Positions 1-64,000 of a stretch of DNA of 64,000 nt are shown piece by piece. A program made the translations under genes and the position numbers. A model generated the notes under the pieces. The model was not told where the DNA came from and did no database searches. It saw nothing but the letters and a program-made list of their open reading frames with translations. The DNA is taken from contig JACWEI010000004.1 of assembly GCA_014653625.1 (NCBI GenBank), forward strand, positions 1 to 64,000, given 5' to 3'. This DNA comes from Pelagibacterales bacterium SAG-MED39. Its GTDB lineage: Bacteria > Pseudomonadota > Alphaproteobacteria > Pelagibacterales > Pelagibacteraceae. The stretch's first letter is position 1. Every line of letters begins with the position of its first letter.

Positions 1-1245
1 TTACTCTTATTTGTTGGAGCAATGGGTAAATCAGCTCAAATTTTACTTCACACTTGGTTACCAGATGCTATGGAAGGTCCAACACCTGTTTCAGCACTTA
101 TTCATGCTGCCACTATGGTCACGGCAGGTGTTTTTTTAGTTGTTAGATGTTCGCCTATCTATGAATATTCAGAACTAGCATTAAATATTGTTACTATTGT
201 AGGCATGAGTACAGCTTTTTTTGCAGCTACTGTGGCGCTAGTCCAAACGGATATTAAGAAAATTATTGCATATTCAACTTGTAGTCAATTAGGATATATG
301 TTTTTTGCTGCTGGAGTAGGTGCTTATAATGTTGCAATGTTTCATCTTTTTACTCATGCATTTTTTAAAGCTTTACTATTCTTAGGATCTGGTTCAGTTA
401 TACATGCATTCAAAGATGAGCAAAATATAAATAAAATGGGGGGAGTTTATAAAAAATTACCCTACACCTACATATTAATGATCATAGGAACTTTAGCTTT
501 GACTGGTTTTCCATTTTTATCAGGATTTTATTCAAAAGATGCAATTATAGAGTTTGCTTATTTAAGAGGAAATACAGTTGGGTATTATGCAGCAGGAATT
601 GGAATTATTACAGCATTTCTTACTTCAATTTATTCATGGCGACTAATATTCAAAACTTTTCATGGCGAATATAACAATAAAGATATCAAGATTGAAGAAA
701 CTCACGAGTCTCCTTTAGTAATGTTGATACCTTTAATTTTATTATCTATAGGTGCTATATTCGCTGGGTACACATTTAAAGAGTTATTTTTAAGTTCAGG
801 GTTTACGAATAATTTTTGGCAGGAGTCCATTTTTTTTCTAGAACCATTAAGCACCAAACATCCTCCTTTTTGGTTTTTAATTTTAACTCCTGTGATAGTA
901 GTTTTGTCAATTCCAGTTGCTTATTATTTATTTGTTAAAAATAAAAATTTACCCGAAAAAATAGCAAACGTTAATAAACCATTATATCAATTTTTGATAA
1001 ATAAATGGTATTTTGACGAACTTTATGATTTCTTAATTATAGTTCCATCAAAAAAGATAGGATTATTTTTATGGAAATTTTTTGATATAAAAATAATTGA
1101 TGGTTTTGGACCAGATGGTATTTCATTATTTATTAAAAAATGTTCTTTAAAAGCAAATAAGTTTCAAAGTGGATTCATTTATCAATATGCATTTGTAATG
1201 TTGCTTGGTTTATCTGCTTTACTAACATTTTTAATTGTTAAGTAA
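1..1245 (+). CDS. nuoL: NADH-quinone oxidoreductase subunit L (5' truncated by window edge)
   Basis: Open in frame from base 1; HTWLPDAMEGPTPVSALIHAATMVTAGVFL motif; followed by nuoM and nuoN. Confidence 0.95.
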   Translation, partial: LLLFVGAMGKSAQILLHTWLPDAMEGPTPVSALIHAATMVTAGVFLVVRCSPIYEYSELALNIVTIVGMSTAFFAATVALVQTDIKKIIAYSTCSQLGYMFFAAGVGAYNVAMFHLFTHAFFKALLFLGSGSVIHAFKDEQNINKMGGVYKKLPYTYILMIIGTLALTGFPFLSGFYSKDAIIEFAYLRGNTVGYYAAGIGIITAFLTSIYSWRLIFKTFHGEYNNKDIKIEETHESPLVMLIPLILLSIGAIFAGYTFKELFLSSGFTNNFWQESIFFLEPLSTKHPPFWFLILTPVIVVLSIPVAYYLFVKNKNLPEKIANVNKPLYQFLINKWYFDELYDFLIIVPSKKIGLFLWKFFDIKIIDGFGPDGISLFIKKCSLKANKFQSGFIYQYAFVMLLGLSALLTFLIVK

Positions 1246-2726
1246 TGAATTTTCCTATTCTTTCTTCCTTAATATTATTACCTACCATTGGTGCTTTTTT
1301 TCTTCTCTTTACACGAAATAATAACAAAAATAATATAACAGTGAAATATGTTGCTTTGTTTACTTCATTAGTAAATTTTTTTTTATCAATTTATTTATGG
1401 ATTTTGTTTGATCAATCGACATCTGAGTTTCAATTTGTTGAGGACAGAATTTGGATTGAGGGTCTTATAAATTACAAAGTAGGCATTGATGGAATCTCAA
1501 TATTATTTATTATTTTAACAACGTTTATAACTCCACTTTGTATAATTTCGGTAAACAATTCGATTAAAGATAGACTAGGTGAATTTTTAATTGCGGTTCT
1601 AGTTATGGAGTCTTTCATGATTGGTGTTTTTTGTTCACTGGATCTTGTAGTCTTTTATCTTTTTTTTGAAGCTGGCTTAATTCCTATGTTTTTAATCATT
1701 GGAATTTGGGGAGGTTCTAGAAGAGTTTATTCAGCATTTAAGTTTTTTTTATTTACATTATTAGGATCAGTATTAATGCTGGTAGCCATAATTTCTATTT
1801 ATTGGATATCAGGAACTACTGATGTAACCCAACTTTATGAATTAGGAATTGATGCCAAATATCAAAATCTTTTGTGGCTTGCCTTCTTTAGTTCTTTTGC
1901 TGTCAAAACTCCTATGTGGCCTGTGCACACTTGGTTACCAGATGCACATGTTGAAGCTCCAACTGCTGGGTCAGTTCTTTTAGCTGCGATTTTACTTAAA
2001 ATGGCAGGTTATGGATTTATTAGATTTTCATTAGGTTTATTTCCTGTAGCATCAGAAATTTTCACACCATTAATTTATACTTTAAGTGTTATAGCTATCA
2101 TATTCACTTCTTTTATTGCTCTGATGCAAGAAGACATGAAAAAATTAATTGCGTATTCGTCGGTAGCACATATGGGTTTTGTAACTTTGGGAATTTTTAC
2201 AATTCAACAGCAGGGGTTAGAAGGAAGTATCTTGCAAATGATTAGCCATGGATTAGTTGCGGCAGCACTCTTTTTATGTGTGGGGGTAGTTTATGATCGA
2301 ATGCATTCTAGATTGATAGATTCTTATGGTGGTATTGTAAGTATTATTCCTAAATATTCAGTTTTATTTATGTTATTTACATTAGCTGCTTTAGGTCTAC
2401 CAGGAACAAGTGGATTTGTAGGTGAATTTTTAATTTTAATGGGAGCATTTAAAGATAATTTTTTAGTTGCTGTAATTGCAAGTTTGGGAGTTATAATAGG
2501 CGCAGCTTATATGCTTTGGTTATACAAGAGAGTAGTTTTTGGTAAATTAATAAATTCTGATTTAAAAAAGATGGTAGACTTAAATAAATCAGAGTTATTC
2601 ATCTTATCTTGTTTAGCAATACCAATTTTATTTTTTGGATTTTTCCCCGATGTCTTAATTAATACTATAGAAGTTTCAATTAGTGATTTAATAAGAGTAT
2701 ATAACCTTAATATTATGAGTAATTGA
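1245..2726 (+). CDS. nuoM: NADH-quinone oxidoreductase subunit M
   Basis: HTWLPDAHVEAPTAGSVLLAAILLKMAGYG motif; synteny. Confidence 0.96.
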   Translation: MNFPILSSLILLPTIGAFFLLFTRNNNKNNITVKYVALFTSLVNFFLSIYLWILFDQSTSEFQFVEDRIWIEGLINYKVGIDGISILFIILTTFITPLCIISVNNSIKDRLGEFLIAVLVMESFMIGVFCSLDLVVFYLFFEAGLIPMFLIIGIWGGSRRVYSAFKFFLFTLLGSVLMLVAIISIYWISGTTDVTQLYELGIDAKYQNLLWLAFFSSFAVKTPMWPVHTWLPDAHVEAPTAGSVLLAAILLKMAGYGFIRFSLGLFPVASEIFTPLIYTLSVIAIIFTSFIALMQEDMKKLIAYSSVAHMGFVTLGIFTIQQQGLEGSILQMISHGLVAAALFLCVGVVYDRMHSRLIDSYGGIVSIIPKYSVLFMLFTLAALGLPGTSGFVGEFLILMGAFKDNFLVAVIASLGVIIGAAYMLWLYKRVVFGKLINSDLKKMVDLNKSELFILSCLAIPILFFGFFPDVLINTIEVSISDLIRVYNLNIMSN

Positions 2727-2727
2727 A

Positions 2728-4146
2728 ATGACTAATTTAGAACTAGTTTTTCCAGAAATTTTTCTTGCATTATCAATAATGTTTCTGCTTATTTTAGGGG
2801 TTTTTAAAAAAGATAGTTCTAAATTAATTCAAAATATTTCACTTATTATTTTACTTAGCACAGCTGTAATAACATTCAATGAAACCATTGGTATAGAAGA
2901 AATTTTTTTATTTAATTCAAGCATTATAATTGATTATTTATCATCATTCATGAAGATAATTACATTGTTAGCAGCTTTCTTAGTTTTAGTAATTTCGTCA
3001 AATTATTTAAAAACATTTAAAATTTTTAAAATTGAATATCCAATTTTAATTTTAAGTTCAGTTCTAGGAATGATGATAATGATTAGTTCGAACGATTTAA
3101 TTGTATTTTATATGGGCTTAGAGATTCAATCACTAGCTTTATATGTTTTGGCATCATTTAATAGAGATCAACTTAAATCCTCTGAAGCAGGATTAAAATA
3201 TTTCGTCTTAAGTGCATTATCATCTGGTTTATTACTTTATGGATGTTCTTTAATCTACGGATTTACAGGCTCAACTAATTTTATTGTTATTGCTGAGCAA
3301 TTAAATCCAGATAATTATTCTATCACTTTTGGAATTGTTTTTATTTTGGTTGGACTGTCATTTAAAATTTCAGCTGTACCATTTCATATGTGGGCACCAG
3401 ATGTTTATGAAGGTTCCCCGACTTCTGTTACATTATTTTTCACAATGGTCCCTAAAATCGCAGCTCTCACCGTATTTATAAGATTCTTATATGTTCCTTT
3501 TTTATATTTAATAGATCAGTGGCAAATGATTTTAATTTTTTTGTCAATAGCATCTATGCTTTTTGGAGCAATCGCAGCTATAGGACAAACTAATATTAAA
3601 AGACTTATTGCGTACAGCTCTATAGGACATGTAGGTTATGCTTTAGCAGGACTAGCAACTGGTTCTAACGATGGAATTCAAAGCTCAGTTATATATATAA
3701 CCATTTATATAATAATGAACTTAGGTTTATTTTCATGTTTATTGATGATGAAAAGAAATCAAAGATATTTTGAGAATATTGATGATCTATCTGGTTTATC
3801 AAAAAATCACCCATTACTATCATTATCATTATTGCTAATTTTGTTTTCATTAGCAGGAATTCCACCTTTGGCAGGCTTTTTTGCAAAATTTTATATTTTT
3901 AAATCGGTCTTAGAGCAATCTATGTATTTTTTAGCTATAGTTGGATTATTATCAACTGTTGTTGCTGCTTTTTATTATTTAAGAATAATTAAGATTATGT
4001 ATTTTGATAAAGAAAAAGAAAAATATGACACTGATCATAGCTTGTGGTTAAAATTTTCTCTTACTTTTTCAACATTATTAATTCTAATGTACTTCATTTT
4101 TCCTGGTCAATTAATTGAAGTAATTTCTAGAATTAATATTATTTGA
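2728..4146 (+). CDS. nuoN: NADH-quinone oxidoreductase subunit N
   Basis: PFHMWAPDVYEGSPTSVTLFF motif; synteny. Confidence 0.96.
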   Translation: MTNLELVFPEIFLALSIMFLLILGVFKKDSSKLIQNISLIILLSTAVITFNETIGIEEIFLFNSSIIIDYLSSFMKIITLLAAFLVLVISSNYLKTFKIFKIEYPILILSSVLGMMIMISSNDLIVFYMGLEIQSLALYVLASFNRDQLKSSEAGLKYFVLSALSSGLLLYGCSLIYGFTGSTNFIVIAEQLNPDNYSITFGIVFILVGLSFKISAVPFHMWAPDVYEGSPTSVTLFFTMVPKIAALTVFIRFLYVPFLYLIDQWQMILIFLSIASMLFGAIAAIGQTNIKRLIAYSSIGHVGYALAGLATGSNDGIQSSVIYITIYIIMNLGLFSCLLMMKRNQRYFENIDDLSGLSKNHPLLSLSLLLILFSLAGIPPLAGFFAKFYIFKSVLEQSMYFLAIVGLLSTVVAAFYYLRIIKIMYFDKEKEKYDTDHSLWLKFSLTFSTLLILMYFIFPGQLIEVISRINII

Positions 4147-4676
4147 TGAAATTTAAAATCTTTAGATTTAAAAAAGTTAATAGTACTAATGATACCGCTA
4201 TCAGAATAATTAAAAGTTCAGTTTTTGATTATGGAATGATTATTTCAGAAATACAAAATAATGGCCGTGGTCAATATGGAAAAAAATGGATTTCTTATAA
4301 GGGCAATCTATTTATAAGTTTTTTTTACAATATTGAAAATTTTACCATTTCTCTAAAAAAATTGACTAATATTAACTTTATATCGGTTAAAAGATTGCTG
4401 TCTCTTTACTACAAAAATCAAATTATCCTAAAAAAACCTAACGATTTATTAATAGATAAAAAAAAGATATGTGGAATATTACAGGAAACATTAATAAAAC
4501 ATAATAAAAAATATTTAGTTGTAGGGATAGGAATAAATTTGATAAAGAATCCATATATAAAGAATTATCCTACGACAAATCTTTATAATTTAACAAAAAA
4601 AAAAATATCAATAAGAAAAATTGAAAATGAAATTAAAAAGATTTTTGAAACAAAACTAAGTAAATTTTACAAATAA
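4143..4676 (+). CDS. birA: biotin--[acetyl-CoA-carboxylase] ligase, catalytic domain only
   Basis: NGRGQYGKKW ligase motif, KPNDLLI..KKICGILQE; 177 aa without N-terminal HTH; downstream of nuoN. Confidence 0.85.
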   Translation: MMKFKIFRFKKVNSTNDTAIRIIKSSVFDYGMIISEIQNNGRGQYGKKWISYKGNLFISFFYNIENFTISLKKLTNINFISVKRLLSLYYKNQIILKKPNDLLIDKKKICGILQETLIKHNKKYLVVGIGINLIKNPYIKNYPTTNLYNLTKKKISIRKIENEIKKIFETKLSKFYK

Positions 4677-4689
4677 GAAAGAATTATTT

Positions 4690-5436
4690 ATGTATATATT
4701 AGGAGATATAGGAAATTCAGAAACCAAGATTTTCTTAGTTAATTCAAATTACAAAATTTTAAGAAATATAAATTTTTCATCTAAAGGAATTAACAATAAA
4801 ATTTTAAACATTAAATTTAATTCTTTAATTAAAGATTTTAAGATAATAAAAAAAATTTTGTTTTGTAGTGTTGTGCCTAAAAATTTTTATTTGATTAAAA
4901 ATTTCTTACTAAATAAAACTAAAAATAAATGTTATGAAATTAAAAATTTGAATTTAAGATCACTCATTAATATAAATGTAAATTATAAACAAGTTGGTTC
5001 AGACAGATTAACAAATGCAATTAGTTTACTTAACAGGAAAGATAATTTTATTATATTAGATTTTGGCACTGCAACAACTTTTGATGTAGTTATTAAAAAA
5101 ACTTATAAAGGAGGTATAATAGCTCCTGGTATTAAAATTTCTTTAAATACTTTATCTGATAAAGCAGCTTTAATTCCTAAAATAGACTTAAAAAAAATTA
5201 AGAAAATTATAGGTAACGACACAATTAGTGCTGTAAGATCAGGTTTTTTTTGGGGATATAGTGGTCTAATTGACAATATTATTAATTTGATTAAGAAAGA
5301 GACAGGAAAGTCTTTTAAATTGATAATAACAGGAGGATTTTCTGGTTTGTTTAAAGATTCAATCAAAACAAAAGTAATTCAAGATAAAGATATTACTATA
5401 AAAGGTCTAATTAAAATTTCTAAACTAATTAAATAA
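4690..5436 (+). CDS. coaX: type III pantothenate kinase
   Basis: DIGNSETK N-terminus, ILDFGTATTFDVV and GGIIAPGI motifs. Confidence 0.9.
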   Translation: MYILGDIGNSETKIFLVNSNYKILRNINFSSKGINNKILNIKFNSLIKDFKIIKKILFCSVVPKNFYLIKNFLLNKTKNKCYEIKNLNLRSLININVNYKQVGSDRLTNAISLLNRKDNFIILDFGTATTFDVVIKKTYKGGIIAPGIKISLNTLSDKAALIPKIDLKKIKKIIGNDTISAVRSGFFWGYSGLIDNIINLIKKETGKSFKLIITGGFSGLFKDSIKTKVIQDKDITIKGLIKISKLIK

Positions 5437-7095
5437 ATGAAAGACGAATTATTATTTTGCCCTCTTGGAGGATCTGGAGAAATTGGAATGAATATGAATC
5501 TTTTTGGCTATGGTCAGCCAGGAGATCATAAATGGATTATGGTCGATATTGGAGTTACATTTGCAGATGACTCTATACCAGGAGTAGATCTTATTTATCC
5601 TGACCCAGGCTTTATTGTAGAAAGAAAAGATAATTTATTAGGAATTATATTAACACATGCTCATGAAGATCATATAGGTGCAATCGCACACTTATGGCCA
5701 AAACTTAAATGTAAAATTTATGCTACACCTTTTACAGCAGTTTTAATAAGAGAAAAATTCAAAGAAAAACATATTGATATTACTAATGACCTAAAGATAG
5801 TTGAACTTAATGGTAACGTGTTATTAGATCCTTTCGATATAGAGTATATTACTCTCACTCATTCTATTTTAGAACCTAATGGTTTAAGAATCAAAACCCC
5901 TGCAGGAGTTATACTTCACACAGGGGATTGGAAAGTAGATCCAAATCCCTTAGTTGGTGAAAATATTAATTCTAAAAGATTAAAAGAAATTGGCGAAGAA
6001 GGCGTTCTTGCTATGATTTGTGACTCGACAAATGTTTTTAGCGCAGGAAGATCAGGCTCAGAACTTGATGTAAGAAAAAATTTATTAAATATTATGAGTA
6101 GATTAAAAAAACGTATAATAATTACGTCATTTGCTTCTAATGTTGCAAGAATGGAAACAGCTTTTTATTGCGCTAAAAAAACAGGCAGACAGATTTCATT
6201 AGTTGGTAGATCAATGCATAGGATCTATAAAGCTGCCAAACAATGTGGATACCTTCAAGATACAATTGACCCTGTAGATCCTAGAGATGCTAAAAATTTT
6301 TCAAGAGAAAAAATTGTTTATTTATGTACGGGTAGCCAAGGAGAACCAATGGGTGCTATGATGAGAATATCAAACTACACACACCCAGATGTTTTTGTAG
6401 AAAAAGATGATGCTGTAATTTTTTCCTCAAAGATAATTCCTGGTAATGAAAAAAAGCTTTATAAATTACACAATCAATTGGTCAAAGACGGAATTGAAGT
6501 CATATCAGAAGAAACAGAATTTATTCATGTCTCTGGTCATCCTAATCGAGAAGATTTAAAAGATATGTATCAATGGGTAAAACCAAGATGTGTAATTCCT
6601 GTTCATGGCGAACATAGACATATGATTGAACATATAAATTTTGCAAAAGAAATGCAGGTGCCATATCCTGTGCAAGTAGAAAATGGAGATATTGTGAAAT
6701 TATACCCAGGCAATGAACCTGAGGTATATGACAAAGCACCCAGTGGTAGATTATATTTAGATGGGAGTGTTAGTGTTGAGGAAGATTCACAATCAATTAA
6801 AGATAGAAAAAATTTAGGAACAAATGGATATTTGGAGGTTACGATTTTAATTACTCCAAAGGGAAATATTCATAATAATCCAATAACAACTTTTAGAGGA
6901 TTACCAATTTATGAAAAAGAAGAATTTATTTATGGATTAGAAAATGAAATAGAAAAAACAACAAAATCATTCAGATTAGGCAACAAACAACAAGAGTACA
7001 ATTTAATTGATGCACTTAAAATTGCTTGTAGAAAATTTACAAAAGAAAAAACTGGAAAAAAACCTTTTACAAATATTAATTTAGTTAAAATTTAA
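5437..7095 (+). CDS. rnj: ribonuclease J (metallo-beta-lactamase/beta-CASP)
   Basis: HAHEDHIGA motif, HTGDWKVD, VSGHPNREDL; 552 aa. Confidence 0.93.
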   Translation: MKDELLFCPLGGSGEIGMNMNLFGYGQPGDHKWIMVDIGVTFADDSIPGVDLIYPDPGFIVERKDNLLGIILTHAHEDHIGAIAHLWPKLKCKIYATPFTAVLIREKFKEKHIDITNDLKIVELNGNVLLDPFDIEYITLTHSILEPNGLRIKTPAGVILHTGDWKVDPNPLVGENINSKRLKEIGEEGVLAMICDSTNVFSAGRSGSELDVRKNLLNIMSRLKKRIIITSFASNVARMETAFYCAKKTGRQISLVGRSMHRIYKAAKQCGYLQDTIDPVDPRDAKNFSREKIVYLCTGSQGEPMGAMMRISNYTHPDVFVEKDDAVIFSSKIIPGNEKKLYKLHNQLVKDGIEVISEETEFIHVSGHPNREDLKDMYQWVKPRCVIPVHGEHRHMIEHINFAKEMQVPYPVQVENGDIVKLYPGNEPEVYDKAPSGRLYLDGSVSVEEDSQSIKDRKNLGTNGYLEVTILITPKGNIHNNPITTFRGLPIYEKEEFIYGLENEIEKTTKSFRLGNKQQEYNLIDALKIACRKFTKEKTGKKPFTNINLVKI

Positions 7096-7340
7096 TGAGC
7101 ATTACAGGCTTAGCTATAGTTTACATTATCATTTGGTGGATTGTTTTTTTTGCAATTTTACCAATAGATGTAGAAAGAAAAAAAACAGTTAAAATAGATG
7201 GTGAAGATCCAGGATCACCTGAAAATCCAAAAATGTTAAAAAAATTCGTATATTGTACAGGAATAACAACGATTTTGTTCATTATAATTTATTTACTAAT
7301 GAAATTTGAATATTTGAATTTAAGAAATATAATCATTTAA
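7095..7340 (+). CDS. DUF1467 family small membrane protein
   Basis: 81 aa with two TM segments; [12 protein letters not shown]...[11 protein letters not shown] typical of the family; between rnj and proS. Confidence 0.75.
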
Positions 7341-7341
7341 C

Positions 7342-8676
7342 ATGTATATTTCTAAAGCATTTATCCCAATTCTTAAAAATAACCCTTCAGAAGCGAAAAT
7401 AAAATCACATCAATTAATGCTTAGAGTTGGAATGATTAAACAATCTTCAGCAGGTATTTATTCATGGTTACCAATGGGTTTTAAAATCATGAAAAAGATT
7501 GAAAAAATTGTTAGGGAAGAACAAAATAAAATTGGCGCTCAAGAAATTTTAATGCCTACTATCCAATCCAGTGAAATATGGAAAGAAAGTGGACGGTATG
7601 AAGATTATGGGGAAGAAATGCTTAGGATTAAAGATCGTCAAAATAGAGAAATGCTTTATGGACCAACTAATGAGGAACTTGTTACAGATATATTTAGATC
7701 CTCAGTAAAGTCGTATAAATCTCTTCCACAACTTTTATATCATATCCAATGGAAATTCAGAGATGAGATTAGACCAAGATTTGGGATAATGAGATGTAGA
7801 GAATTTTATATGAAAGACGCCTATTCATTTGATATTACAGATGAAGAAGCTTTATTTTCTTACAATAAATTTTTTTTAGCATATTTAAAAACTTTTAAGA
7901 GATTAGATCTTACTGCTATACCAATGGCTGCTGATACAGGACCTATTGGAGGCAATCTCTCCCATGAATTCATAATACTTGCAGAAACAGGAGAGAGCAA
8001 AATCTACACAGATAAAAGAATTTTTGATCTAGATAGTGAGGGAACGAAATTAGATAAAAAATCTCTTGAAGAATTAAGAAAAAAATATGAAAAGTTTTAC
8101 TCTGTTACTGATGAAAAATTTAACAAAAATGAGTTTGAAAAAAAAGTTTCAGAAACAAATCGCTTAAAAACAAAGGGTATAGAGGTTGGACATATTTTTT
8201 ATTTTGGAGATAAATACTCGAAACCTATGGGAGCATCAGTAGATTTACCTGAAGGAAAAAAAGATTTTGTTAAAATGGGATCGTATGGAATAGGTGTATC
8301 AAGACTGGTTGGGGCTATTATTGAGGCTAAATACGATGATAAAAATGAAGTCATGAAATGGCCAATTTCTGTTGCACCATATGACCTTTCAATAATCCCT
8401 ATGATAAATAAAAACGATACATCAGTATTAAAAAAAGCCAATCAAATAAATTTAGAGTTAGAAAAAAATGGTATAGAAACAATAATTGATGATACTGAAG
8501 AAAACTTATCTTCAAAAATAAAAAAAATGAACCTTATAGGTGTTCCGTATCAAATTATTATTGGTAAACAAACTGATGGAGATTTATTAGAATTTAAAGA
8601 AATTGGCAAAGAAGCAAAAAAAATTAATTTATCAGAAATAATTAAGATTATTAAAGAACAAAAAACAAAAAATTGA
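7342..8676 (+). CDS. proS: prolyl-tRNA synthetase (short form without INS editing domain)
   Basis: Class II aaRS motifs; 444 aa; synteny with lolC/dnaE. Confidence 0.95.
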
Positions 8677-9902
8677 TTTCCACATTAGAAAAAGAAATTA
8701 CATTTAGATTTTTAAGAGCCAGAAAAAAAGATGGTTTTTTAAATGTTATATCTATCTTTTCATTTATAGGAATAGGTCTCGGCGTAGCAGTATTAATTAT
8801 TGTCATGTCCGTAATGAATGGATTTCGAACTGAGTTAATAAATAAAATTGTTGGATTTAATCCACATATAACAGTTGATCCTTATGAAAATAAAATTGAA
8901 CTAGACAAAATAAATCAGGACTTAAAAAGCATTTCAAAGGACTTAATTTTAAGTAACTCAGGCGAGTCTATAATTATCAAAAGTGATATTTCCAAAGGGA
9001 TAATGTTGAGAGGTTATGAAAGTAATGATTTTCCAAAATTAAAGATTTTTGAGAATAAACTTTTTTTTGGTAACAACAAAATATTACCTAAAAATTATAT
9101 TTCAATAGGTAAAGAGCTCAGTTTAAGTCTTAATTTAGATATTGGTGATAGTATTACTTTAATGTCTTCTGCAGGAGTTGAAACTATAATTGGAAACCTT
9201 CCAAAACAAAAAATTTTTTTAGTATCATCTATCTTTGAAAGTGGTATGGCTGAATTTGATAATAATATAGCCTTTATTAATTTAAAAACTTTAGAAGAAT
9301 TTTTTAATTTAGATGAAAAAGATAGAAATTTAGAAATTTATTTAGATAATCCTAGGAACATTGAATACCAAAAATCTATAGTTCAAAGTAATTTTCCTAA
9401 TGATTTTATATATACATGGTCAGATATGAACAGTTCATTGTTTACAGCATTAAAAGTTGAAAGAAATGTTATGTTTATTATTTTATCTTTAATAATAATT
9501 GTTGCAGCTTTTAACATAATTTCAGGATTAACAATCCTTGTTAAAAATAAAACCAGAGAAATTGCTATTTTAAAATCTATAGGTGTTTTGAATAAGTCAA
9601 TTGTTAAAATATTTTTTTTAATTGGAATAATTATAGGAACTTCAGCAACAATTTTTGGTATTGTTTTAGGTGTAACTTTTTCTATGTATGTAGAAAATTT
9701 ACGCTTACTCTTAAGTTCTGCATTTAATATAAGTTTATTCCCGGAAGAGATTTATTTTTTAAGCACAATGCCATCAGAAATTAATCCTTTATCAATATTT
9801 ATTATTTCATTATGTTCAATCTTTATAACAATCATTGTTTCAATTTTTCCTGCCTTAAAAGCTGCTAAACTTGATCCGATTAAAGCCTTAAAATATGAAT
9901 AA
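8673..9902 (+). CDS. lolC: lipoprotein-releasing ABC transporter permease (LolC/LolE family)
   Basis: MacB/FtsX-like topology, ILKSIG..., adjacent LolD ATPase. Confidence 0.88.
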
Positions 9903-10572
9903 TATAATTGAAATCTCAAATTTGAATAAATCTTTTGACGCTTTAAAAAAAGTTAGAGTTTTGAAAAAAATTTCTTATAAATTTAAAAAAGGAAAAATTT
10001 ATTCTTTAATGGGTCCTTCAGGATCAGGAAAATCAACTCTCTTAAATCTACTTTCGTTAATCGATAAACCTAATTCAGGTTCAATCAGTATAGATAATAA
10101 GCAAATTGATTTTAATAATTCAAATAAAAACGATATTTTGAGAGCAAAGAAAATTGGTATTATTTATCAGCAAGATAATTTACTTCCTGATTTCACTGCA
10201 TTAGAAAATATCTATTTAGCTAGCCTTGCTGCTGGAAATAAAAGAAAATTATCTATTTCTAAAGCAAAAGTTTTGTTAAAAAAAGTTGGACTTTTAAATA
10301 GATCAGAACATTATCCTTCAGAACTATCTGGTGGAGAAAAACAAAGAATATCGATTGCAAGAGCTTTAATTAACAACCCTCAAATTATTCTAGCCGATGA
10401 ACCTACTGGAAGTCTTGATTTAAAAACTGCAAAAGGAATTTTTGACATCCTTAAAAAACAAATAAATTCAAACCGAATAATAATTTTTGCAACCCATAAT
10501 AGATTTTTTGCGAATAAGTCAGATTGCTTATTGGAAATGATTGATGGTAATATAAAAGCCATCAATGGCTGA
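9895..10572 (+). CDS. lolD: lipoprotein-releasing ABC transporter ATP-binding protein
   Basis: Walker [18 protein letters not shown] signature, ADEPTGSLD. Confidence 0.92.
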   Translation: MNNIIEISNLNKSFDALKKVRVLKKISYKFKKGKIYSLMGPSGSGKSTLLNLLSLIDKPNSGSISIDNKQIDFNNSNKNDILRAKKIGIIYQQDNLLPDFTALENIYLASLAAGNKRKLSISKAKVLLKKVGLLNRSEHYPSELSGGEKQRISIARALINNPQIILADEPTGSLDLKTAKGIFDILKKQINSNRIIIFATHNRFFANKSDCLLEMIDGNIKAING

Positions 10573-13500
10573 GTCTGAAATTCAAAATTTTAATCATTTA
10601 AAAATTCATTCACAATATTCAATATGTGAGGGTGCAATTAAAATTGATGATTTAAAAGATTTTTCTAAAGAAAATAAGATTAGATCATTAGCATTGTGTG
10701 ATACTGCTAATTTGTGCGGAGCTTTAGAATTTGCAGAAAAAATATCAAAAGTAGGCACCCAGCCAATAATTGGAACCCAAATAAATTTTAAATATGGTGA
10801 CACTGTTGGTTTATTACCCTTATATGCTTTAAATGAAAAAGGTTATAAAAATATAATTGAATTATCTTCACTATCATATCTCAAAAATGATAAACTTTCA
10901 GAACCACATTTAGATTTTGAAGAATTATTGAATAAAAATATTGGTGTTTCCTTATTTTCAGGAACGGCCCAAGGTTTTTTTGGTCAACTTTTTGACAAAG
11001 GTAAATTTATTGAAATAAAAGAATTATACTCAAGACTAAAGTCTAAATTTAAAGATAGATTTTATATAGAAATTCAACGTCATGGAGATCAGAATGAAGT
11101 TGCTTTTGAAAAGTTTAACTTAAAAAAATCAACAGAACTCGAAATAGCATTAATAGCCACTAATGAAACTTTTTATATCAGTAAGGTTATGCATGAAGCC
11201 CATGATGCTTTAATTTGTATTAAAAATAAAACATATATAAATGAGGAAAAAAGGACTAAATTCAGTGATCAACACTATTTAAAAAGCAATTCTGAAATGT
11301 CTGATTTGTTTGCCGATATACCAGAGGCTTTAGAAAATAACTATCATTTTCCAATTAGATGTAATTTTAAACCATCATTTTCTAAACCTATTTTACCAAA
11401 TATTAGTTCAGAGGAAGATGGAAATGCAGATGTAATCTTAAAAAAAAATTCTTTAGAAGGTTTAAAAGAAAAATTTAAAAAAATTTTTAATATAGAATTT
11501 AAAAAACTTGAAACTAATGAAAACTACTTAAAGTATAAAGATAGGCTAGATCATGAACTAGATATTATAATTGAAATGAAATATGCAAGTTATTTCTTAA
11601 TAGTATCTGATTATATAAAATGGGCTAAAGATAACGATATTCCTGTTGGTCCTGGAAGAGGATCTGGAGCTGGATCTTTAGTTGCTTGGTGTCTGTCAAT
11701 TACAGATGTAGACCCAATTAAATTTAATTTGATATTTGAGAGATTTTTAAACCCTGACCGAATTTCAATGCCTGATTTTGATATTGATTTTTGTGAAGAA
11801 AAAAGAGATTTAGTTTTTGAATATTTAACAAAAAAATATAAAGAAAGTGTTGCTCATATTATTACTTTTGGAAAGTTAAAAGCCAGAATGGTTATAAGAG
11901 ATGTTGGAAGGGTTTTGGGATTACCGTATGGTTTTGTTGATAGTATTTCAAAAATGATACCCTTTGATCCTTCTAGGCCACAAAACTTAACAGAATGTAT
12001 AGGCAGTGAACCAAGACTTCAAAAATTAATTAAAGAGGATCCAAGAGTGAAAAAACTTACCGATTTGTCCTTAAAGTTAGAGGGTTTAAATAGAAATGTT
12101 GCAACTCATGCTGCAGGTGTTGTAATTGCAGATAAAAGATTAACTGAAATTGTTCCTCTTTATAAAGATGCAACGGCTGACTTGTTATTGCCATCAACCC
12201 AATTCGATATGTACTCAGCAGAAAATGCAGGATTAATTAAATTTGATTTTTTGGGCTTGAAAACTTTAACGGTTATTAATAATACACAAAAATTAATCAG
12301 AAAAATAAATAAAAGTTTTAATATTGAAAATATAAATTTTGAAGACCAAAAAGTTTTTGAACTGTTATCTTCTGGCAAAACTGTTGGATTATTTCAAATT
12401 GAAAGTGCGGGTATGAGAGAAGCGTTAGTACAAATGAAACCAAATCATATCGAAGATATAATTGCTTTAGTCGCTTTATATAGGCCAGGTCCAATGAGCA
12501 ATATTCCAACATATAATGATTGTAAAAATGGCAAACAAACTCCAGATTATTTACACCCATTATTAGAAGATATTTTGAAACCAACGTATGGGGTAATTAT
12601 TTATCAAGAACAAGTTATGCAAATTGCTCAAAAACTATCAGGTTTTACAGCTGGTCAAGCTGATATTTTAAGGCGTGCAATGGGTAAAAAAAAACGTGCT
12701 GAACTTGAAAAACAAAAACAAAATTTTATAGCGGGGGCTGTTAAAAATGGAATTAGCAAAGATATAGCAGCAGGAATATTTTTAAAGATCGAACCTTTTG
12801 CAGAATATGGTTTTAATAAAAGTCATGCGGCAGCGTACGCAATTATTTCATATCAGACAGCTTTTTTAAAAACTTATTATCCAAAACAATTTATTGCTGC
12901 TTCTATGACCATGGACATTTCAAATCAAAATAAACTTAGTGAATTTTATGAAGAACTTAAGAGACTTAATGTACAGACTATAAGACCAGATATTAATAGT
13001 TGCTTTGCAGATTTTAAAACCGTAGAAGAAAAATTTTATTATGCTTTAGGTGGAATTAAAGCTGTAGGATATGAGGCGATATCAAATATAGTAAATGAAA
13101 GATTAAAAAACGGGAACTTTGAATCAATTACAGATTTCTTAAATCGTGTAAATCCCAAAGATATAAATAAACTCCAATTAGAAGGATTAGTCAAAGCTGG
13201 AGCCTTTGATAAATTATATCCTAATAGACAATCATTATTTAATTCTATACCCAATTTTATTACCAAATCAAAAAATATCTTTGAAAATAAATCTGCCAAT
13301 CAAATAGATTTATTTGATGATAACGAAGAACAAGAAAATGAAATGATTATCAAAATTGATGATTGGGGATTTGAAGAAAGACTTACTAAAGAATTTGAAG
13401 CTGTGGGTTTTTTTGTTTCAGACCATCCACTAAATCAATATAAAGAAGTTTTTGATGATTATAATATTATGGATTATCAAGGTTTTAATAATAATGATGA

Positions 13501-13981
13501 TTTAAATGACACAAACATAGCTGCAACTTTATTGAAAGTCCAAGAAAGAAAAACTGCCAAAGGTAATTCCTATGCTGTTCTTAAATTAACAGATTTAACT
13601 AGTGTATTCGAACTTTTTATTTTTTCTGATATTTTAGAATTAAATAGAGAAATATTGAAAGAAGGAAGTTCAATAATTTTAACTCTAATCAAATCAATAT
13701 CTAATGATGAAAATAGATTAAAAAGAATTAATGTTCAAAAAATTGCTTCTCTTAAAGATTTATTAAATAAACCGATTAATGAAGTAATCTTTAATTTAAA
13801 ATCTGTTAAAGAATTACAAGAAATATCTAAAATTTTATTAAAAAAGGGAGATACAACTGTAAAAATAAAATTAACCGATAAAGACAATAATTTAAATTTT
13901 CACTTAGAAAATAAGAGAAATATTGATCGGAAAACCGTAAATTTATTAAGAAATAAGGAAATATCGGCAATAATTAATTAA
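10565..13981 (+). CDS. dnaE: DNA polymerase III subunit alpha
   Basis: 1138 aa; PHP domain start, GPGRGSGAGSLVAWCL, PDFDIDFCEEKR. Confidence 0.97.
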   Translation: MAESEIQNFNHLKIHSQYSICEGAIKIDDLKDFSKENKIRSLALCDTANLCGALEFAEKISKVGTQPIIGTQINFKYGDTVGLLPLYALNEKGYKNIIELSSLSYLKNDKLSEPHLDFEELLNKNIGVSLFSGTAQGFFGQLFDKGKFIEIKELYSRLKSKFKDRFYIEIQRHGDQNEVAFEKFNLKKSTELEIALIATNETFYISKVMHEAHDALICIKNKTYINEEKRTKFSDQHYLKSNSEMSDLFADIPEALENNYHFPIRCNFKPSFSKPILPNISSEEDGNADVILKKNSLEGLKEKFKKIFNIEFKKLETNENYLKYKDRLDHELDIIIEMKYASYFLIVSDYIKWAKDNDIPVGPGRGSGAGSLVAWCLSITDVDPIKFNLIFERFLNPDRISMPDFDIDFCEEKRDLVFEYLTKKYKESVAHIITFGKLKARMVIRDVGRVLGLPYGFVDSISKMIPFDPSRPQNLTECIGSEPRLQKLIKEDPRVKKLTDLSLKLEGLNRNVATHAAGVVIADKRLTEIVPLYKDATADLLLPSTQFDMYSAENAGLIKFDFLGLKTLTVINNTQKLIRKINKSFNIENINFEDQKVFELLSSGKTVGLFQIESAGMREALVQMKPNHIEDIIALVALYRPGPMSNIPTYNDCKNGKQTPDYLHPLLEDILKPTYGVIIYQEQVMQIAQKLSGFTAGQADILRRAMGKKKRAELEKQKQNFIAGAVKNGISKDIAAGIFLKIEPFAEYGFNKSHAAAYAIISYQTAFLKTYYPKQFIAASMTMDISNQNKLSEFYEELKRLNVQTIRPDINSCFADFKTVEEKFYYALGGIKAVGYEAISNIVNERLKNGNFESITDFLNRVNPKDINKLQLEGLVKAGAFDKLYPNRQSLFNSIPNFITKSKNIFENKSANQIDLFDDNEEQENEMIIKIDDWGFEERLTKEFEAVGFFVSDHPLNQYKEVFDDYNIMDYQGFNNNDDLNDTNIAATLLKVQERKTAKGNSYAVLKLTDLTSVFELFIFSDILELNREILKEGSSIILTLIKSISNDENRLKRINVQKIASLKDLLNKPINEVIFNLKSVKELQEISKILLKKGDTTVKIKLTDKDNNLNFHLENKRNIDRKTVNLLRNKEISAIIN

Positions 13982-14040
13982 TTTTTACTTGTTAATTTTG
14001 TGAAACATTTGTAAATAAGCTTTAATTTTAATTAACACGC

Positions 14041-14110
14041 ACACAGTTGTTGGTTTTATACCTCCGGTCCTTAATTGGAAATTACTGTGGTGGCTTAACC
14101 GGGAATAAAT
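14041..14110 (+). promoter_or_regulatory. candidate structured rpsB 5' leader (potential H-type pseudoknot)
   Basis: CACAGT(14042-14047)/ACTGTG(14084-14089) interleaved with CCGGT(14064-14068)/ACCGG(14098-14102); the second stem overlaps the purine-rich region before ATG 14111. Confidence 0.55.
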
Positions 14111-14920
14111 ATGAAGATACCTAATGTTACAATACAACAATTATTAGAAGCAGGAGTACATCTTGGGCATAAAACTTTAAGGTGGAATCCAAAAATGAAA
14201 AGATACATTTTTGGCAAAAGAGACTCAATACATATTATAGATTTAACACAAACGCTTGAGTTAACAAAAGTTGCTCTTGAAAAAGTTTATAATACGATTT
14301 CAACCAATGGAAAAATTTTATTTGTATCTACAAAAAAGCAAGCCTCAGAAGCAATTGCTGAGGTAGCAAAAGAAACAGATCAATATTTCGTAAACTATAG
14401 ATGGTTGGGTGGAATGTTGACTAATTGGGGGACAATATCTGGATCTATAAAAAAGATGAAAAAATATGAAGCAGATCTTGTTTCTGAAAATAGAGGTTTT
14501 ACAAAAAAAGAACTTCTTAAGATGAGTGTGAAAAAAGATAAACTTCAAAGATCATTAGGTGGTATAGCGGATATGAAAAAAACACCTGACTTAGTATTTA
14601 TAATAGACACAAATTATGAGTCATTGGCAATTCAAGAGTCAGTTAAATTAGGTATTCCAATTATTGCAATCTTAGACAGCAACTCTAATCCAGATGGAAT
14701 TGACTACCCAATACCTGGCAATGATGATGCAAGAAGATCTATAGATCTTTATTGTAATCTCGTTAAAGAGACTATTTTATCTGCAAAAAAAGTAGCACCA
14801 TCGTTAGAGGTTAAAAAATCCACAGAAAAAAAAGAAAAAACTGATAAGTCGAAAACTGTTGCTGAAATTGACAGAGATAAATTAGAAAATAAATTTTCTA
14901 AAAAGGAGAAGCTGAACTAA
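14111..14920 (+). CDS. rpsB: 30S ribosomal protein S2
   Basis: [30 protein letters not shown]. Confidence 0.98.
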
Positions 14921-14922
14921 TT

Positions 14923-15774
14923 ATGAGTGATATAGAAAAAATAAAAAAACTTAGGGGAGCAACAGGAGCAGGTTTTAAAGATTGTAATCTAGCAATAAAA
15001 GAGTCAGGTGGAGATTTAGATAAAGCTGTTGAAATTTTAAGAGTTAAAGGCATTTCAAAAGCTTCAAAAAAAATGTCAAGAGATGCAAAAGAAGGAGTTG
15101 TTGCAATTAGTGGAGATTACAAAAAGACCTCAATAATTGAGGTAAATTGTGAGACAGATTTTGTTGCTAAAAATGATGATTTTATAAATTTTGTTAAAGA
15201 ATTAAGTGAAATCAATAATCATATCAATTCAAACATTGAAGACCTTAAAAAATCTAAAATGAAAAATAATGAAACTGTAGAAAATAATCTAGTAGCACTT
15301 ATAGCAAAAATTGGAGAAAAAATTACTATAGGCAAGGCCAAAACTATCTCTAACTCATCTTCTATTAATTACCAATATTTACATACAGTGGTAAAAGATA
15401 ATTTAGCTAAATTAGCTGTAGTTGTTTCTATAGAAACAAAAGATAAATCTGATACAGTAAATAATTTTGGAAAACAATTATCTATGCATATAGCGGCATC
15501 AAATCCTTTGGCATTAGAGTCTAGTCTAATTGATAAAACTATAATTGAGAAAGAACAGGAGCTTGTCACTGAAGAACTCAGAAATTCAGGTAAACCCGAA
15601 GATATTGCTAAAAAAATAAGTTTAGGTAAAATGAATAAGTTTAAAGAAGAAAATGCTCTTTTAACTCAAGCTTGGGTAATGGAACCAAAAAAGAAAGTTC
15701 AAGATGTTTTAAAAGAATTGGCAATTAATGATTTAAAAATTAAGGAGTTCAGTAGAATTAAGATAGGCGAATAA
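14923..15774 (+). CDS. tsf: elongation factor Ts
   Basis: [31 protein letters not shown]. Confidence 0.98.
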
Positions 15775-16326
15775 ATGTTTGATGAAAAATCACATAGCCT
15801 TAAAATGGATAAAGCAATTGACGTATTTTCTAAAGAATTAGCGTCGTTGAGAACTGGTAGAGCAAATTCTGCAATGTTAGATCTAGTAAAAGTTGACGTT
15901 TACGGTCAACAAATGCCAATTAATCAAGTTGGAAGTATTACAACCCCAGAACCAAGGATGATAAATATTCAAGTTTGGGATCAAAATAATGTTTCTCTAG
16001 TTGATGCTGCTATAAAAAAATCTGAACTTGGATTAAATCCACAAATTGATGGTCAATTAATAAGGCTGCCAGTTCCAGAATTAAATGAGGAAAGAAGAAT
16101 TGAATTAAAAAAATTAATCAAAACTATGGGGGAAAAATGTAAAATCTCTATTAGAAATGTGCGTAGAGATGCGAATGAAGAGTTAAAAAAACTTTTAAAA
16201 TCAAAAGAAATTGGTGAAGATGAAGAAAAATCTTTTGAAAAAAATGTACAGAATATAACTGACAAACACATCCAAACAGTTGATGAAAAAGTTGCTTCAA
16301 AAGAAAAAGAAATAATGACAATATGA
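15775..16326 (+). CDS. frr: ribosome recycling factor
   Basis: LASLRTGRANSAML; RRDANEELKK; ATG directly follows the tsf stop. Confidence 0.98.
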   Translation: MFDEKSHSLKMDKAIDVFSKELASLRTGRANSAMLDLVKVDVYGQQMPINQVGSITTPEPRMINIQVWDQNNVSLVDAAIKKSELGLNPQIDGQLIRLPVPELNEERRIELKKLIKTMGEKCKISIRNVRRDANEELKKLLKSKEIGEDEEKSFEKNVQNITDKHIQTVDEKVASKEKEIMTI

Positions 16327-16997
16327 ACCCATTAAATCATGTAGCCATTATCATGGATGGTAATGGAAGATGGGGACTAAAGTATAAAAATTCTAGAAAT
16401 GCTGGTCATAAAGCAGGTTTAAATACTGTAGAAAAAATAATTAAGGAAACATTAAAAAAAAAAATTAAATTTCTTACTTTATACGCATTTTCTACTGAAA
16501 ACTGGAAAAGGCCTAAAAAAGAAATTAATTACTTATTTAATTTACTTGAAAATTTTTTACTTAATCGAATAGAAGAACTTAATAAACAAAACATAAAACT
16601 TAAAATAATTGGAGTTAAAAGCTTTTCATCAAAATTAAACAATCTTCTTAGAAAATCGGAGAAAAAAACTTCAAAAAATAAAAGATTACAAATCAATTTA
16701 GCATTAAATTATGGGTCAAAATTTGAAATAATTAATGCTTTTAAAAATTTAAATAAAAATAAAGAAAAAATTAGTGAAAAAAATTTAAATAAATATTTAC
16801 TTACTAGAAATACTCCAGATCCTGATTTATTAATAAGAACTGGTGATACCAAGAGATTAAGCAATTTTCTTTTGTGGCAGTTAGCATATTCTGAAATATT
16901 CTTTGAAAAAAAATTATGGCCAGAATTTAATGAAAAAGATTATAGTAAGATTATAAACAAATTTAAAAAGATTAAGAGAAACTTTGGTAATATTTAA
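16323..16997 (+). CDS. uppS: isoprenyl (undecaprenyl) diphosphate synthase
   Basis: HVAIIMDGNGRWG; DPDLLIRTGDTKRLSNFLLWQLAYSE. Confidence 0.95.
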   Translation: MNPLNHVAIIMDGNGRWGLKYKNSRNAGHKAGLNTVEKIIKETLKKKIKFLTLYAFSTENWKRPKKEINYLFNLLENFLLNRIEELNKQNIKLKIIGVKSFSSKLNNLLRKSEKKTSKNKRLQINLALNYGSKFEIINAFKNLNKNKEKISEKNLNKYLLTRNTPDPDLLIRTGDTKRLSNFLLWQLAYSEIFFEKKLWPEFNEKDYSKIINKFKKIKRNFGNI

Positions 16998-17647
16998 TGA
17001 GTCAGGAATTAATAAAACGAATAGTAAGTTCAATAATACTTTTACCATTTGTATTTTTTTTTATTATCAAAGGATCAATTTTTTTTAATTTTTTTATTTC
17101 CATATGTTTCATAATTATTTTGTATGAATGGCATAATATGAGTAAAAATAAACAATATGAAATATATGGATATATATTTTTATTTTTTTCATTTTACAGT
17201 GTTTTTTTTATTAGAAATGAATTAGGTGAAATTAGTTTGTTTCTCTTCTTAACAATAGTAATAGTTTGTATCTCAACAGATATAGGCGGATATTTATTTG
17301 GTAAAATTTTTAAAGGTCCTAAATTAACAAAAATTAGTCCAAAAAAAACTTACGCAGGTGTTTTTGGTGGTTATTTCTTATCAATTATTTTTACATATAT
17401 ACTAATAAATTACTCTAAATACTTTACAGTAAAATTTATTAATTTTGGAAGAGATGAACTTGTTTTAATACTAATAATTTCTACTGTAAGTCAGATAGGT
17501 GATATTATTATTTCATATTTTAAAAGATTATCAAAAATCAAAGATACAGGAAAATTAATACCTGGGCATGGAGGAGTTTTGGATCGGGTTGATGGAATGA
17601 TTTTTGCTTTTCCATTTTATTATATTTTTTACACAATCATGAGTTAA
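16997..17647 (+). CDS. cdsA: phosphatidate cytidylyltransferase
   Basis: C-terminal GDIIISYFKR..KDTGKLIPGHGGVLDRVDGM signature. Confidence 0.94.
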   Translation: MSQELIKRIVSSIILLPFVFFFIIKGSIFFNFFISICFIIILYEWHNMSKNKQYEIYGYIFLFFSFYSVFFIRNELGEISLFLFLTIVIVCISTDIGGYLFGKIFKGPKLTKISPKKTYAGVFGGYFLSIIFTYILINYSKYFTVKFINFGRDELVLILIISTVSQIGDIIISYFKRLSKIKDTGKLIPGHGGVLDRVDGMIFAFPFYYIFYTIMS

Positions 17648-17649
17648 AA

Positions 17650-18813
17650 ATGAAAAAAAAAATTGTTATATTAGGGTCAACTGGATCAATTGGTAAGTCA
17701 ACAATAGATATCATTAAAAAAGACAAATCTAAATTTGAAATTATTCTTTTAACAACAAATAAAAATATTAAAGAGTTACACAAACAAGCAAAAATTTTTA
17801 ACGTAAAAAATTTAATAATATCAGATTTGGATAAATATTATCTTTACAAAAAAAAAAATAGAAATAAAAAAATAAGAATATTTAACAACTTTCAAAAATT
17901 AGATCAAATAATAAAAAAAAAAGTTGATTATACTATGAGCTCAATTTCTGGTTTAGATGGACTAGAGCCGACATTGAAGTTAATAAAGAAAACAAAAACT
18001 ATCGCAATAGCAAATAAAGAAAGCATAATTTGTGGTTGGGATCTGATCCAAAAAAAATTAAAAAAACATAAGACTAGTTTCATTCCTGTTGACTCCGAGC
18101 ATTTTTCAATTTGGTCATTAATCAAAAAACAAAATTACAGTTTAATAGATAAAATATATATCACAGCATCGGGAGGTCCTTTTTTAAAATGGCCAGTAAA
18201 AAAAATTATGAGTGCAACACCATCTAAAGCTTTAAAACATCCAAATTGGTCAATGGGAAAAAAAATATCTATTGATTCTGCTACCATGATGAATAAAGTT
18301 TTTGAAGTAATTGAAACTCAAAAAATTTTTAATTTGCCAAAATCTAAGATAAAAATCTTGATACATGATAAATCTTACATCCATGCAATAGTTAAATTTA
18401 AAAATGGTATAATAAAGTTATTAGCACATGAAACAAATATGAAAATTCCAATCTTTAATTCTATTTATCACAATACTAATAAATCAATCAAATCTAAAAA
18501 TTTAGATATAAAAAAATTAAATAATCTGAATTTAAAAAACGTTGATACTAAAAGATTTTCCCTTACAAAAATTTTGAAAATCATTCCTAATAAAAATACT
18601 CTATTTGAAACAGTAATTATTAGTGCTAATGATGAGTTAGTAAATTTATTTTTAAAGAATAAAATTTCATATTCAGAACTTCATAAAAAATTATTATCAA
18701 TAATTAATTTTAAAGTATTTAAAGCTTATAAAAATAAAAAACCTTTAAATATAGGTCAAATAAGCAGGTTAAATAACTCTGTAAGATTGAAAATTAGGGA
18801 GTTATGTATATAA
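17650..18813 (+). CDS. dxr: 1-deoxy-D-xylulose 5-phosphate reductoisomerase
   Basis: ILGSTGSIGKST; ANKESIICG; PVDSEHFSIW; NWSMGKKISIDSATMMNK. Confidence 0.96.
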   Translation: MKKKIVILGSTGSIGKSTIDIIKKDKSKFEIILLTTNKNIKELHKQAKIFNVKNLIISDLDKYYLYKKKNRNKKIRIFNNFQKLDQIIKKKVDYTMSSISGLDGLEPTLKLIKKTKTIAIANKESIICGWDLIQKKLKKHKTSFIPVDSEHFSIWSLIKKQNYSLIDKIYITASGGPFLKWPVKKIMSATPSKALKHPNWSMGKKISIDSATMMNKVFEVIETQKIFNLPKSKIKILIHDKSYIHAIVKFKNGIIKLLAHETNMKIPIFNSIYHNTNKSIKSKNLDIKKLNNLNLKNVDTKRFSLTKILKIIPNKNTLFETVIISANDELVNLFLKNKISYSELHKKLLSIINFKVFKAYKNKKPLNIGQISRLNNSVRLKIRELCI

Positions 18814-21056
18814 GGTCATTTATGAATAAAGTTCTTCTATTTATAGTCTTGCTGTTCTTAATGATAACAAATTCATACGCTGAAATCATAAAAAAAATAG
18901 AAATAGTTGGAAATGATAGAGTTTCCAATGCAACAATTCTTAACTTTAGCGAATTAAAAAAAGGAGATGATGTTTCATTGTCAAACATAAATAAGTCCCT
19001 TAAGTCTCTCTATGATACAAATTTTTTTGAGGATGTAAGTATTAATATAGAAAACAACTTATTAACGATTAAAGTTAAAGAATATGCTGTCATTCAAGTA
19101 ATTAGTTTCGGAGGTATAAAAAGAAAAGAAACTATTAAAGAATTAAAAGAACAAATTTCTTTAAAAGAAAAAAACCCATTTAATGAGTCTTTAATTAAGA
19201 ATGATTTAAACAAAATCTTAAATATTCTCAAATCATCTGGTTTTTACTTTGCTGAAGCAACAGTCCAGGTAGAAGAAAACCAAAATAATACAATTAATAT
19301 TATCTATAATGTAAATATGGGTGAAAAAGCTACTATTAAGGAAATTCAATTTATTGGGGATAAAAAATATAAAAAAAGAAAGTTAAGTGGCATAATAACA
19401 TCAGAAGAAAATAAATTTTGGAAAATAATTTCAAAAGGTAAGTACTTAAATATTTCAAGAATCAATTTAGATAAACGTTTACTTAAGAATTTTTATTTGA
19501 ATAAAGGTTATTATCAAGTTGAAATAAATGATGCTTATTCTAAAATTATAGATAATGAAAATTTTGTACTCACCTTTAATATAAATGCGGGTAAAAAATT
19601 TTTATTCGGCGACATGAAGCTTAATTTACCTGATGATTTCGATCCCAACAAATTTACAAAACTGAATAAAATTTTTAAAAAAAGTAAAAATGAAACTTAT
19701 AGTTTCAACAAAATTGAAGATATTCTTGATGAAATTGAAAATATAGCACTTTTTGAAAATTATGAATTTATAGACGCAAAGGTCATAGAAACAATAACTG
19801 ATAATAGAGTTAATTTTACTTTTAATATAGAAGAGTCAGCAAAAGTTTACGTAGAGAAAATAAATATTTTTGGAAACAATATAACCTCAGAGGAGTTTAT
19901 TAGAGATAATTTACTTGTAGATGAGGGAGATCCATTTAATAAAATTCTTCATACTAAATCAATCAATAATTTAAAATCTAAAGGATTATTTTCAAAAGTT
20001 CAAACAGATATAGTTGATACTGATGATGAGGGAAAAAAAATTGTAAATATTTCTTTTGAAGAAAAAGCAACAGGGGAAATATCCGCTAGTGCTGGTGTTG
20101 GTACTGATGGAACAAGTTTTGGAGTTGGTATTAAAGAAAAAAATTTTAATGGTAAGGGTATTGAATTAGAGGCAAATGTTGCACTTTCAGATGACGCTAT
20201 TAGAGGTTTGTTTTATTACACCCATCCTAATTTTGCATACTCTGATAGGTCTTTAACCACGTCTCTAGAAAGTACTGTCACTGATAAATTAACTGATAGT
20301 GGTTATAAAAGTACATTGAATGCTGTCGGTCTAGGTACAAGATATGAGCAATTCGATAATTTATTTTTTGCCCCATCTATATCTATTTCAGATGAAACGA
20401 TTGAAACAACAAGTACCGCTTCTGCAGCATATAAAAAACAAGAAGGTTCTTATTTTGATAGTATTTTTAACTATTCTTTAACCTATGATAAACGAAACTT
20501 AAAATTCCAACCTACAGATGGTTTTGTTAGTAGATGGTCTCAAAATATTCCGATTTTTTCTAATACACCCGCTATTACTAATGGATATACATTTACAGCT
20601 TATAGTGAACCAGTGGACGATATGGTTATTTCAACTGGTATTTATACTGCAGCAGTTAATTCATTAAGTGATGATGATGTTAGAGTTTCTCAAAGATTAT
20701 ATGCTCCATCTTCAAGACTAAGAGGTTTTAAATCAGGATCTGTAGGCCCTAAAGATGGAAGTGATTTTGTTGGAGGAAACTATATAGCAACTTTTAACAC
20801 TTCATCAACAATTCCTTACATATTACAAACTATGGAAAGTGTTGATTTAAAAGTATTTCTTGATGTTGGTAATGTATGGGGTGTTGATTATTCAAGCTCT
20901 ATAGATGATAGTAATAAAATTAGGTCTTCAAGTGGAATAGCTCTTGAAATTCTTTCTCCAGTAGGACCTTTATCTTTTTCTTATGCTCAGGTTCTTTCTA
21001 AAGCATCGACAGATCAAACTGAATCTTTTAAATTCCAATTAGGAACAACTTTTTAA
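18804..21056 (+). CDS. bamA: outer membrane protein assembly factor BamA
   Basis: Signal peptide, POTRA repeats, beta-barrel with RGF motif; 750 aa. Confidence 0.95.
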   Translation: MYIRSFMNKVLLFIVLLFLMITNSYAEIIKKIEIVGNDRVSNATILNFSELKKGDDVSLSNINKSLKSLYDTNFFEDVSINIENNLLTIKVKEYAVIQVISFGGIKRKETIKELKEQISLKEKNPFNESLIKNDLNKILNILKSSGFYFAEATVQVEENQNNTINIIYNVNMGEKATIKEIQFIGDKKYKKRKLSGIITSEENKFWKIISKGKYLNISRINLDKRLLKNFYLNKGYYQVEINDAYSKIIDNENFVLTFNINAGKKFLFGDMKLNLPDDFDPNKFTKLNKIFKKSKNETYSFNKIEDILDEIENIALFENYEFIDAKVIETITDNRVNFTFNIEESAKVYVEKINIFGNNITSEEFIRDNLLVDEGDPFNKILHTKSINNLKSKGLFSKVQTDIVDTDDEGKKIVNISFEEKATGEISASAGVGTDGTSFGVGIKEKNFNGKGIELEANVALSDDAIRGLFYYTHPNFAYSDRSLTTSLESTVTDKLTDSGYKSTLNAVGLGTRYEQFDNLFFAPSISISDETIETTSTASAAYKKQEGSYFDSIFNYSLTYDKRNLKFQPTDGFVSRWSQNIPIFSNTPAITNGYTFTAYSEPVDDMVISTGIYTAAVNSLSDDDVRVSQRLYAPSSRLRGFKSGSVGPKDGSDFVGGNYIATFNTSSTIPYILQTMESVDLKVFLDVGNVWGVDYSSSIDDSNKIRSSSGIALEILSPVGPLSFSYAQVLSKASTDQTESFKFQLGTTF

Positions 21057-21545
21057 ATGAAAAAATATTTTTTCTTTTTAATTTTTTTTTTAACTACATT
21101 TTCATGTTTTGCTTCAAATTTAGCAATAGTTGATATTAGTTTTTTACTTAAAAATTCAAACGAAGGTAAAGCAATTAGCAAAGAATTTAAATCTCAGAGT
21201 GAAAAAAATTTAAAAATTTTTAAAAAAAAAGAAAAAGAATTAAAAGATAAAGAAAATATAATTGCTTCAAAAAAAAATGTATTATCAAAAGAAGATTTTA
21301 AGAAAGAAGTACAAGCTTTTTCAGAAGAAGTTAAAAAATATAATAAAGAAAGAAAAGAAAAAATAGATAAAACAAATAATACAAATAATGAAAAAGTAGT
21401 AAAATTATTAAAAAAAATTAATTCTATATTAATTGATTACTCTAAGGAAAATAACATATCTACAGCTCTTGATAAGAAATATGTTATAATTTCAAAAAGT
21501 GAAACAGATATTACTCAAAATATTTTAAAAATTTTGAATAAATAA
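21057..21545 (+). CDS. skp: OmpH/Skp-family periplasmic chaperone
   Basis: Signal peptide, Lys/Glu-rich coiled coil, between bamA and fabZ. Confidence 0.8.
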   Translation: MKKYFFFLIFFLTTFSCFASNLAIVDISFLLKNSNEGKAISKEFKSQSEKNLKIFKKKEKELKDKENIIASKKNVLSKEDFKKEVQAFSEEVKKYNKERKEKIDKTNNTNNEKVVKLLKKINSILIDYSKENNISTALDKKYVIISKSETDITQNILKILNK

Positions 21546-21550
21546 AAGTT

Positions 21551-21997
21551 ATGGAAAAACTTGATAGAAACCAAATAAAAAATCTTCTTCCACATAGAGA
21601 ACCAATGCTTTTAATTGATGAATTAACGCAAATAAAAAAGTTACATTCTGCAACAGCAATTATGAATGTTAAAAAAGATGGTTTTTATGTACAAGGTCAT
21701 TTTCCTGATCAGCCTGTTATGCCTGGTGTTTTAATAGTTGAAGCATTTGGTCAAGCCGCAGCTGCTCTGACTGCTCATGGAATAGATAAAGAAACTTATG
21801 ATAATAAACTTGTTTTTTTGATGAGTGTAGAAAAAGCAAGATTTAGAAATCCAGTTGTACCTGATTGTAAATTAGAATTAAAGATTGAAGCCATTAGATC
21901 TCATGGCAGAGTTTGGAAATATAAAGGTGAAGCATTTGTAGAGGGAAAAAAAATGGCTGATGCACAATGGTCAGCTACTATTGTCGATAGAAAATAA
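21551..21997 (+). CDS. fabZ: 3-hydroxyacyl-[acyl-carrier-protein] dehydratase
   Basis: LLPHREPMLLID; GHFPDQPVMPGVLIVEA. Confidence 0.96.
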   Translation: MEKLDRNQIKNLLPHREPMLLIDELTQIKKLHSATAIMNVKKDGFYVQGHFPDQPVMPGVLIVEAFGQAAAALTAHGIDKETYDNKLVFLMSVEKARFRNPVVPDCKLELKIEAIRSHGRVWKYKGEAFVEGKKMADAQWSATIVDRK

Positions 21998-22051
21998 TTA
22001 GTAATATTTGTTGATACAAAGAATATTAAAAGTTTTGATAAGTATTCATTA

Positions 22052-23032
22052 ATGTTAAATCCATTTTTTAAAAATGTTGGCCCTTTCAGTATAGAAAAAT
22101 TACTCAGTAGAATAAGTATTGAAAATAAAGAAAATTTTAGAAAAGATAAAATTTACAATGTTTCTGATCTAGTAACTGCCACTGATAAAGATTTAACTTT
22201 TTTTCATTCAAAAAATTATTCTGAATTAGCATCAAAAACTAAAGCTTCTTACTGCATTACCTTAGATAGTCTTTCCCAGTTTTTACCCAGTTCGTGTAAA
22301 AAGATTATTGTTAAAAATGTATTATTGACAATGTCAAAAGTTACAAAGGAATTTTATCCAAAATCAATTGTTGATGATTTTGATGAATCTGCAAAAGAAA
22401 TTTCCAAAACATCTTTTAAGAAAAAAGTAAAATTTGGAAAAAATGTTTTAATAGGAAAAAATGTTAAAATAGGAAAAAATTGTTTAATTGGTCATAATAC
22501 AATTATTGAAAAAAATGTAATCATTGGATCAAGTTGTTCAATTGGTTCTAATGTTATTATAAGAAATACAATTATTAAAGATAATGTAAGTATTTTAGAT
22601 GGTTGTGTTATAGGAAAAAAAGGTTTTGGTTTTTTTCCAAATGATGAAAAAAATATAAGATATCCTCATATTGGAATTGTTATAATAAATGAAAACTGTG
22701 AAATTGGTTGTGGTTCTACAATAGATAGAGGTTCATTATCAAATACAATAATTGGTAAAAATACATATTTAGATAACCAAGTACATATTGCTCACAATAA
22801 TAAAATTGGTGATAATTGCATTATCGCAGGTCAAGTCGGCTTTGCTGGAAGTTCTACTTTAGGTAACAATGTTATGATTGGTGGACAGGCCGGAGTTTCA
22901 GGTCATTTAAAAGTTGGAAGTAATGTTCAAATTGGAGGTGGTAGTGGTGTTATAAAGGATATACCCAACAATACCAAAGTCATGGGATATCCAGCAAAAA
23001 ATTTAAGGGAATTTTTAAAAGATAACAGATGA
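22052..23032 (+). CDS. lpxD: UDP-3-O-(3-hydroxyacyl)glucosamine N-acyltransferase
   Basis: Hexapeptide repeats; VHIAHNNKIGDNCIIAGQVGFAGS. Confidence 0.93.
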   Translation: MLNPFFKNVGPFSIEKLLSRISIENKENFRKDKIYNVSDLVTATDKDLTFFHSKNYSELASKTKASYCITLDSLSQFLPSSCKKIIVKNVLLTMSKVTKEFYPKSIVDDFDESAKEISKTSFKKKVKFGKNVLIGKNVKIGKNCLIGHNTIIEKNVIIGSSCSIGSNVIIRNTIIKDNVSILDGCVIGKKGFGFFPNDEKNIRYPHIGIVIINENCEIGCGSTIDRGSLSNTIIGKNTYLDNQVHIAHNNKIGDNCIIAGQVGFAGSSTLGNNVMIGGQAGVSGHLKVGSNVQIGGGSGVIKDIPNNTKVMGYPAKNLREFLKDNR

Positions 23033-23805
23033 TACACAAGACAGCTATAATAGACCCAAAAGCAAATTTGGATAAAAGTGTTCAAGTAGGCCCTTATTGT
23101 GTGATTGGTCCTAACGTTGAAATTGGAGAAAATACTATAATTCAATCCCATGTTAATATTTCTGGAAATACTAAAATTGGTAAAGAAAACAAAATCTATC
23201 CATTTGTTTCTATTAACGATCCACAAGATTTAAAATATGCTGGAGAATTAACTAATCTGATAATTGGAGATAATAATAAGATCAGAGAGTACGTAACAAT
23301 AAATCCAGGAACAGTTGGAGGTGGTGGAAAAACAGTTATTGGAAACAACTGTTTATTTATGATTTCATCCCATATCGCGCATGATTGTAGTGTAGGAAAT
23401 AATGTAATAATTGCTAACAATGTTCCTTTAGGTGGACACGCAATTATTGAAGATAATGTTGTGATAGGTGGTAACTCGGCAGTTCAACAATTTACAAGAA
23501 TTGGAAGAATGGCAATGATAGGTGGGATGACTGGTGTACTACATGATGTAATTCCTTATGGATTATCAACGGGAAATAGAAATTCATTACAAGGATTAAA
23601 CTTAATTGGATTAAGAAGAGCTAAGTTTGAAAACAGGGATATTTTAGGCTTGAGTGAAGCTTATAAAGAGATTTTTGCCACAAAAAATATCACAGAAAAT
23701 ATTAGTAAATTAAATGGCTCATTTTATGAAAATCCATTAGTTAAAAATGTAATCGATTTTATAACAAAAGATAAGAAAAGATCGATTTGCACACCATTTT
23801 TATAA
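23029..23805 (+). CDS. lpxA: acyl-ACP--UDP-N-acetylglucosamine O-acyltransferase
   Basis: Hexapeptide repeats; SSHIAHDCSVGNNVIIANN; QGLNLIGLRR. Confidence 0.95.
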   Translation: MIHKTAIIDPKANLDKSVQVGPYCVIGPNVEIGENTIIQSHVNISGNTKIGKENKIYPFVSINDPQDLKYAGELTNLIIGDNNKIREYVTINPGTVGGGGKTVIGNNCLFMISSHIAHDCSVGNNVIIANNVPLGGHAIIEDNVVIGGNSAVQQFTRIGRMAMIGGMTGVLHDVIPYGLSTGNRNSLQGLNLIGLRRAKFENRDILGLSEAYKEIFATKNITENISKLNGSFYENPLVKNVIDFITKDKKRSICTPFL

Positions 23806-23806
23806 G

Positions 23807-24601
23807 ATGATAGGATTAATTTTTGGTAATACAGATTTTCCAAAGGAAATTCTCAAAACAGTCAAAAAAAAAAAAATAAAGTATTTGATAATTGATTTGT
23901 CAGAATTAAAGAAATTTAAACAAGATAAAAAATCTTATTCAGTTTCCATAGGTCAATTCGGTAAAATCCTTAATATTCTCAAGGAAAATAAATGTAAAAA
24001 AGTCTTGTTTGCTGGTAAAGTGAACAAACCTAATTTTTCAAAGTTAAGATTAGATTTTAAGGGAATTTATTATATTTCAAGGATAATTAAAGCATCTAAG
24101 CTTGGAGACGCTGCTATTCTTAAGGAAATTATTAAGATATTAGCACAAAACAAAATTAAGACTGAAAATTCATTAAGATTTAATCCTGAGCTATCATTAA
24201 AAAAAGGTAATTATTCCAAAATTAAACCAAATATTCATGATCAAAAAGATATTAGTAAAGCAACTAAAACATTAAATAATTTGCAACAATATACATTTAG
24301 CCAAGGAGTTGTAGTTAGAAATGAAAAAATCGTGGCTATAGAAGGAAAGGGTGGAACTAAAAAAATGCTTGAAAAAAGCAAAAGCAAAAAATTTAGAAAA
24401 CATGGTGTTTTAGTAAAGTTTCCAAAAAAGAAACAAGATCTAAGAGTTGATTTACCTACTATTGGATTAAACACTTTTAAACAAAGTAAAACAACAGGAT
24501 TAAAAGGTATTGTAGTTAAAAACAAACAGCATGTTTTTTTAGATAAAAGCAAATGCATTAAGTTTGCTAATAAAAATAAAATGTTTATCTCAGTAAAATG
24601 A
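23807..24601 (+). CDS. lpxI: UDP-2,3-diacylglucosamine pyrophosphatase LpxI
   Basis: KVLFAGKV; GLKGIVVKNKQHVFLDK; located between lpxA and lpxB. Confidence 0.88.
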   Translation: MIGLIFGNTDFPKEILKTVKKKKIKYLIIDLSELKKFKQDKKSYSVSIGQFGKILNILKENKCKKVLFAGKVNKPNFSKLRLDFKGIYYISRIIKASKLGDAAILKEIIKILAQNKIKTENSLRFNPELSLKKGNYSKIKPNIHDQKDISKATKTLNNLQQYTFSQGVVVRNEKIVAIEGKGGTKKMLEKSKSKKFRKHGVLVKFPKKKQDLRVDLPTIGLNTFKQSKTTGLKGIVVKNKQHVFLDKSKCIKFANKNKMFISVK

Positions 24602-25734
24602 AAAAGATTTTTATATTAACTGGGGAACCTTCAGGAGATAAACTTGCATCAAAAGTCATATCTAAACATCAAATGAACAATCCTAATATTGAATATTCTT
24701 GCGTTGGTGGAACACATTTAAATTCATTAGGAATAAAATCTGTTTTTGATCTAAAAGAAATTACCTATATCGGTTTCACAAGTGTACTTTTAAATATTTT
24801 CAAAATAAAAAACAAAATAAACAAAACTGTTGAAGAGATAATAAAATTTAATCCAGATATTTTGTTTAGTGTAGATAGTCCAGATTTTACTTTAAGAGTT
24901 GCTGAAAAAGTAAAAAATATTAATCCTAATATTAAAACAATACATTATGTGGCGCCTCAGGTTTGGGTTTGGAGAGAAGGAAGAGTTAAAAAGTTTAAGA
25001 AGTTCTTAGATCATATTTTATTATTATTTGATTTTGAAAAAAAATATTTTGATAAAGAAAATATTCCAAATACTTTTGTTGGACATCCATTATTAGAACA
25101 CGAAACTAAAGATAAGATAGATCTATCCAGTATCATACCAGATGATAAACAAATTATTTCTCTTTTTTCTGGAAGCAGATCATCAGAAATAAATTTACTT
25201 TTGCCTATTTTGATAGATTTTATAAATATGATGAATACTAAATTTGATAATTTCACTTTTGTATTTCATGCAACTGATGAAAATAAGAATTTAATTAGTG
25301 AAAAAATTAATAATGTAAATTTAAAAAATGTCGAAGTTATTTCTGATGAAAATATAAAAAAACAAATACTTAACAAATCTACTTTTGCAGTTTCGAAATC
25401 TGGCACTGTTTCTCTTGAAATCTGTAATGCAAAAGTACCTTCTATAATTATCTATAAAATGAATTTTTTAAATTTTTTAATCGTTAAAATGTTAGTCAAA
25501 ATAAAATTTGCTAACATTATCAATATTATAAATAACAAAGAAATAATTCCAGAATTAATACAAAAAGAGTGTAATGCTAAAGAGATTTATAATTCAGTTG
25601 TTTACTTTTTAAAAAATCCAGAATTGATGAAAAAGCAAATTAATGTATGTGAGGAAACTTTATCTAAAATCAGATCAAAAACCTCATCTTCTGATGAAGC
25701 TTCTTCAGTATTAACAAAGTTTCTTATTAGTTAA
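24598..25734 (+). CDS. lpxB: lipid-A-disaccharide synthase
   Basis: GEPSGDKLASKVI; HYVAPQVWVWREGRVKK; FVGHPLLE. Confidence 0.95.
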   Translation: MKKIFILTGEPSGDKLASKVISKHQMNNPNIEYSCVGGTHLNSLGIKSVFDLKEITYIGFTSVLLNIFKIKNKINKTVEEIIKFNPDILFSVDSPDFTLRVAEKVKNINPNIKTIHYVAPQVWVWREGRVKKFKKFLDHILLLFDFEKKYFDKENIPNTFVGHPLLEHETKDKIDLSSIIPDDKQIISLFSGSRSSEINLLLPILIDFINMMNTKFDNFTFVFHATDENKNLISEKINNVNLKNVEVISDENIKKQILNKSTFAVSKSGTVSLEICNAKVPSIIIYKMNFLNFLIVKMLVKIKFANIINIINNKEIIPELIQKECNAKEIYNSVVYFLKNPELMKKQINVCEETLSKIRSKTSSSDEASSVLTKFLIS

Positions 25735-27111
25735 TCTCTTTATTACTTCCTCTTTTCCAAGCGAAATAATTATATCATATATTCCAGGTCCAAATTTTGA
25801 ACCTGTTAAAGATATTCTTAAAGGCTGCCCAACCCCTTTGAAATTAGTATCATTTGATTTAATTAATTCGTTTAATATTGGTTCTAACGTTTCTTTGCTA
25901 AGTTTATCAACATTGCTAAATTGAGTGCTGAAATCAGAAATAACTTTTTTGGCCTTATCATCAATTAACTTGATATCATCTTGGTTAAAAATAACTTCAT
26001 CAATCATTATATATTGGCCATTATCAAATATATCTTCCAAAGTTTTAGCTTTATTTTTAAGGAAGGTAAGGGATTTTTTAATCTTATCTTTTTTATCTGA
26101 TTTAATTTCGCTTTTATATAATTTGCAATACTCGGTTAGTTGTTCGAATAGATTATTTTCATCAATATTTTTAATATAGTGCTCATTCATTGATAAAATT
26201 CTACTCATGTCTAGCTTTGATGGAGATTTACCAATTCCTTCAAGATTAAAATGTTTAATACTTTCATCTAAAGTGAATATTTCCTTATCTTGATAAGACC
26301 ATCCTAATCTAAGAAGATAATTTCTTAGAGCATCCGGCATAATACCAATTTTAGAGTAATCATCTAAAGTAGATGCTTTATCTCTCTTTGATAATTTCTT
26401 TCCCTCAATTGTGTGTATCAAAGGTATATGAGCAAATGAGGGCATCTCCCATTTCATTGCTTGATAAATTTGGATTTGTTTAAAGGTATTAATTTTATGA
26501 TCATCACCTCTAATTATGTGTGTCATATTCATTTGGTGGTCATCAACAGATGCAGATAAGTTATATGTTGGAGTTCCATCATTTCTTAAAATAATAAAAT
26601 CCTCAATAGTATTATTATCAATTTCAACATCACCTTGAACTAAATCTTTTAACACCGATGTTCCATCAATTTTGCTTTTAAATCTTATTACTGGTTTAGT
26701 ATCTTTTGGAGCATCAGTTTCTTTTTTCTCTCTCCATTTTCTATCATAAATATAAGGAATCTTTTTTTGTCTTGCTCTTTTTTTTTGTTCTTCTATTTCT
26801 TCACTTGAACAATAACATTTATATGCATGATCATTTTTAAGTAATTCATTTGCAACTTTTATGTGATCCTCAATTTTTTTTGATTGTATATATTCTTCTC
26901 CATCATAGTTAATACCAATCCATTTAAGGGATTTAATTATTTGATCTTTATATTCGTCTTTTGATCTCTCTTTATCTGTATCTTCTATTCTTAAATAAAA
27001 ATTACCTTTTTGGTTTTTAGAATATAACCAATTAAATAAAGCTGTCCTAACACCACCAATATGCAAAGCTCCAGTAGGGGATGGAGCAAATCTTGTTGCT
27101 ACTTTTTTCAT
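25711..27111 (-). CDS. gltX: glutamyl-tRNA synthetase
   Basis: RFAPSPTGALHIGGVRTALFNW; KLSKRDKAS. Confidence 0.96.
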   Translation of the reverse strand: MKKVATRFAPSPTGALHIGGVRTALFNWLYSKNQKGNFYLRIEDTDKERSKDEYKDQIIKSLKWIGINYDGEEYIQSKKIEDHIKVANELLKNDHAYKCYCSSEEIEEQKKRARQKKIPYIYDRKWREKKETDAPKDTKPVIRFKSKIDGTSVLKDLVQGDVEIDNNTIEDFIILRNDGTPTYNLSASVDDHQMNMTHIIRGDDHKINTFKQIQIYQAMKWEMPSFAHIPLIHTIEGKKLSKRDKASTLDDYSKIGIMPDALRNYLLRLGWSYQDKEIFTLDESIKHFNLEGIGKSPSKLDMSRILSMNEHYIKNIDENNLFEQLTEYCKLYKSEIKSDKKDKIKKSLTFLKNKAKTLEDIFDNGQYIMIDEVIFNQDDIKLIDDKAKKVISDFSTQFSNVDKLSKETLEPILNELIKSNDTNFKGVGQPLRISLTGSKFGPGIYDIIISLGKEEVIKRLTNKKLC

Positions 27112-27133
27112 TGAAAATGTTTAGACTATTTTA

Positions 27134-27811
27134 CTAGAAGTTTCTATATAAAGATACTAATACGCCCTGAACTTTAACTCTATCTGGGCCAAAAATTTTA
27201 GTTTCGTAGTTTTTATTTGCACTTTCAAGTGCTACAACTTTACCTTTTTTTCTAATTCTTTTTAGCATAGCTTCATGTTCATCAATTAATGCAACAACTA
27301 TTTTTCCGTTATCAGCTGTATCAGTTCTTTTAATAATAACAGTATCACCTTCATTAATTCCGGCTTCAATCATTGAATCTCCTTGGACTTTAAGACCAAA
27401 ATAATCACCATTTTTTTCTAGGTTACTTGGTAATGGAATTCTTGAAACCTCATTTTGAATAGCTTCTACGGGCGTTCCTGCAGCTATTTTTCCTAAAACC
27501 GGCACTTCTACATCATCAGACAAAGGTTTTTTTTCATCCAAACCACCTCTAATAACACTAGGTGAAAAACTGTTGTAAATATCATTAGCTGAAGCTGTTT
27601 CTGGTAATTTAATTACTTCTAATGCTCTTGCTTTATGAGCAAGTCTTTTAATAAATCCTCTTTCCTCTAGTGCACTGATTAATCTATGAATTCCTGATTT
27701 AGACTTCAAATTTAGTGACTCTTTCATTTCTTCGTATGAAGGAGATACACCAGAACTTCTCAACTTCTTGTTGATAAATAAAAGCAGGTTTTTTTGTTTT
27801 TTTGTAAGCAT
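27134..27811 (-). CDS. lexA: LexA repressor
   Basis: Winged-helix N-terminus, IAAGTPVEA cleavage site, GDSMIEAGINEGD catalytic Ser. Confidence 0.95.
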   Translation of the reverse strand: MLTKKQKNLLLFINKKLRSSGVSPSYEEMKESLNLKSKSGIHRLISALEERGFIKRLAHKARALEVIKLPETASANDIYNSFSPSVIRGGLDEKKPLSDDVEVPVLGKIAAGTPVEAIQNEVSRIPLPSNLEKNGDYFGLKVQGDSMIEAGINEGDTVIIKRTDTADNGKIVVALIDEHEAMLKRIRKKGKVVALESANKNYETKIFGPDRVKVQGVLVSLYRNF

Positions 27812-27813
27812 AA

Positions 27814-27850
27814 GAACAAATATCGTACAAAATCTGTTCTACAAAAGTTC
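27814..27850 (-). promoter_or_regulatory. candidate LexA (SOS) boxes upstream of lexA
   Basis: Exact GTTC-N7-GTTC at 27836-27850 (GAAC-N7-GAAC on minus) plus degenerate GTAC-N7-GTTC on minus at 27814-27828. Confidence 0.75.
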
Positions 27851-27900
27851 TCTTCAATAAACAATAGTAAAAAAAGCCAATAAAATAAGGCGTTATTTGA

Positions 27901-28692
27901 TTAAAGAACTGAAAAAATAGAATTATTATCTAAATTTTTCAAAAGTGATTCACCAATTAAAAAAGTTTTAATAGAAGTTTTATTTGAGAGCTCTAAAAGT
28001 TCATCCTTTGTTTTAATTCCACTTTCAGAAATCAATGGACCAGCGTGATTAACCAAAATATCATGAATATCAAAAGTTGTATTTATATCAGTTTTTAAAG
28101 TTTTTAGATTTCTATTATTTATTCCTATCAAAACGTCTTTAAATCTTAAAGCACGTTTTGCTTCTTCAACGGTATGAACTTCAACAATTACCGACATATT
28201 TAATCTAAGTGCTTCGTTATATAAATCATCAGCAAGTTTATCACTAACACCAGCCAATATAATTAATATTGCATCAGCTCCATAACTTTTTGCTAAAGGT
28301 ATCTGAAACTTATCTACAAAAAAGTCTTTACATAGAACTGGCAAATTAATTATTTGTTTAATCTTACTTATATGTATCAAGTTTCCTAGAAAAAAATCTT
28401 CTTCAGTTAAAACTGATAAACAAGTAACATTATTATTATTATATATATTAGCTATTTTAACAGGATCATAATCTTTGATAATAACACCCGCTGAAGGGCT
28501 AGCTTTTTTAATTTCAGCAATGACTGAAAATTTGTTTTCTTTGATATTATTTTCGATTTTTTTTTTGAAGTTAATAAATAATTCATTTTTATTAATTGAT
28601 TCATTTAATGAGTCTAGTGAAATAGTTTTTTTTAAATTTACTATTTTTTCACTTTTCTTTTTAATTATTTTTTCAAGAACATTTTCAGTCAT
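27901..28692 (-). CDS. trpC: indole-3-glycerol phosphate synthase
   Basis: VIAEIKKASPSAGVI; LCKDFFVDKFQI; GINNRNLKTL. Confidence 0.96.
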   Translation of the reverse strand: MTENVLEKIIKKKSEKIVNLKKTISLDSLNESINKNELFINFKKKIENNIKENKFSVIAEIKKASPSAGVIIKDYDPVKIANIYNNNNVTCLSVLTEEDFFLGNLIHISKIKQIINLPVLCKDFFVDKFQIPLAKSYGADAILIILAGVSDKLADDLYNEALRLNMSVIVEVHTVEEAKRALRFKDVLIGINNRNLKTLKTDINTTFDIHDILVNHAGPLISESGIKTKDELLELSNKTSIKTFLIGESLLKNLDNNSIFSVL

Positions 28693-29677
28693 TTTGGATT
28701 TTTTCTAAGTGTTTGATAACTTTTTTTGATAAAATATATTCTCTTGCGTTTTTATATGCATCAGCAAAATTTTTATGAGTTTCGTTTACTATTAATCCTG
28801 CCGCTGTATTTAAACAGACAGCTTTAGAAAAATCATTATCCTCACCTTTAAAAATATTAATCATTTTTTCTGCATTAAATTTTGCTTCATCGCCAATGAG
28901 GTTATCAAATTTATCTGCATTGACATTTAATTCTTTAGGGTCAATAACAATTTCAGAAATTTTATTATCTTTTAATTGAATAACATTTGTTTTAGCATAA
29001 GGTGAAATTTCATCTAAACCATCTTCACTATTTACAATCCATGCAAATTTAATGTCTAAATTATTTAAAGCATTAGCAAATATCTTTAAGAGATTTCTGT
29101 CAAAGACACCAACTACTTGTCTCTTTACTAAAGCAGGACTGCTCAATGGACCAATCATGTTAAATATAGTTCTTTTTCCTATTTTTTTTCTTGTAGGTCC
29201 TACAAATCTCATTGCATTATGATAATTAGGTGCAAACATGAAACCAAAATTATTTTTATTAATCTGATCTTCAATTTCGTTTGGTTCTAGATTTATTTTG
29301 ATATTTAAAGCTTCCAATACATCACCGGACCCACACTTTGATGATACCGCTTTATTTCCATGTTTTGCAACTTTAACTCCCATACTAGCAAGCAATAAAG
29401 CAGAGGCTGTTGATATATTAAGTGTATTCATACCGTCACCACCAGTTCCACATGTATCAATACAATTTTTTACATTTACTCTTTTGGATTTATTTCTAAG
29501 TACATATACTCCACCAGCTATTTCATCTGAAGCCTCGCCCTTTGCAGATAAAAGTGTCAAAAAATCAAATATTTCTTGATCTCCGGCTTTACCTTCCATT
29601 AATAATTCAAATGCCGCCTTACTCTCTTCAAATGATAGATTTTCTTTTTTTTTAATTTTTTCTATGAATTGTTTCAT
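28685..29677 (-). CDS. trpD: anthranilate phosphoribosyltransferase
   Basis: CGTGGDGMNTLNISTASALL; KHGNKAVSSKCGSGDVLEAL. Confidence 0.96.
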   Translation of the reverse strand: MKQFIEKIKKKENLSFEESKAAFELLMEGKAGDQEIFDFLTLLSAKGEASDEIAGGVYVLRNKSKRVNVKNCIDTCGTGGDGMNTLNISTASALLLASMGVKVAKHGNKAVSSKCGSGDVLEALNIKINLEPNEIEDQINKNNFGFMFAPNYHNAMRFVGPTRKKIGKRTIFNMIGPLSSPALVKRQVVGVFDRNLLKIFANALNNLDIKFAWIVNSEDGLDEISPYAKTNVIQLKDNKISEIVIDPKELNVNADKFDNLIGDEAKFNAEKMINIFKGEDNDFSKAVCLNTAAGLIVNETHKNFADAYKNAREYILSKKVIKHLEKIQND

Positions 29678-29682
29678 TAATC

Positions 29683-30252
29683 TTAAATTCTAATAAAGTT
29701 TTTTAAAATTTTAATACCTAACTTGGTTTTAATACTTTCAGGATGAAATTGCACTCCATGAACGTGGTATTTTTTATGGTGTATACCCATTATTAACCCA
29801 TCTTTAGTTTCAGCAGTAATTTCAAGATCTTTGGTAAGTGTTTTTTTATCAATAATTAGGCTGTGATAACGAGTTGCCTCAAAGGTTTTTGGGAGATTTT
29901 TCAATACTCCAATTTTTTTTGATATAATTTTACTAGTTTTTCCGTGCATTAGCTTTTTTGCTTGAACAATTTTAGACCCAAATACTTGACCTATAATTTG
30001 ATGGCCTAAGCAAACACCAAGTATAGGTATTTTTTTATATAAAGATTTTACAATTTTAATACAATTACCTGATTGATTGGGATTACCAGGTCCTGGTGAT
30101 ATTACAATTTTGTTATAGTTTCTTTTTAATATTTCTTTTGATGTAATTTTGTCATTTCTAATTACTTCAACATCTACTTTTAAAGATGACAAATAGTGAT
30201 AGAGGTTAAAAGTAAAACTATCGTAATTATCAATTAAAATTATTTTTTTCAT
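29683..30252 (-). CDS. trpG: anthranilate synthase component II (glutamine amidotransferase)
   Basis: NYDSFTFNLYHYL; LGVCLGHQIIGQ; HGVQFHPESI. Confidence 0.95.
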   Translation of the reverse strand: MKKIILIDNYDSFTFNLYHYLSSLKVDVEVIRNDKITSKEILKRNYNKIVISPGPGNPNQSGNCIKIVKSLYKKIPILGVCLGHQIIGQVFGSKIVQAKKLMHGKTSKIISKKIGVLKNLPKTFEATRYHSLIIDKKTLTKDLEITAETKDGLIMGIHHKKYHVHGVQFHPESIKTKLGIKILKNFIRI

Positions 30253-31706
30253 TTTAATGCGTTTATTAGAGCTTTGGCTTTATTTACAGTTTCTTCATAT
30301 TCTTTCAAAGGTTTACTATCAGCAACGATTCCTGCACCAGCTTGAACATAAAATTTATCTTTTTTGGCAACTGCTGTTCTTAAGGCTATACAGGTATCAA
30401 ATTCACCATTAGCAGAAAAGTAACCAATGCCACCTGCATAAATTTTTCTTTTTGTTGTCTCTAATTCATCAATTATCTCCATAGCTCTTATTTTAGGTGC
30501 TCCCGAAACAGTCCCAGCTGGGAAACCTGCTAACAATGATTTAAATTTTGAAAACTTATTATTATATTTTCCAACTACATTTGAAACTATATGCATAACA
30601 TGTGAATATTTTTCAACAATAAAGCTTTCGGTAACTTTTACTGAATTAATTTTTGAAACTTTTCCAGCATCGTTTCTTCCCAGGTCTAAAAGCATTAAAT
30701 GTTCTGAAAGTTCTTTTTTATCATTTAGTAAATCTTTTTCATAGAAGCGATCTTGTTTAGAATTTTTTCCTCGCGGCCTAGTTCCAGCAATAGGTCTTAC
30801 AGTAATATTATTGTTTCTTAATCTAACTAAAATTTCAGGGCTAGCCCCGATTATTTGAAAATCACTAAAGTTAAAGAAAAACATGAATGGGGAGGGGTTT
30901 GTAACTCTAAGTTTTTTATAAATCTCAATTGGTTTCTTTATAAGTTTCGCTTCAAATCTCTGACTTAAAACAACTTGAAATATATCACCAAGTTTGATGT
31001 ATTTTTTTGCTTTTTTAATAATATTGATAAATTTGTTTTTTGAAGTGTTTGATTTAATTGTTAATTTTTTATTATTATTTTTTAATTGAATTGATTTTTT
31101 ATTAAACGAGTGACTTGAAAGATTAAGGAGCTCAGTTTTAATTTGATTAAATTTTTTTAAGTAATTCAATATTTTTTCATCATGAAAAATATTAACAATA
31201 TAAAATATTTTTTTTTTTAAATTATCATAAATGATAAGTGTTCTTGGTCTTAAAAGTCTTACATCAGGTATACCCAGATCATTTTTGCACTTATTTGGAA
31301 TTTTTTCTATATATCGAATAGAATCGTAAGAAAAATAACCTGATATTAAAGAAGATATAGGTGGTAATCCTGAAGGAGTTTTAAATTTGAAATCTTCAAT
31401 TATGTTTTCAATTAATTTTACAGGTTTTTCTTTTAATTTTATTTTTTTATCATTTTTGATTAAGAATGAATTGTTATTATTAAATTCCCAAATCTTATCA
31501 GGTCGTTTACCAAAAATGGTATACCTACCTTTAATTTTCCCTTTTTCAACAGATTCAAAAATAAAGCTATTTTTTTCGATTAAAAAGTTATCAATCAAGT
31601 CTAATATAAAATTATCATTTTTAACTTTTTTAGAAGTGTAAATAATTTGATTTTTTTTGTTTCTATGTCGAAACTTAAATTCTTTGAAGTTTCGATTAAT
31701 TATCAT
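30249..31706 (-). CDS. trpE: anthranilate synthase component I
   Basis: GDIFQVVLSQRFE; RPIAGTRPRG; FPAGTVSGAPKIRAMEIIDELE. Confidence 0.95.
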   Translation of the reverse strand: MIINRNFKEFKFRHRNKKNQIIYTSKKVKNDNFILDLIDNFLIEKNSFIFESVEKGKIKGRYTIFGKRPDKIWEFNNNNSFLIKNDKKIKLKEKPVKLIENIIEDFKFKTPSGLPPISSLISGYFSYDSIRYIEKIPNKCKNDLGIPDVRLLRPRTLIIYDNLKKKIFYIVNIFHDEKILNYLKKFNQIKTELLNLSSHSFNKKSIQLKNNNKKLTIKSNTSKNKFINIIKKAKKYIKLGDIFQVVLSQRFEAKLIKKPIEIYKKLRVTNPSPFMFFFNFSDFQIIGASPEILVRLRNNNITVRPIAGTRPRGKNSKQDRFYEKDLLNDKKELSEHLMLLDLGRNDAGKVSKINSVKVTESFIVEKYSHVMHIVSNVVGKYNNKFSKFKSLLAGFPAGTVSGAPKIRAMEIIDELETTKRKIYAGGIGYFSANGEFDTCIALRTAVAKKDKFYVQAGAGIVADSKPLKEYEETVNKAKALINALK

Positions 31707-33121
31707 TTAAAGAAATTTTTAACTCGCTCAATTGTTTTTTGATTTAATACCACATTATATTTCTTATTTAAAAATAAATCATATGATTTTAAAATACTAT
31801 TTTTATTATTAGTATTTTGCTCATTAACATATTTCTTATAATTTTCGTTGTTAATATCGAAATTTTGATCTTTTATGTCTTTAATTTTGACTAAATAAAT
31901 ATTTCCTTTTGAGTCATTTACGAGTGTAAATGAATTTATAGGTAATGAATATAAAAGTTCAACAGCATCAATTTCAAATTTATTATTATCTTTAACTGAA
32001 TTCAAAGATAAATTTTTGACCTTATTTTGGCCCATTATTGCAAAATTATTATCATTAAATTCATTTGAGTTAATTTTATTTAATAACTCACTGTTATAAT
32101 CAAATTTACTTTTTTGATGCATTAAATCTAAAATTTCTTTTTTAGTTTCTTCATCATCTAAATTAGGAGAACGTTCTTCAGAATTCTTAATCTTGTATAG
32201 AATAAAATTATTTTCATTTTCTATTATATCAAATTCAATATCTTTTGATTCAAAAATTTTTTTTTCAATGTTATTTTTACTAGGTGAGAACCTAAAATTT
32301 GAAACAACTACGGGTTTGATATCAAATTTTTGAACTATCGTTTTGAGATCTATATTATTTGAAATATCAATTTCTATTTCATCAATCTTATCATAAAATA
32401 TTTGGCTGAATTCATCTGTACCAATTAAATTTTTTGGATTAATTATTGCATAATCAAAATCAATATATTCAATTTTTAATTGCTCTTTATTTTTCTCTAA
32501 AAATTTATCAATTTCTATTGAAGTGATATCTTCTTTCTTCTTATAAAAACTATCTAAATTAATAAATTCTATTTCTAATTTTCTATTTTGTTCAATATAT
32601 AGTTTTTTAACTAAAAATTCTGGTGATATAGTTCCCGCACCTATATAATCAAATAAATTTTTTTGAAGCTCACGACCTCTTAATCTCAATTCAAAAGCTG
32701 GTGCGGATTGATTATTTTCAAGTAAAAATTTTTCGTATTTAAGTCTTTCAAATTCGCCATTTTTTTTTTGAAAATTTTTGTTATTCTTAATTTTTTTTGA
32801 TAATGTTTCTTTTGAAATCAAAATATCAAAATCCTTTACTTCCAAATCCAATAATCTGTTTGAGACCAAAGTTGAAAGTAATTCTTCAATAATATTTTTA
32901 TCTAAATTTTTTCGAATAGTTTGTTGCGGAATATTTGATCGGTTAATATGATCAATGAAATCTTGTGTTGAGATATTTATTTCATTTATTTTTGCAATAT
33001 TATTTGTATTTCCACTACTAAACATACTTCCCATACCCCAAAATACAAATGGGATAATCATTATAAAAACTAGCAAGCCAGCAAATTTGGTTTTGGCAAA
33101 ATTTCTAAAACTACTTATCAT
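31703..33121 (-). CDS. SurA_N-domain/PpiD-like peptidyl-prolyl isomerase-family protein
   Basis: N-terminal TM anchor, FWGMGSMFSSGNTNNIAKINEINISTQDF; position between tpiA and trpE. Confidence 0.8.
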   Translation of the reverse strand: MISSFRNFAKTKFAGLLVFIMIIPFVFWGMGSMFSSGNTNNIAKINEINISTQDFIDHINRSNIPQQTIRKNLDKNIIEELLSTLVSNRLLDLEVKDFDILISKETLSKKIKNNKNFQKKNGEFERLKYEKFLLENNQSAPAFELRLRGRELQKNLFDYIGAGTISPEFLVKKLYIEQNRKLEIEFINLDSFYKKKEDITSIEIDKFLEKNKEQLKIEYIDFDYAIINPKNLIGTDEFSQIFYDKIDEIEIDISNNIDLKTIVQKFDIKPVVVSNFRFSPSKNNIEKKIFESKDIEFDIIENENNFILYKIKNSEERSPNLDDEETKKEILDLMHQKSKFDYNSELLNKINSNEFNDNNFAIMGQNKVKNLSLNSVKDNNKFEIDAVELLYSLPINSFTLVNDSKGNIYLVKIKDIKDQNFDINNENYKKYVNEQNTNNKNSILKSYDLFLNKKYNVVLNQKTIERVKNFFK

Positions 33122-33177
33122 TACTTTATAAATTTATTGATCTATAAAAAGCAAACCTATAGATTAAAATAAAGCAG

Positions 33178-33915
33178 ATGACAAATAAATATATGTATTT
33201 TATTGCAAATTGGAAAATGTTTGGTGTTTTAAACTCCTTAAATTCCGTACATAGGGTAGTAAAGTTTTTAAAAAACTTTAAAAAAAATAATTCATTGAAA
33301 ATAATATACTGCCCGCCAAGTACTTTAATTCGTCCAATGAGTAAAAAATTAAAAGACACACATATTGATGTTGGTGCACAAAATTGTCACGAACACGATA
33401 AATTTGGAGCTTTTACAGGTTCAGTGAATTCAATTATGTTAAAAAATGTTGGAGCTAAATATGTTATCATTGGTCATTCAGAAAATCGACAAGCAGGTGA
33501 ATCTGATAAATTAATCAATCTGAAAATAAAAAGTGCAATTAAATCTGGTTTAAAAGTTATTTTTTGTATTGGTGAAACATTGCAACAAAAGAGAAAAAAA
33601 ATCACTAAGCAAGTTTTAAATAAACAAATTAGATTTGGATTAAATAAAATAAAAATAAAAAATAATATAATATTGGCGTACGAACCAGTTTGGTCTATAG
33701 GAACAGGCGTTATTCCAAAAAAAAATGAGTTATTTGAAACAATAAACTTCATCAAAAAAAAAATAAATAAGTGTAAAGTTTTATATGGTGGATCTGTTAA
33801 TCCAAAAAATATCAATGATCTAAAATCAATTGTTAATATTGACGGTTATTTAATAGGTGGTGCATCTCAAGATCCAAAAAAATTTATTGATATAATCAAA
33901 AAAACATATAGTTAA
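33178..33915 (+). CDS. tpiA: triosephosphate isomerase
   Basis: IANWKMFG; VIIGHSENRQ; AYEPVWSIGTG; LYGGSVNP. Confidence 0.96.
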   Translation: MTNKYMYFIANWKMFGVLNSLNSVHRVVKFLKNFKKNNSLKIIYCPPSTLIRPMSKKLKDTHIDVGAQNCHEHDKFGAFTGSVNSIMLKNVGAKYVIIGHSENRQAGESDKLINLKIKSAIKSGLKVIFCIGETLQQKRKKITKQVLNKQIRFGLNKIKIKNNIILAYEPVWSIGTGVIPKKNELFETINFIKKKINKCKVLYGGSVNPKNINDLKSIVNIDGYLIGGASQDPKKFIDIIKKTYS

Positions 33916-33920
33916 CCTCC

Positions 33921-34223
33921 ATGGAAAATATATTATTAGTACTAAACATCATTTTTGCAGTCATTTTAGTTTTATTAGTTTTATTGCAAAAATCAGAAGG
34001 TGGTGCTCTTGGTATAGGAGTTTCTCAGGAAAACTTTATGTTTTCAAGAACTGCTGGTAATTTTATGACAAAAGCAACAGCTGTTGTTGCCACTCTATTT
34101 ATCATTTGCAGTTTAGGTTTAACTATCATTTCTAGAGGTGATCTTGTACCAACTTCCTCAGTTTTAGATACTGTTGAGGAAAAAATAGAGGACACACCTG
34201 CAATTCCAGAAAATAATAATTAA
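33921..34223 (+). CDS. secG: preprotein translocase subunit SecG
   Basis: Two TM segments, LLQKSEGGALGIG, SRTAGNFMTKATAV. Confidence 0.92.
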   Translation: MENILLVLNIIFAVILVLLVLLQKSEGGALGIGVSQENFMFSRTAGNFMTKATAVVATLFIICSLGLTIISRGDLVPTSSVLDTVEEKIEDTPAIPENNN

Positions 34224-34263
34224 TACTTTTCAATTTCATTTTTTTTCGCTATAAGATAATTCC

Positions 34264-35880
34264 ATGGCGCGATATATTTTTGTCACGGGCGGCGTGGTTT
34301 CATCATTAGGCAAAGGACTCTCTTCAGCTTCTTTAGCTTATTTGCTTCAATCGAGAGGATATAAAGTAAGGCTTCGAAAATTAGATCCTTATTTAAATGT
34401 TGATCCAGGAACAATGAGTCCATTTCAGCATGGAGAAGTTTTTGTAACAGATGATGGTGCTGAAACTGATTTAGATTTAGGCCACTATGAAAGATTTTCA
34501 GGTGTATCAGCAAAAAAATCTGACAATATTACTACAGGAAAGATTTATAGCGATGTTCTCAAAAAAGAACGTAAAGGAAAATATTTAGGAAAAACTGTTC
34601 AAGTAATACCTCATATAACAGATAGAATAAAAGAGTTTATTAAAAATGATTCATCAAAAGAGGATTTTGTTATTTGTGAAATAGGTGGAATAGTAGGTGA
34701 TATTGAAAGTTTACCTTTTATTGAAGCTATAAGACAATTTGCAAATGATATTGGGAAAAAAAATGCTTTATTTATTCATTTAACACTTGTTCCATATTTA
34801 AAATCTTCTGATGAAATTAAAACAAAACCTACTCAACATTCAGTAAAAGAGTTAAGAAGTATTGGTGTTCAACCAGATATAATTATTTGTAGATCAGAAA
34901 GACCAATACCATTAGAACATCGTAAAAAGATATCATTATTTTGCAACGTTAATATTAAGAATGTAATTGAAACGGTTGATGTAAGAACTATTTATGAAGC
35001 GCCAATAAGTTTTTATAAAGAAAATTTGGATACACAAGTTTTAAATTATTTCAAACTAAAATCAAAAAAACCGGTGAACCTGAGTCCTTGGAAAAAAATA
35101 ACTAAAATAATTTTACAAAATAAAAAAGAAGTTAATATAGCTATTATTGGTAAATATGTGGAATTAAAAGATGCCTATAAATCTCTTGATGAAGCTTTAA
35201 CACATGGTGGCATTGAAAATAATGTGAAAGTTAATTTAGTAAGAATTGACTCTGAAAAGTTAGAGATATCTGAGTTAAAATCTAAACTTAAAGATATCTC
35301 AGGAATATTGATACCAGGAGGTTTTGGTAAGAGAGGTACAGATGGAAAAATTGAAGCTATTAAACATGCAAGAATTAATAAAGTACCTTTTTTTGGTATT
35401 TGCTACGGAATGCAGATGGCAATAATAGAATTTGCAAGAAATAAACTTAATCTAAAAAAAGCTACATCTAGTGAGTTTGATAAAAAAGGTCTACATATTA
35501 TTGGTCTTATTAACGAATGGACCAGAGATGGTAAAAAAATTAAAGGTACTGATAAAAACCTAGGTGGTACTATGAGATTAGGTTCTTATGATGCAGTATT
35601 AAAAGAAAATTCGATGATTAAGAAAATTTATAGGAAAAATGTGATCAAAGAAAGACATCGTCACAGATATGAAGTTAATATTGCTTATCGAGAAAAATTT
35701 GAGAAAAACGGTATGGAATTTTCAGGATTATCTCCAGATGGTGAATTACCTGAAATAATTGAGCTTAAAAACCATCCATGGTTTGTTGGTGTTCAATTTC
35801 ATCCTGAATTTAAATCTAGACCTTTGGCTCCTCATCCTTTATTCTCATCATTTATCAAGGCATCAAAAAATCATAAATGA
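34264..35880 (+). CDS. pyrG: CTP synthase
   Basis: [37 protein letters not shown]; class I amidotransferase domain. Confidence 0.98.
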
Positions 35881-36704
35881 ATAGTATAAAAGTTAATTGT
35901 GGAAATATAGAAATCTCAAATGATAATAAGATTTGTATTATAGCGGGCCCTTGCCAGTTAGAAACTGAACAGCATGCAATGGATATGGCGGGCAAAATTC
36001 AAGAAATTACGAAGAAATTTAATCTTGGATTTATTTATAAAACATCTTTTGATAAAGCAAATAGAACAAGCTTAAAAGGAAAAAGAGGGGCAGGTTTAGA
36101 AGCTTCACTTCCTGTATTTGATAAGATTAAAAAGGAATTAAATGTACCAATTTTGACAGATATTCATAATATAGAACACTGCTCTACTGTAAGCAAACAT
36201 GCTGATATACTTCAAATACCAGCTTTTCTTTGTCGTCAGACAGATCTATTAATTGCTGCGGCAAAAACAAATAAAATTATTAATGTTAAAAAAGGACAGT
36301 TTTTGGCTCCATGGGATATGGTTAATGTAACTAAAAAAATTTCAGACTCAGGAAATAAGAATATATTAGTAACAGAGAGAGGAGCAAGTTTTGGTTATAA
36401 CACTCTTGTTTCAGATATGAGAGCTTTACCAATTATGGCTAAGAATGGATACCCAGTTATATTTGATGCTACACATTCAGTTCAACAACCCGGAGGTCTT
36501 GGAGAAAAAAGTGGTGGACAAAGAGAGTTTGTAGAATATTTAGCTAGAGCTGCTGTTGCTGTAGGAGTGGCAGGTGTATTTATTGAAACTCATCAAGACC
36601 CTGATAATGCACCGTCTGATGGACCAAATATGGTTCCATTGGACAAACTAGAAAATTTATTAAAGCAACTTACAGACATAGATAATTTAATAAAAAATAA
36701 GTGA
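35877..36704 (+). CDS. kdsA: 3-deoxy-D-manno-octulosonate 8-phosphate synthase
   Basis: [26 protein letters not shown]-like motif; [11 protein letters not shown]. Confidence 0.96.
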
Positions 36705-37957
36705 GTAAAATTTTAAAAGTAAAGGCTCGTCAAGTTTTTGACAGTAGAGGAAATCCAACTGTTGAAGCTGAAGTTTTTATAAAAGATATGAGCGCTAGTG
36801 CCATATGTCCTTCTGGTGCATCAACAGGAACCCATGAAGCTTTTGAAAAAAGAGATAAAAATAATAAGAGATATTTAGGAAAAAGTGTTTTCAATGCAAT
36901 TAATCTAGTTAATACAAAAATTTCAAAAAAGTTAAAAGGCCACAGTGTACATAATCAAGAAAGGGTTGATGTACTGATGATTAATTTGGATGGAACAAGA
37001 CAAAAAACTAAATTAGGAGCCAATGCAATACTTGCAGTATCAATGGCAGTTAAAAAACTTTCAGCTAAAGTAAGGAAACTACCATTATATAAAACTTTTC
37101 TTATTAAAAAAAATTTTCAACTACCATATCCTTTAATGAATATAATTAATGGTGGTATTCATGCAAATAACGGTTTGAGAGTCCAGGAATTTATGATCAG
37201 ACCTGATCGAGCAAAAAGTTTCTCTGAAGCTATGAGAATTTGTTTTATTATAATAAAGAATTTAAGTAAAATTATTAAAACAAAAGGATTATCAACTTCA
37301 GTTGGTGATGAAGGTGGTTTTGCACCCATGATTAATAATAATTACCAAGCACTAGATTTAATTGTTTCAGCTATCAAAAAATCTGGGTTTGTTAATGGTA
37401 AAGACGTATCGATTTGTTTGGATGTTGCAGCAAATGAACTCTATAAAAAAAAAAAATATTCTATACATTCTAAAAAATATGTCTCTGTTGAAAAATCAAT
37501 TATTGAGTACAAAAAAATGATTAAAAAATACAACATTAAATCAATTGAAGACCCATTTGCTGAAAATGACTGGGTGGCATGGAATAAATTAACGAAATTG
37601 ACAAAAAAAGTTCAAATTGTTGGAGATGATCTTTATGTAACTAATCTTGAAAGATTAAAAAAAGGTTTTTTAAATTTATCATCAAATGCAATTTTGATTA
37701 AACTAAATCAGATAGGAACCGTTTCAGAAACACTAGATGTAATTAAATTTGCTCAAATAATTGGATTTAAGACAATCATTTCCCATCGGTCAGGTGATAG
37801 TGAAGATACATTTATTGCCGATCTAGCAGTGGGAACCAATTCCAATCAAATAAAGACTGGATCTTTAGCAAGGTCTGAAAGAATAGCTAAATATAATCAA
37901 CTAATACGCATAGAAGAAGACCTTGGAAAAAAAGCTAGAATGAATAAGATTCATTAG
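36701..37957 (+). CDS. eno: enolase
   Basis: [45 protein letters not shown]. Confidence 0.98.
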
Positions 37958-38265
37958 TGCTCAAAAAATTAAAAAAAAACTACTTTCTATTAATATCAAC
38001 ATTCTTGATTTTATATTTCTTTTTTAACCTTTTGTCTGGTCAAAGAGGTCTTATTTCATACTTTGAAAAAAAAAAAATTTTAAACAATCTTCAAAATGAG
38101 GAATTATTACTAGTAAGTCAAATTAAAGACTTGGATTTTAAAAATTCGCTATTAAGTGATAATTTAGATCTAGATTATATAGAAATCTTGATCAGAGAAA
38201 GATTTTTATTTGGAAAAAAAAATGAGACGATTTATATAATTAAAAGCAATGAAGCAAAAAATTAA
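37957..38265 (+). CDS. ftsB: FtsB/DivIC family septum protein
   Basis: 102 aa, single TM plus coiled coil, [13 protein letters not shown]; follows eno. Confidence 0.82.
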
Positions 38266-39181
38266 ACATAGACACCCAGAAAAAGTAAAAAATCCGGTTA
38301 ATCCAATTAAAAAAAAACCAGAATGGATTCGATCTAAACTTACGAACAGTAAAGAGTTTTTTTTAACTAAAACTATTGTAAATAAAAACAATCTAGTCAC
38401 CGTTTGTCAGGAAGCTAACTGTCCAAATATTACTGAGTGTTGGAGTAAAAGACATGCAACTTTTATGATTATGGGTGACACTTGTACAAGAGCATGTGCT
38501 TTCTGTGATGTTAAAACTGGCAAGCCAGGTAAACTTGATGAGTTGGAACCAATTAAAATTTCACAAGCAGTTAAAAAATTAAATTTAAAACATGTAGTGA
38601 TTACATCAGTAGATAGAGATGATTTAAAAGATGGAGGATCAAATCATTTTTTTGAGGTTATAAATCAAACTAGAAAAGTAAATCCAAATACCACGATTGA
38701 AGTTTTAACACCAGATTTTTTGAGAAAAGGGGATGCATATAAAAAAGTTTTAGAGGCAAATCCAGATGTCTTTAACCACAATATTGAAACTGTACCAAGT
38801 CTTTATTTAAAAGTAAGACCAGGTTCAAGATATTTTTCTTCATTGGAACTTTTGAAAAATGCTAAAAAGATTAATAAAAAAGTTTTTACTAAGTCTGGGA
38901 TAATGGTTGGACTAGGTGAAAATAAAGATGAAATACTACAAGTCATGGATGACCTCAAAGCAGCAGATGTTGATTTTTTAACTATTGGACAATATCTACA
39001 ACCATCTGTAAAACATTTTCCTTTAGATCGATACTATACCCCACACGAATTTGAAGAACTGGGAGCTATTGCAAAAGCAAAAGGATTTTTATTAGTTTCA
39101 TCATCTCCTCTAACAAGATCTTCTTATCATGCTGATGAAGATTTTGCCAAATTACAACAAAATAGAATTAATATTCATTAA
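38249..39181 (+). CDS. lipA: lipoyl synthase
   Basis: [23 protein letters not shown] radical-SAM cluster. Confidence 0.97.
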
Positions 39182-39618
39182 TGCCCAAGGCTTCTGTTAC
39201 ACGTCAAATAGCACGTGAAAAACAAAAATTAATCAACTTTGTTTTAGACATAGAAAAGTATCCAGAGTTTATTCCTTTTTGTATAGATTCAAAAGTTTAT
39301 GAAAGAAATGAACAAAAAGATGAAATAGCAATTGTTGCTGACCTAACTATTGGTAAAAAACCGTTTGTAGATACTTATAAAAGTGATGTCCGATATAACA
39401 AAAAAAATGATTCAATTCATGTGATAAATATTGGTGGGCCTTTAAAACATCTTCAAAATAATTGGAAATTTACACAAAAAGAAAACTACACTGAAGTTCA
39501 ATTTGATGTTGATTTTGAAATAAAAAATAAATTTTTAAATATGATTATGTCAAAATCTTTTGAATTTGGTCTAAATAAAATTGCTGATGCTTTTCAAAAA
39601 AAGGCTGAAAATTTATAG
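39181..39618 (+). CDS. Coq10/START-domain type II toxin RatA-like ubiquinone-binding protein
   Basis: YPEFIPFC; polyketide cyclase/START fold signature; follows lipA as in other alphaproteobacteria. Confidence 0.85.
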   Translation: MPKASVTRQIAREKQKLINFVLDIEKYPEFIPFCIDSKVYERNEQKDEIAIVADLTIGKKPFVDTYKSDVRYNKKNDSIHVINIGGPLKHLQNNWKFTQKENYTEVQFDVDFEIKNKFLNMIMSKSFEFGLNKIADAFQKKAENL

Positions 39619-39643
39619 TTTTAAACTCAATTAAAAATATATT

Positions 39644-40102
39644 TTAGATGATTCTATTGATTATTTCTAATGTCTTTTTGACTGTCATCTTTTGAACTGA
39701 TGTTCTGTTCTTAGATTTAAATAAATTTTTACTAATTATTATTTTATTTTTTTTTTTTATACCAATATAAACTAGTCCAACTGGTTTTTTTTTACTCCCT
39801 CCATTTGGGCCTGCTATACCAGTTATAGATACATTAATATTTGCTTTAGAAATTTTTGACAAATTTATTACCATATCTTTACAGCATTCGGAGCTTACAG
39901 CTCCATATTTACCAATTATGTTTTTATTAACTCCCAAAACCTTTATTTTAGATTCATTAGAATAGGTGATTAGACCTAAACTAAAAACTTTAGATGATCC
40001 ACTTATAGAAGTAATCTTACTTGCAAGCATTCCACCAGTACATGATTCAGCAAATGATATTTTTAGTTTTTTCTTAATTAATTTTTTGATTAAAGAAACC
40101 AT
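39644..40102 (-). CDS. pncC: nicotinamide-nucleotide amidohydrolase (CinA C-terminal domain)
   Basis: SFAESCTGGMLASKITSISGSSKVF; GIAGPNGGSKKKPVGLV; 152 aa. Confidence 0.9.
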   Translation of the reverse strand: MVSLIKKLIKKKLKISFAESCTGGMLASKITSISGSSKVFSLGLITYSNESKIKVLGVNKNIIGKYGAVSSECCKDMVINLSKISKANINVSITGIAGPNGGSKKKPVGLVYIGIKKKNKIIISKNLFKSKNRTSVQKMTVKKTLEIINRII

Positions 40103-40605
40103 TAAATAAAATAACTACTTAAAACCATAAAACAAATTAAAGATAAAACAACGTATAATCCAGCACAAACATCATCCATTATAACACCAAAACTATTTTT
40201 AAAATTTTTATCAAAATAGCTTACAGGAAAAGGTTTTTTAATGTCAAAAAATCTGAATAATACAAAACAAATAGCATAAAATATTATTGCTTCATCTTGT
40301 GACTTTTGTGTTCCATGAGAAATTTCATATAAATAAATAGGTATAGATTGTCCAATAAATTCATCGATTACAATTTCTCTGGGGTCTTTTTCGTCATTAT
40401 CTTCTATATAACTTGCTACTGCCGAAAAAGAATAAATAAAGATGATAATTAAAAATAAAAATATCAGGTTAGAAGATATATTTAAAATATGAAATAGAAT
40501 ATAGAGTATAATAACAGTAGCTAAAGAACCAAAAGTGCCAGGTATTATTCTAACCTTTCCTATGCCAAACATTGTAATGATTAGATAATTAAATTTTTTA
40601 ATCAT
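40102..40605 (-). CDS. pgpA: phosphatidylglycerophosphatase A
   Basis: PGTFGSLATV; DEFIGQ; RFFDIKKPFPV; GVIMDDVCAG. Confidence 0.92.
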   Translation of the reverse strand: MIKKFNYLIITMFGIGKVRIIPGTFGSLATVIILYILFHILNISSNLIFLFLIIIFIYSFSAVASYIEDNDEKDPREIVIDEFIGQSIPIYLYEISHGTQKSQDEAIIFYAICFVLFRFFDIKKPFPVSYFDKNFKNSFGVIMDDVCAGLYVVLSLICFMVLSSYFI

Positions 40606-41707
40606 ATTTAGTAATAGAAATCACAACTTCACAAGCTATAGCTTTTTCTTTTCCAATAAGCCCTAACTTTTCTACGGTTTTACCTTTCAAGTTGATTTTA
40701 TTTTTTTCTAGATTCATAAGACTAGATAACGAATTAATAATCTTATTTCGATGTATTGATACTTTTGGCTGTTCACAAATTAAGTTTATATCTAAATTAT
40801 TTATTAAAAAGTTTTTTTTATATAAATCATTCAAAATTGGTTTTAACATTTTTGGAGATCTTATATTCTTATATTTCTTTTTGTTATCAGGAAAGTAAGT
40901 TCCAATATCCTTTTTTTTCATTGCACCCAAGATAGAGTCGATTATAGCATGCAAAATAACATCACCATCCGAATGTCCTTTTAGACCAGAATGAAAAGGA
41001 ACCTTAATACCTCCTAAAAAGAGTTTTTTATTTTTGATTAATCTATGAACATCAAAACCCATACCAAAGTATGTTATAGGTATTTTAATGTCATCATGAA
41101 AAGTAATTTTGTTATTTTGATTTTCACCGTTAATAAATTTTATCTTATAATCGTTTTCTATAAAGAGGCTAGCCTCATCACTTATTCTATTTTTTTTTTG
41201 GATTGCAAGATTGTATAAATCTGAAAATCTAAATGCTTGAGGTGTTTGCGTAAGAAAAGCTTTTTCTCTAATCAAATTAAAAATATTATTTCTTACTTTG
41301 TATTTTATTGAGTCTCTTGGTTTAATTATAGGGATTACAGCTTTATTTTTTTTTAGTTGAATAATTAAGTTTTTTAAAAGCTTTTGAGAAAAATTTGGTC
41401 TGGCAGCATCATGAATAAGTACATATTTTGGTTTATATTTTTTGATATATTTTAAAGCTAACAGTGAAGAGTCAGATCTTTCTTTGCCTCCTTTTATTAC
41501 ACTGATATTTTTTGAATATTTTTTGTCTTTTATCTTTTTAGGATTATTTACTACAATTATTACTTTTTTAAAAAGCTTAGAATTTATCGATTTATCAATT
41601 GAATGTTCAATCAAATCCTTATTTTTATAATTATAGAATTGTTTTGCTATATTTTTGTGAAATCTTTTACCTTTTCCTGCAGCCAATATTACAAAATAGT
41701 TGTTCAT
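40598..41707 (-). CDS. ispDF: bifunctional IspD/IspF
   Basis: N-terminal LAAGKGKRF nucleotidyltransferase; C-terminal GMGFDVHRL...HSDGDVILHAIIDSILGA. Confidence 0.95.
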   Translation of the reverse strand: MNNYFVILAAGKGKRFHKNIAKQFYNYKNKDLIEHSIDKSINSKLFKKVIIVVNNPKKIKDKKYSKNISVIKGGKERSDSSLLALKYIKKYKPKYVLIHDAARPNFSQKLLKNLIIQLKKNKAVIPIIKPRDSIKYKVRNNIFNLIREKAFLTQTPQAFRFSDLYNLAIQKKNRISDEASLFIENDYKIKFINGENQNNKITFHDDIKIPITYFGMGFDVHRLIKNKKLFLGGIKVPFHSGLKGHSDGDVILHAIIDSILGAMKKKDIGTYFPDNKKKYKNIRSPKMLKPILNDLYKKNFLINNLDINLICEQPKVSIHRNKIINSLSSLMNLEKNKINLKGKTVEKLGLIGKEKAIACEVVISITKYD

Positions 41708-41733
41708 TTATTTAAATGCTATAATTCTTAATA

Positions 41734-43530
41734 ATGTCCGAATTTTTGAAAAAAAATATTTTCATTATTATTCTATCTAGTACCACACTATTTATTGGTT
41801 TTTTAACATTTTTAACATTTATCGACCGTAGTTTTATTAAATTAAATGAAAATAATTTACAAAATTTATTAGTTTTAAACATTTGTTTGCTTTTATTACT
41901 ATTTATATTGATTTTTATTGAAATTAGAAAATCGATTAAAACTGATATAGATAAAGATGGTCTTACTTCAAATAAAAAATATATTACTTATTTTTCATTA
42001 TTTACATTAATTCCCTCAATACTAATTTCAATTTTTTCTTTATTTCTTTTCTCCTTTGTTGTTGAAAAATATTTAGATAAAAAAGTAACTACAGTTGTTA
42101 ATAATTCATATGAACTTGCAAAAAGTTATGTTGATGAAATAAGAAACAAAGTTCAAGCCGATATTATTCTCATTGCGTTTGACACAAACAAAAGTGCAAA
42201 GTTTTTAAACGATGACAAAAATGAATATTTAAGATTTCTAAGAACACAGAAATTAATTAGAGGAGTTGACGAAATTCATCTAATAGATCAAAATAAAAGT
42301 CTTTTATTTTCAAGTTTAGATGATTTTAGTAAATACAAACCACCCTTAGACGAAGCTTTAAATCTTGTATTAGAGGACGATCGTCCATTAAAAATAATTA
42401 ATGCTCCTGAAAATATTACAGCTGCGATAATGAGGTTACAAGCCTTCGAAAATAGGTTTTTATATGTGATTAAATATTTAGATAAAGATATTTCTAACTA
42501 TCTAACAGAATCAGAAGAAGCAATAGATTTTTATTATACTGTAGAAGAAAAAAGTTCAGGTATAAAAATTTCTTTCGCTTTAATTTATATAATAATTGTA
42601 ACATTACTGCTTTTTATCTCCATAACGATAGCAATAAGATTTTCATCGAGATTCTTTAGATCTATTAACAACCTTATATCTGCCTCAACTTCAATTGGTA
42701 AAGGAGATTTAAGTATAAAAGTTCCAGAAGTTAAAACTGACAAAGATCTTGAAATTTTGAATAAAAATTTTAATTCTATGATACAAAGATTACAAAATCA
42801 GCAAGAAAAACTAATAATTAATGAAAGACATGAGGCTTGGGGAAGTTTAGCTAGAAAACTAGCACATGAAATTAAAAATCCTTTAACACCATTACAATTA
42901 ACAATTGACACAATTAAGAACAAATATCTAAACCAAATTAGTGTCAAAGAACAAGATAATTTTAAAGAGAATCTAAAAATTATAAATAATCAAATTAAAC
43001 AAATAGAAAGTCTAGTTAATGAATTCTCAGACTTTGCTAGAATGCCAAAACCAATTTTAAAAAAAAATAATCTTATTGAAATTTTAAAAGAAAATATTAG
43101 TTTATTAAAACAATTAGACAATTCAATAGAAATCAATCTTGTTAAAAGTTCAGATAATATTTTGTTTAATTGTGATAAAGAACAAATCGGGAGGGTTTTT
43201 TTAAATTTGATTAAAAATTCTATTGAAAGTATTCAACAAAAAGATGAAATAGAGCCAAATTTTGATAAAAAAATATCGATTGAAATTTCTAATATTAATG
43301 AACATATAAAAGTAGTATTGGTAGACAATGGTATAGGATTTGGTAAATTAAATAATACCAATAATATTAAAGATATTTTAAATCCATATTTTACCACAAA
43401 AAAAAATGGAACTGGCTTAGGTTTATCGATTGTAAACAAAATTATTAATGATCATAATGGAGTGCTTAAATTTTATCCTATTTCAAAAGGAGCAAAAGTA
43501 GAAATTTATTTAAGATCTAATGACAACTGA
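41734..43530 (+). CDS. ntrY: NtrY-type sensor histidine kinase
   Basis: Multiple TM N-terminus, HAMP, LAHEIKNPLTPLQL H-box, GTGLGLSIV; adjacent ntrX. Confidence 0.92.
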   Translation: MSEFLKKNIFIIILSSTTLFIGFLTFLTFIDRSFIKLNENNLQNLLVLNICLLLLLFILIFIEIRKSIKTDIDKDGLTSNKKYITYFSLFTLIPSILISIFSLFLFSFVVEKYLDKKVTTVVNNSYELAKSYVDEIRNKVQADIILIAFDTNKSAKFLNDDKNEYLRFLRTQKLIRGVDEIHLIDQNKSLLFSSLDDFSKYKPPLDEALNLVLEDDRPLKIINAPENITAAIMRLQAFENRFLYVIKYLDKDISNYLTESEEAIDFYYTVEEKSSGIKISFALIYIIIVTLLLFISITIAIRFSSRFFRSINNLISASTSIGKGDLSIKVPEVKTDKDLEILNKNFNSMIQRLQNQQEKLIINERHEAWGSLARKLAHEIKNPLTPLQLTIDTIKNKYLNQISVKEQDNFKENLKIINNQIKQIESLVNEFSDFARMPKPILKKNNLIEILKENISLLKQLDNSIEINLVKSSDNILFNCDKEQIGRVFLNLIKNSIESIQQKDEIEPNFDKKISIEISNINEHIKVVLVDNGIGFGKLNNTNNIKDILNPYFTTKKNGTGLGLSIVNKIINDHNGVLKFYPISKGAKVEIYLRSNDN

Positions 43531-44875
43531 AATTTTAATAGTTGATGATAACACTGATATAAGAAATATTTTGAATGAACTAATTCAGGATGCTGGTTAT
43601 AAAACTAGACTAGCAGCTAACTATCAACAAGGTTTGAATGAAATTGATAAAAAGATACCTGATGTGGCTATCTTAGATGTAAAGTTAGATAAAGGTGACA
43701 ATGACGGGATTGAACTTTTATCGCATATTAAATCTAAAAATAAAGATGTTCCAGTAATTATGATATCGGGTCACGCTAATATTGAAATGGCAATTAGTTC
43801 TTTAAAACATGGTGCATTTGAATTTGTTGAAAAACCGTTTGATCAAAATAGATTATTAAATTTTATAAGTAGAGCAGTAGAAAACCTAAATTTAAAAAAT
43901 CAAAATAAAGAATTCGAGAATAGATTATTTTCATCATATGAACTTATTGGAAATAGTAAGAATATTATGAATATCAAAGATCAAATAAACAAAATTTCAA
44001 TTACAGAAAGTAGAGTTTTAATTAATGGACCCTCTGGTTCAGGTAAAGAACTAATAGCTAGAAAAATTCACAAAAATTCAAAAAGAAATCATAAATCTTT
44101 CATAATTTTGAATGGTGCATTATTAGATTCCAATAAATATGAATTAGAACTATTTGGAGAAGAAAGAGATAATGGTTCCATTGTTTATGGTGCTTTGGAA
44201 AAAGCTAATAAAGGAACACTGTTAGTAGACCAAGTATCTGAAATACCTCTAAATATACAATCTAAAATTCTAAGGGTTTTGACAGATCAAAAGTTTAAAA
44301 GATTAAATGGAAATCAAGATATAAATGTAGATGTAAGATTAATCTGCTCGTCAAGTAAAGATTTAAAAAATGAAATTGAACTAGGAAACTTTAGGGAAGA
44401 TTTATATCATAGACTAAATGTATTTGAGATTAATATTAAGTCATTAAATGAAAGAGTTTCAGATATTCCTTTGTTGATTAAATATTTTTCTAAAAAGATA
44501 TCTCAAAGCTATAATATTCAAAATTTGAATATAGATGAAAATGATAGTTATATTTTAAATCATAATTGGCATGGAAATGTTAGAGAGCTTAGAAATTTGA
44601 TAGAAAGAATTGCAATTCTACAACCTGACACTAAAGAAAAAATTGCGAATATTGTTAAAGAGTCCTTAAAAAATGAAAATTTTGATGAAAAAGTCACAGA
44701 AAATAGCCTATCTGTGCCATTAAAAGAGGCTAGAGAAAAGTTTGAAAAAGAGTATTTAACTATTCAATTAAAAAAATTTAATGGAAATATATCTAAAACA
44801 GCAAATTTTGTTGGAATGGAAAGAAGTGCCCTTCACAGAAAGCTTAAGGGCTTAGGAATTAAAGAATTTAATTGA
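43520..44875 (+). CDS. ntrX: NtrX-type response regulator with degenerate AAA+ domain
   Basis: Receiver domain, Walker A GPSGSGKE, Fis-like C-terminal HTH; lacks GAFTGA; Walker B reads LLVDQ. Confidence 0.92.
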   Translation: MTTEILIVDDNTDIRNILNELIQDAGYKTRLAANYQQGLNEIDKKIPDVAILDVKLDKGDNDGIELLSHIKSKNKDVPVIMISGHANIEMAISSLKHGAFEFVEKPFDQNRLLNFISRAVENLNLKNQNKEFENRLFSSYELIGNSKNIMNIKDQINKISITESRVLINGPSGSGKELIARKIHKNSKRNHKSFIILNGALLDSNKYELELFGEERDNGSIVYGALEKANKGTLLVDQVSEIPLNIQSKILRVLTDQKFKRLNGNQDINVDVRLICSSSKDLKNEIELGNFREDLYHRLNVFEINIKSLNERVSDIPLLIKYFSKKISQSYNIQNLNIDENDSYILNHNWHGNVRELRNLIERIAILQPDTKEKIANIVKESLKNENFDEKVTENSLSVPLKEAREKFEKEYLTIQLKKFNGNISKTANFVGMERSALHRKLKGLGIKEFN

Positions 44876-44876
44876 A

Positions 44877-46268
44877 ATGAATATAATCATTTGTGGCGCA
44901 GGTAGAGTGGGATTTACTATAGCAAAGCTGTTAAGTGAACAAGAACATTCAATAACAGTAATTGATCAATCTAGTGAGGATATTCAAAAGATTAATGACA
45001 GTTTGGATGTAAAAGCAATTGTTGGTAAAGCAACGTATCCATCTATTCTTGAAAAAGCTAACGCAAGCGAAAGTGATATGATTATTGCAGTTACCAGAAA
45101 TGATGAAATAAATATGTTAATTTGCCAAATAGCTTTTTCAATTTTTAATATCCCAAAAAAAATTGCAAGAATAAGATCTCAGGATTATTTAAATCCAAAA
45201 TTTACGAGAGTTTACAGCAAAGAAAACCTCCCAATTGACGTAATTATTTCACCTGAAATTGAAATAGCAAAATCTATACAAAGAAAGTTAGAAGCCCCAG
45301 GCGCTTTGGACAGTGTTCCGTTTGTTAATAATAAAATAAGATTATTGGAAATACTTATAAAGGATGATTGCAAATCAATCGATATTAAATTTAATGAATT
45401 GACTAAAAAATATCCAAAACTTGAAGCTAATGTAATTGGTATAAATAGAGAAGACAAGTTTTTCATTCCTAAAAAAACTGACTCAGTTAAAAGTGATGAT
45501 AAGATTTATGTTGTAATTAACTCCTCTCAAATGGCTGAAACTTTAGAAGCATTTGGTCATAAGGAGAAAATTTCAAAAAAAATTTTAATAATTGGTGGTG
45601 GAAATATAGGGTATAATCTTGCGAAAAATATAGAAGAAACTCTGGAAACAGTAAGAGTAAAAATTGTAGAGAAGAATAAAGAACGAGCAGAATATTTAGC
45701 AAAAGAGTTAAATGACGCGATAATAATTAATGGAAATGGTTTAGATGAGGAAGTACTAGTTGAAGCAAATTTAGATGAGTCAGAAACTGTATTAGCCCTT
45801 ACAAACGATGATGAAGATAATTTAATGGTTAGTGTTCTTGTTGAAAAATTTGCTAAAGATCAAAAAGATACAGATGACAAAAGAACTATGGCATTAATTA
45901 ATAAGCCAAATTATTCTTTACTTCAATCTTCTCTCAAGATTGATGACTTAATTGATCCAAGGATGAATACAGTTTCAAGTATTTTAAAACATATTCACAA
46001 GGGAACAATTGAAAATGCATATACTATTTCAAATGGCGAGTATGAAGTTATAGAAGCAGAAATTATTGAAACTTCTGAACTCATTAATAAAGAGTTAAAA
46101 AATTCAAATTTGCCGGATGAAATTAGAATTGGAGCTGTTTTAAGAGATAAAAAAGTTATTATTCCAAGATCAGATTTTATTTTCAAAAAAGATGATCAGG
46201 TAGTTTTTCTTGCTAAAAAGGACTCGATTTCATTTGTGGAAAGTATTTTTAGATTAAGTTCAGTATAA
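44877..46268 (+). CDS. trkA: Trk system K+ uptake regulator TrkA
   Basis: Two Rossmann RCK domains (ICGAGRVGFTIAKLL; IIGGGNIGYNLAKNIE). Confidence 0.94.
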   Translation: MNIIICGAGRVGFTIAKLLSEQEHSITVIDQSSEDIQKINDSLDVKAIVGKATYPSILEKANASESDMIIAVTRNDEINMLICQIAFSIFNIPKKIARIRSQDYLNPKFTRVYSKENLPIDVIISPEIEIAKSIQRKLEAPGALDSVPFVNNKIRLLEILIKDDCKSIDIKFNELTKKYPKLEANVIGINREDKFFIPKKTDSVKSDDKIYVVINSSQMAETLEAFGHKEKISKKILIIGGGNIGYNLAKNIEETLETVRVKIVEKNKERAEYLAKELNDAIIINGNGLDEEVLVEANLDESETVLALTNDDEDNLMVSVLVEKFAKDQKDTDDKRTMALINKPNYSLLQSSLKIDDLIDPRMNTVSSILKHIHKGTIENAYTISNGEYEVIEAEIIETSELINKELKNSNLPDEIRIGAVLRDKKVIIPRSDFIFKKDDQVVFLAKKDSISFVESIFRLSSV

Positions 46269-46272
46269 TTTA

Positions 46273-47679
46273 ATGTTTGGATTACAAGTTAGATATTTAA
46301 GTTTTTTTTTTGCATTAATTGGGCTTTTATCTTTTTTTAATATAATTTATTCATATTATCTAAATTTATATCTTAATTTAGAAACATATTATTTAAGTTT
46401 GGTAATTTCATCAATTATTTCATTACTATTTTATAAAATTAAAATACCCGAACAAAAACCAAATATTTATAATAAAATTTTAACTGTATTTTTAGGATAC
46501 ATATTTTTACCTTTGGTTTTATCAATACCATTTTATTTTAGCATCTATAATTTAACTTTTATAAATTCTTTTTTTGAATCTGTTTCAGGATTTACATCAA
46601 CAGGTTTTACTATATTTGAGAATATAAAACATATAGATCAGAGCTTAATTTTGTGGAGATCCTCAACTCAATGGATAGGAGGATTATATTTTTTATTTTC
46701 AATTATCTTTTTAATAGATATATACGACGAAAGTTTTAAAAAAACTTTAACCAATTTTTTATCATTTAACAATTCTGAAATATTTAAACAAGCTACTAAA
46801 ATTTTTTTGTTATATTCTGGAATAACACTAATCATTTTTATAATATTAAATTTATTTTCATTAAGAGCTTTTGACTCTTTGAATTTAGCCTTTTCTCTTA
46901 TTTCCTCAGGTGGGTTTTTACCAGTAAATGATTTGTCAAATATTATTAAAGATAATTCTCAAATAATTATTATGGCATTATTAATGCTAGTATCTTTTTT
47001 TAGTATCTTTTTTACTTATAATTTAATTTTCTTTAAAAATAGAAACATAAATTTTTTTTATGAAGATTTACATTTATTAATTTATTTTTTAGTGGTAACT
47101 GCTATTTTTCTTCTTTTTTTTAGTTTTAATAATCAATTTCTATATAATTTTTTGTCCATATCTAGCAGTATATCTAATATTGGTTTTTCTATCGATAAAG
47201 AACAACCCAATCTAACTTTTATATTTTTGATTCTAGTAATTATTGGTGGATCTTTCTTTTCTACAAGTTCTGGTCTGAGGTTTATTAAAATTTATTCATT
47301 ATTTAAATATTCCATTAACCAAATTCTTTCATTCAGTAGGCCAAAAAATGTTTTTATGAATAAACTTATATTTACTAAAATTAATTTTAATTTTAATGAA
47401 ATTAATAAATATTTTTTAACAATAATAATATTCATTCTTTCGCTTTTTATTTTAACTTCTTTACTAAGCTTAAGCGGCATTGAATTTGAAAATTCATTTA
47501 AAATGTCAATATTAACATTGATGAATACTGTCAATTCTTCAATTTATGGTTTAAATGAATTTAATTTTAACAATCTTCATTTTTTTACAAAATACATACT
47601 AATTTTCTTTATGATTGTAGGAAGAATTGAGTTATTAACAATCTTACTTCTTTTAAAAAAATTTCTTTTTAAAAATTAA
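46273..47679 (+). CDS. trkH: Trk K+ transporter membrane subunit TrkH
   Basis: SVSGFTSTGFTIF and STQWIGGL selectivity-region motifs; follows trkA. Confidence 0.92.
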   Translation: MFGLQVRYLSFFFALIGLLSFFNIIYSYYLNLYLNLETYYLSLVISSIISLLFYKIKIPEQKPNIYNKILTVFLGYIFLPLVLSIPFYFSIYNLTFINSFFESVSGFTSTGFTIFENIKHIDQSLILWRSSTQWIGGLYFLFSIIFLIDIYDESFKKTLTNFLSFNNSEIFKQATKIFLLYSGITLIIFIILNLFSLRAFDSLNLAFSLISSGGFLPVNDLSNIIKDNSQIIIMALLMLVSFFSIFFTYNLIFFKNRNINFFYEDLHLLIYFLVVTAIFLLFFSFNNQFLYNFLSISSSISNIGFSIDKEQPNLTFIFLILVIIGGSFFSTSSGLRFIKIYSLFKYSINQILSFSRPKNVFMNKLIFTKINFNFNEINKYFLTIIIFILSLFILTSLLSLSGIEFENSFKMSILTLMNTVNSSIYGLNEFNFNNLHFFTKYILIFFMIVGRIELLTILLLLKKFLFKN

Positions 47680-47710
47680 GTTATTATTGTATATGTATAT
47701 TTTATATATT

Positions 47711-47787
47711 GCGCCCTTAGCTCAGCTGGATAGAGCATCGGTTTTCTAAACCGAGGGTCGGAGGTTCGAATCCTCCAGGGCGCGCCA
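47711..47787 (+). tRNA. tRNA-Arg (anticodon TCT), CCA encoded
   Basis: Cloverleaf: GCGCCCT/AGGGCGC acceptor, loop TTTCTAA, GGTTCGAATCC T arm. Confidence 0.95.
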
Positions 47788-47884
47788 TATTTGTACCAAA
47801 ATGGGTTTTCATGCGTTATTATCGCTGCTGATTTGATTTAATTTTATCTTGAACAGTTATTTCTTACATGCTTAAATTATGAAT

Positions 47885-47921
47885 ATTCAAAAGTTATTTT
47901 GAATTATTTGTTAACAAATAA
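47885..47921. repeat. two abutting perfect inverted repeats upstream of binding-protein gene
   Basis: ATTCAAAA-GTTA-TTTTGAAT (47885-47904) directly joined to TTATTTGTTAACAAATAA (47904-47921). Confidence 0.8.
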
Positions 47922-47940
47922 ATAAACAATAGGAAGAAAT

Positions 47941-48981
47941 ATGTTTAAATACTTAAAACAATTAACTTCTTTAGTTGCTATGGTAGCTGTGTTGTTCACT
48001 TTTACAACAGAGTCTATGGCTGCTAAAAAATCTAAAACACTTAAAAACACTCAAAAGAAAGGTTTTGTAAGATGTGGAGTATCTCAAGGTCTTCCAGGAT
48101 TTTCTAATGCTGATGCTGCGGGAAATTGGACTGGTGTTGACGTTGACGTATGTAGAGCGGTAGCTGCTGCAGTTCTAGGTGATGCAAATAAAGTTAAGTT
48201 TACACCACTAAGTGCTAAAGAGAGATTTACTGCTTTAACTTCTGGTGAGATTGATATCTTATCAAGAAACACAACTTGGACACTTTCTAGAGACGCTGAT
48301 ATCGGACTTACTTTCGTAGGTGTGAACTTTTACGATGGACAAGGTTTCATGGTAAGAAAAAGCTCAGGTATCACTTCAACTAGCCAATTCAAAAATGGTA
48401 TCTCAGCTTGTACAAACATTGGTACAACAACTGAGTTAAATATGAGAGACTTCTTTAATTCTAGAGGAATTTCTTATGAACCAGTTGCTTTTGAAAAAGC
48501 TGATGAAGTTGTAGCTGCTTACGATGCAGGTAGATGTGATACTTATACTACTGATAAATCTGGTTTAGCTGCTCAAAGAACTAAAATGAAAAACCCTGAT
48601 GAACACATTGTTCTACCAGAAACTATTTCTAAAGAACCTTTAGGACCAGTTGTTAGACAAGGTGATGCTGTATGGGAAGATATCGTAAGATGGTCTTTGA
48701 ATACTATGATCGAAGCAGAAGAATATGGTATTACTTCAGCTAATGCAGACTCAATGAAAACTTCAGAAAATCCACAAATCAAAAGATTAGTTGGTGCTGA
48801 AGGTGAAATGGGTGCAGCATTTGGTTTAGATAACGAGTGGAACTTAAGAATTATCAAACAAGTTGGAAACTACGGTGAAAGTTATAAAAGAAATATAGCT
48901 GACACAGGAATTTTACCAGATAGAGGTCCAAATCAATTATGGACTAAAGGTGGTATTTTATACGTTCCACCATCAAGATAA
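47941..48981 (+). CDS. aapJ: general L-amino acid ABC transporter substrate-binding protein (AapJ/BztA type)
   Basis: Signal peptide; VRCGVSQGLPGFSNADAAGNWTGVDVDVCRAVAAAVLGD; followed by two permeases and an ATPase. Confidence 0.93.
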   Translation: MFKYLKQLTSLVAMVAVLFTFTTESMAAKKSKTLKNTQKKGFVRCGVSQGLPGFSNADAAGNWTGVDVDVCRAVAAAVLGDANKVKFTPLSAKERFTALTSGEIDILSRNTTWTLSRDADIGLTFVGVNFYDGQGFMVRKSSGITSTSQFKNGISACTNIGTTTELNMRDFFNSRGISYEPVAFEKADEVVAAYDAGRCDTYTTDKSGLAAQRTKMKNPDEHIVLPETISKEPLGPVVRQGDAVWEDIVRWSLNTMIEAEEYGITSANADSMKTSENPQIKRLVGAEGEMGAAFGLDNEWNLRIIKQVGNYGESYKRNIADTGILPDRGPNQLWTKGGILYVPPSR

Positions 48982-49000
48982 TTTAAGTTATAAATTACTT

Positions 49001-49033
49001 AAAAAGGGCTAGATTTTTCTAGCCCTTTTTTTT
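49001..49033 (+). terminator. Rho-independent terminator/attenuator between aapJ and aapQ
   Basis: AAAAAGGGCTAGA-TTTT-TCTAGCCCTTTTTTTT hairpin plus U tract. Confidence 0.85.
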
Positions 49034-49057
49034 ATAAACCCATATATTGTTCTCACA

Positions 49058-50209
49058 GTGAATTTTAAACTTAAAGATATTGGTCCACAATTAATGACAG
49101 TTATAGCTGTTGTTCTTGTCTTTGGTTTTTTTACTTATAACGCACAAGTCAACATGGAGAATAGAGGTATTGATTTTGGTTATGGATTTTTATCTCAAGA
49201 GTCCTCATTTGATGTACAATTTTCTTTAATAGAGTATGATGGATCACATTCATATTTTAGAGCTTATTTAGTTGGTTTATTAAATACTATTCTTGTTTCT
49301 GTTATTGGAATTATTCTAGCTACTATACTTGGAGTAATAGTTGGTATAGCAAGGTTATCTCCAAACTATTTGATTAATAAGTTCGCAGCTTTTTATGTAG
49401 AATTTTTCAGAAACATACCATTACTTTTACAAATATTTTTTTGGTACTTTGCTGCTTTAAGAGCTTTACCACTTCCTCAAGATGCAGAGGCAATGTTTGG
49501 AATTTCATATTTAACAATAAAAGGTTTATACGTTCCTGCTTTCATTTGGCAAAATTTTAATATTTTCTTTTATTCAATAGTAGCAGCAATAATTGCAATA
49601 ATAGTTATTCGAACTCGTGCAAAAAAATTACAAGAAAATGAAGGAAAACAAACGCCAGTTCTATTAATATCAATAGGTCTAATTTTAATTTTACCACTTT
49701 TAAGTTTTTTAATTGGTGGTGTAAGATTATCATTTGAAATTCCTGTTTTAAAACAACTAGCAACAACATCATTTATTTATGAAGGTGGAGTAAGTTTGCC
49801 ACCTGAATTAATTGCGTTAGCATTATCTTTATCTTTATATACTGCAACTTTTATAGCAGAATGTGTCAGAGCAGGAATTCAAGGTGTTGGAAAAGGTCAA
49901 AAAGAGGCTGCTGCATCAATTGGATTAACTCCTAATCAAGTTTTAAAATTAGTAGTAATGCCTCAAGCCCTTAGAATAATAATACCACCAACAACAAACC
50001 AATATTTAAATTTAACTAAAAATTCTTCATTAGCTGCAGCAATAGCTTATCCTGATTTAGTACTAGTTTTTGCAGGAACAGCTTTAATGCAAACTGGTAA
50101 GGCAATTGAAATAGTATCTATTACAATGTTTACCTATTTATCTTTAAGTATTTCAATTTCATTATTCATGAATTGGTACAATAACAAAATAGCAATAACA
50201 GAAAAATAA
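49058..50209 (+). CDS. aapQ: general L-amino acid ABC transporter permease (AapQ/BztB type), GTG start
   Basis: ARLSPNYLINKFAAFYVEFFRNIPLLLQIFFWYF; EAAASIGLTPNQVLKLVVMPQA permease motif. Confidence 0.93.
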   Translation: MNFKLKDIGPQLMTVIAVVLVFGFFTYNAQVNMENRGIDFGYGFLSQESSFDVQFSLIEYDGSHSYFRAYLVGLLNTILVSVIGIILATILGVIVGIARLSPNYLINKFAAFYVEFFRNIPLLLQIFFWYFAALRALPLPQDAEAMFGISYLTIKGLYVPAFIWQNFNIFFYSIVAAIIAIIVIRTRAKKLQENEGKQTPVLLISIGLILILPLLSFLIGGVRLSFEIPVLKQLATTSFIYEGGVSLPPELIALALSLSLYTATFIAECVRAGIQGVGKGQKEAAASIGLTPNQVLKLVVMPQALRIIIPPTTNQYLNLTKNSSLAAAIAYPDLVLVFAGTALMQTGKAIEIVSITMFTYLSLSISISLFMNWYNNKIAITEK

Positions 50210-51651
50210 TGACTAAAATTAACTTTTTAAAACCTGACAAATCTAATCTTTATACTTTTTTGTACCTGGGTTCTTTTTTGTTTTTTATTAGTGTTATTGA
50301 TGTTTTAATAAATTCTTTTTTTAGTTTAAATATAACTGGTTTTTTACCTGGTTTTTTGAGCTTTTTTTTTCCATTAGTTCTTGGATTTATTGGTCTATAT
50401 TTTATTAGAATTGAGCTAAGTGGTATTAAGCAATTAGATCTATTAAACAAGCATATAAATACTAATAATTTTAATGCTGTATTATCATTGTTGATTATAT
50501 TTATAATTTTAAAATCAATTCCACCTATAATGAGTTGGTTTTTTATTGATGCTAGTTTTGCAGGTGAGTCAAAAGATGTTTGTACTGGCACAGGTGCTTG
50601 TTGGACTTATATAAAAGTTTGGATAAGAAGATTTATGTATGGGATGTATCCAAATGGTGAACAATGGAGAATAAATTTATCTTTTATAGCTTTAGCGCTA
50701 CTTGGATCAGTTGGATATTTTGCAACCGATAGATTTAAAAAATACTTAACGCTTTATTATGTTGTAATTTATCCTTTTATTGCTTTCTTATTCATTTTTT
50801 TCTTTATTTCAGGTGGTCCTGTATTTTTTGACTTTTCGTATGGAATAATTGCTGCGATTCTTTCTATCATAATTGGTTTTTTCATTCCTAGTAAATTCAA
50901 GTTTTATTATTTCTTAATAGTTCCTTTTGCCCTTTATATTTTATTAAAATACTTCATTTTTTATGAAGAATTAATTGAATTAGGAAAATTAGATGGTTTA
51001 AATTGGGTAGAAACAGGAGCTTGGGGTGGTTTGTCTTTAACATTTATAATCTCTTTCTTCTGTCTAATTTTTTGTTTTCCCATAGGAATGGCTTTTGCAC
51101 TTGGAAGACGATCTGGGTTTCCTTTAATAAGATACATATCAATAGGCTTTATTGAATTTTGGAGAGGTGTGCCCTTGATTACAGTATTATTTATGTCTGC
51201 TGTAATGTTTCCGATGTTTTTACCCGCAGACTTTTTTATAGACAAATTAGTAAGATGTATAATAGCCATCTCACTATTTGAAGCAGCATATGTTGCTGAA
51301 GTAATTAGAGGAGGGTTGCAAGCTCTTCCAAGGGGACAATATGAAGCTGCAAAATCATTGGGAATGGGATATTGGAGAATGCATATATTTGTAATTTTAC
51401 CTCAAGCTTTAAAACTTGTAATTCCAGGAATAGCCAACACATTTTTAGCTTTAGTGAAAGATACACCTTTAATCTTTGTTGTAGGTCTTCTAGAAATAGT
51501 AGGAATGTTAAATTTAGCAAAAACAAATCCTGAATGGTTAGGTTTTGCAATGGAAGGCTATGTATTTGCAGCCATAATTTTCTGGATTATTTGTTACGCA
51601 ATGAGTAAATATAGCTATAATTTAGAACAAAAATATAAAACTGATCGATAA
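50209..51651 (+). CDS. aapM: general L-amino acid ABC transporter permease (AapM/BztC type)
   Basis: [39 protein letters not shown]. Confidence 0.93.
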
Positions 51652-51656
51652 AATTT

Positions 51657-52391
51657 ATGTCTGATAATATTATTCAAATAAACAATGTTAATAAATGGTT
51701 TGGTGACTTCCAAGTTTTAAAAGGAATTAATTTAGAGGTAAAGCCAAAACAAAAAATTGTTGTTTGTGGGCCTTCTGGTTCCGGGAAATCTACGTTAATA
51801 AGATGTATAAATAGATTAGAAGAACATCAAGAAGGAGACATAATTGTCGATGGAACAGCATTAACTGAAGACACTAAGAATATAGAACAAATTAGAGCAG
51901 AGGTTGGTATGGTGTTCCAACAATTTAATTTATTTCCACACTTATCAATTGTTGATAACTGCACTTTAGCTCCTATTTGGGTAAAAAAAATGCCAAAAAA
52001 AGAGGCTGAAGAATTAGCACTTAAACATTTAGAAAGAGTACAAATATTAGATCAAGCTCAAAAATATCCAGGCCAATTATCTGGTGGGCAACAACAAAGA
52101 GTTGCTATTGCTAGAGCGCTTTGTATGGAACCAAAAATAATGCTTTTTGATGAACCTACTTCTGCTTTAGACCCAGAAATGATTAAAGAGGTGCTAGATG
52201 TAATGGTTAATTTAGCGAAACAAGGAATGACCATGATAGTAGTTACTCATGAAATGGGTTTTGCCAAAGAAGTTGCTGATCAAATGATATTCATGGATGA
52301 AGGAATGATAGTTGAAAAGGCTGATACCAAGGAATTTTTTGCTAATCCAAAGAGTGATAGAACCAAACTTTTTCTCAGCCAGATACTATAG
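51657..52391 (+). CDS. aapP: amino acid ABC transporter ATP-binding protein (AapP/BztD type)
   Basis: [46 protein letters not shown]. Confidence 0.95.
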
Positions 52392-52556
52392 TCAACAGTA
52401 ATTACAAGGAATATTTCTCAAATAAGGCCTTAAGTATTACTTGACATATTTCCAGTATAGCCAGTTTTTCCTTAAAAAATAAAAAAAAATATAGTTGCAG
52501 GAGGTATTAAAAACTAGTTGAATAAGTTTTTAAAAATAAAATTAAGAGGGGTCTTA

Positions 52557-52928
52557 ATGGAAGATAATTTCAACAAGCATCTAGGCAATAAGCTTAAGCT
52601 TAGAAGATTGGCTTTAGGGTTAACTCAAACTAAGGTAGCAAAAGCAATTAACGTAACATTTCAACAAATTCAGAAGTATGAAAAAGGCACAAACGGAGTT
52701 AGCTCTATTAGATTACTTCAACTTTCAAACTATTTGAAAGTTCCAATCAATTACTTTTTTGAAGATTTTTCAGAATACTTAATAAACCTGGAAAAATCTC
52801 AAGAGGGCCATATGAATGTAAATTATAACTTTTTAGTTAAATTATATTCAGAATTAAATGCGGACCAAAAATTAAAATTTAATAAATCTTTACAAGTATC
52901 AAGTAATAATATTTCTAAAGTCGGATAA
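52557..52928 (+). CDS. XRE/Cro-CI family HTH transcriptional regulator
   Basis: HTH_3 signature LGNKLKLRRLALGLTQTKVAKAINVTFQQIQKYEKG; ATG 52557 preceded by GAGGGG, preferred over the TTG start at 52518. Confidence 0.85.
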   Translation: MEDNFNKHLGNKLKLRRLALGLTQTKVAKAINVTFQQIQKYEKGTNGVSSIRLLQLSNYLKVPINYFFEDFSEYLINLEKSQEGHMNVNYNFLVKLYSELNADQKLKFNKSLQVSSNNISKVG

Positions 52929-52933
52929 TTTTT

Positions 52934-53009
52934 TGGCTCCTCGGGCAGGACTCGAACCTGCGACCAATTGATTAACAGTCAACTGCTCTACCAACTGAGC
53001 TACCGAGGA
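52934..53009 (-). tRNA. tRNA-Asn (anticodon GTT), CCA encoded
   Basis: Minus strand TCCTCGGTAGCTCAGTTGGTAGAGC...CTGTTAA loop...GGTTCGAGTCC...CCGAGGAGCCA. Confidence 0.95.
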
Positions 53010-53060
53010 ATATTAAAAATCTCAACTTACTTTCTTTTAAGACTAAAACAAGAATTTTTT

Positions 53061-53134
53061 TGGAGGCAACGCCCGGAATCGAACCGGGATACAAGGATTT
53101 GCAATCCTCTGCGTAACCATTCCGCCACGTTGCC
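53061..53134 (-). tRNA. tRNA-Cys (anticodon GCA), CCA encoded
   Basis: Minus strand GGCAACGTGGCGGAATGG...TTGCAAA loop...GGTTCGATTCC...CGTTGCCTCCA. Confidence 0.95.
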
Positions 53135-53252
53135 AGTTTTAGTAGATAGCTACAAGGAGTTTTATATAAAATATTTGTAATTAGTCTATTAAATAACGAT
53201 CTAATTTGATTATTGTTAATTTGTATTATTAAATTATAAACTACTTACACCC

Positions 53253-55880
53253 ATGAATAGTGATAAATACATACATTCTGAAGTAGAAGATAATATTTAT
53301 TCTTATTGGGAAAAAAACAAATTATTTAAACCAAAGAAAAATTCGAAAAAATATTCAATTGTTATTCCACCACCTAATGTAACAGGAAGTTTACATATGG
53401 GCCATGCTCTAAATAATTCCATTCAAGATCTTTTAGTTCGTTATTATCGAATGAATAATTATGAAACTTTGTGGCAACCAGGAACTGATCATGCAGGCAT
53501 TGCAACCCAAGCACTTGTTGAAAAAAAACTTGAAAAAGAAAATTTGAATAAAAATGATTTGGGTAGAGAAAAATTTATTGAAAAAGTGTGGGAATGGAAA
53601 AACCAATATGGAGATATAATTATTAACCAACTCAAGAAACTTGGCTGTTCATGTGATTGGTCTAGAAATGCTTTCACGATGGATGAAAATCTATCAAAAT
53701 CAGTCGTCAAAGTTTTCGTTGAACTACATAAAAAAAAATTGATTTATAAAGCAGAAAAATTGGTCAATTGGGACACAGTTTTAAAAACAGCTATATCTGA
53801 TCTAGAGGTTGATCAAAGGGAAATGAATTCAAAGATTTACTATATTAAATACCCAATAGATAATTCATCTGATTTTATAACTATTGCAACCACAAGACCT
53901 GAAACAATGCTTGGTGATACAGCTATTGCTGTTAATCCAAAAGATAAGCGGTTTAAAAAATATGTGGGCAAAACTGTCACAATTCCAATAGTAGGCAGAA
54001 AAATAAAAATTATAAAAGACAATTATGCTGACCCAGAACAGGGGACTGGTGCATTAAAGATTACTCCTGCACATGACTTTAATGATTATGATGTTGGACA
54101 AAGAAATAAGCTAGATATCATAAATATATTTACTGAGGATGGAAAAATTAATAATAATGCACCTAGTGATTATGTTGGATTGGATAGATTCGAAGCACGT
54201 AAAAAAATTTTAAACGAGTTAAAAGAAAAAGATTTTTTTGTTAAAGAAGAAAATATAAAAAATAAAGTACCTTATGGAGATAGATCAAATTCGGTTATTG
54301 AACCTTTTTTAACTGAACAGTGGTTTGTAAATGCAAAAAAATTATCTGTTAAAGCTAAGCAAATAGTTAAATCAAAAAAAACAAATTTCTTTCCAGAAAA
54401 TTGGTCAAAAACTTATTTTCAATGGATGAATAATATTGAGCCTTGGTGTATTTCTAGACAACTTTGGTGGGGACATCAAATACCAGCTTGGTATGGTCCT
54501 GATAAAAAAATCTTTGTTGCAACAAATGAGACTGATGCAAAAAAACAAGCTAAAAAGTTTTATAAAAAAGATGTTAAAATTACTAGGGATCCCGATGTTT
54601 TAGATACTTGGTTTTCATCTGGTTTATGGCCTTTTGCAACATTAGGTTGGCCTGATAAAAAAGATTTTGTCAAAAAATTTTATCCAACAACTGTTTTAGT
54701 AACTGGTTTTGATATTATTTTCTTTTGGGTTGCTAGAATGATGATGTTTGGTATGGAATTTTTAAACAAAGAACCATTTAAAGATATTTATGTTCATGCT
54801 TTAGTTAGAGATGAAAAAGGACAAAAAATGTCTAAGTCAAAAGGAAATGTAATTGACCCATTAGATTTAATTGAAAAGTATAGTGCAGATGCTTTAAGAT
54901 TTACTCTCCTTTCAATGGCTTCACCAGGTACAGATGTAAAACTTTCTGAAGATAGGGTTAAAGGATATAGAAATTTTTTAAATAAATTATGGAATGCTAA
55001 TAATTTTTTAATTACTAACAAATGTGATTTTAATAAAACTGATAAAATCCCCAAAACTACATTAAATATAAATAAGTGGATTTATTCAGAACTAATCATA
55101 ACCAAAGATAAAATTGAGAAAAATCTTAAAGATTATCGATTTGATGAAGCAGCTAAAAATGCCTACCAGTTTGCTTGGCACTCTTATTGTGATTGGTACA
55201 TTGAGCTTTCAAAAACTATTCTATTTTCAGATGATGAAAAATCTAAAAAAGAGGTAAAAGAGGTATCAGCTTATATATTTAAACAAATACTTGTTATTCT
55301 TCATCCATTTATTCCATTTGTTACAGAGAAAATCTGGTTAAAAAATAAATTCGATAAATCAGATAAGAATTTCCTAATGCATGCAAATTGGCCATCAGGA
55401 AAAGCAAAAAAAGATCAATCTATGAAAGATGTGGAAAGTATCATCAATGTTATTTCTGAGCTTAGATCTTTTAAAAATGAATTAAATGTAAGCCCAGGTT
55501 CATTTATTGACATTTCAATTAATAAAGTTGCTAAAAAAAATAAAACACTAATGACTAATAATGAAATTATTCTCAAAAAACTTGGTCGTATCAATAATTT
55601 CTATGATAAAGACCAAGAAAAACCCTCAGCTACATTGGTTATATCTGGCGACATATTTAAGATTTATTTTGATGAGAATGTTGATTTAAATCTAATAAAA
55701 GAAAACTTAGTTAAAAGACAGAACAAATATCAAGAGGAAATGGACAAAATATCTCAACGATTATCAAACAAAGGATTTACCGATAGGGCTCCAAAAAATA
55801 TTGTTGAACAAGAAAAAACTAACTATAGTAATTTAAAAAATGATATCAAAAAAATATCATTAACAATTGAAAGTTTATAA
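53253..55880 (+). CDS. valS: valyl-tRNA synthetase
   Basis: [29 protein letters not shown]; 875 aa. Confidence 0.97.
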
Positions 55881-57598
55881 TGCGGAAGTTTAACAAGAAA
55901 AAATTACCCAGTCGTCATACATCTTTAGGTGCAGATAGAGCTCCACATAGGTCATTTTATTATGCAATGGGTGAAACTGAAAAAGATGTCTCTAAACCAT
56001 TTGTAGGCGTTGTATCTACATGGAATGAGGCTGCACCGTGTAATATTGCATTAATGAGACAAGCACAATCGGTTAAGAAAGGTGTTAGAGCTTTTGGTGG
56101 AACACCAAGAGAATTTTGTACAATTACGGTTACTGATGGTATTGCAATGGGTCATGAAGGTATGAAATCCTCATTGATCTCAAGAGAAGTAATAGCAGAT
56201 AGTGCTGAATTAACTGTTAGAGGTCATTGTTATGATGCATTAGTAGGTATTGCAGGTTGTGATAAATCTTTACCAGGATTAATGATGTCTATGGTTCGAT
56301 TAAATGTTCCAAGTGTTTTTATTTATGGAGGATCAATACTACCAGGAAGATATAAAGGTAAAGATGTAACTGTTGTAGATGTTTTTGAAGCAGTTGGAAA
56401 ACATTCATCAGGGCAAATGTCAGCAAAAGAATTAAGAAAATTAGAATTAGTTGCATGTCCAAGTGCTGGAGCATGTGGTGGTCAATTTACCGCAAATACT
56501 ATGGCCTGCGTATCAGAAGCTATTGGTTTAGCCTTACCTTACTCAGCAGGAACACCAGCTCCTTATGAAGAAAGAGATAAGTACGCAAAATTAAGTGGTA
56601 AAATGGTAATGGAATTGTTGGCTAAAAAAATTAAACCAAGAGATATTGTTACAAAAAAAGCATTAGAAAATGCTGCAACAATTGTTGCTGCAACTGGTGG
56701 TTCAACAAATGCGGCTTTACATTTACCCGCTATTGCAAATGAAGCAGGGATTAAATTTGATTTAATGGATGTTGCAAAAATATTTAAAAAAACTCCTTAT
56801 CTTGCAGATTTAAAACCAGGTGGAAAATATGTTGCAAAAGATATGTGGTTAGCAGGTGGTGTACCAATGTTATTAAAAACACTTTATGACGGTGGTTATA
56901 TTCATGGTGACTGTATGACAGTGACTGGTAAAACAATGAAAGAAAATTTAAAAGGAATTAAGTTTAATCCAAAACAAAAAGTTTTAAGAGCTTATAATAG
57001 ACCATTATCACCTGATGGGGGCGTTGTTGGATTAAAAGGTAATTTAGCTCCAGACGGAGGAATTGTAAAAATTGCAGGACTTAAAAAATTACAGTTTACT
57101 GGAAGAGCAAGATGTTTTGATAATGAAGAAAGCGCAATGAAAGCTGTTCAAAGTAAAAAATACAAAGACGGTGATGTAATTATTATTAGATACGAAGGAC
57201 CAGTAGGTGGACCAGGTATGAGAGAAATGCTTTCAACAACAGGTGCTATTTACGGTCAAGGTAAAGGAGAGAAGGTTGCTTTAATAACTGATGGAAGATT
57301 TTCAGGTGCAACAAGAGGATTTTGTGTAGGCCATGTTGGTCCAGAGGCAGCATTAGGTGGTCCAATCGCTTTATTACGTAATGGAGATATGATTGATATC
57401 GATGCTAAGAAGGGAACTATAAATGTTCGATTAACTAGGGCTCAATTAGCTTCAAGAAAAAGAAAATGGAAGGCTAGAAAATCTGATTTTGGATCAGGCA
57501 CACTTTGGAAATACGCTCAAACAGTTGGACCTGCTTATTTAGGAGCACCAACGCACCCAGGTAAGAAAAAAGAAGTTAAGGATTATTCAAAAATTTAA
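55880..57598 (+). CDS. ilvD: dihydroxy-acid dehydratase
   Basis: [40 protein letters not shown]. Confidence 0.95.
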
Positions 57599-58788
57599 TG
57601 AAAATTCGCCCAGTTATTTTATGTGGTGGAGCAGGAACGAGACTTTGGCCAAATGCCAAAAAACATCAAGCTAAACAGTTTATAGATTTTGGTAATTGGA
57701 CTTTATTGGGAAAAACTCTTGAGAGAGTTAAAGCATCTATATTTGATGCACCAATTATAAGTACTAATGCAAAATATTTAAGACAAGTAAAACAACATTT
57801 AAAAAAACATAAAATTAGAAAATTTAAGATAGTTTTAGAACCAGCTAAAAGAAACACAGCACCAGCTATTCTAAGTACGGCATTAATAAAGGATATCCCT
57901 AACGAACAACCATTAATGTTTCTGGCCGCTGATCATTTGATAGAGAAGGTTGGTTTGTTTAATAAAGCTATCAAAAAAAATCAAAAGAAACTCACTCAAA
58001 ATAATATTTTTATATTTGGGATTAAACCCACAATGCCTTCAAGTGAATTTGGTTATTTTTTAACAAGAAATAACAAAGTAACTAGATTTGTAGAAAAACC
58101 AAAAGAAGCCAAAGCTAAACAAATAATTAATAAAAGAGGTTATTGGAATTCTGGAATGTTTTATTTGAGAAAAGACTCTATTATTAATAATTTCAAAAAA
58201 TACCAACCAAATATTTACCGAAATTGTAACAAAGCTATAACAAAAGCAAAATATAAAAGTAATGTGTATTATTTAAACAAACAAGCATTTACCAAAGCAA
58301 CAGCCAAGTCTTTTGATTATGCAATATTAGAAAAAACCAAAGATATAAATGCGATCAAATTAGATATTCCTTGGTCTGATTTAGGTTCTTGGAAAGAAAT
58401 CTGTAAGATGTATGGAAAAAATAAGAGACATTATTTCAAAAAGAAAAATGTATTTCATAGACCTTGGGGTAGTTATGTAAATTTATTTAACGGTAAAGAA
58501 TTCTTAATTAAAGAATTATATGTAAAACCCAAAGGTATATTAAGCCTTCAAAAACATCACCATAGAGCAGAACATTGGGTAGTTACTCATGGTAAACCTA
58601 AAATTACTTTAAATAAGAAATATTTTACAATGAAACCTGATGAAACTATTTTTATTCCATTAGGTACAATCCATAGAATAGAAAATCCATATAAAAAACC
58701 AGTAAAAATTATTGAGGCTCAAGTAGGTTCAATTTTGAAAGAAACAGATATAGTGAGATATCAAGATGTTTACGGAAGAGTAAAATAA
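57598..58788 (+). CDS. mannose-1-phosphate guanylyltransferase with C-terminal type II mannose-6-phosphate isomerase-like cupin
   Basis: PVILCGGAGTRLWP; FVEKPKEAKAKQ; RPWGSY...SLQKHHHRAEHWVVTHG. Confidence 0.88.
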   Translation: MKIRPVILCGGAGTRLWPNAKKHQAKQFIDFGNWTLLGKTLERVKASIFDAPIISTNAKYLRQVKQHLKKHKIRKFKIVLEPAKRNTAPAILSTALIKDIPNEQPLMFLAADHLIEKVGLFNKAIKKNQKKLTQNNIFIFGIKPTMPSSEFGYFLTRNNKVTRFVEKPKEAKAKQIINKRGYWNSGMFYLRKDSIINNFKKYQPNIYRNCNKAITKAKYKSNVYYLNKQAFTKATAKSFDYAILEKTKDINAIKLDIPWSDLGSWKEICKMYGKNKRHYFKKKNVFHRPWGSYVNLFNGKEFLIKELYVKPKGILSLQKHHHRAEHWVVTHGKPKITLNKKYFTMKPDETIFIPLGTIHRIENPYKKPVKIIEAQVGSILKETDIVRYQDVYGRVK

Positions 58789-59673
58789 TTATTTTACAAG
58801 AAAATTCACTTTTTTATTTGATAGATTTAAATGAATTTTTTTATATGAACCAAAATTATCTCCATCAATTTGAACTGGTATCAAATCATTTCCATCAATA
58901 GTAATGTTTTGTGAATAAGTAGTAATAACACTTTTGTTTTTACTTAAATCACCATTAAGAATTATTAAGAATATAGAATATAATAAACTGATCCTAGTCA
59001 AATCCTTAAAAATATAGGTGACTAATTTATCTTCAAAAATATTTGTTTTATTTATTTTATGATGTCCAGCGTAATATTTGGTATTTGATGATAATATCCA
59101 GTCTGCTTGATAAAATTGCCCATCAAAAGTTACATTTAATTTTTTATTATTCATAAATAAGAAATATTGAAAACCTTTGATACCGAAAATAATTTTACCA
59201 AGAATTTTTTTAATTTTTGAATTAATTGAATGAACAATTTTTGCATCCCATCCTATACCAGCCATTAAAAAGAAATAATTCTCGTTAATTTTTACAAGAT
59301 TAGAGGATTTATAATTATTAGAAACCAACACATTTACTATATCATCAACTTTTTTATTCATTGATAATTCAGCTTGAAGTAAATTTGCAGTGCCAGCAGG
59401 AATATAACCAATAGCAAAATCGTCTTTAAAATTAAAATTATTTTTAATTAATTCATTAATTGCAAAAGAAACTGATCCATCTCCACCAGCTACTATTAGT
59501 CGATCATAATTTTTTTGATTAAAATCTTTAAAAATTTTCTTAGCTTGATTTATTGTTTTTGTCTCAAAGTAGTCAACAGAATTGTTTTCTTTTAACTTAG
59601 ATAAAACTCTATTTATGAACTTTGATTTTCTTCCTGAAGAAGAGTTTAGATTGTAAATCAAACAATATAACAT
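58789..59673 (-). CDS. diacylglycerol/lipid kinase catalytic-domain protein (DAGK/YegS family)
   Basis: YNLNSSSGR; VAGGDGSVSFAINEL; GYIPAGTANLLQAEL. Confidence 0.88.
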   Translation of the reverse strand: MLYCLIYNLNSSSGRKSKFINRVLSKLKENNSVDYFETKTINQAKKIFKDFNQKNYDRLIVAGGDGSVSFAINELIKNNFNFKDDFAIGYIPAGTANLLQAELSMNKKVDDIVNVLVSNNYKSSNLVKINENYFFLMAGIGWDAKIVHSINSKIKKILGKIIFGIKGFQYFLFMNNKKLNVTFDGQFYQADWILSSNTKYYAGHHKINKTNIFEDKLVTYIFKDLTRISLLYSIFLIILNGDLSKNKSVITTYSQNITIDGNDLIPVQIDGDNFGSYKKIHLNLSNKKVNFLVK

Positions 59674-59691
59674 AATTATTCCTTAAAAAAT

Positions 59692-59709
59692 TTTTAACAA
59701 ATTTGTAAC
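59692..59709 (+). promoter_or_regulatory. candidate Pho box driving the PlcP-like gene
   Basis: TTTTAAC-AAAT-TTGTAAC, 7-4-7 direct-repeat architecture, 62 bp before the ATG. Confidence 0.55.
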
Positions 59710-59740
59710 ATTCAAGTGAGATAACAATTAGATGATTCGT

Positions 59741-59758
59741 GTTACAGTTGTGTTAAAA
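59741..59758 (-). promoter_or_regulatory. candidate Pho box driving the lipid kinase gene
   Basis: Minus strand TTTTAAC-ACAA-CTGTAAC, 67 bp before the lipid kinase ATG. Confidence 0.55.
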
Positions 59759-59771
59759 AATGGTTTTTTAA

Positions 59772-60584
59772 ATGCCTAACATACTTAAATATAAAAGTAT
59801 TTTTATTTCTGATGTACATTTAGGTACTAAGGGTTGTCAGGCAAATAAACTTTTAGAGTTTTTCAAAAACTCAAGATCTGAAAATCTTTATCTTGTAGGA
59901 GACATTATAGATATCTGGGAAATGCAAAAAAGTTTTTTTTGGCCTCAAGAACATAATGATGTAATTCAAAAAATTTTAAGAAAAGCAAGACATGGTACTA
60001 AAGTTTTCTACATTATGGGTAACCATGACGAAATGTTAAGAAAATTTATTCCAATGCATTTTGGTGACATCCATATGGTTAATAGAGTTATTCATGAAAC
60101 AAATGCTGAAAAAAAATATCTCGTTGTTCATGGTGATGCTTGGGATGGTGTTATGAAACATGCTAAATGGTTATCTAAACTTGGATCAATAGCCTACAAT
60201 TTATTGTTAAAACTAAATGTAATAATTAACTTCTTTAGAAGGTTGAGAGGAAAAGAATATTGGTCTCTTGCAAAATTTTTAAAATATAAAGTCAAAAACG
60301 CAGTTAAATATATTGGTGAATACGAAAAGACTGTATCAGATTATGCAAAAAGAAAAAAATTTGATGGAATTATTTGTGGTCACATCCATCATGCTGAGGA
60401 TAGAGATTTTAATGGGGTCAATTATTTAAATTGTGGAGACTGGGTAGAATCTTGCACTGCATTAGCTGAAAATTATGATGGTAGTTTTGAAATATTATAT
60501 TGGGACAAAATAAGAGAACAATATTTAGACGCTAAAGAAATAATTAAACCAATTAAAACCGAAGAATTAAAAAAAGCTTCATAA
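59772..60584 (+). CDS. calcineurin-like metallophosphoesterase, PlcP-type (LpxH-fold) candidate phospholipase C
   Basis: SDVHLGTKG, GDIIDIWE, MGNHDEMLR, VHGDAWD, GHIHHAE metal-binding motifs; next to glycosyltransferase and phoR; lpxI present elsewhere in the window. Confidence 0.82.
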   Translation: MPNILKYKSIFISDVHLGTKGCQANKLLEFFKNSRSENLYLVGDIIDIWEMQKSFFWPQEHNDVIQKILRKARHGTKVFYIMGNHDEMLRKFIPMHFGDIHMVNRVIHETNAEKKYLVVHGDAWDGVMKHAKWLSKLGSIAYNLLLKLNVIINFFRRLRGKEYWSLAKFLKYKVKNAVKYIGEYEKTVSDYAKRKKFDGIICGHIHHAEDRDFNGVNYLNCGDWVESCTALAENYDGSFEILYWDKIREQYLDAKEIIKPIKTEELKKAS

Positions 60585-60587
60585 TTA

Positions 60588-61595
60588 ATGAAAATATTAA
60601 TCGCAACAGATGCATATTTTCCACAAGTAAATGGTGTCGTAAGAACCTTACATGAAACAGGCAATGTATTAAAAGAAGAAGGTCATACTATAGAATATAT
60701 TACACCCGACTTATTTTTAACTTTTCCGATGCCGAAATATAATGAAATTAGATTATCTATTAATGTTTGGCCAAGAGTTGGTAATTTGATAAAGAAAATA
60801 AAACCTGATGCAATTCATATCGCTACCGAAGGCCCTATAGGGACTATGGCAAGAAGATATTGTTTAAAAAATAATCTAAAGTTTACTACGAGTTTTCATA
60901 CAAGATTTGATAAATATCTTAAACTTTACTTTCCTATTATACCTGCAAAATGGGCTGAAAAATTCTTAGCAAACTTTCATAACAAGGCTGAGAGAATTTT
61001 AGTAACAACAGAATCTATGAGAAAAGAATTAATCGATATAGGTATAGATAATAATAAAATGATCACTTGGACTAGAGGAGGAAATCATGGAGCTTTTAAG
61101 AGCCCGAAAAAAATTGATTTACCTCATAAAAGACCGATTTGGATTTATGTTGGAAGAGTTGCAGTTGAAAAAAACATAAGAGCTTTTTTAGAATGTGATT
61201 TAGAAGGTACAAAAATAATTATAGGAAAAGGACCCGATTTAAAAAAATTAAAAAAAGAATTCCCTAAAGACATTTTTTTAGGAGAAAAAACCAATGGTGA
61301 ATTAGCATCACATTTTGCATCCTCTGATGTTTTTGTTTTCCCTAGTAAAACAGATACATTTGGAATTGTAGTTACTGAGGCTTTAAATTGTGGAACACCT
61401 GTTGCTGCTTATCCTGTTCCAGGTCCTAAAGATATATTTGAAGGCTCCAAAATAAATTGTTTAGATGATGATCTTAAAGTTTCAGCCCAAAAAGCTTTAA
61501 AAGTTGACAGAAACGATTGTCTTGAATTTGCAAAAAAATTCACTTGGGAAGAAACAGCAAAAATATTTTTTAATAATATTTCACCAAATCATTAG
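60588..61595 (+). CDS. GT4-family glycosyltransferase, Agt-type diacylglycerol glycosyltransferase candidate
   Basis: ATDAYFPQVNGVVRTLHET; YVGRVAVEKNI; FPSKTDTFGIVVTEALNCGTPVAAYPVPGP. Confidence 0.82.
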   Translation: MKILIATDAYFPQVNGVVRTLHETGNVLKEEGHTIEYITPDLFLTFPMPKYNEIRLSINVWPRVGNLIKKIKPDAIHIATEGPIGTMARRYCLKNNLKFTTSFHTRFDKYLKLYFPIIPAKWAEKFLANFHNKAERILVTTESMRKELIDIGIDNNKMITWTRGGNHGAFKSPKKIDLPHKRPIWIYVGRVAVEKNIRAFLECDLEGTKIIIGKGPDLKKLKKEFPKDIFLGEKTNGELASHFASSDVFVFPSKTDTFGIVVTEALNCGTPVAAYPVPGPKDIFEGSKINCLDDDLKVSAQKALKVDRNDCLEFAKKFTWEETAKIFFNNISPNH

Positions 61596-61659
61596 TTAAT
61601 TTTTCTTAATTTGTTTGCATTAAAAAGTGTAATGATGCAAAATTAAACCATCTAAATTT

Positions 61660-62805
61660 ATGGAATATTTCATCATTCTACTTATAGTTGTTATAGTTTA
61701 TCTCCTATATTTACTTAATCAAAAAAAAAACAAATCAATAAATACCGCTACAATAATTAATAAAAGAGAAGAAAAAACTAAAAGAGTAATTATTGATGAA
61801 CTTGAGGATCAGTTTTTTGCATTAAATAAATTTAACATAATTAAATATGCCAATCCAAGTGCATTAAAAAGATTTGGAAGTAATTTAATTGATAAAAACA
61901 TATCTTCTGTAATTCGAAAACCAGAATTAATAGAAAATATTGAAAAAGCTATAGTTGAAAATATAACAAAAAGTATTGATGTTGAAATAAACTTGCCATC
62001 ATATCAATTTTATAAAATTTATATAATTCCTGGCCCAACTCATTTATTTACTGAACCAGATTCTGTTGTGTTATTTTTAAAAGATTTTACTGAAATTACA
62101 AAAGCACAAAAATTTAAGACTGATTTTGTAGCCAATGTAAGCCATGAATTAAGAACACCTTTGATGGCTATCAAAGGATCTTTAGAAACTATCGAAGGTC
62201 CAGCGTCTGATGATGAAAATGCTAAAAAAAAATTTATGAAAATAATGAATGATCAATCAAATAGAATGGAAAATTTAATTAATGATCTTTTAATACTCAC
62301 AAGAATTGAATTAGAAGAACACATAAGGCCAAACTCTTTTGTTGATATAAATGATCTTTTCAAAACAATCATCAGTAATTTTGAGATTGTTTTAAAAAAA
62401 AAGAAATTAAATATTAATTTATCTCTCGCAAATCCAACAATTGTTATTGGAGATGAAAAAAAATTACAAACTGTTTTTTCTAATCTTCTAGATAATGCAA
62501 TTAAGTATTCAAAAGAAAATAAGTCTATTTTTATATCAAGCAAAATTAGCGACGGTAAATTGTTAGAAAAAAATTTTATGATCAGTGTTAAAGACGAAGG
62601 TGTTGGAATTCCTCAAAGATATATTTCTAGAATTACAGAAAGATTTTTTAGAGTAGATCTTGAACAAAGTAACAAGGTTAGTGGAACTGGTTTAGGATTA
62701 GCTATTGTTAAACATATAGTTACTCAACATCGTGGACATTATGAGATTCTAAGTGAGGAAAACCAAGGAACTGAAATTCAAATTTATTTACCAGCAAAAA
62801 CTTAA
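61660..62805 (+). CDS. phoR: phosphate regulon sensor histidine kinase
   Basis: N-terminal TM, PAS-like region, DFVANVSHELRTPL H-box, GTGLGLAIVKHI; near pstS. Confidence 0.87.
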   Translation: MEYFIILLIVVIVYLLYLLNQKKNKSINTATIINKREEKTKRVIIDELEDQFFALNKFNIIKYANPSALKRFGSNLIDKNISSVIRKPELIENIEKAIVENITKSIDVEINLPSYQFYKIYIIPGPTHLFTEPDSVVLFLKDFTEITKAQKFKTDFVANVSHELRTPLMAIKGSLETIEGPASDDENAKKKFMKIMNDQSNRMENLINDLLILTRIELEEHIRPNSFVDINDLFKTIISNFEIVLKKKKLNINLSLANPTIVIGDEKKLQTVFSNLLDNAIKYSKENKSIFISSKISDGKLLEKNFMISVKDEGVGIPQRYISRITERFFRVDLEQSNKVSGTGLGLAIVKHIVTQHRGHYEILSEENQGTEIQIYLPAKT

Positions 62806-62895
62806 ATTTAAAAAGTATTATATTGTAATAGTTTTAGAAGGTTTTTTTAACAATTCTTTACTTGATTAATGTTAATCTTTTAATTAATTTTTTAT

Positions 62896-63504
62896 ATGGT
62901 TAAAATATTCAAAAATATTTTGATTTTTGCTTTTTTATTAAGCTCTATAACAACAAGTGTTTTTTCTAAAGATATCACAACATTATTAAGAAACCAGCAA
63001 CTTACAGTTTTTGATATTGGAATTTTTAGATTAGAAGCAGATTTAAAAACTGCATATCCTTCTATTAAAGATCATTTAGAAGTTGCTGAAGCTGAATTTT
63101 ATACAGACGTAGTTACCTCGTATTCTAAAAATTCAATTGATTTAATTGTTTCTGTTCCTATGAATAAAAATCTCAAGAAGGAAAATTATTTTTCAGATTC
63201 TTTTAGATGTAGGAATATTTTTAATTCTGTAAGAGATTTTTTATTGAGGAATGAAAATTTGAGTAATTACAGATATACTATGGCTACAAGTTATTTAACC
63301 TCTATATTTTCAACCCCAAGTTCATGGCCTAGCTGGAGATATGATGAAGAAATTAGAGAAGAATTAGTAAACTTAGTAAAACTAGAAATAACTTTACGTC
63401 CAAGCAATGAACTCGCACTTAATGAACAGGTAAACCCTGTTTCATGTATTGGTGGCCTAGAAACTGATATTGATCAGATAACTATATCAAAAAAATACAA
63501 CTAA
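62896..63504 (+). CDS. uncharacterised secreted protein between phoR and pstS
   Basis: N-terminal signal peptide (FAFLLSSITTSVFSK); two Cys in the mature region; no family recognised. Confidence 0.8.
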   Translation: MVKIFKNILIFAFLLSSITTSVFSKDITTLLRNQQLTVFDIGIFRLEADLKTAYPSIKDHLEVAEAEFYTDVVTSYSKNSIDLIVSVPMNKNLKKENYFSDSFRCRNIFNSVRDFLLRNENLSNYRYTMATSYLTSIFSTPSSWPSWRYDEEIREELVNLVKLEITLRPSNELALNEQVNPVSCIGGLETDIDQITISKKYN

Positions 63505-63514
63505 AAAGTTACCT

Positions 63515-63543
63515 TTTTAACAAAAGTGTAACAATTCTGTAAT
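63515..63543 (+). promoter_or_regulatory. candidate three-repeat Pho box upstream of pstS
   Basis: TTTTAAC-AAAA-GTGTAAC-AATT-CTGTAAT, 11-bp period, 70 bp before ATG 63614; TATACG at 63563. Confidence 0.7.
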
Positions 63544-63613
63544 ATTAAAGATTCAATAAATTTATACGAGTCAGACATCTTTTAATTAATAAATAACGAA
63601 AGGATTAAAGATA

Positions 63614-64000
63614 ATGAAAAAACTAACTATAGTAATTGCTTCTTTAGTTGCACTTTCAATTGCAACTGTTGCTCAAGCAAGAGATCAAATTAAAATAGTT
63701 GGTTCTTCTACGGTATTCCCTTACGCAACAGTTGTTGCTGAAAGATTTGGTGGTTCAGGATTTAAAACTCCTGTAATCGAGTCTACTGGTACTGGTGGTG
63801 GAGCTAAACTATTCTGTGCTGGTGTAGGTGAACAACATCCAGATATAACAAATGCATCAAGAGCTATGAAAGATAAAGAAAAAGCTCTATGTAAGAAAAA
63901 TGGTGTAAATGAAATCGTTGAGATCGTAATTGGTAACGATGGTATTACATTAGCTTACAGCAAAGATGCAAAACCAGTAAACTTTACTAAAGAACATTTG
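63614..64000 (+). CDS. pstS: phosphate ABC transporter substrate-binding protein PstS (3' truncated by window edge)
   Basis: Signal peptide then IKIVGSSTVFPYATVVAERFG; ESTGTGGGAKLFCAGVGE; ITNASRAM. Confidence 0.93.
   Translation, partial: MKKLTIVIASLVALSIATVAQARDQIKIVGSSTVFPYATVVAERFGGSGFKTPVIESTGTGGGAKLFCAGVGEQHPDITNASRAMKDKEKALCKKNGVNEIVEIVIGNDGITLAYSKDAKPVNFTKEHL

Follow-up and report, generated by a model that had tools for sequence, protein, structure and literature searches.

A probable phosphate-regulated membrane-lipid renovation module with a divergent lipid kinase gene in a bacterium most likely of the HIMB59 order

Described systems and the host order

PlcP and Agt have been described in SAR11 HTCC7211, Agrobacterium and Erythrobacter (PMC4796936, PMC8231724), and these systems share enzyme families, functional residues and a link to phosphate starvation with the locus analyzed here. 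In HTCC7211 and Erythrobacter, plcP is followed by agt, as we also observe. In our locus, however, plcP-agt is joined to phoR-pst and flanked by a divergent kinase gene. The word "kinase" is absent from PMC4796936, and the pathway drawn in PMC8231724 includes no diacylglycerol (DAG) kinase. A DAGK, a metallophosphoesterase and a glycosyltransferase of HTCC7211 have been reported to be enriched together in low-phosphate seas (PMC3686209). In Pseudomonas, PlcP and DagK are both raised upon Pi depletion and both were classed as lipid remodelling; this organism belongs to another class, and the report describes neither a divergent PlcP-Agt-DAGK locus nor a DAG assay (PMC5082522).

The closest genomic counterparts are the flexible phosphate islands of HIMB59 bacteria published as fGIp-C, -D and -E (PMC10734472). 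As published, these versions share with our locus pstSCAB, phoU, phoB, phoR, ppk, SixA, a glycosyltransferase, "LpxH", "RfaG" and a diacylglycerol kinase, while smaller versions lack the extra genes. There, PlcP is named LpxH and Agt is named RfaG, and no function directly tied to phosphorus is credited to either the kinase or the glycosyltransferase; the text that was searched contains no lipid-remodelling reading, no regulatory box and no class-wide link between the kinase and plcP.

We analyzed a stretch of 64,000 nucleotides (the window) from a 927-kb genome. The first-pass annotation spoke of SAR11, but this should most likely read HIMB59. The relatives of this genome form an order of two families, the structure reported for HIMB59, and the gene set and position of the island agree with the published fGIp-C/D/E versions. 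Because of this order structure and island match, and because neighbouring single-cell genomes are filed as "Pelagibacteraceae," we conclude that the host most likely belongs to the order HIMB59 (formerly SAR11 subclade V, or clade V) and not to Pelagibacterales proper.

Gene order and a shared PhoB-box-like repeat

Six contiguous open reading frames had been placed at the end of the window, and both their positions and their strands were confirmed. On the minus strand lies a gene for a DAGK-family (DgkB/YegS-like) lipid kinase (58789..59673, 294 amino acids). Divergent from it, on the plus strand, are plcP (59772..60584, 270 amino acids), encoding a metallophosphoesterase of the phospholipase C type, and agt (60588..61595, 335 amino acids), encoding a GT4 glycosyltransferase; only 3 nt separate the plcP stop codon from agt. 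Pfam detects DAGK_cat in the kinase (80.4 bits; cut-off, 23.6), Metallophos in PlcP (50 bits), and Glyco_transf_4 (78 bits) with Glycos_transf_1 (66 bits) in Agt. These genes are followed by phoR (61660..62805, plus strand, 381 amino acids), which encodes the sensor histidine kinase of the phosphate regulon. PhoR contains HisKA with HATPase_c and matches the NCBIfam model TIGR02966 (phoR_proteo) with an E value of 2.6e-83 and 280 bits, which is under the 334-bit equivalog cut-off; phoB lies downstream on the same contig. The window ends within pstS (63614..64000, plus strand), whose first 129 amino acids match PBP_like_2 (77 bits). The contig carries pstS to 64645 and continues with pstC-pstA-pstB-phoU-phoB-sixA-ppk, with sixA on the minus strand. 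This gene order is kept in related genomes, and hence the arrangement is not due to chance.

Between phoR and pstS is a gene for a conserved secreted protein (62896..63504, plus strand, 202 amino acids) with a signal-peptide-like start and two invariant cysteines, C105 and C184. It matched no Pfam family, and its structure model (pLDDT 83) matched no PDB fold at an E value of 0.001 or less. Wherever this protein is found, its gene is directly upstream of pstS in the same type of island.

We observed a repeat, TTAACA-N5-GTAACA, with an 11-bp period, in the promoter regions of the locus. Two exact copies occupy the region between the kinase gene and plcP, one facing plcP (59694..59710, plus strand) and one facing the kinase gene (59740..59756, minus strand), and a third exact copy precedes pstS (63517..63533, plus strand). 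The pattern was drawn by eye from these promoters and was not derived from the sister genus; what can test it is therefore limited to its count over the whole genome and its occurrence in the sister genus. The whole genome holds 4 exact copies, 3 of them in the window. In the sister genus, the single genome-wide copy precedes an operon with ArsC-like, aquaporin-like and phoR genes. Three nearly complete relatives that have neither plcP nor the kinase gene contained no copy.

Across the order, the plcP-facing box is present within 2 mismatches at all 23 loci. The kinase-facing box is present at 14 of the 23 by the same measure and is lost in more distant loci. Genomes G029, G061 and G078 also carry the box upstream of pstS. 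The canonical Escherichia coli Pho box had no good match in the window, the HIMB59 order using the TTAACA/GTAACA form; a generic sigma-70 and terminator scan returned fewer promoter-like sites than shuffled sequences did and was uninformative. Phosphate control of the module, as originally proposed, is thus supported by the shared PhoB-box-like repeat, and we regard the genes as probable members of the phosphate regulon.

PlcP and Agt versus lipid A enzymes

Are the phosphoesterase and the glycosyltransferase enzymes of lipid A and lipopolysaccharide core synthesis placed in a phosphate island, as their published names LpxH and RfaG imply? These names are automated (PMC10734472). The phosphoesterase does match the NCBIfam LpxH models weakly, and LpxC is found in 10 of the 11 relatives searched, so that relatives do make lipid A. 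However, the matches to LpxH (50 and 40 bits) are far under the cut-offs of 134 and 190. On a PlcP profile, made from homologues called PlcP by similarity and not from characterized PlcP, the window protein scores 420 bits, whereas true LpxH from E. coli scores 36. In a tree, the window protein groups with rhizobial and other PlcP proteins, and LpxH is set apart by a very long branch. The metal-site motifs SDVHLG, GDIID, GNHDE, HGD and GHIHH are conserved. Moreover, the genome itself encodes LpxI, as do all 11 genomes in which it was sought; LpxI covers the LpxH step there, and an LpxH role for PlcP is therefore unnecessary; small-island genomes without plcP make lipid A all the same.

The glycosyltransferase also speaks against the lipopolysaccharide reading. 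GTcp is a DAG glycosyltransferase whose functional residues include His104, Arg163, Asp256 and Trp320 (PMC8231724). All 15 of the GTcp residues that we compared (G16, L56, G82, G85, H104, T162, R163, R190, K195, D256, T257, F258, G259, E264 and W320) are identical at the same positions in the window protein, and it did not cluster with unrelated GT4 enzymes. Its gene is directly downstream of plcP, an order that recurs class-wide. On the basis of profile scores, LpxI in the genome and functional residues, we reject LpxH and RfaG as names for these island genes and leave that reading only the slightest probability. The initial assignments to PlcP and Agt withstood every test applied. The predicted activity of PlcP is the hydrolysis of phospholipids to DAG, and that of the Agt/GTcp-type enzyme is the transfer of a sugar to DAG.

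The divergent kinase and the proposed fates of DAG

The kinase gene is the only DAGK_cat gene in the genome. Its best PDB match is DgkB (2qv7), the match to E. coli YegS being far weaker; both belong to the same fold family and have GGDG and GTxN motifs. GGDG is invariant, and the motifs GGDG, GTAN and PxQxDGD are common to the window kinase and the PlcP-linked kinases of other Alphaproteobacteria. Where DgkB and YegS have DGE, the window kinase has DGD, as do 55 of 58 plcP-linked kinases; we take this Asp/Glu position to be that of the catalytic base. The kinase passes no NCBIfam subfamily cut-off (TIGR00147, 101 bits versus 118.65; PRK13337, 114 versus 385), and its substrate is therefore not fixed by homology. 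In a kinase tree, plcP-linked copies cluster far more than expected by chance, and the kinases from HIMB59 have a long branch whose placement is unsure. A single origin of the plcP-linked kinases was not supported: they do not resolve as a clean clade, and the tree has 13 label changes.

Within the genus, the kinase is found only together with plcP. It was not found in HIMB59 genomes with the small island, one closed genome included. Among 288 alphaproteobacterial genomes, a DAGK gene lies within 3 kb of 49 of the 104 plcP genes. In every one of these 49 cases, from about 31 families, it is divergent and immediately upstream of plcP, and agt is usually next to the pair. A canonical Pho box (3 or fewer mismatches) occurs in 17 of 61 DAGK-plcP intergenic regions, versus 1 expected. 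In Alphaproteobacteria, about half of the plcP genes stand without a kinase gene beside them, and one family of the HIMB59 order has plcP-agt but lacks both DAGK and DgkA genes; hence, the kinase is optional. DgkA is not a housekeeping substitute in the order, being absent from 13 of 14 genomes tested. A literature search found no paper on the kinase-plcP pair, and its occurrence across many Alphaproteobacteria is the new part of this work.

Our analysis shows what the genes are, their order and conservation, the box that they share and the linkage of the kinase gene to plcP. From this we infer the following substrates, in vivo regulation and branch point for the module. Under phosphate starvation, PhoR/PhoB would turn on pstS and the plcP-agt pair, and the divergent kinase gene would probably be induced with them. 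PlcP would take the phosphate head group off phospholipids to give DAG, to which Agt would add glucose, galactose or glucuronate, yielding phosphorus-free glycolipids. The kinase would phosphorylate unglycosylated DAG to phosphatidate, and this rephosphorylation would cap DAG build-up and let the cell rebuild a chosen phospholipid. That the locus is such a Pho-regulated renovation module within a phosphate-uptake island, with the kinase recycling DAG, is in our judgment probable.

Perhaps PlcP-Agt remodelling proceeds in this way but the kinase acts on phosphatidylglycerol, ceramide or a glycolipid, leaving no DAG branch point? DAGK_cat members do vary in substrate: YegS has been listed as acting on phosphatidylglycerol, and CpgB of Caulobacter, a DAGK-family enzyme, serves as a ceramide kinase in vivo yet accepts DAG in vitro (PMC10331486), an activity that for its part favours the DAG reading. 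The missed subfamily cut-offs fit this alternative as well. However, DAG is the one product that every plcP-linked context shares, DgkB rather than YegS is the best solved relative, and the gene is missing wherever genomes of the genus have no plcP. We consider another lipid substrate unlikely. Still less probably, the kinase serves general DAG housekeeping and only happens to adjoin plcP. The plcP loci without a kinase, and some genomes that carry the same kinase type without plcP, would suit such an enzyme, but the failure to find it in any small-island HIMB59 genome and the uniformly divergent orientation of adjacent pairs argue against it. Phosphorylation of PlcP-derived DAG is thus well supported but unproven. 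The branch point put forward in the first-pass annotation gains support: co-occurrence with plcP in the genus, divergent pairs class-wide and two papers favour it, and the family that has the module without the kinase does not. Rephosphorylating DAG also has a phosphate cost, which is odd during starvation and counts against a branch point.

More tentatively, though we lean towards it, the divergent DAG kinase and plcP-agt under phosphate control may be an old class-wide unit with a two-way branch to glycolipid or phosphatidate; it would have escaped notice because no such kinase accompanies plcP in rhizobia, where these loci are well studied. Our results suggest a recycling step by the kinase. 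They give a lipid meaning to genes that the published HIMB59 study took as lipopolysaccharide enzymes or as unrelated to phosphorus. Through lipid remodelling, abundant ocean bacteria save phosphorus, which affects the amount locked in membranes. If PlcP-derived DAG has two fates, the kinase would set the share of the membrane that is converted and the speed of recovery once phosphate returns, and the comparative evidence makes this idea directly testable in culturable Alphaproteobacteria.

Two versions of a phosphate island

The six contiguous open reading frames described in the first-pass annotation all lie where it had placed them and belong to the families it named. They encode a DAGK_cat kinase (58789-59673, minus strand) and, on the plus strand, PlcP (59772-60584), Agt (60588-61595), PhoR (61660-62805), a secreted protein (62896-63504) and PstS (from 63614). 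The kinase gene and plcP diverge across a 98-bp gap, and agt follows plcP after 3 nt. Beyond pstS, the contig carries pstC-pstA-pstB-phoU-phoB, then sixA on the opposite strand, and ppk. In related genomes we observed the island downstream of valS-ilvD-manC in either a small version (phoR-pstSCAB-phoU-phoB) or a large one (kinase, plcP, agt, phoR, secreted protein, pst, phoU, phoB, sixA and ppk). The island itself is already published, under other gene names (PMC10734472). The window's relatives make up a two-family order, and the named contigs nearest to it come from single cells whose genomes are filed under uncultured Pelagibacteraceae. In its structure and in what its islands contain, this order agrees with HIMB59 as published, previously called SAR11 clade V (PMC10734472). 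We conclude, with high but not complete confidence, that the window is HIMB59.

The manC-phoR slot of small islands is variable and, by eye, is occupied in some genomes by genes for small transporters of the DMT type (L092:11973-12812, L095:12004-12342). The manC-to-kinase interval of genome G029 (L024:1859-7483), also read by eye, contains LicD-like, SGNH-like hydrolase, PEP-synthase-like, glutamine-amidotransferase-like and nucleotidyltransferase genes, possibly a surface phosphocholine-type set. The secreted protein matches no Pfam family, has two invariant cysteines and is encoded directly 5' of island-type pstS in every place found; its confident structure model gave no fold match.

Identity of the phosphoesterase and glycosyltransferase

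Could the phosphoesterase instead be LpxH? On an iterated PlcP profile it scored 420 bits, against 36 bits for Escherichia coli LpxH, and on the two LpxH equivalog models, whose cut-offs are 134 and 190 bits, it reached only 50 and 40. LpxI, which catalyzes the same step of lipid A synthesis as LpxH, was present in 11 of 11 genomes searched, including the window's own (C34:24203-24589). In a tree whose PlcP group was named by similarity and agt neighbor, from a set without the characterized PlcP of Sinorhizobium, HTCC7211 and MED193, the protein grouped with PlcP from rhizobia and elsewhere, at a long distance from LpxH. Together, these results argue strongly against LpxH. The earlier PlcP-like assignment is borne out by the profile score and the tree, and the check for clustering with non-PlcP families came out in its favor. 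Two other genomes carry plcP with one in-frame stop codon (G354, L276:2181-3029; G361, C2:93905-94681), possibly pseudogenes or sequencing errors.

For Agt, residues of the HTCC7211 enzyme GTcp have been probed by mutation and docking (PMC8231724). The window protein has the same residue as GTcp at each of the 15 positions that we compared, with the same numbering; since most are near-invariant among 120 homologues, this identity indicates family membership and an intact site rather than sugar preference. With the gene 3 nt after plcP, the GT4/Agt assignment holds. In the second family of the order, Cys replaces the catalytic His104 of Agt (motif YCTKF; L031, L032, L033, L034, L035); judged from sequence, this enzyme, in genomes where we found neither DAGK nor DgkA, may differ in function. 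In G330 (L224 / L289), agt is divergent to a DAGK gene, no plcP was detected in the genome, and Agt carries Glu in place of Asp256.

Linkage of the kinase gene to plcP

DAGK_cat genes occur in 14 of 61 genomes of the genus. Wherever their surroundings were read, they were at the island adjoining plcP; the weakest of them is a fragment in that position at the end of a contig. Both genes were searched for in 37 genomes: the seven that had the kinase all had plcP, and in the single plcP genome without it, the contig ends 70 bp before plcP. No kinase was found in closed and nearly complete genomes that carry the small island. The pathway does not require the kinase: plcP and agt are present in the second family, where DAGK_cat was absent from the 15 genomes searched and DgkA from those tested. 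Closed genome G012, with a small island and neither plcP nor agt, carries a DgkA-type DAG kinase of unrelated fold between manC and phoR (L091:9722-10054). This gene is a hint that phosphorylating DAG is of importance in the response to phosphate, and it shows that this step need not accompany PlcP.

Across Alphaproteobacteria, we surveyed 288 evenly drawn genomes for DAGK genes within 3 kb of 104 strong plcP places. At least 49 of the 104 had one, in about 31 families by our count, and all 49 were divergent and upstream; in most of these loci, agt directly follows plcP. The linked kinases share GGDG, GTAN and PxQxDGD motifs with the window kinase. They all fall on one side of the tree, with unlinked paralogues from the same genomes outside; HIMB59 kinases form one clade on a long branch, its exact place unsure. 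Rhizobial plcP loci in the set had no kinase, which may be why the link went unseen in model organisms. Three genes confined to HTCC7211 within the SAR11 genomes, annotated "diacylglycerol kinase catalytic domain protein," "metallophosphoesterase" and "glycosyl transferase group 1," are listed along with C-P lyase genes as over-represented at BATS (PMC3686209). In Pseudomonas, PlcP and DagK rose jointly on Pi depletion; the text calls both PHO-dependent, yet DagK is not among the proteins it lists as missing in the phoBR mutant (PMC5082522). We found no paper on the gene pair in the open-access literature searched. The class-wide pairing is the new element here, "undescribed" within those papers.

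Probable phosphate control and the proposed fate of diacylglycerol

The window holds three exact copies of the repeat TTAACA-N5-GTAACA (11-bp period), one facing each gene in the kinase/plcP interval and one before pstS, a count that alone is circular because the pattern was derived from these same promoters. Whole-genome counts and a sister genus provided less circular checks. Exact copies inside the island, out of the genome total, were 3/4 in the window's genome, 3/3 in G029, 2/2 in G061, 1/1 in G080 and 1/2 in G078; three nearly complete relatives with neither plcP nor the kinase (G012, G270, G351) had none. In the sister-genus genome G172, also without both genes, the sole copy precedes an ArsC-like gene, an aquaporin-like gene and a phoR relative. 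Allowing 2 mismatches, the plcP-facing repeat is present at 23 of 23 order loci and the kinase-facing one at 14. In other Alphaproteobacteria, a canonical Pho box (≤3 mismatches) occurs in 17 of 61 kinase-plcP intergenic regions (1 expected from shuffles), at 16 of 53 plcP genes without kinase (0.6 expected) and at 2 of 21 unlinked kinases, less than at linked ones.

The G172 genes 5' of phoR (L316:1539-2602) resemble ArsC-type arsenate reductase and aquaporin, where published islands name WzB and GlpF; such a pair would suit arsenate entering with phosphate.

The first-pass annotation was right in its observation and largely right in its interpretation. Most likely, PlcP would release DAG from phospholipid, and this DAG would be converted by Agt to glycolipid or by the kinase, whose substrate we infer, to phosphatidate. 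Because re-phosphorylating DAG spends phosphate, the kinase step would be easiest to understand as a limit on DAG or as serving recovery.
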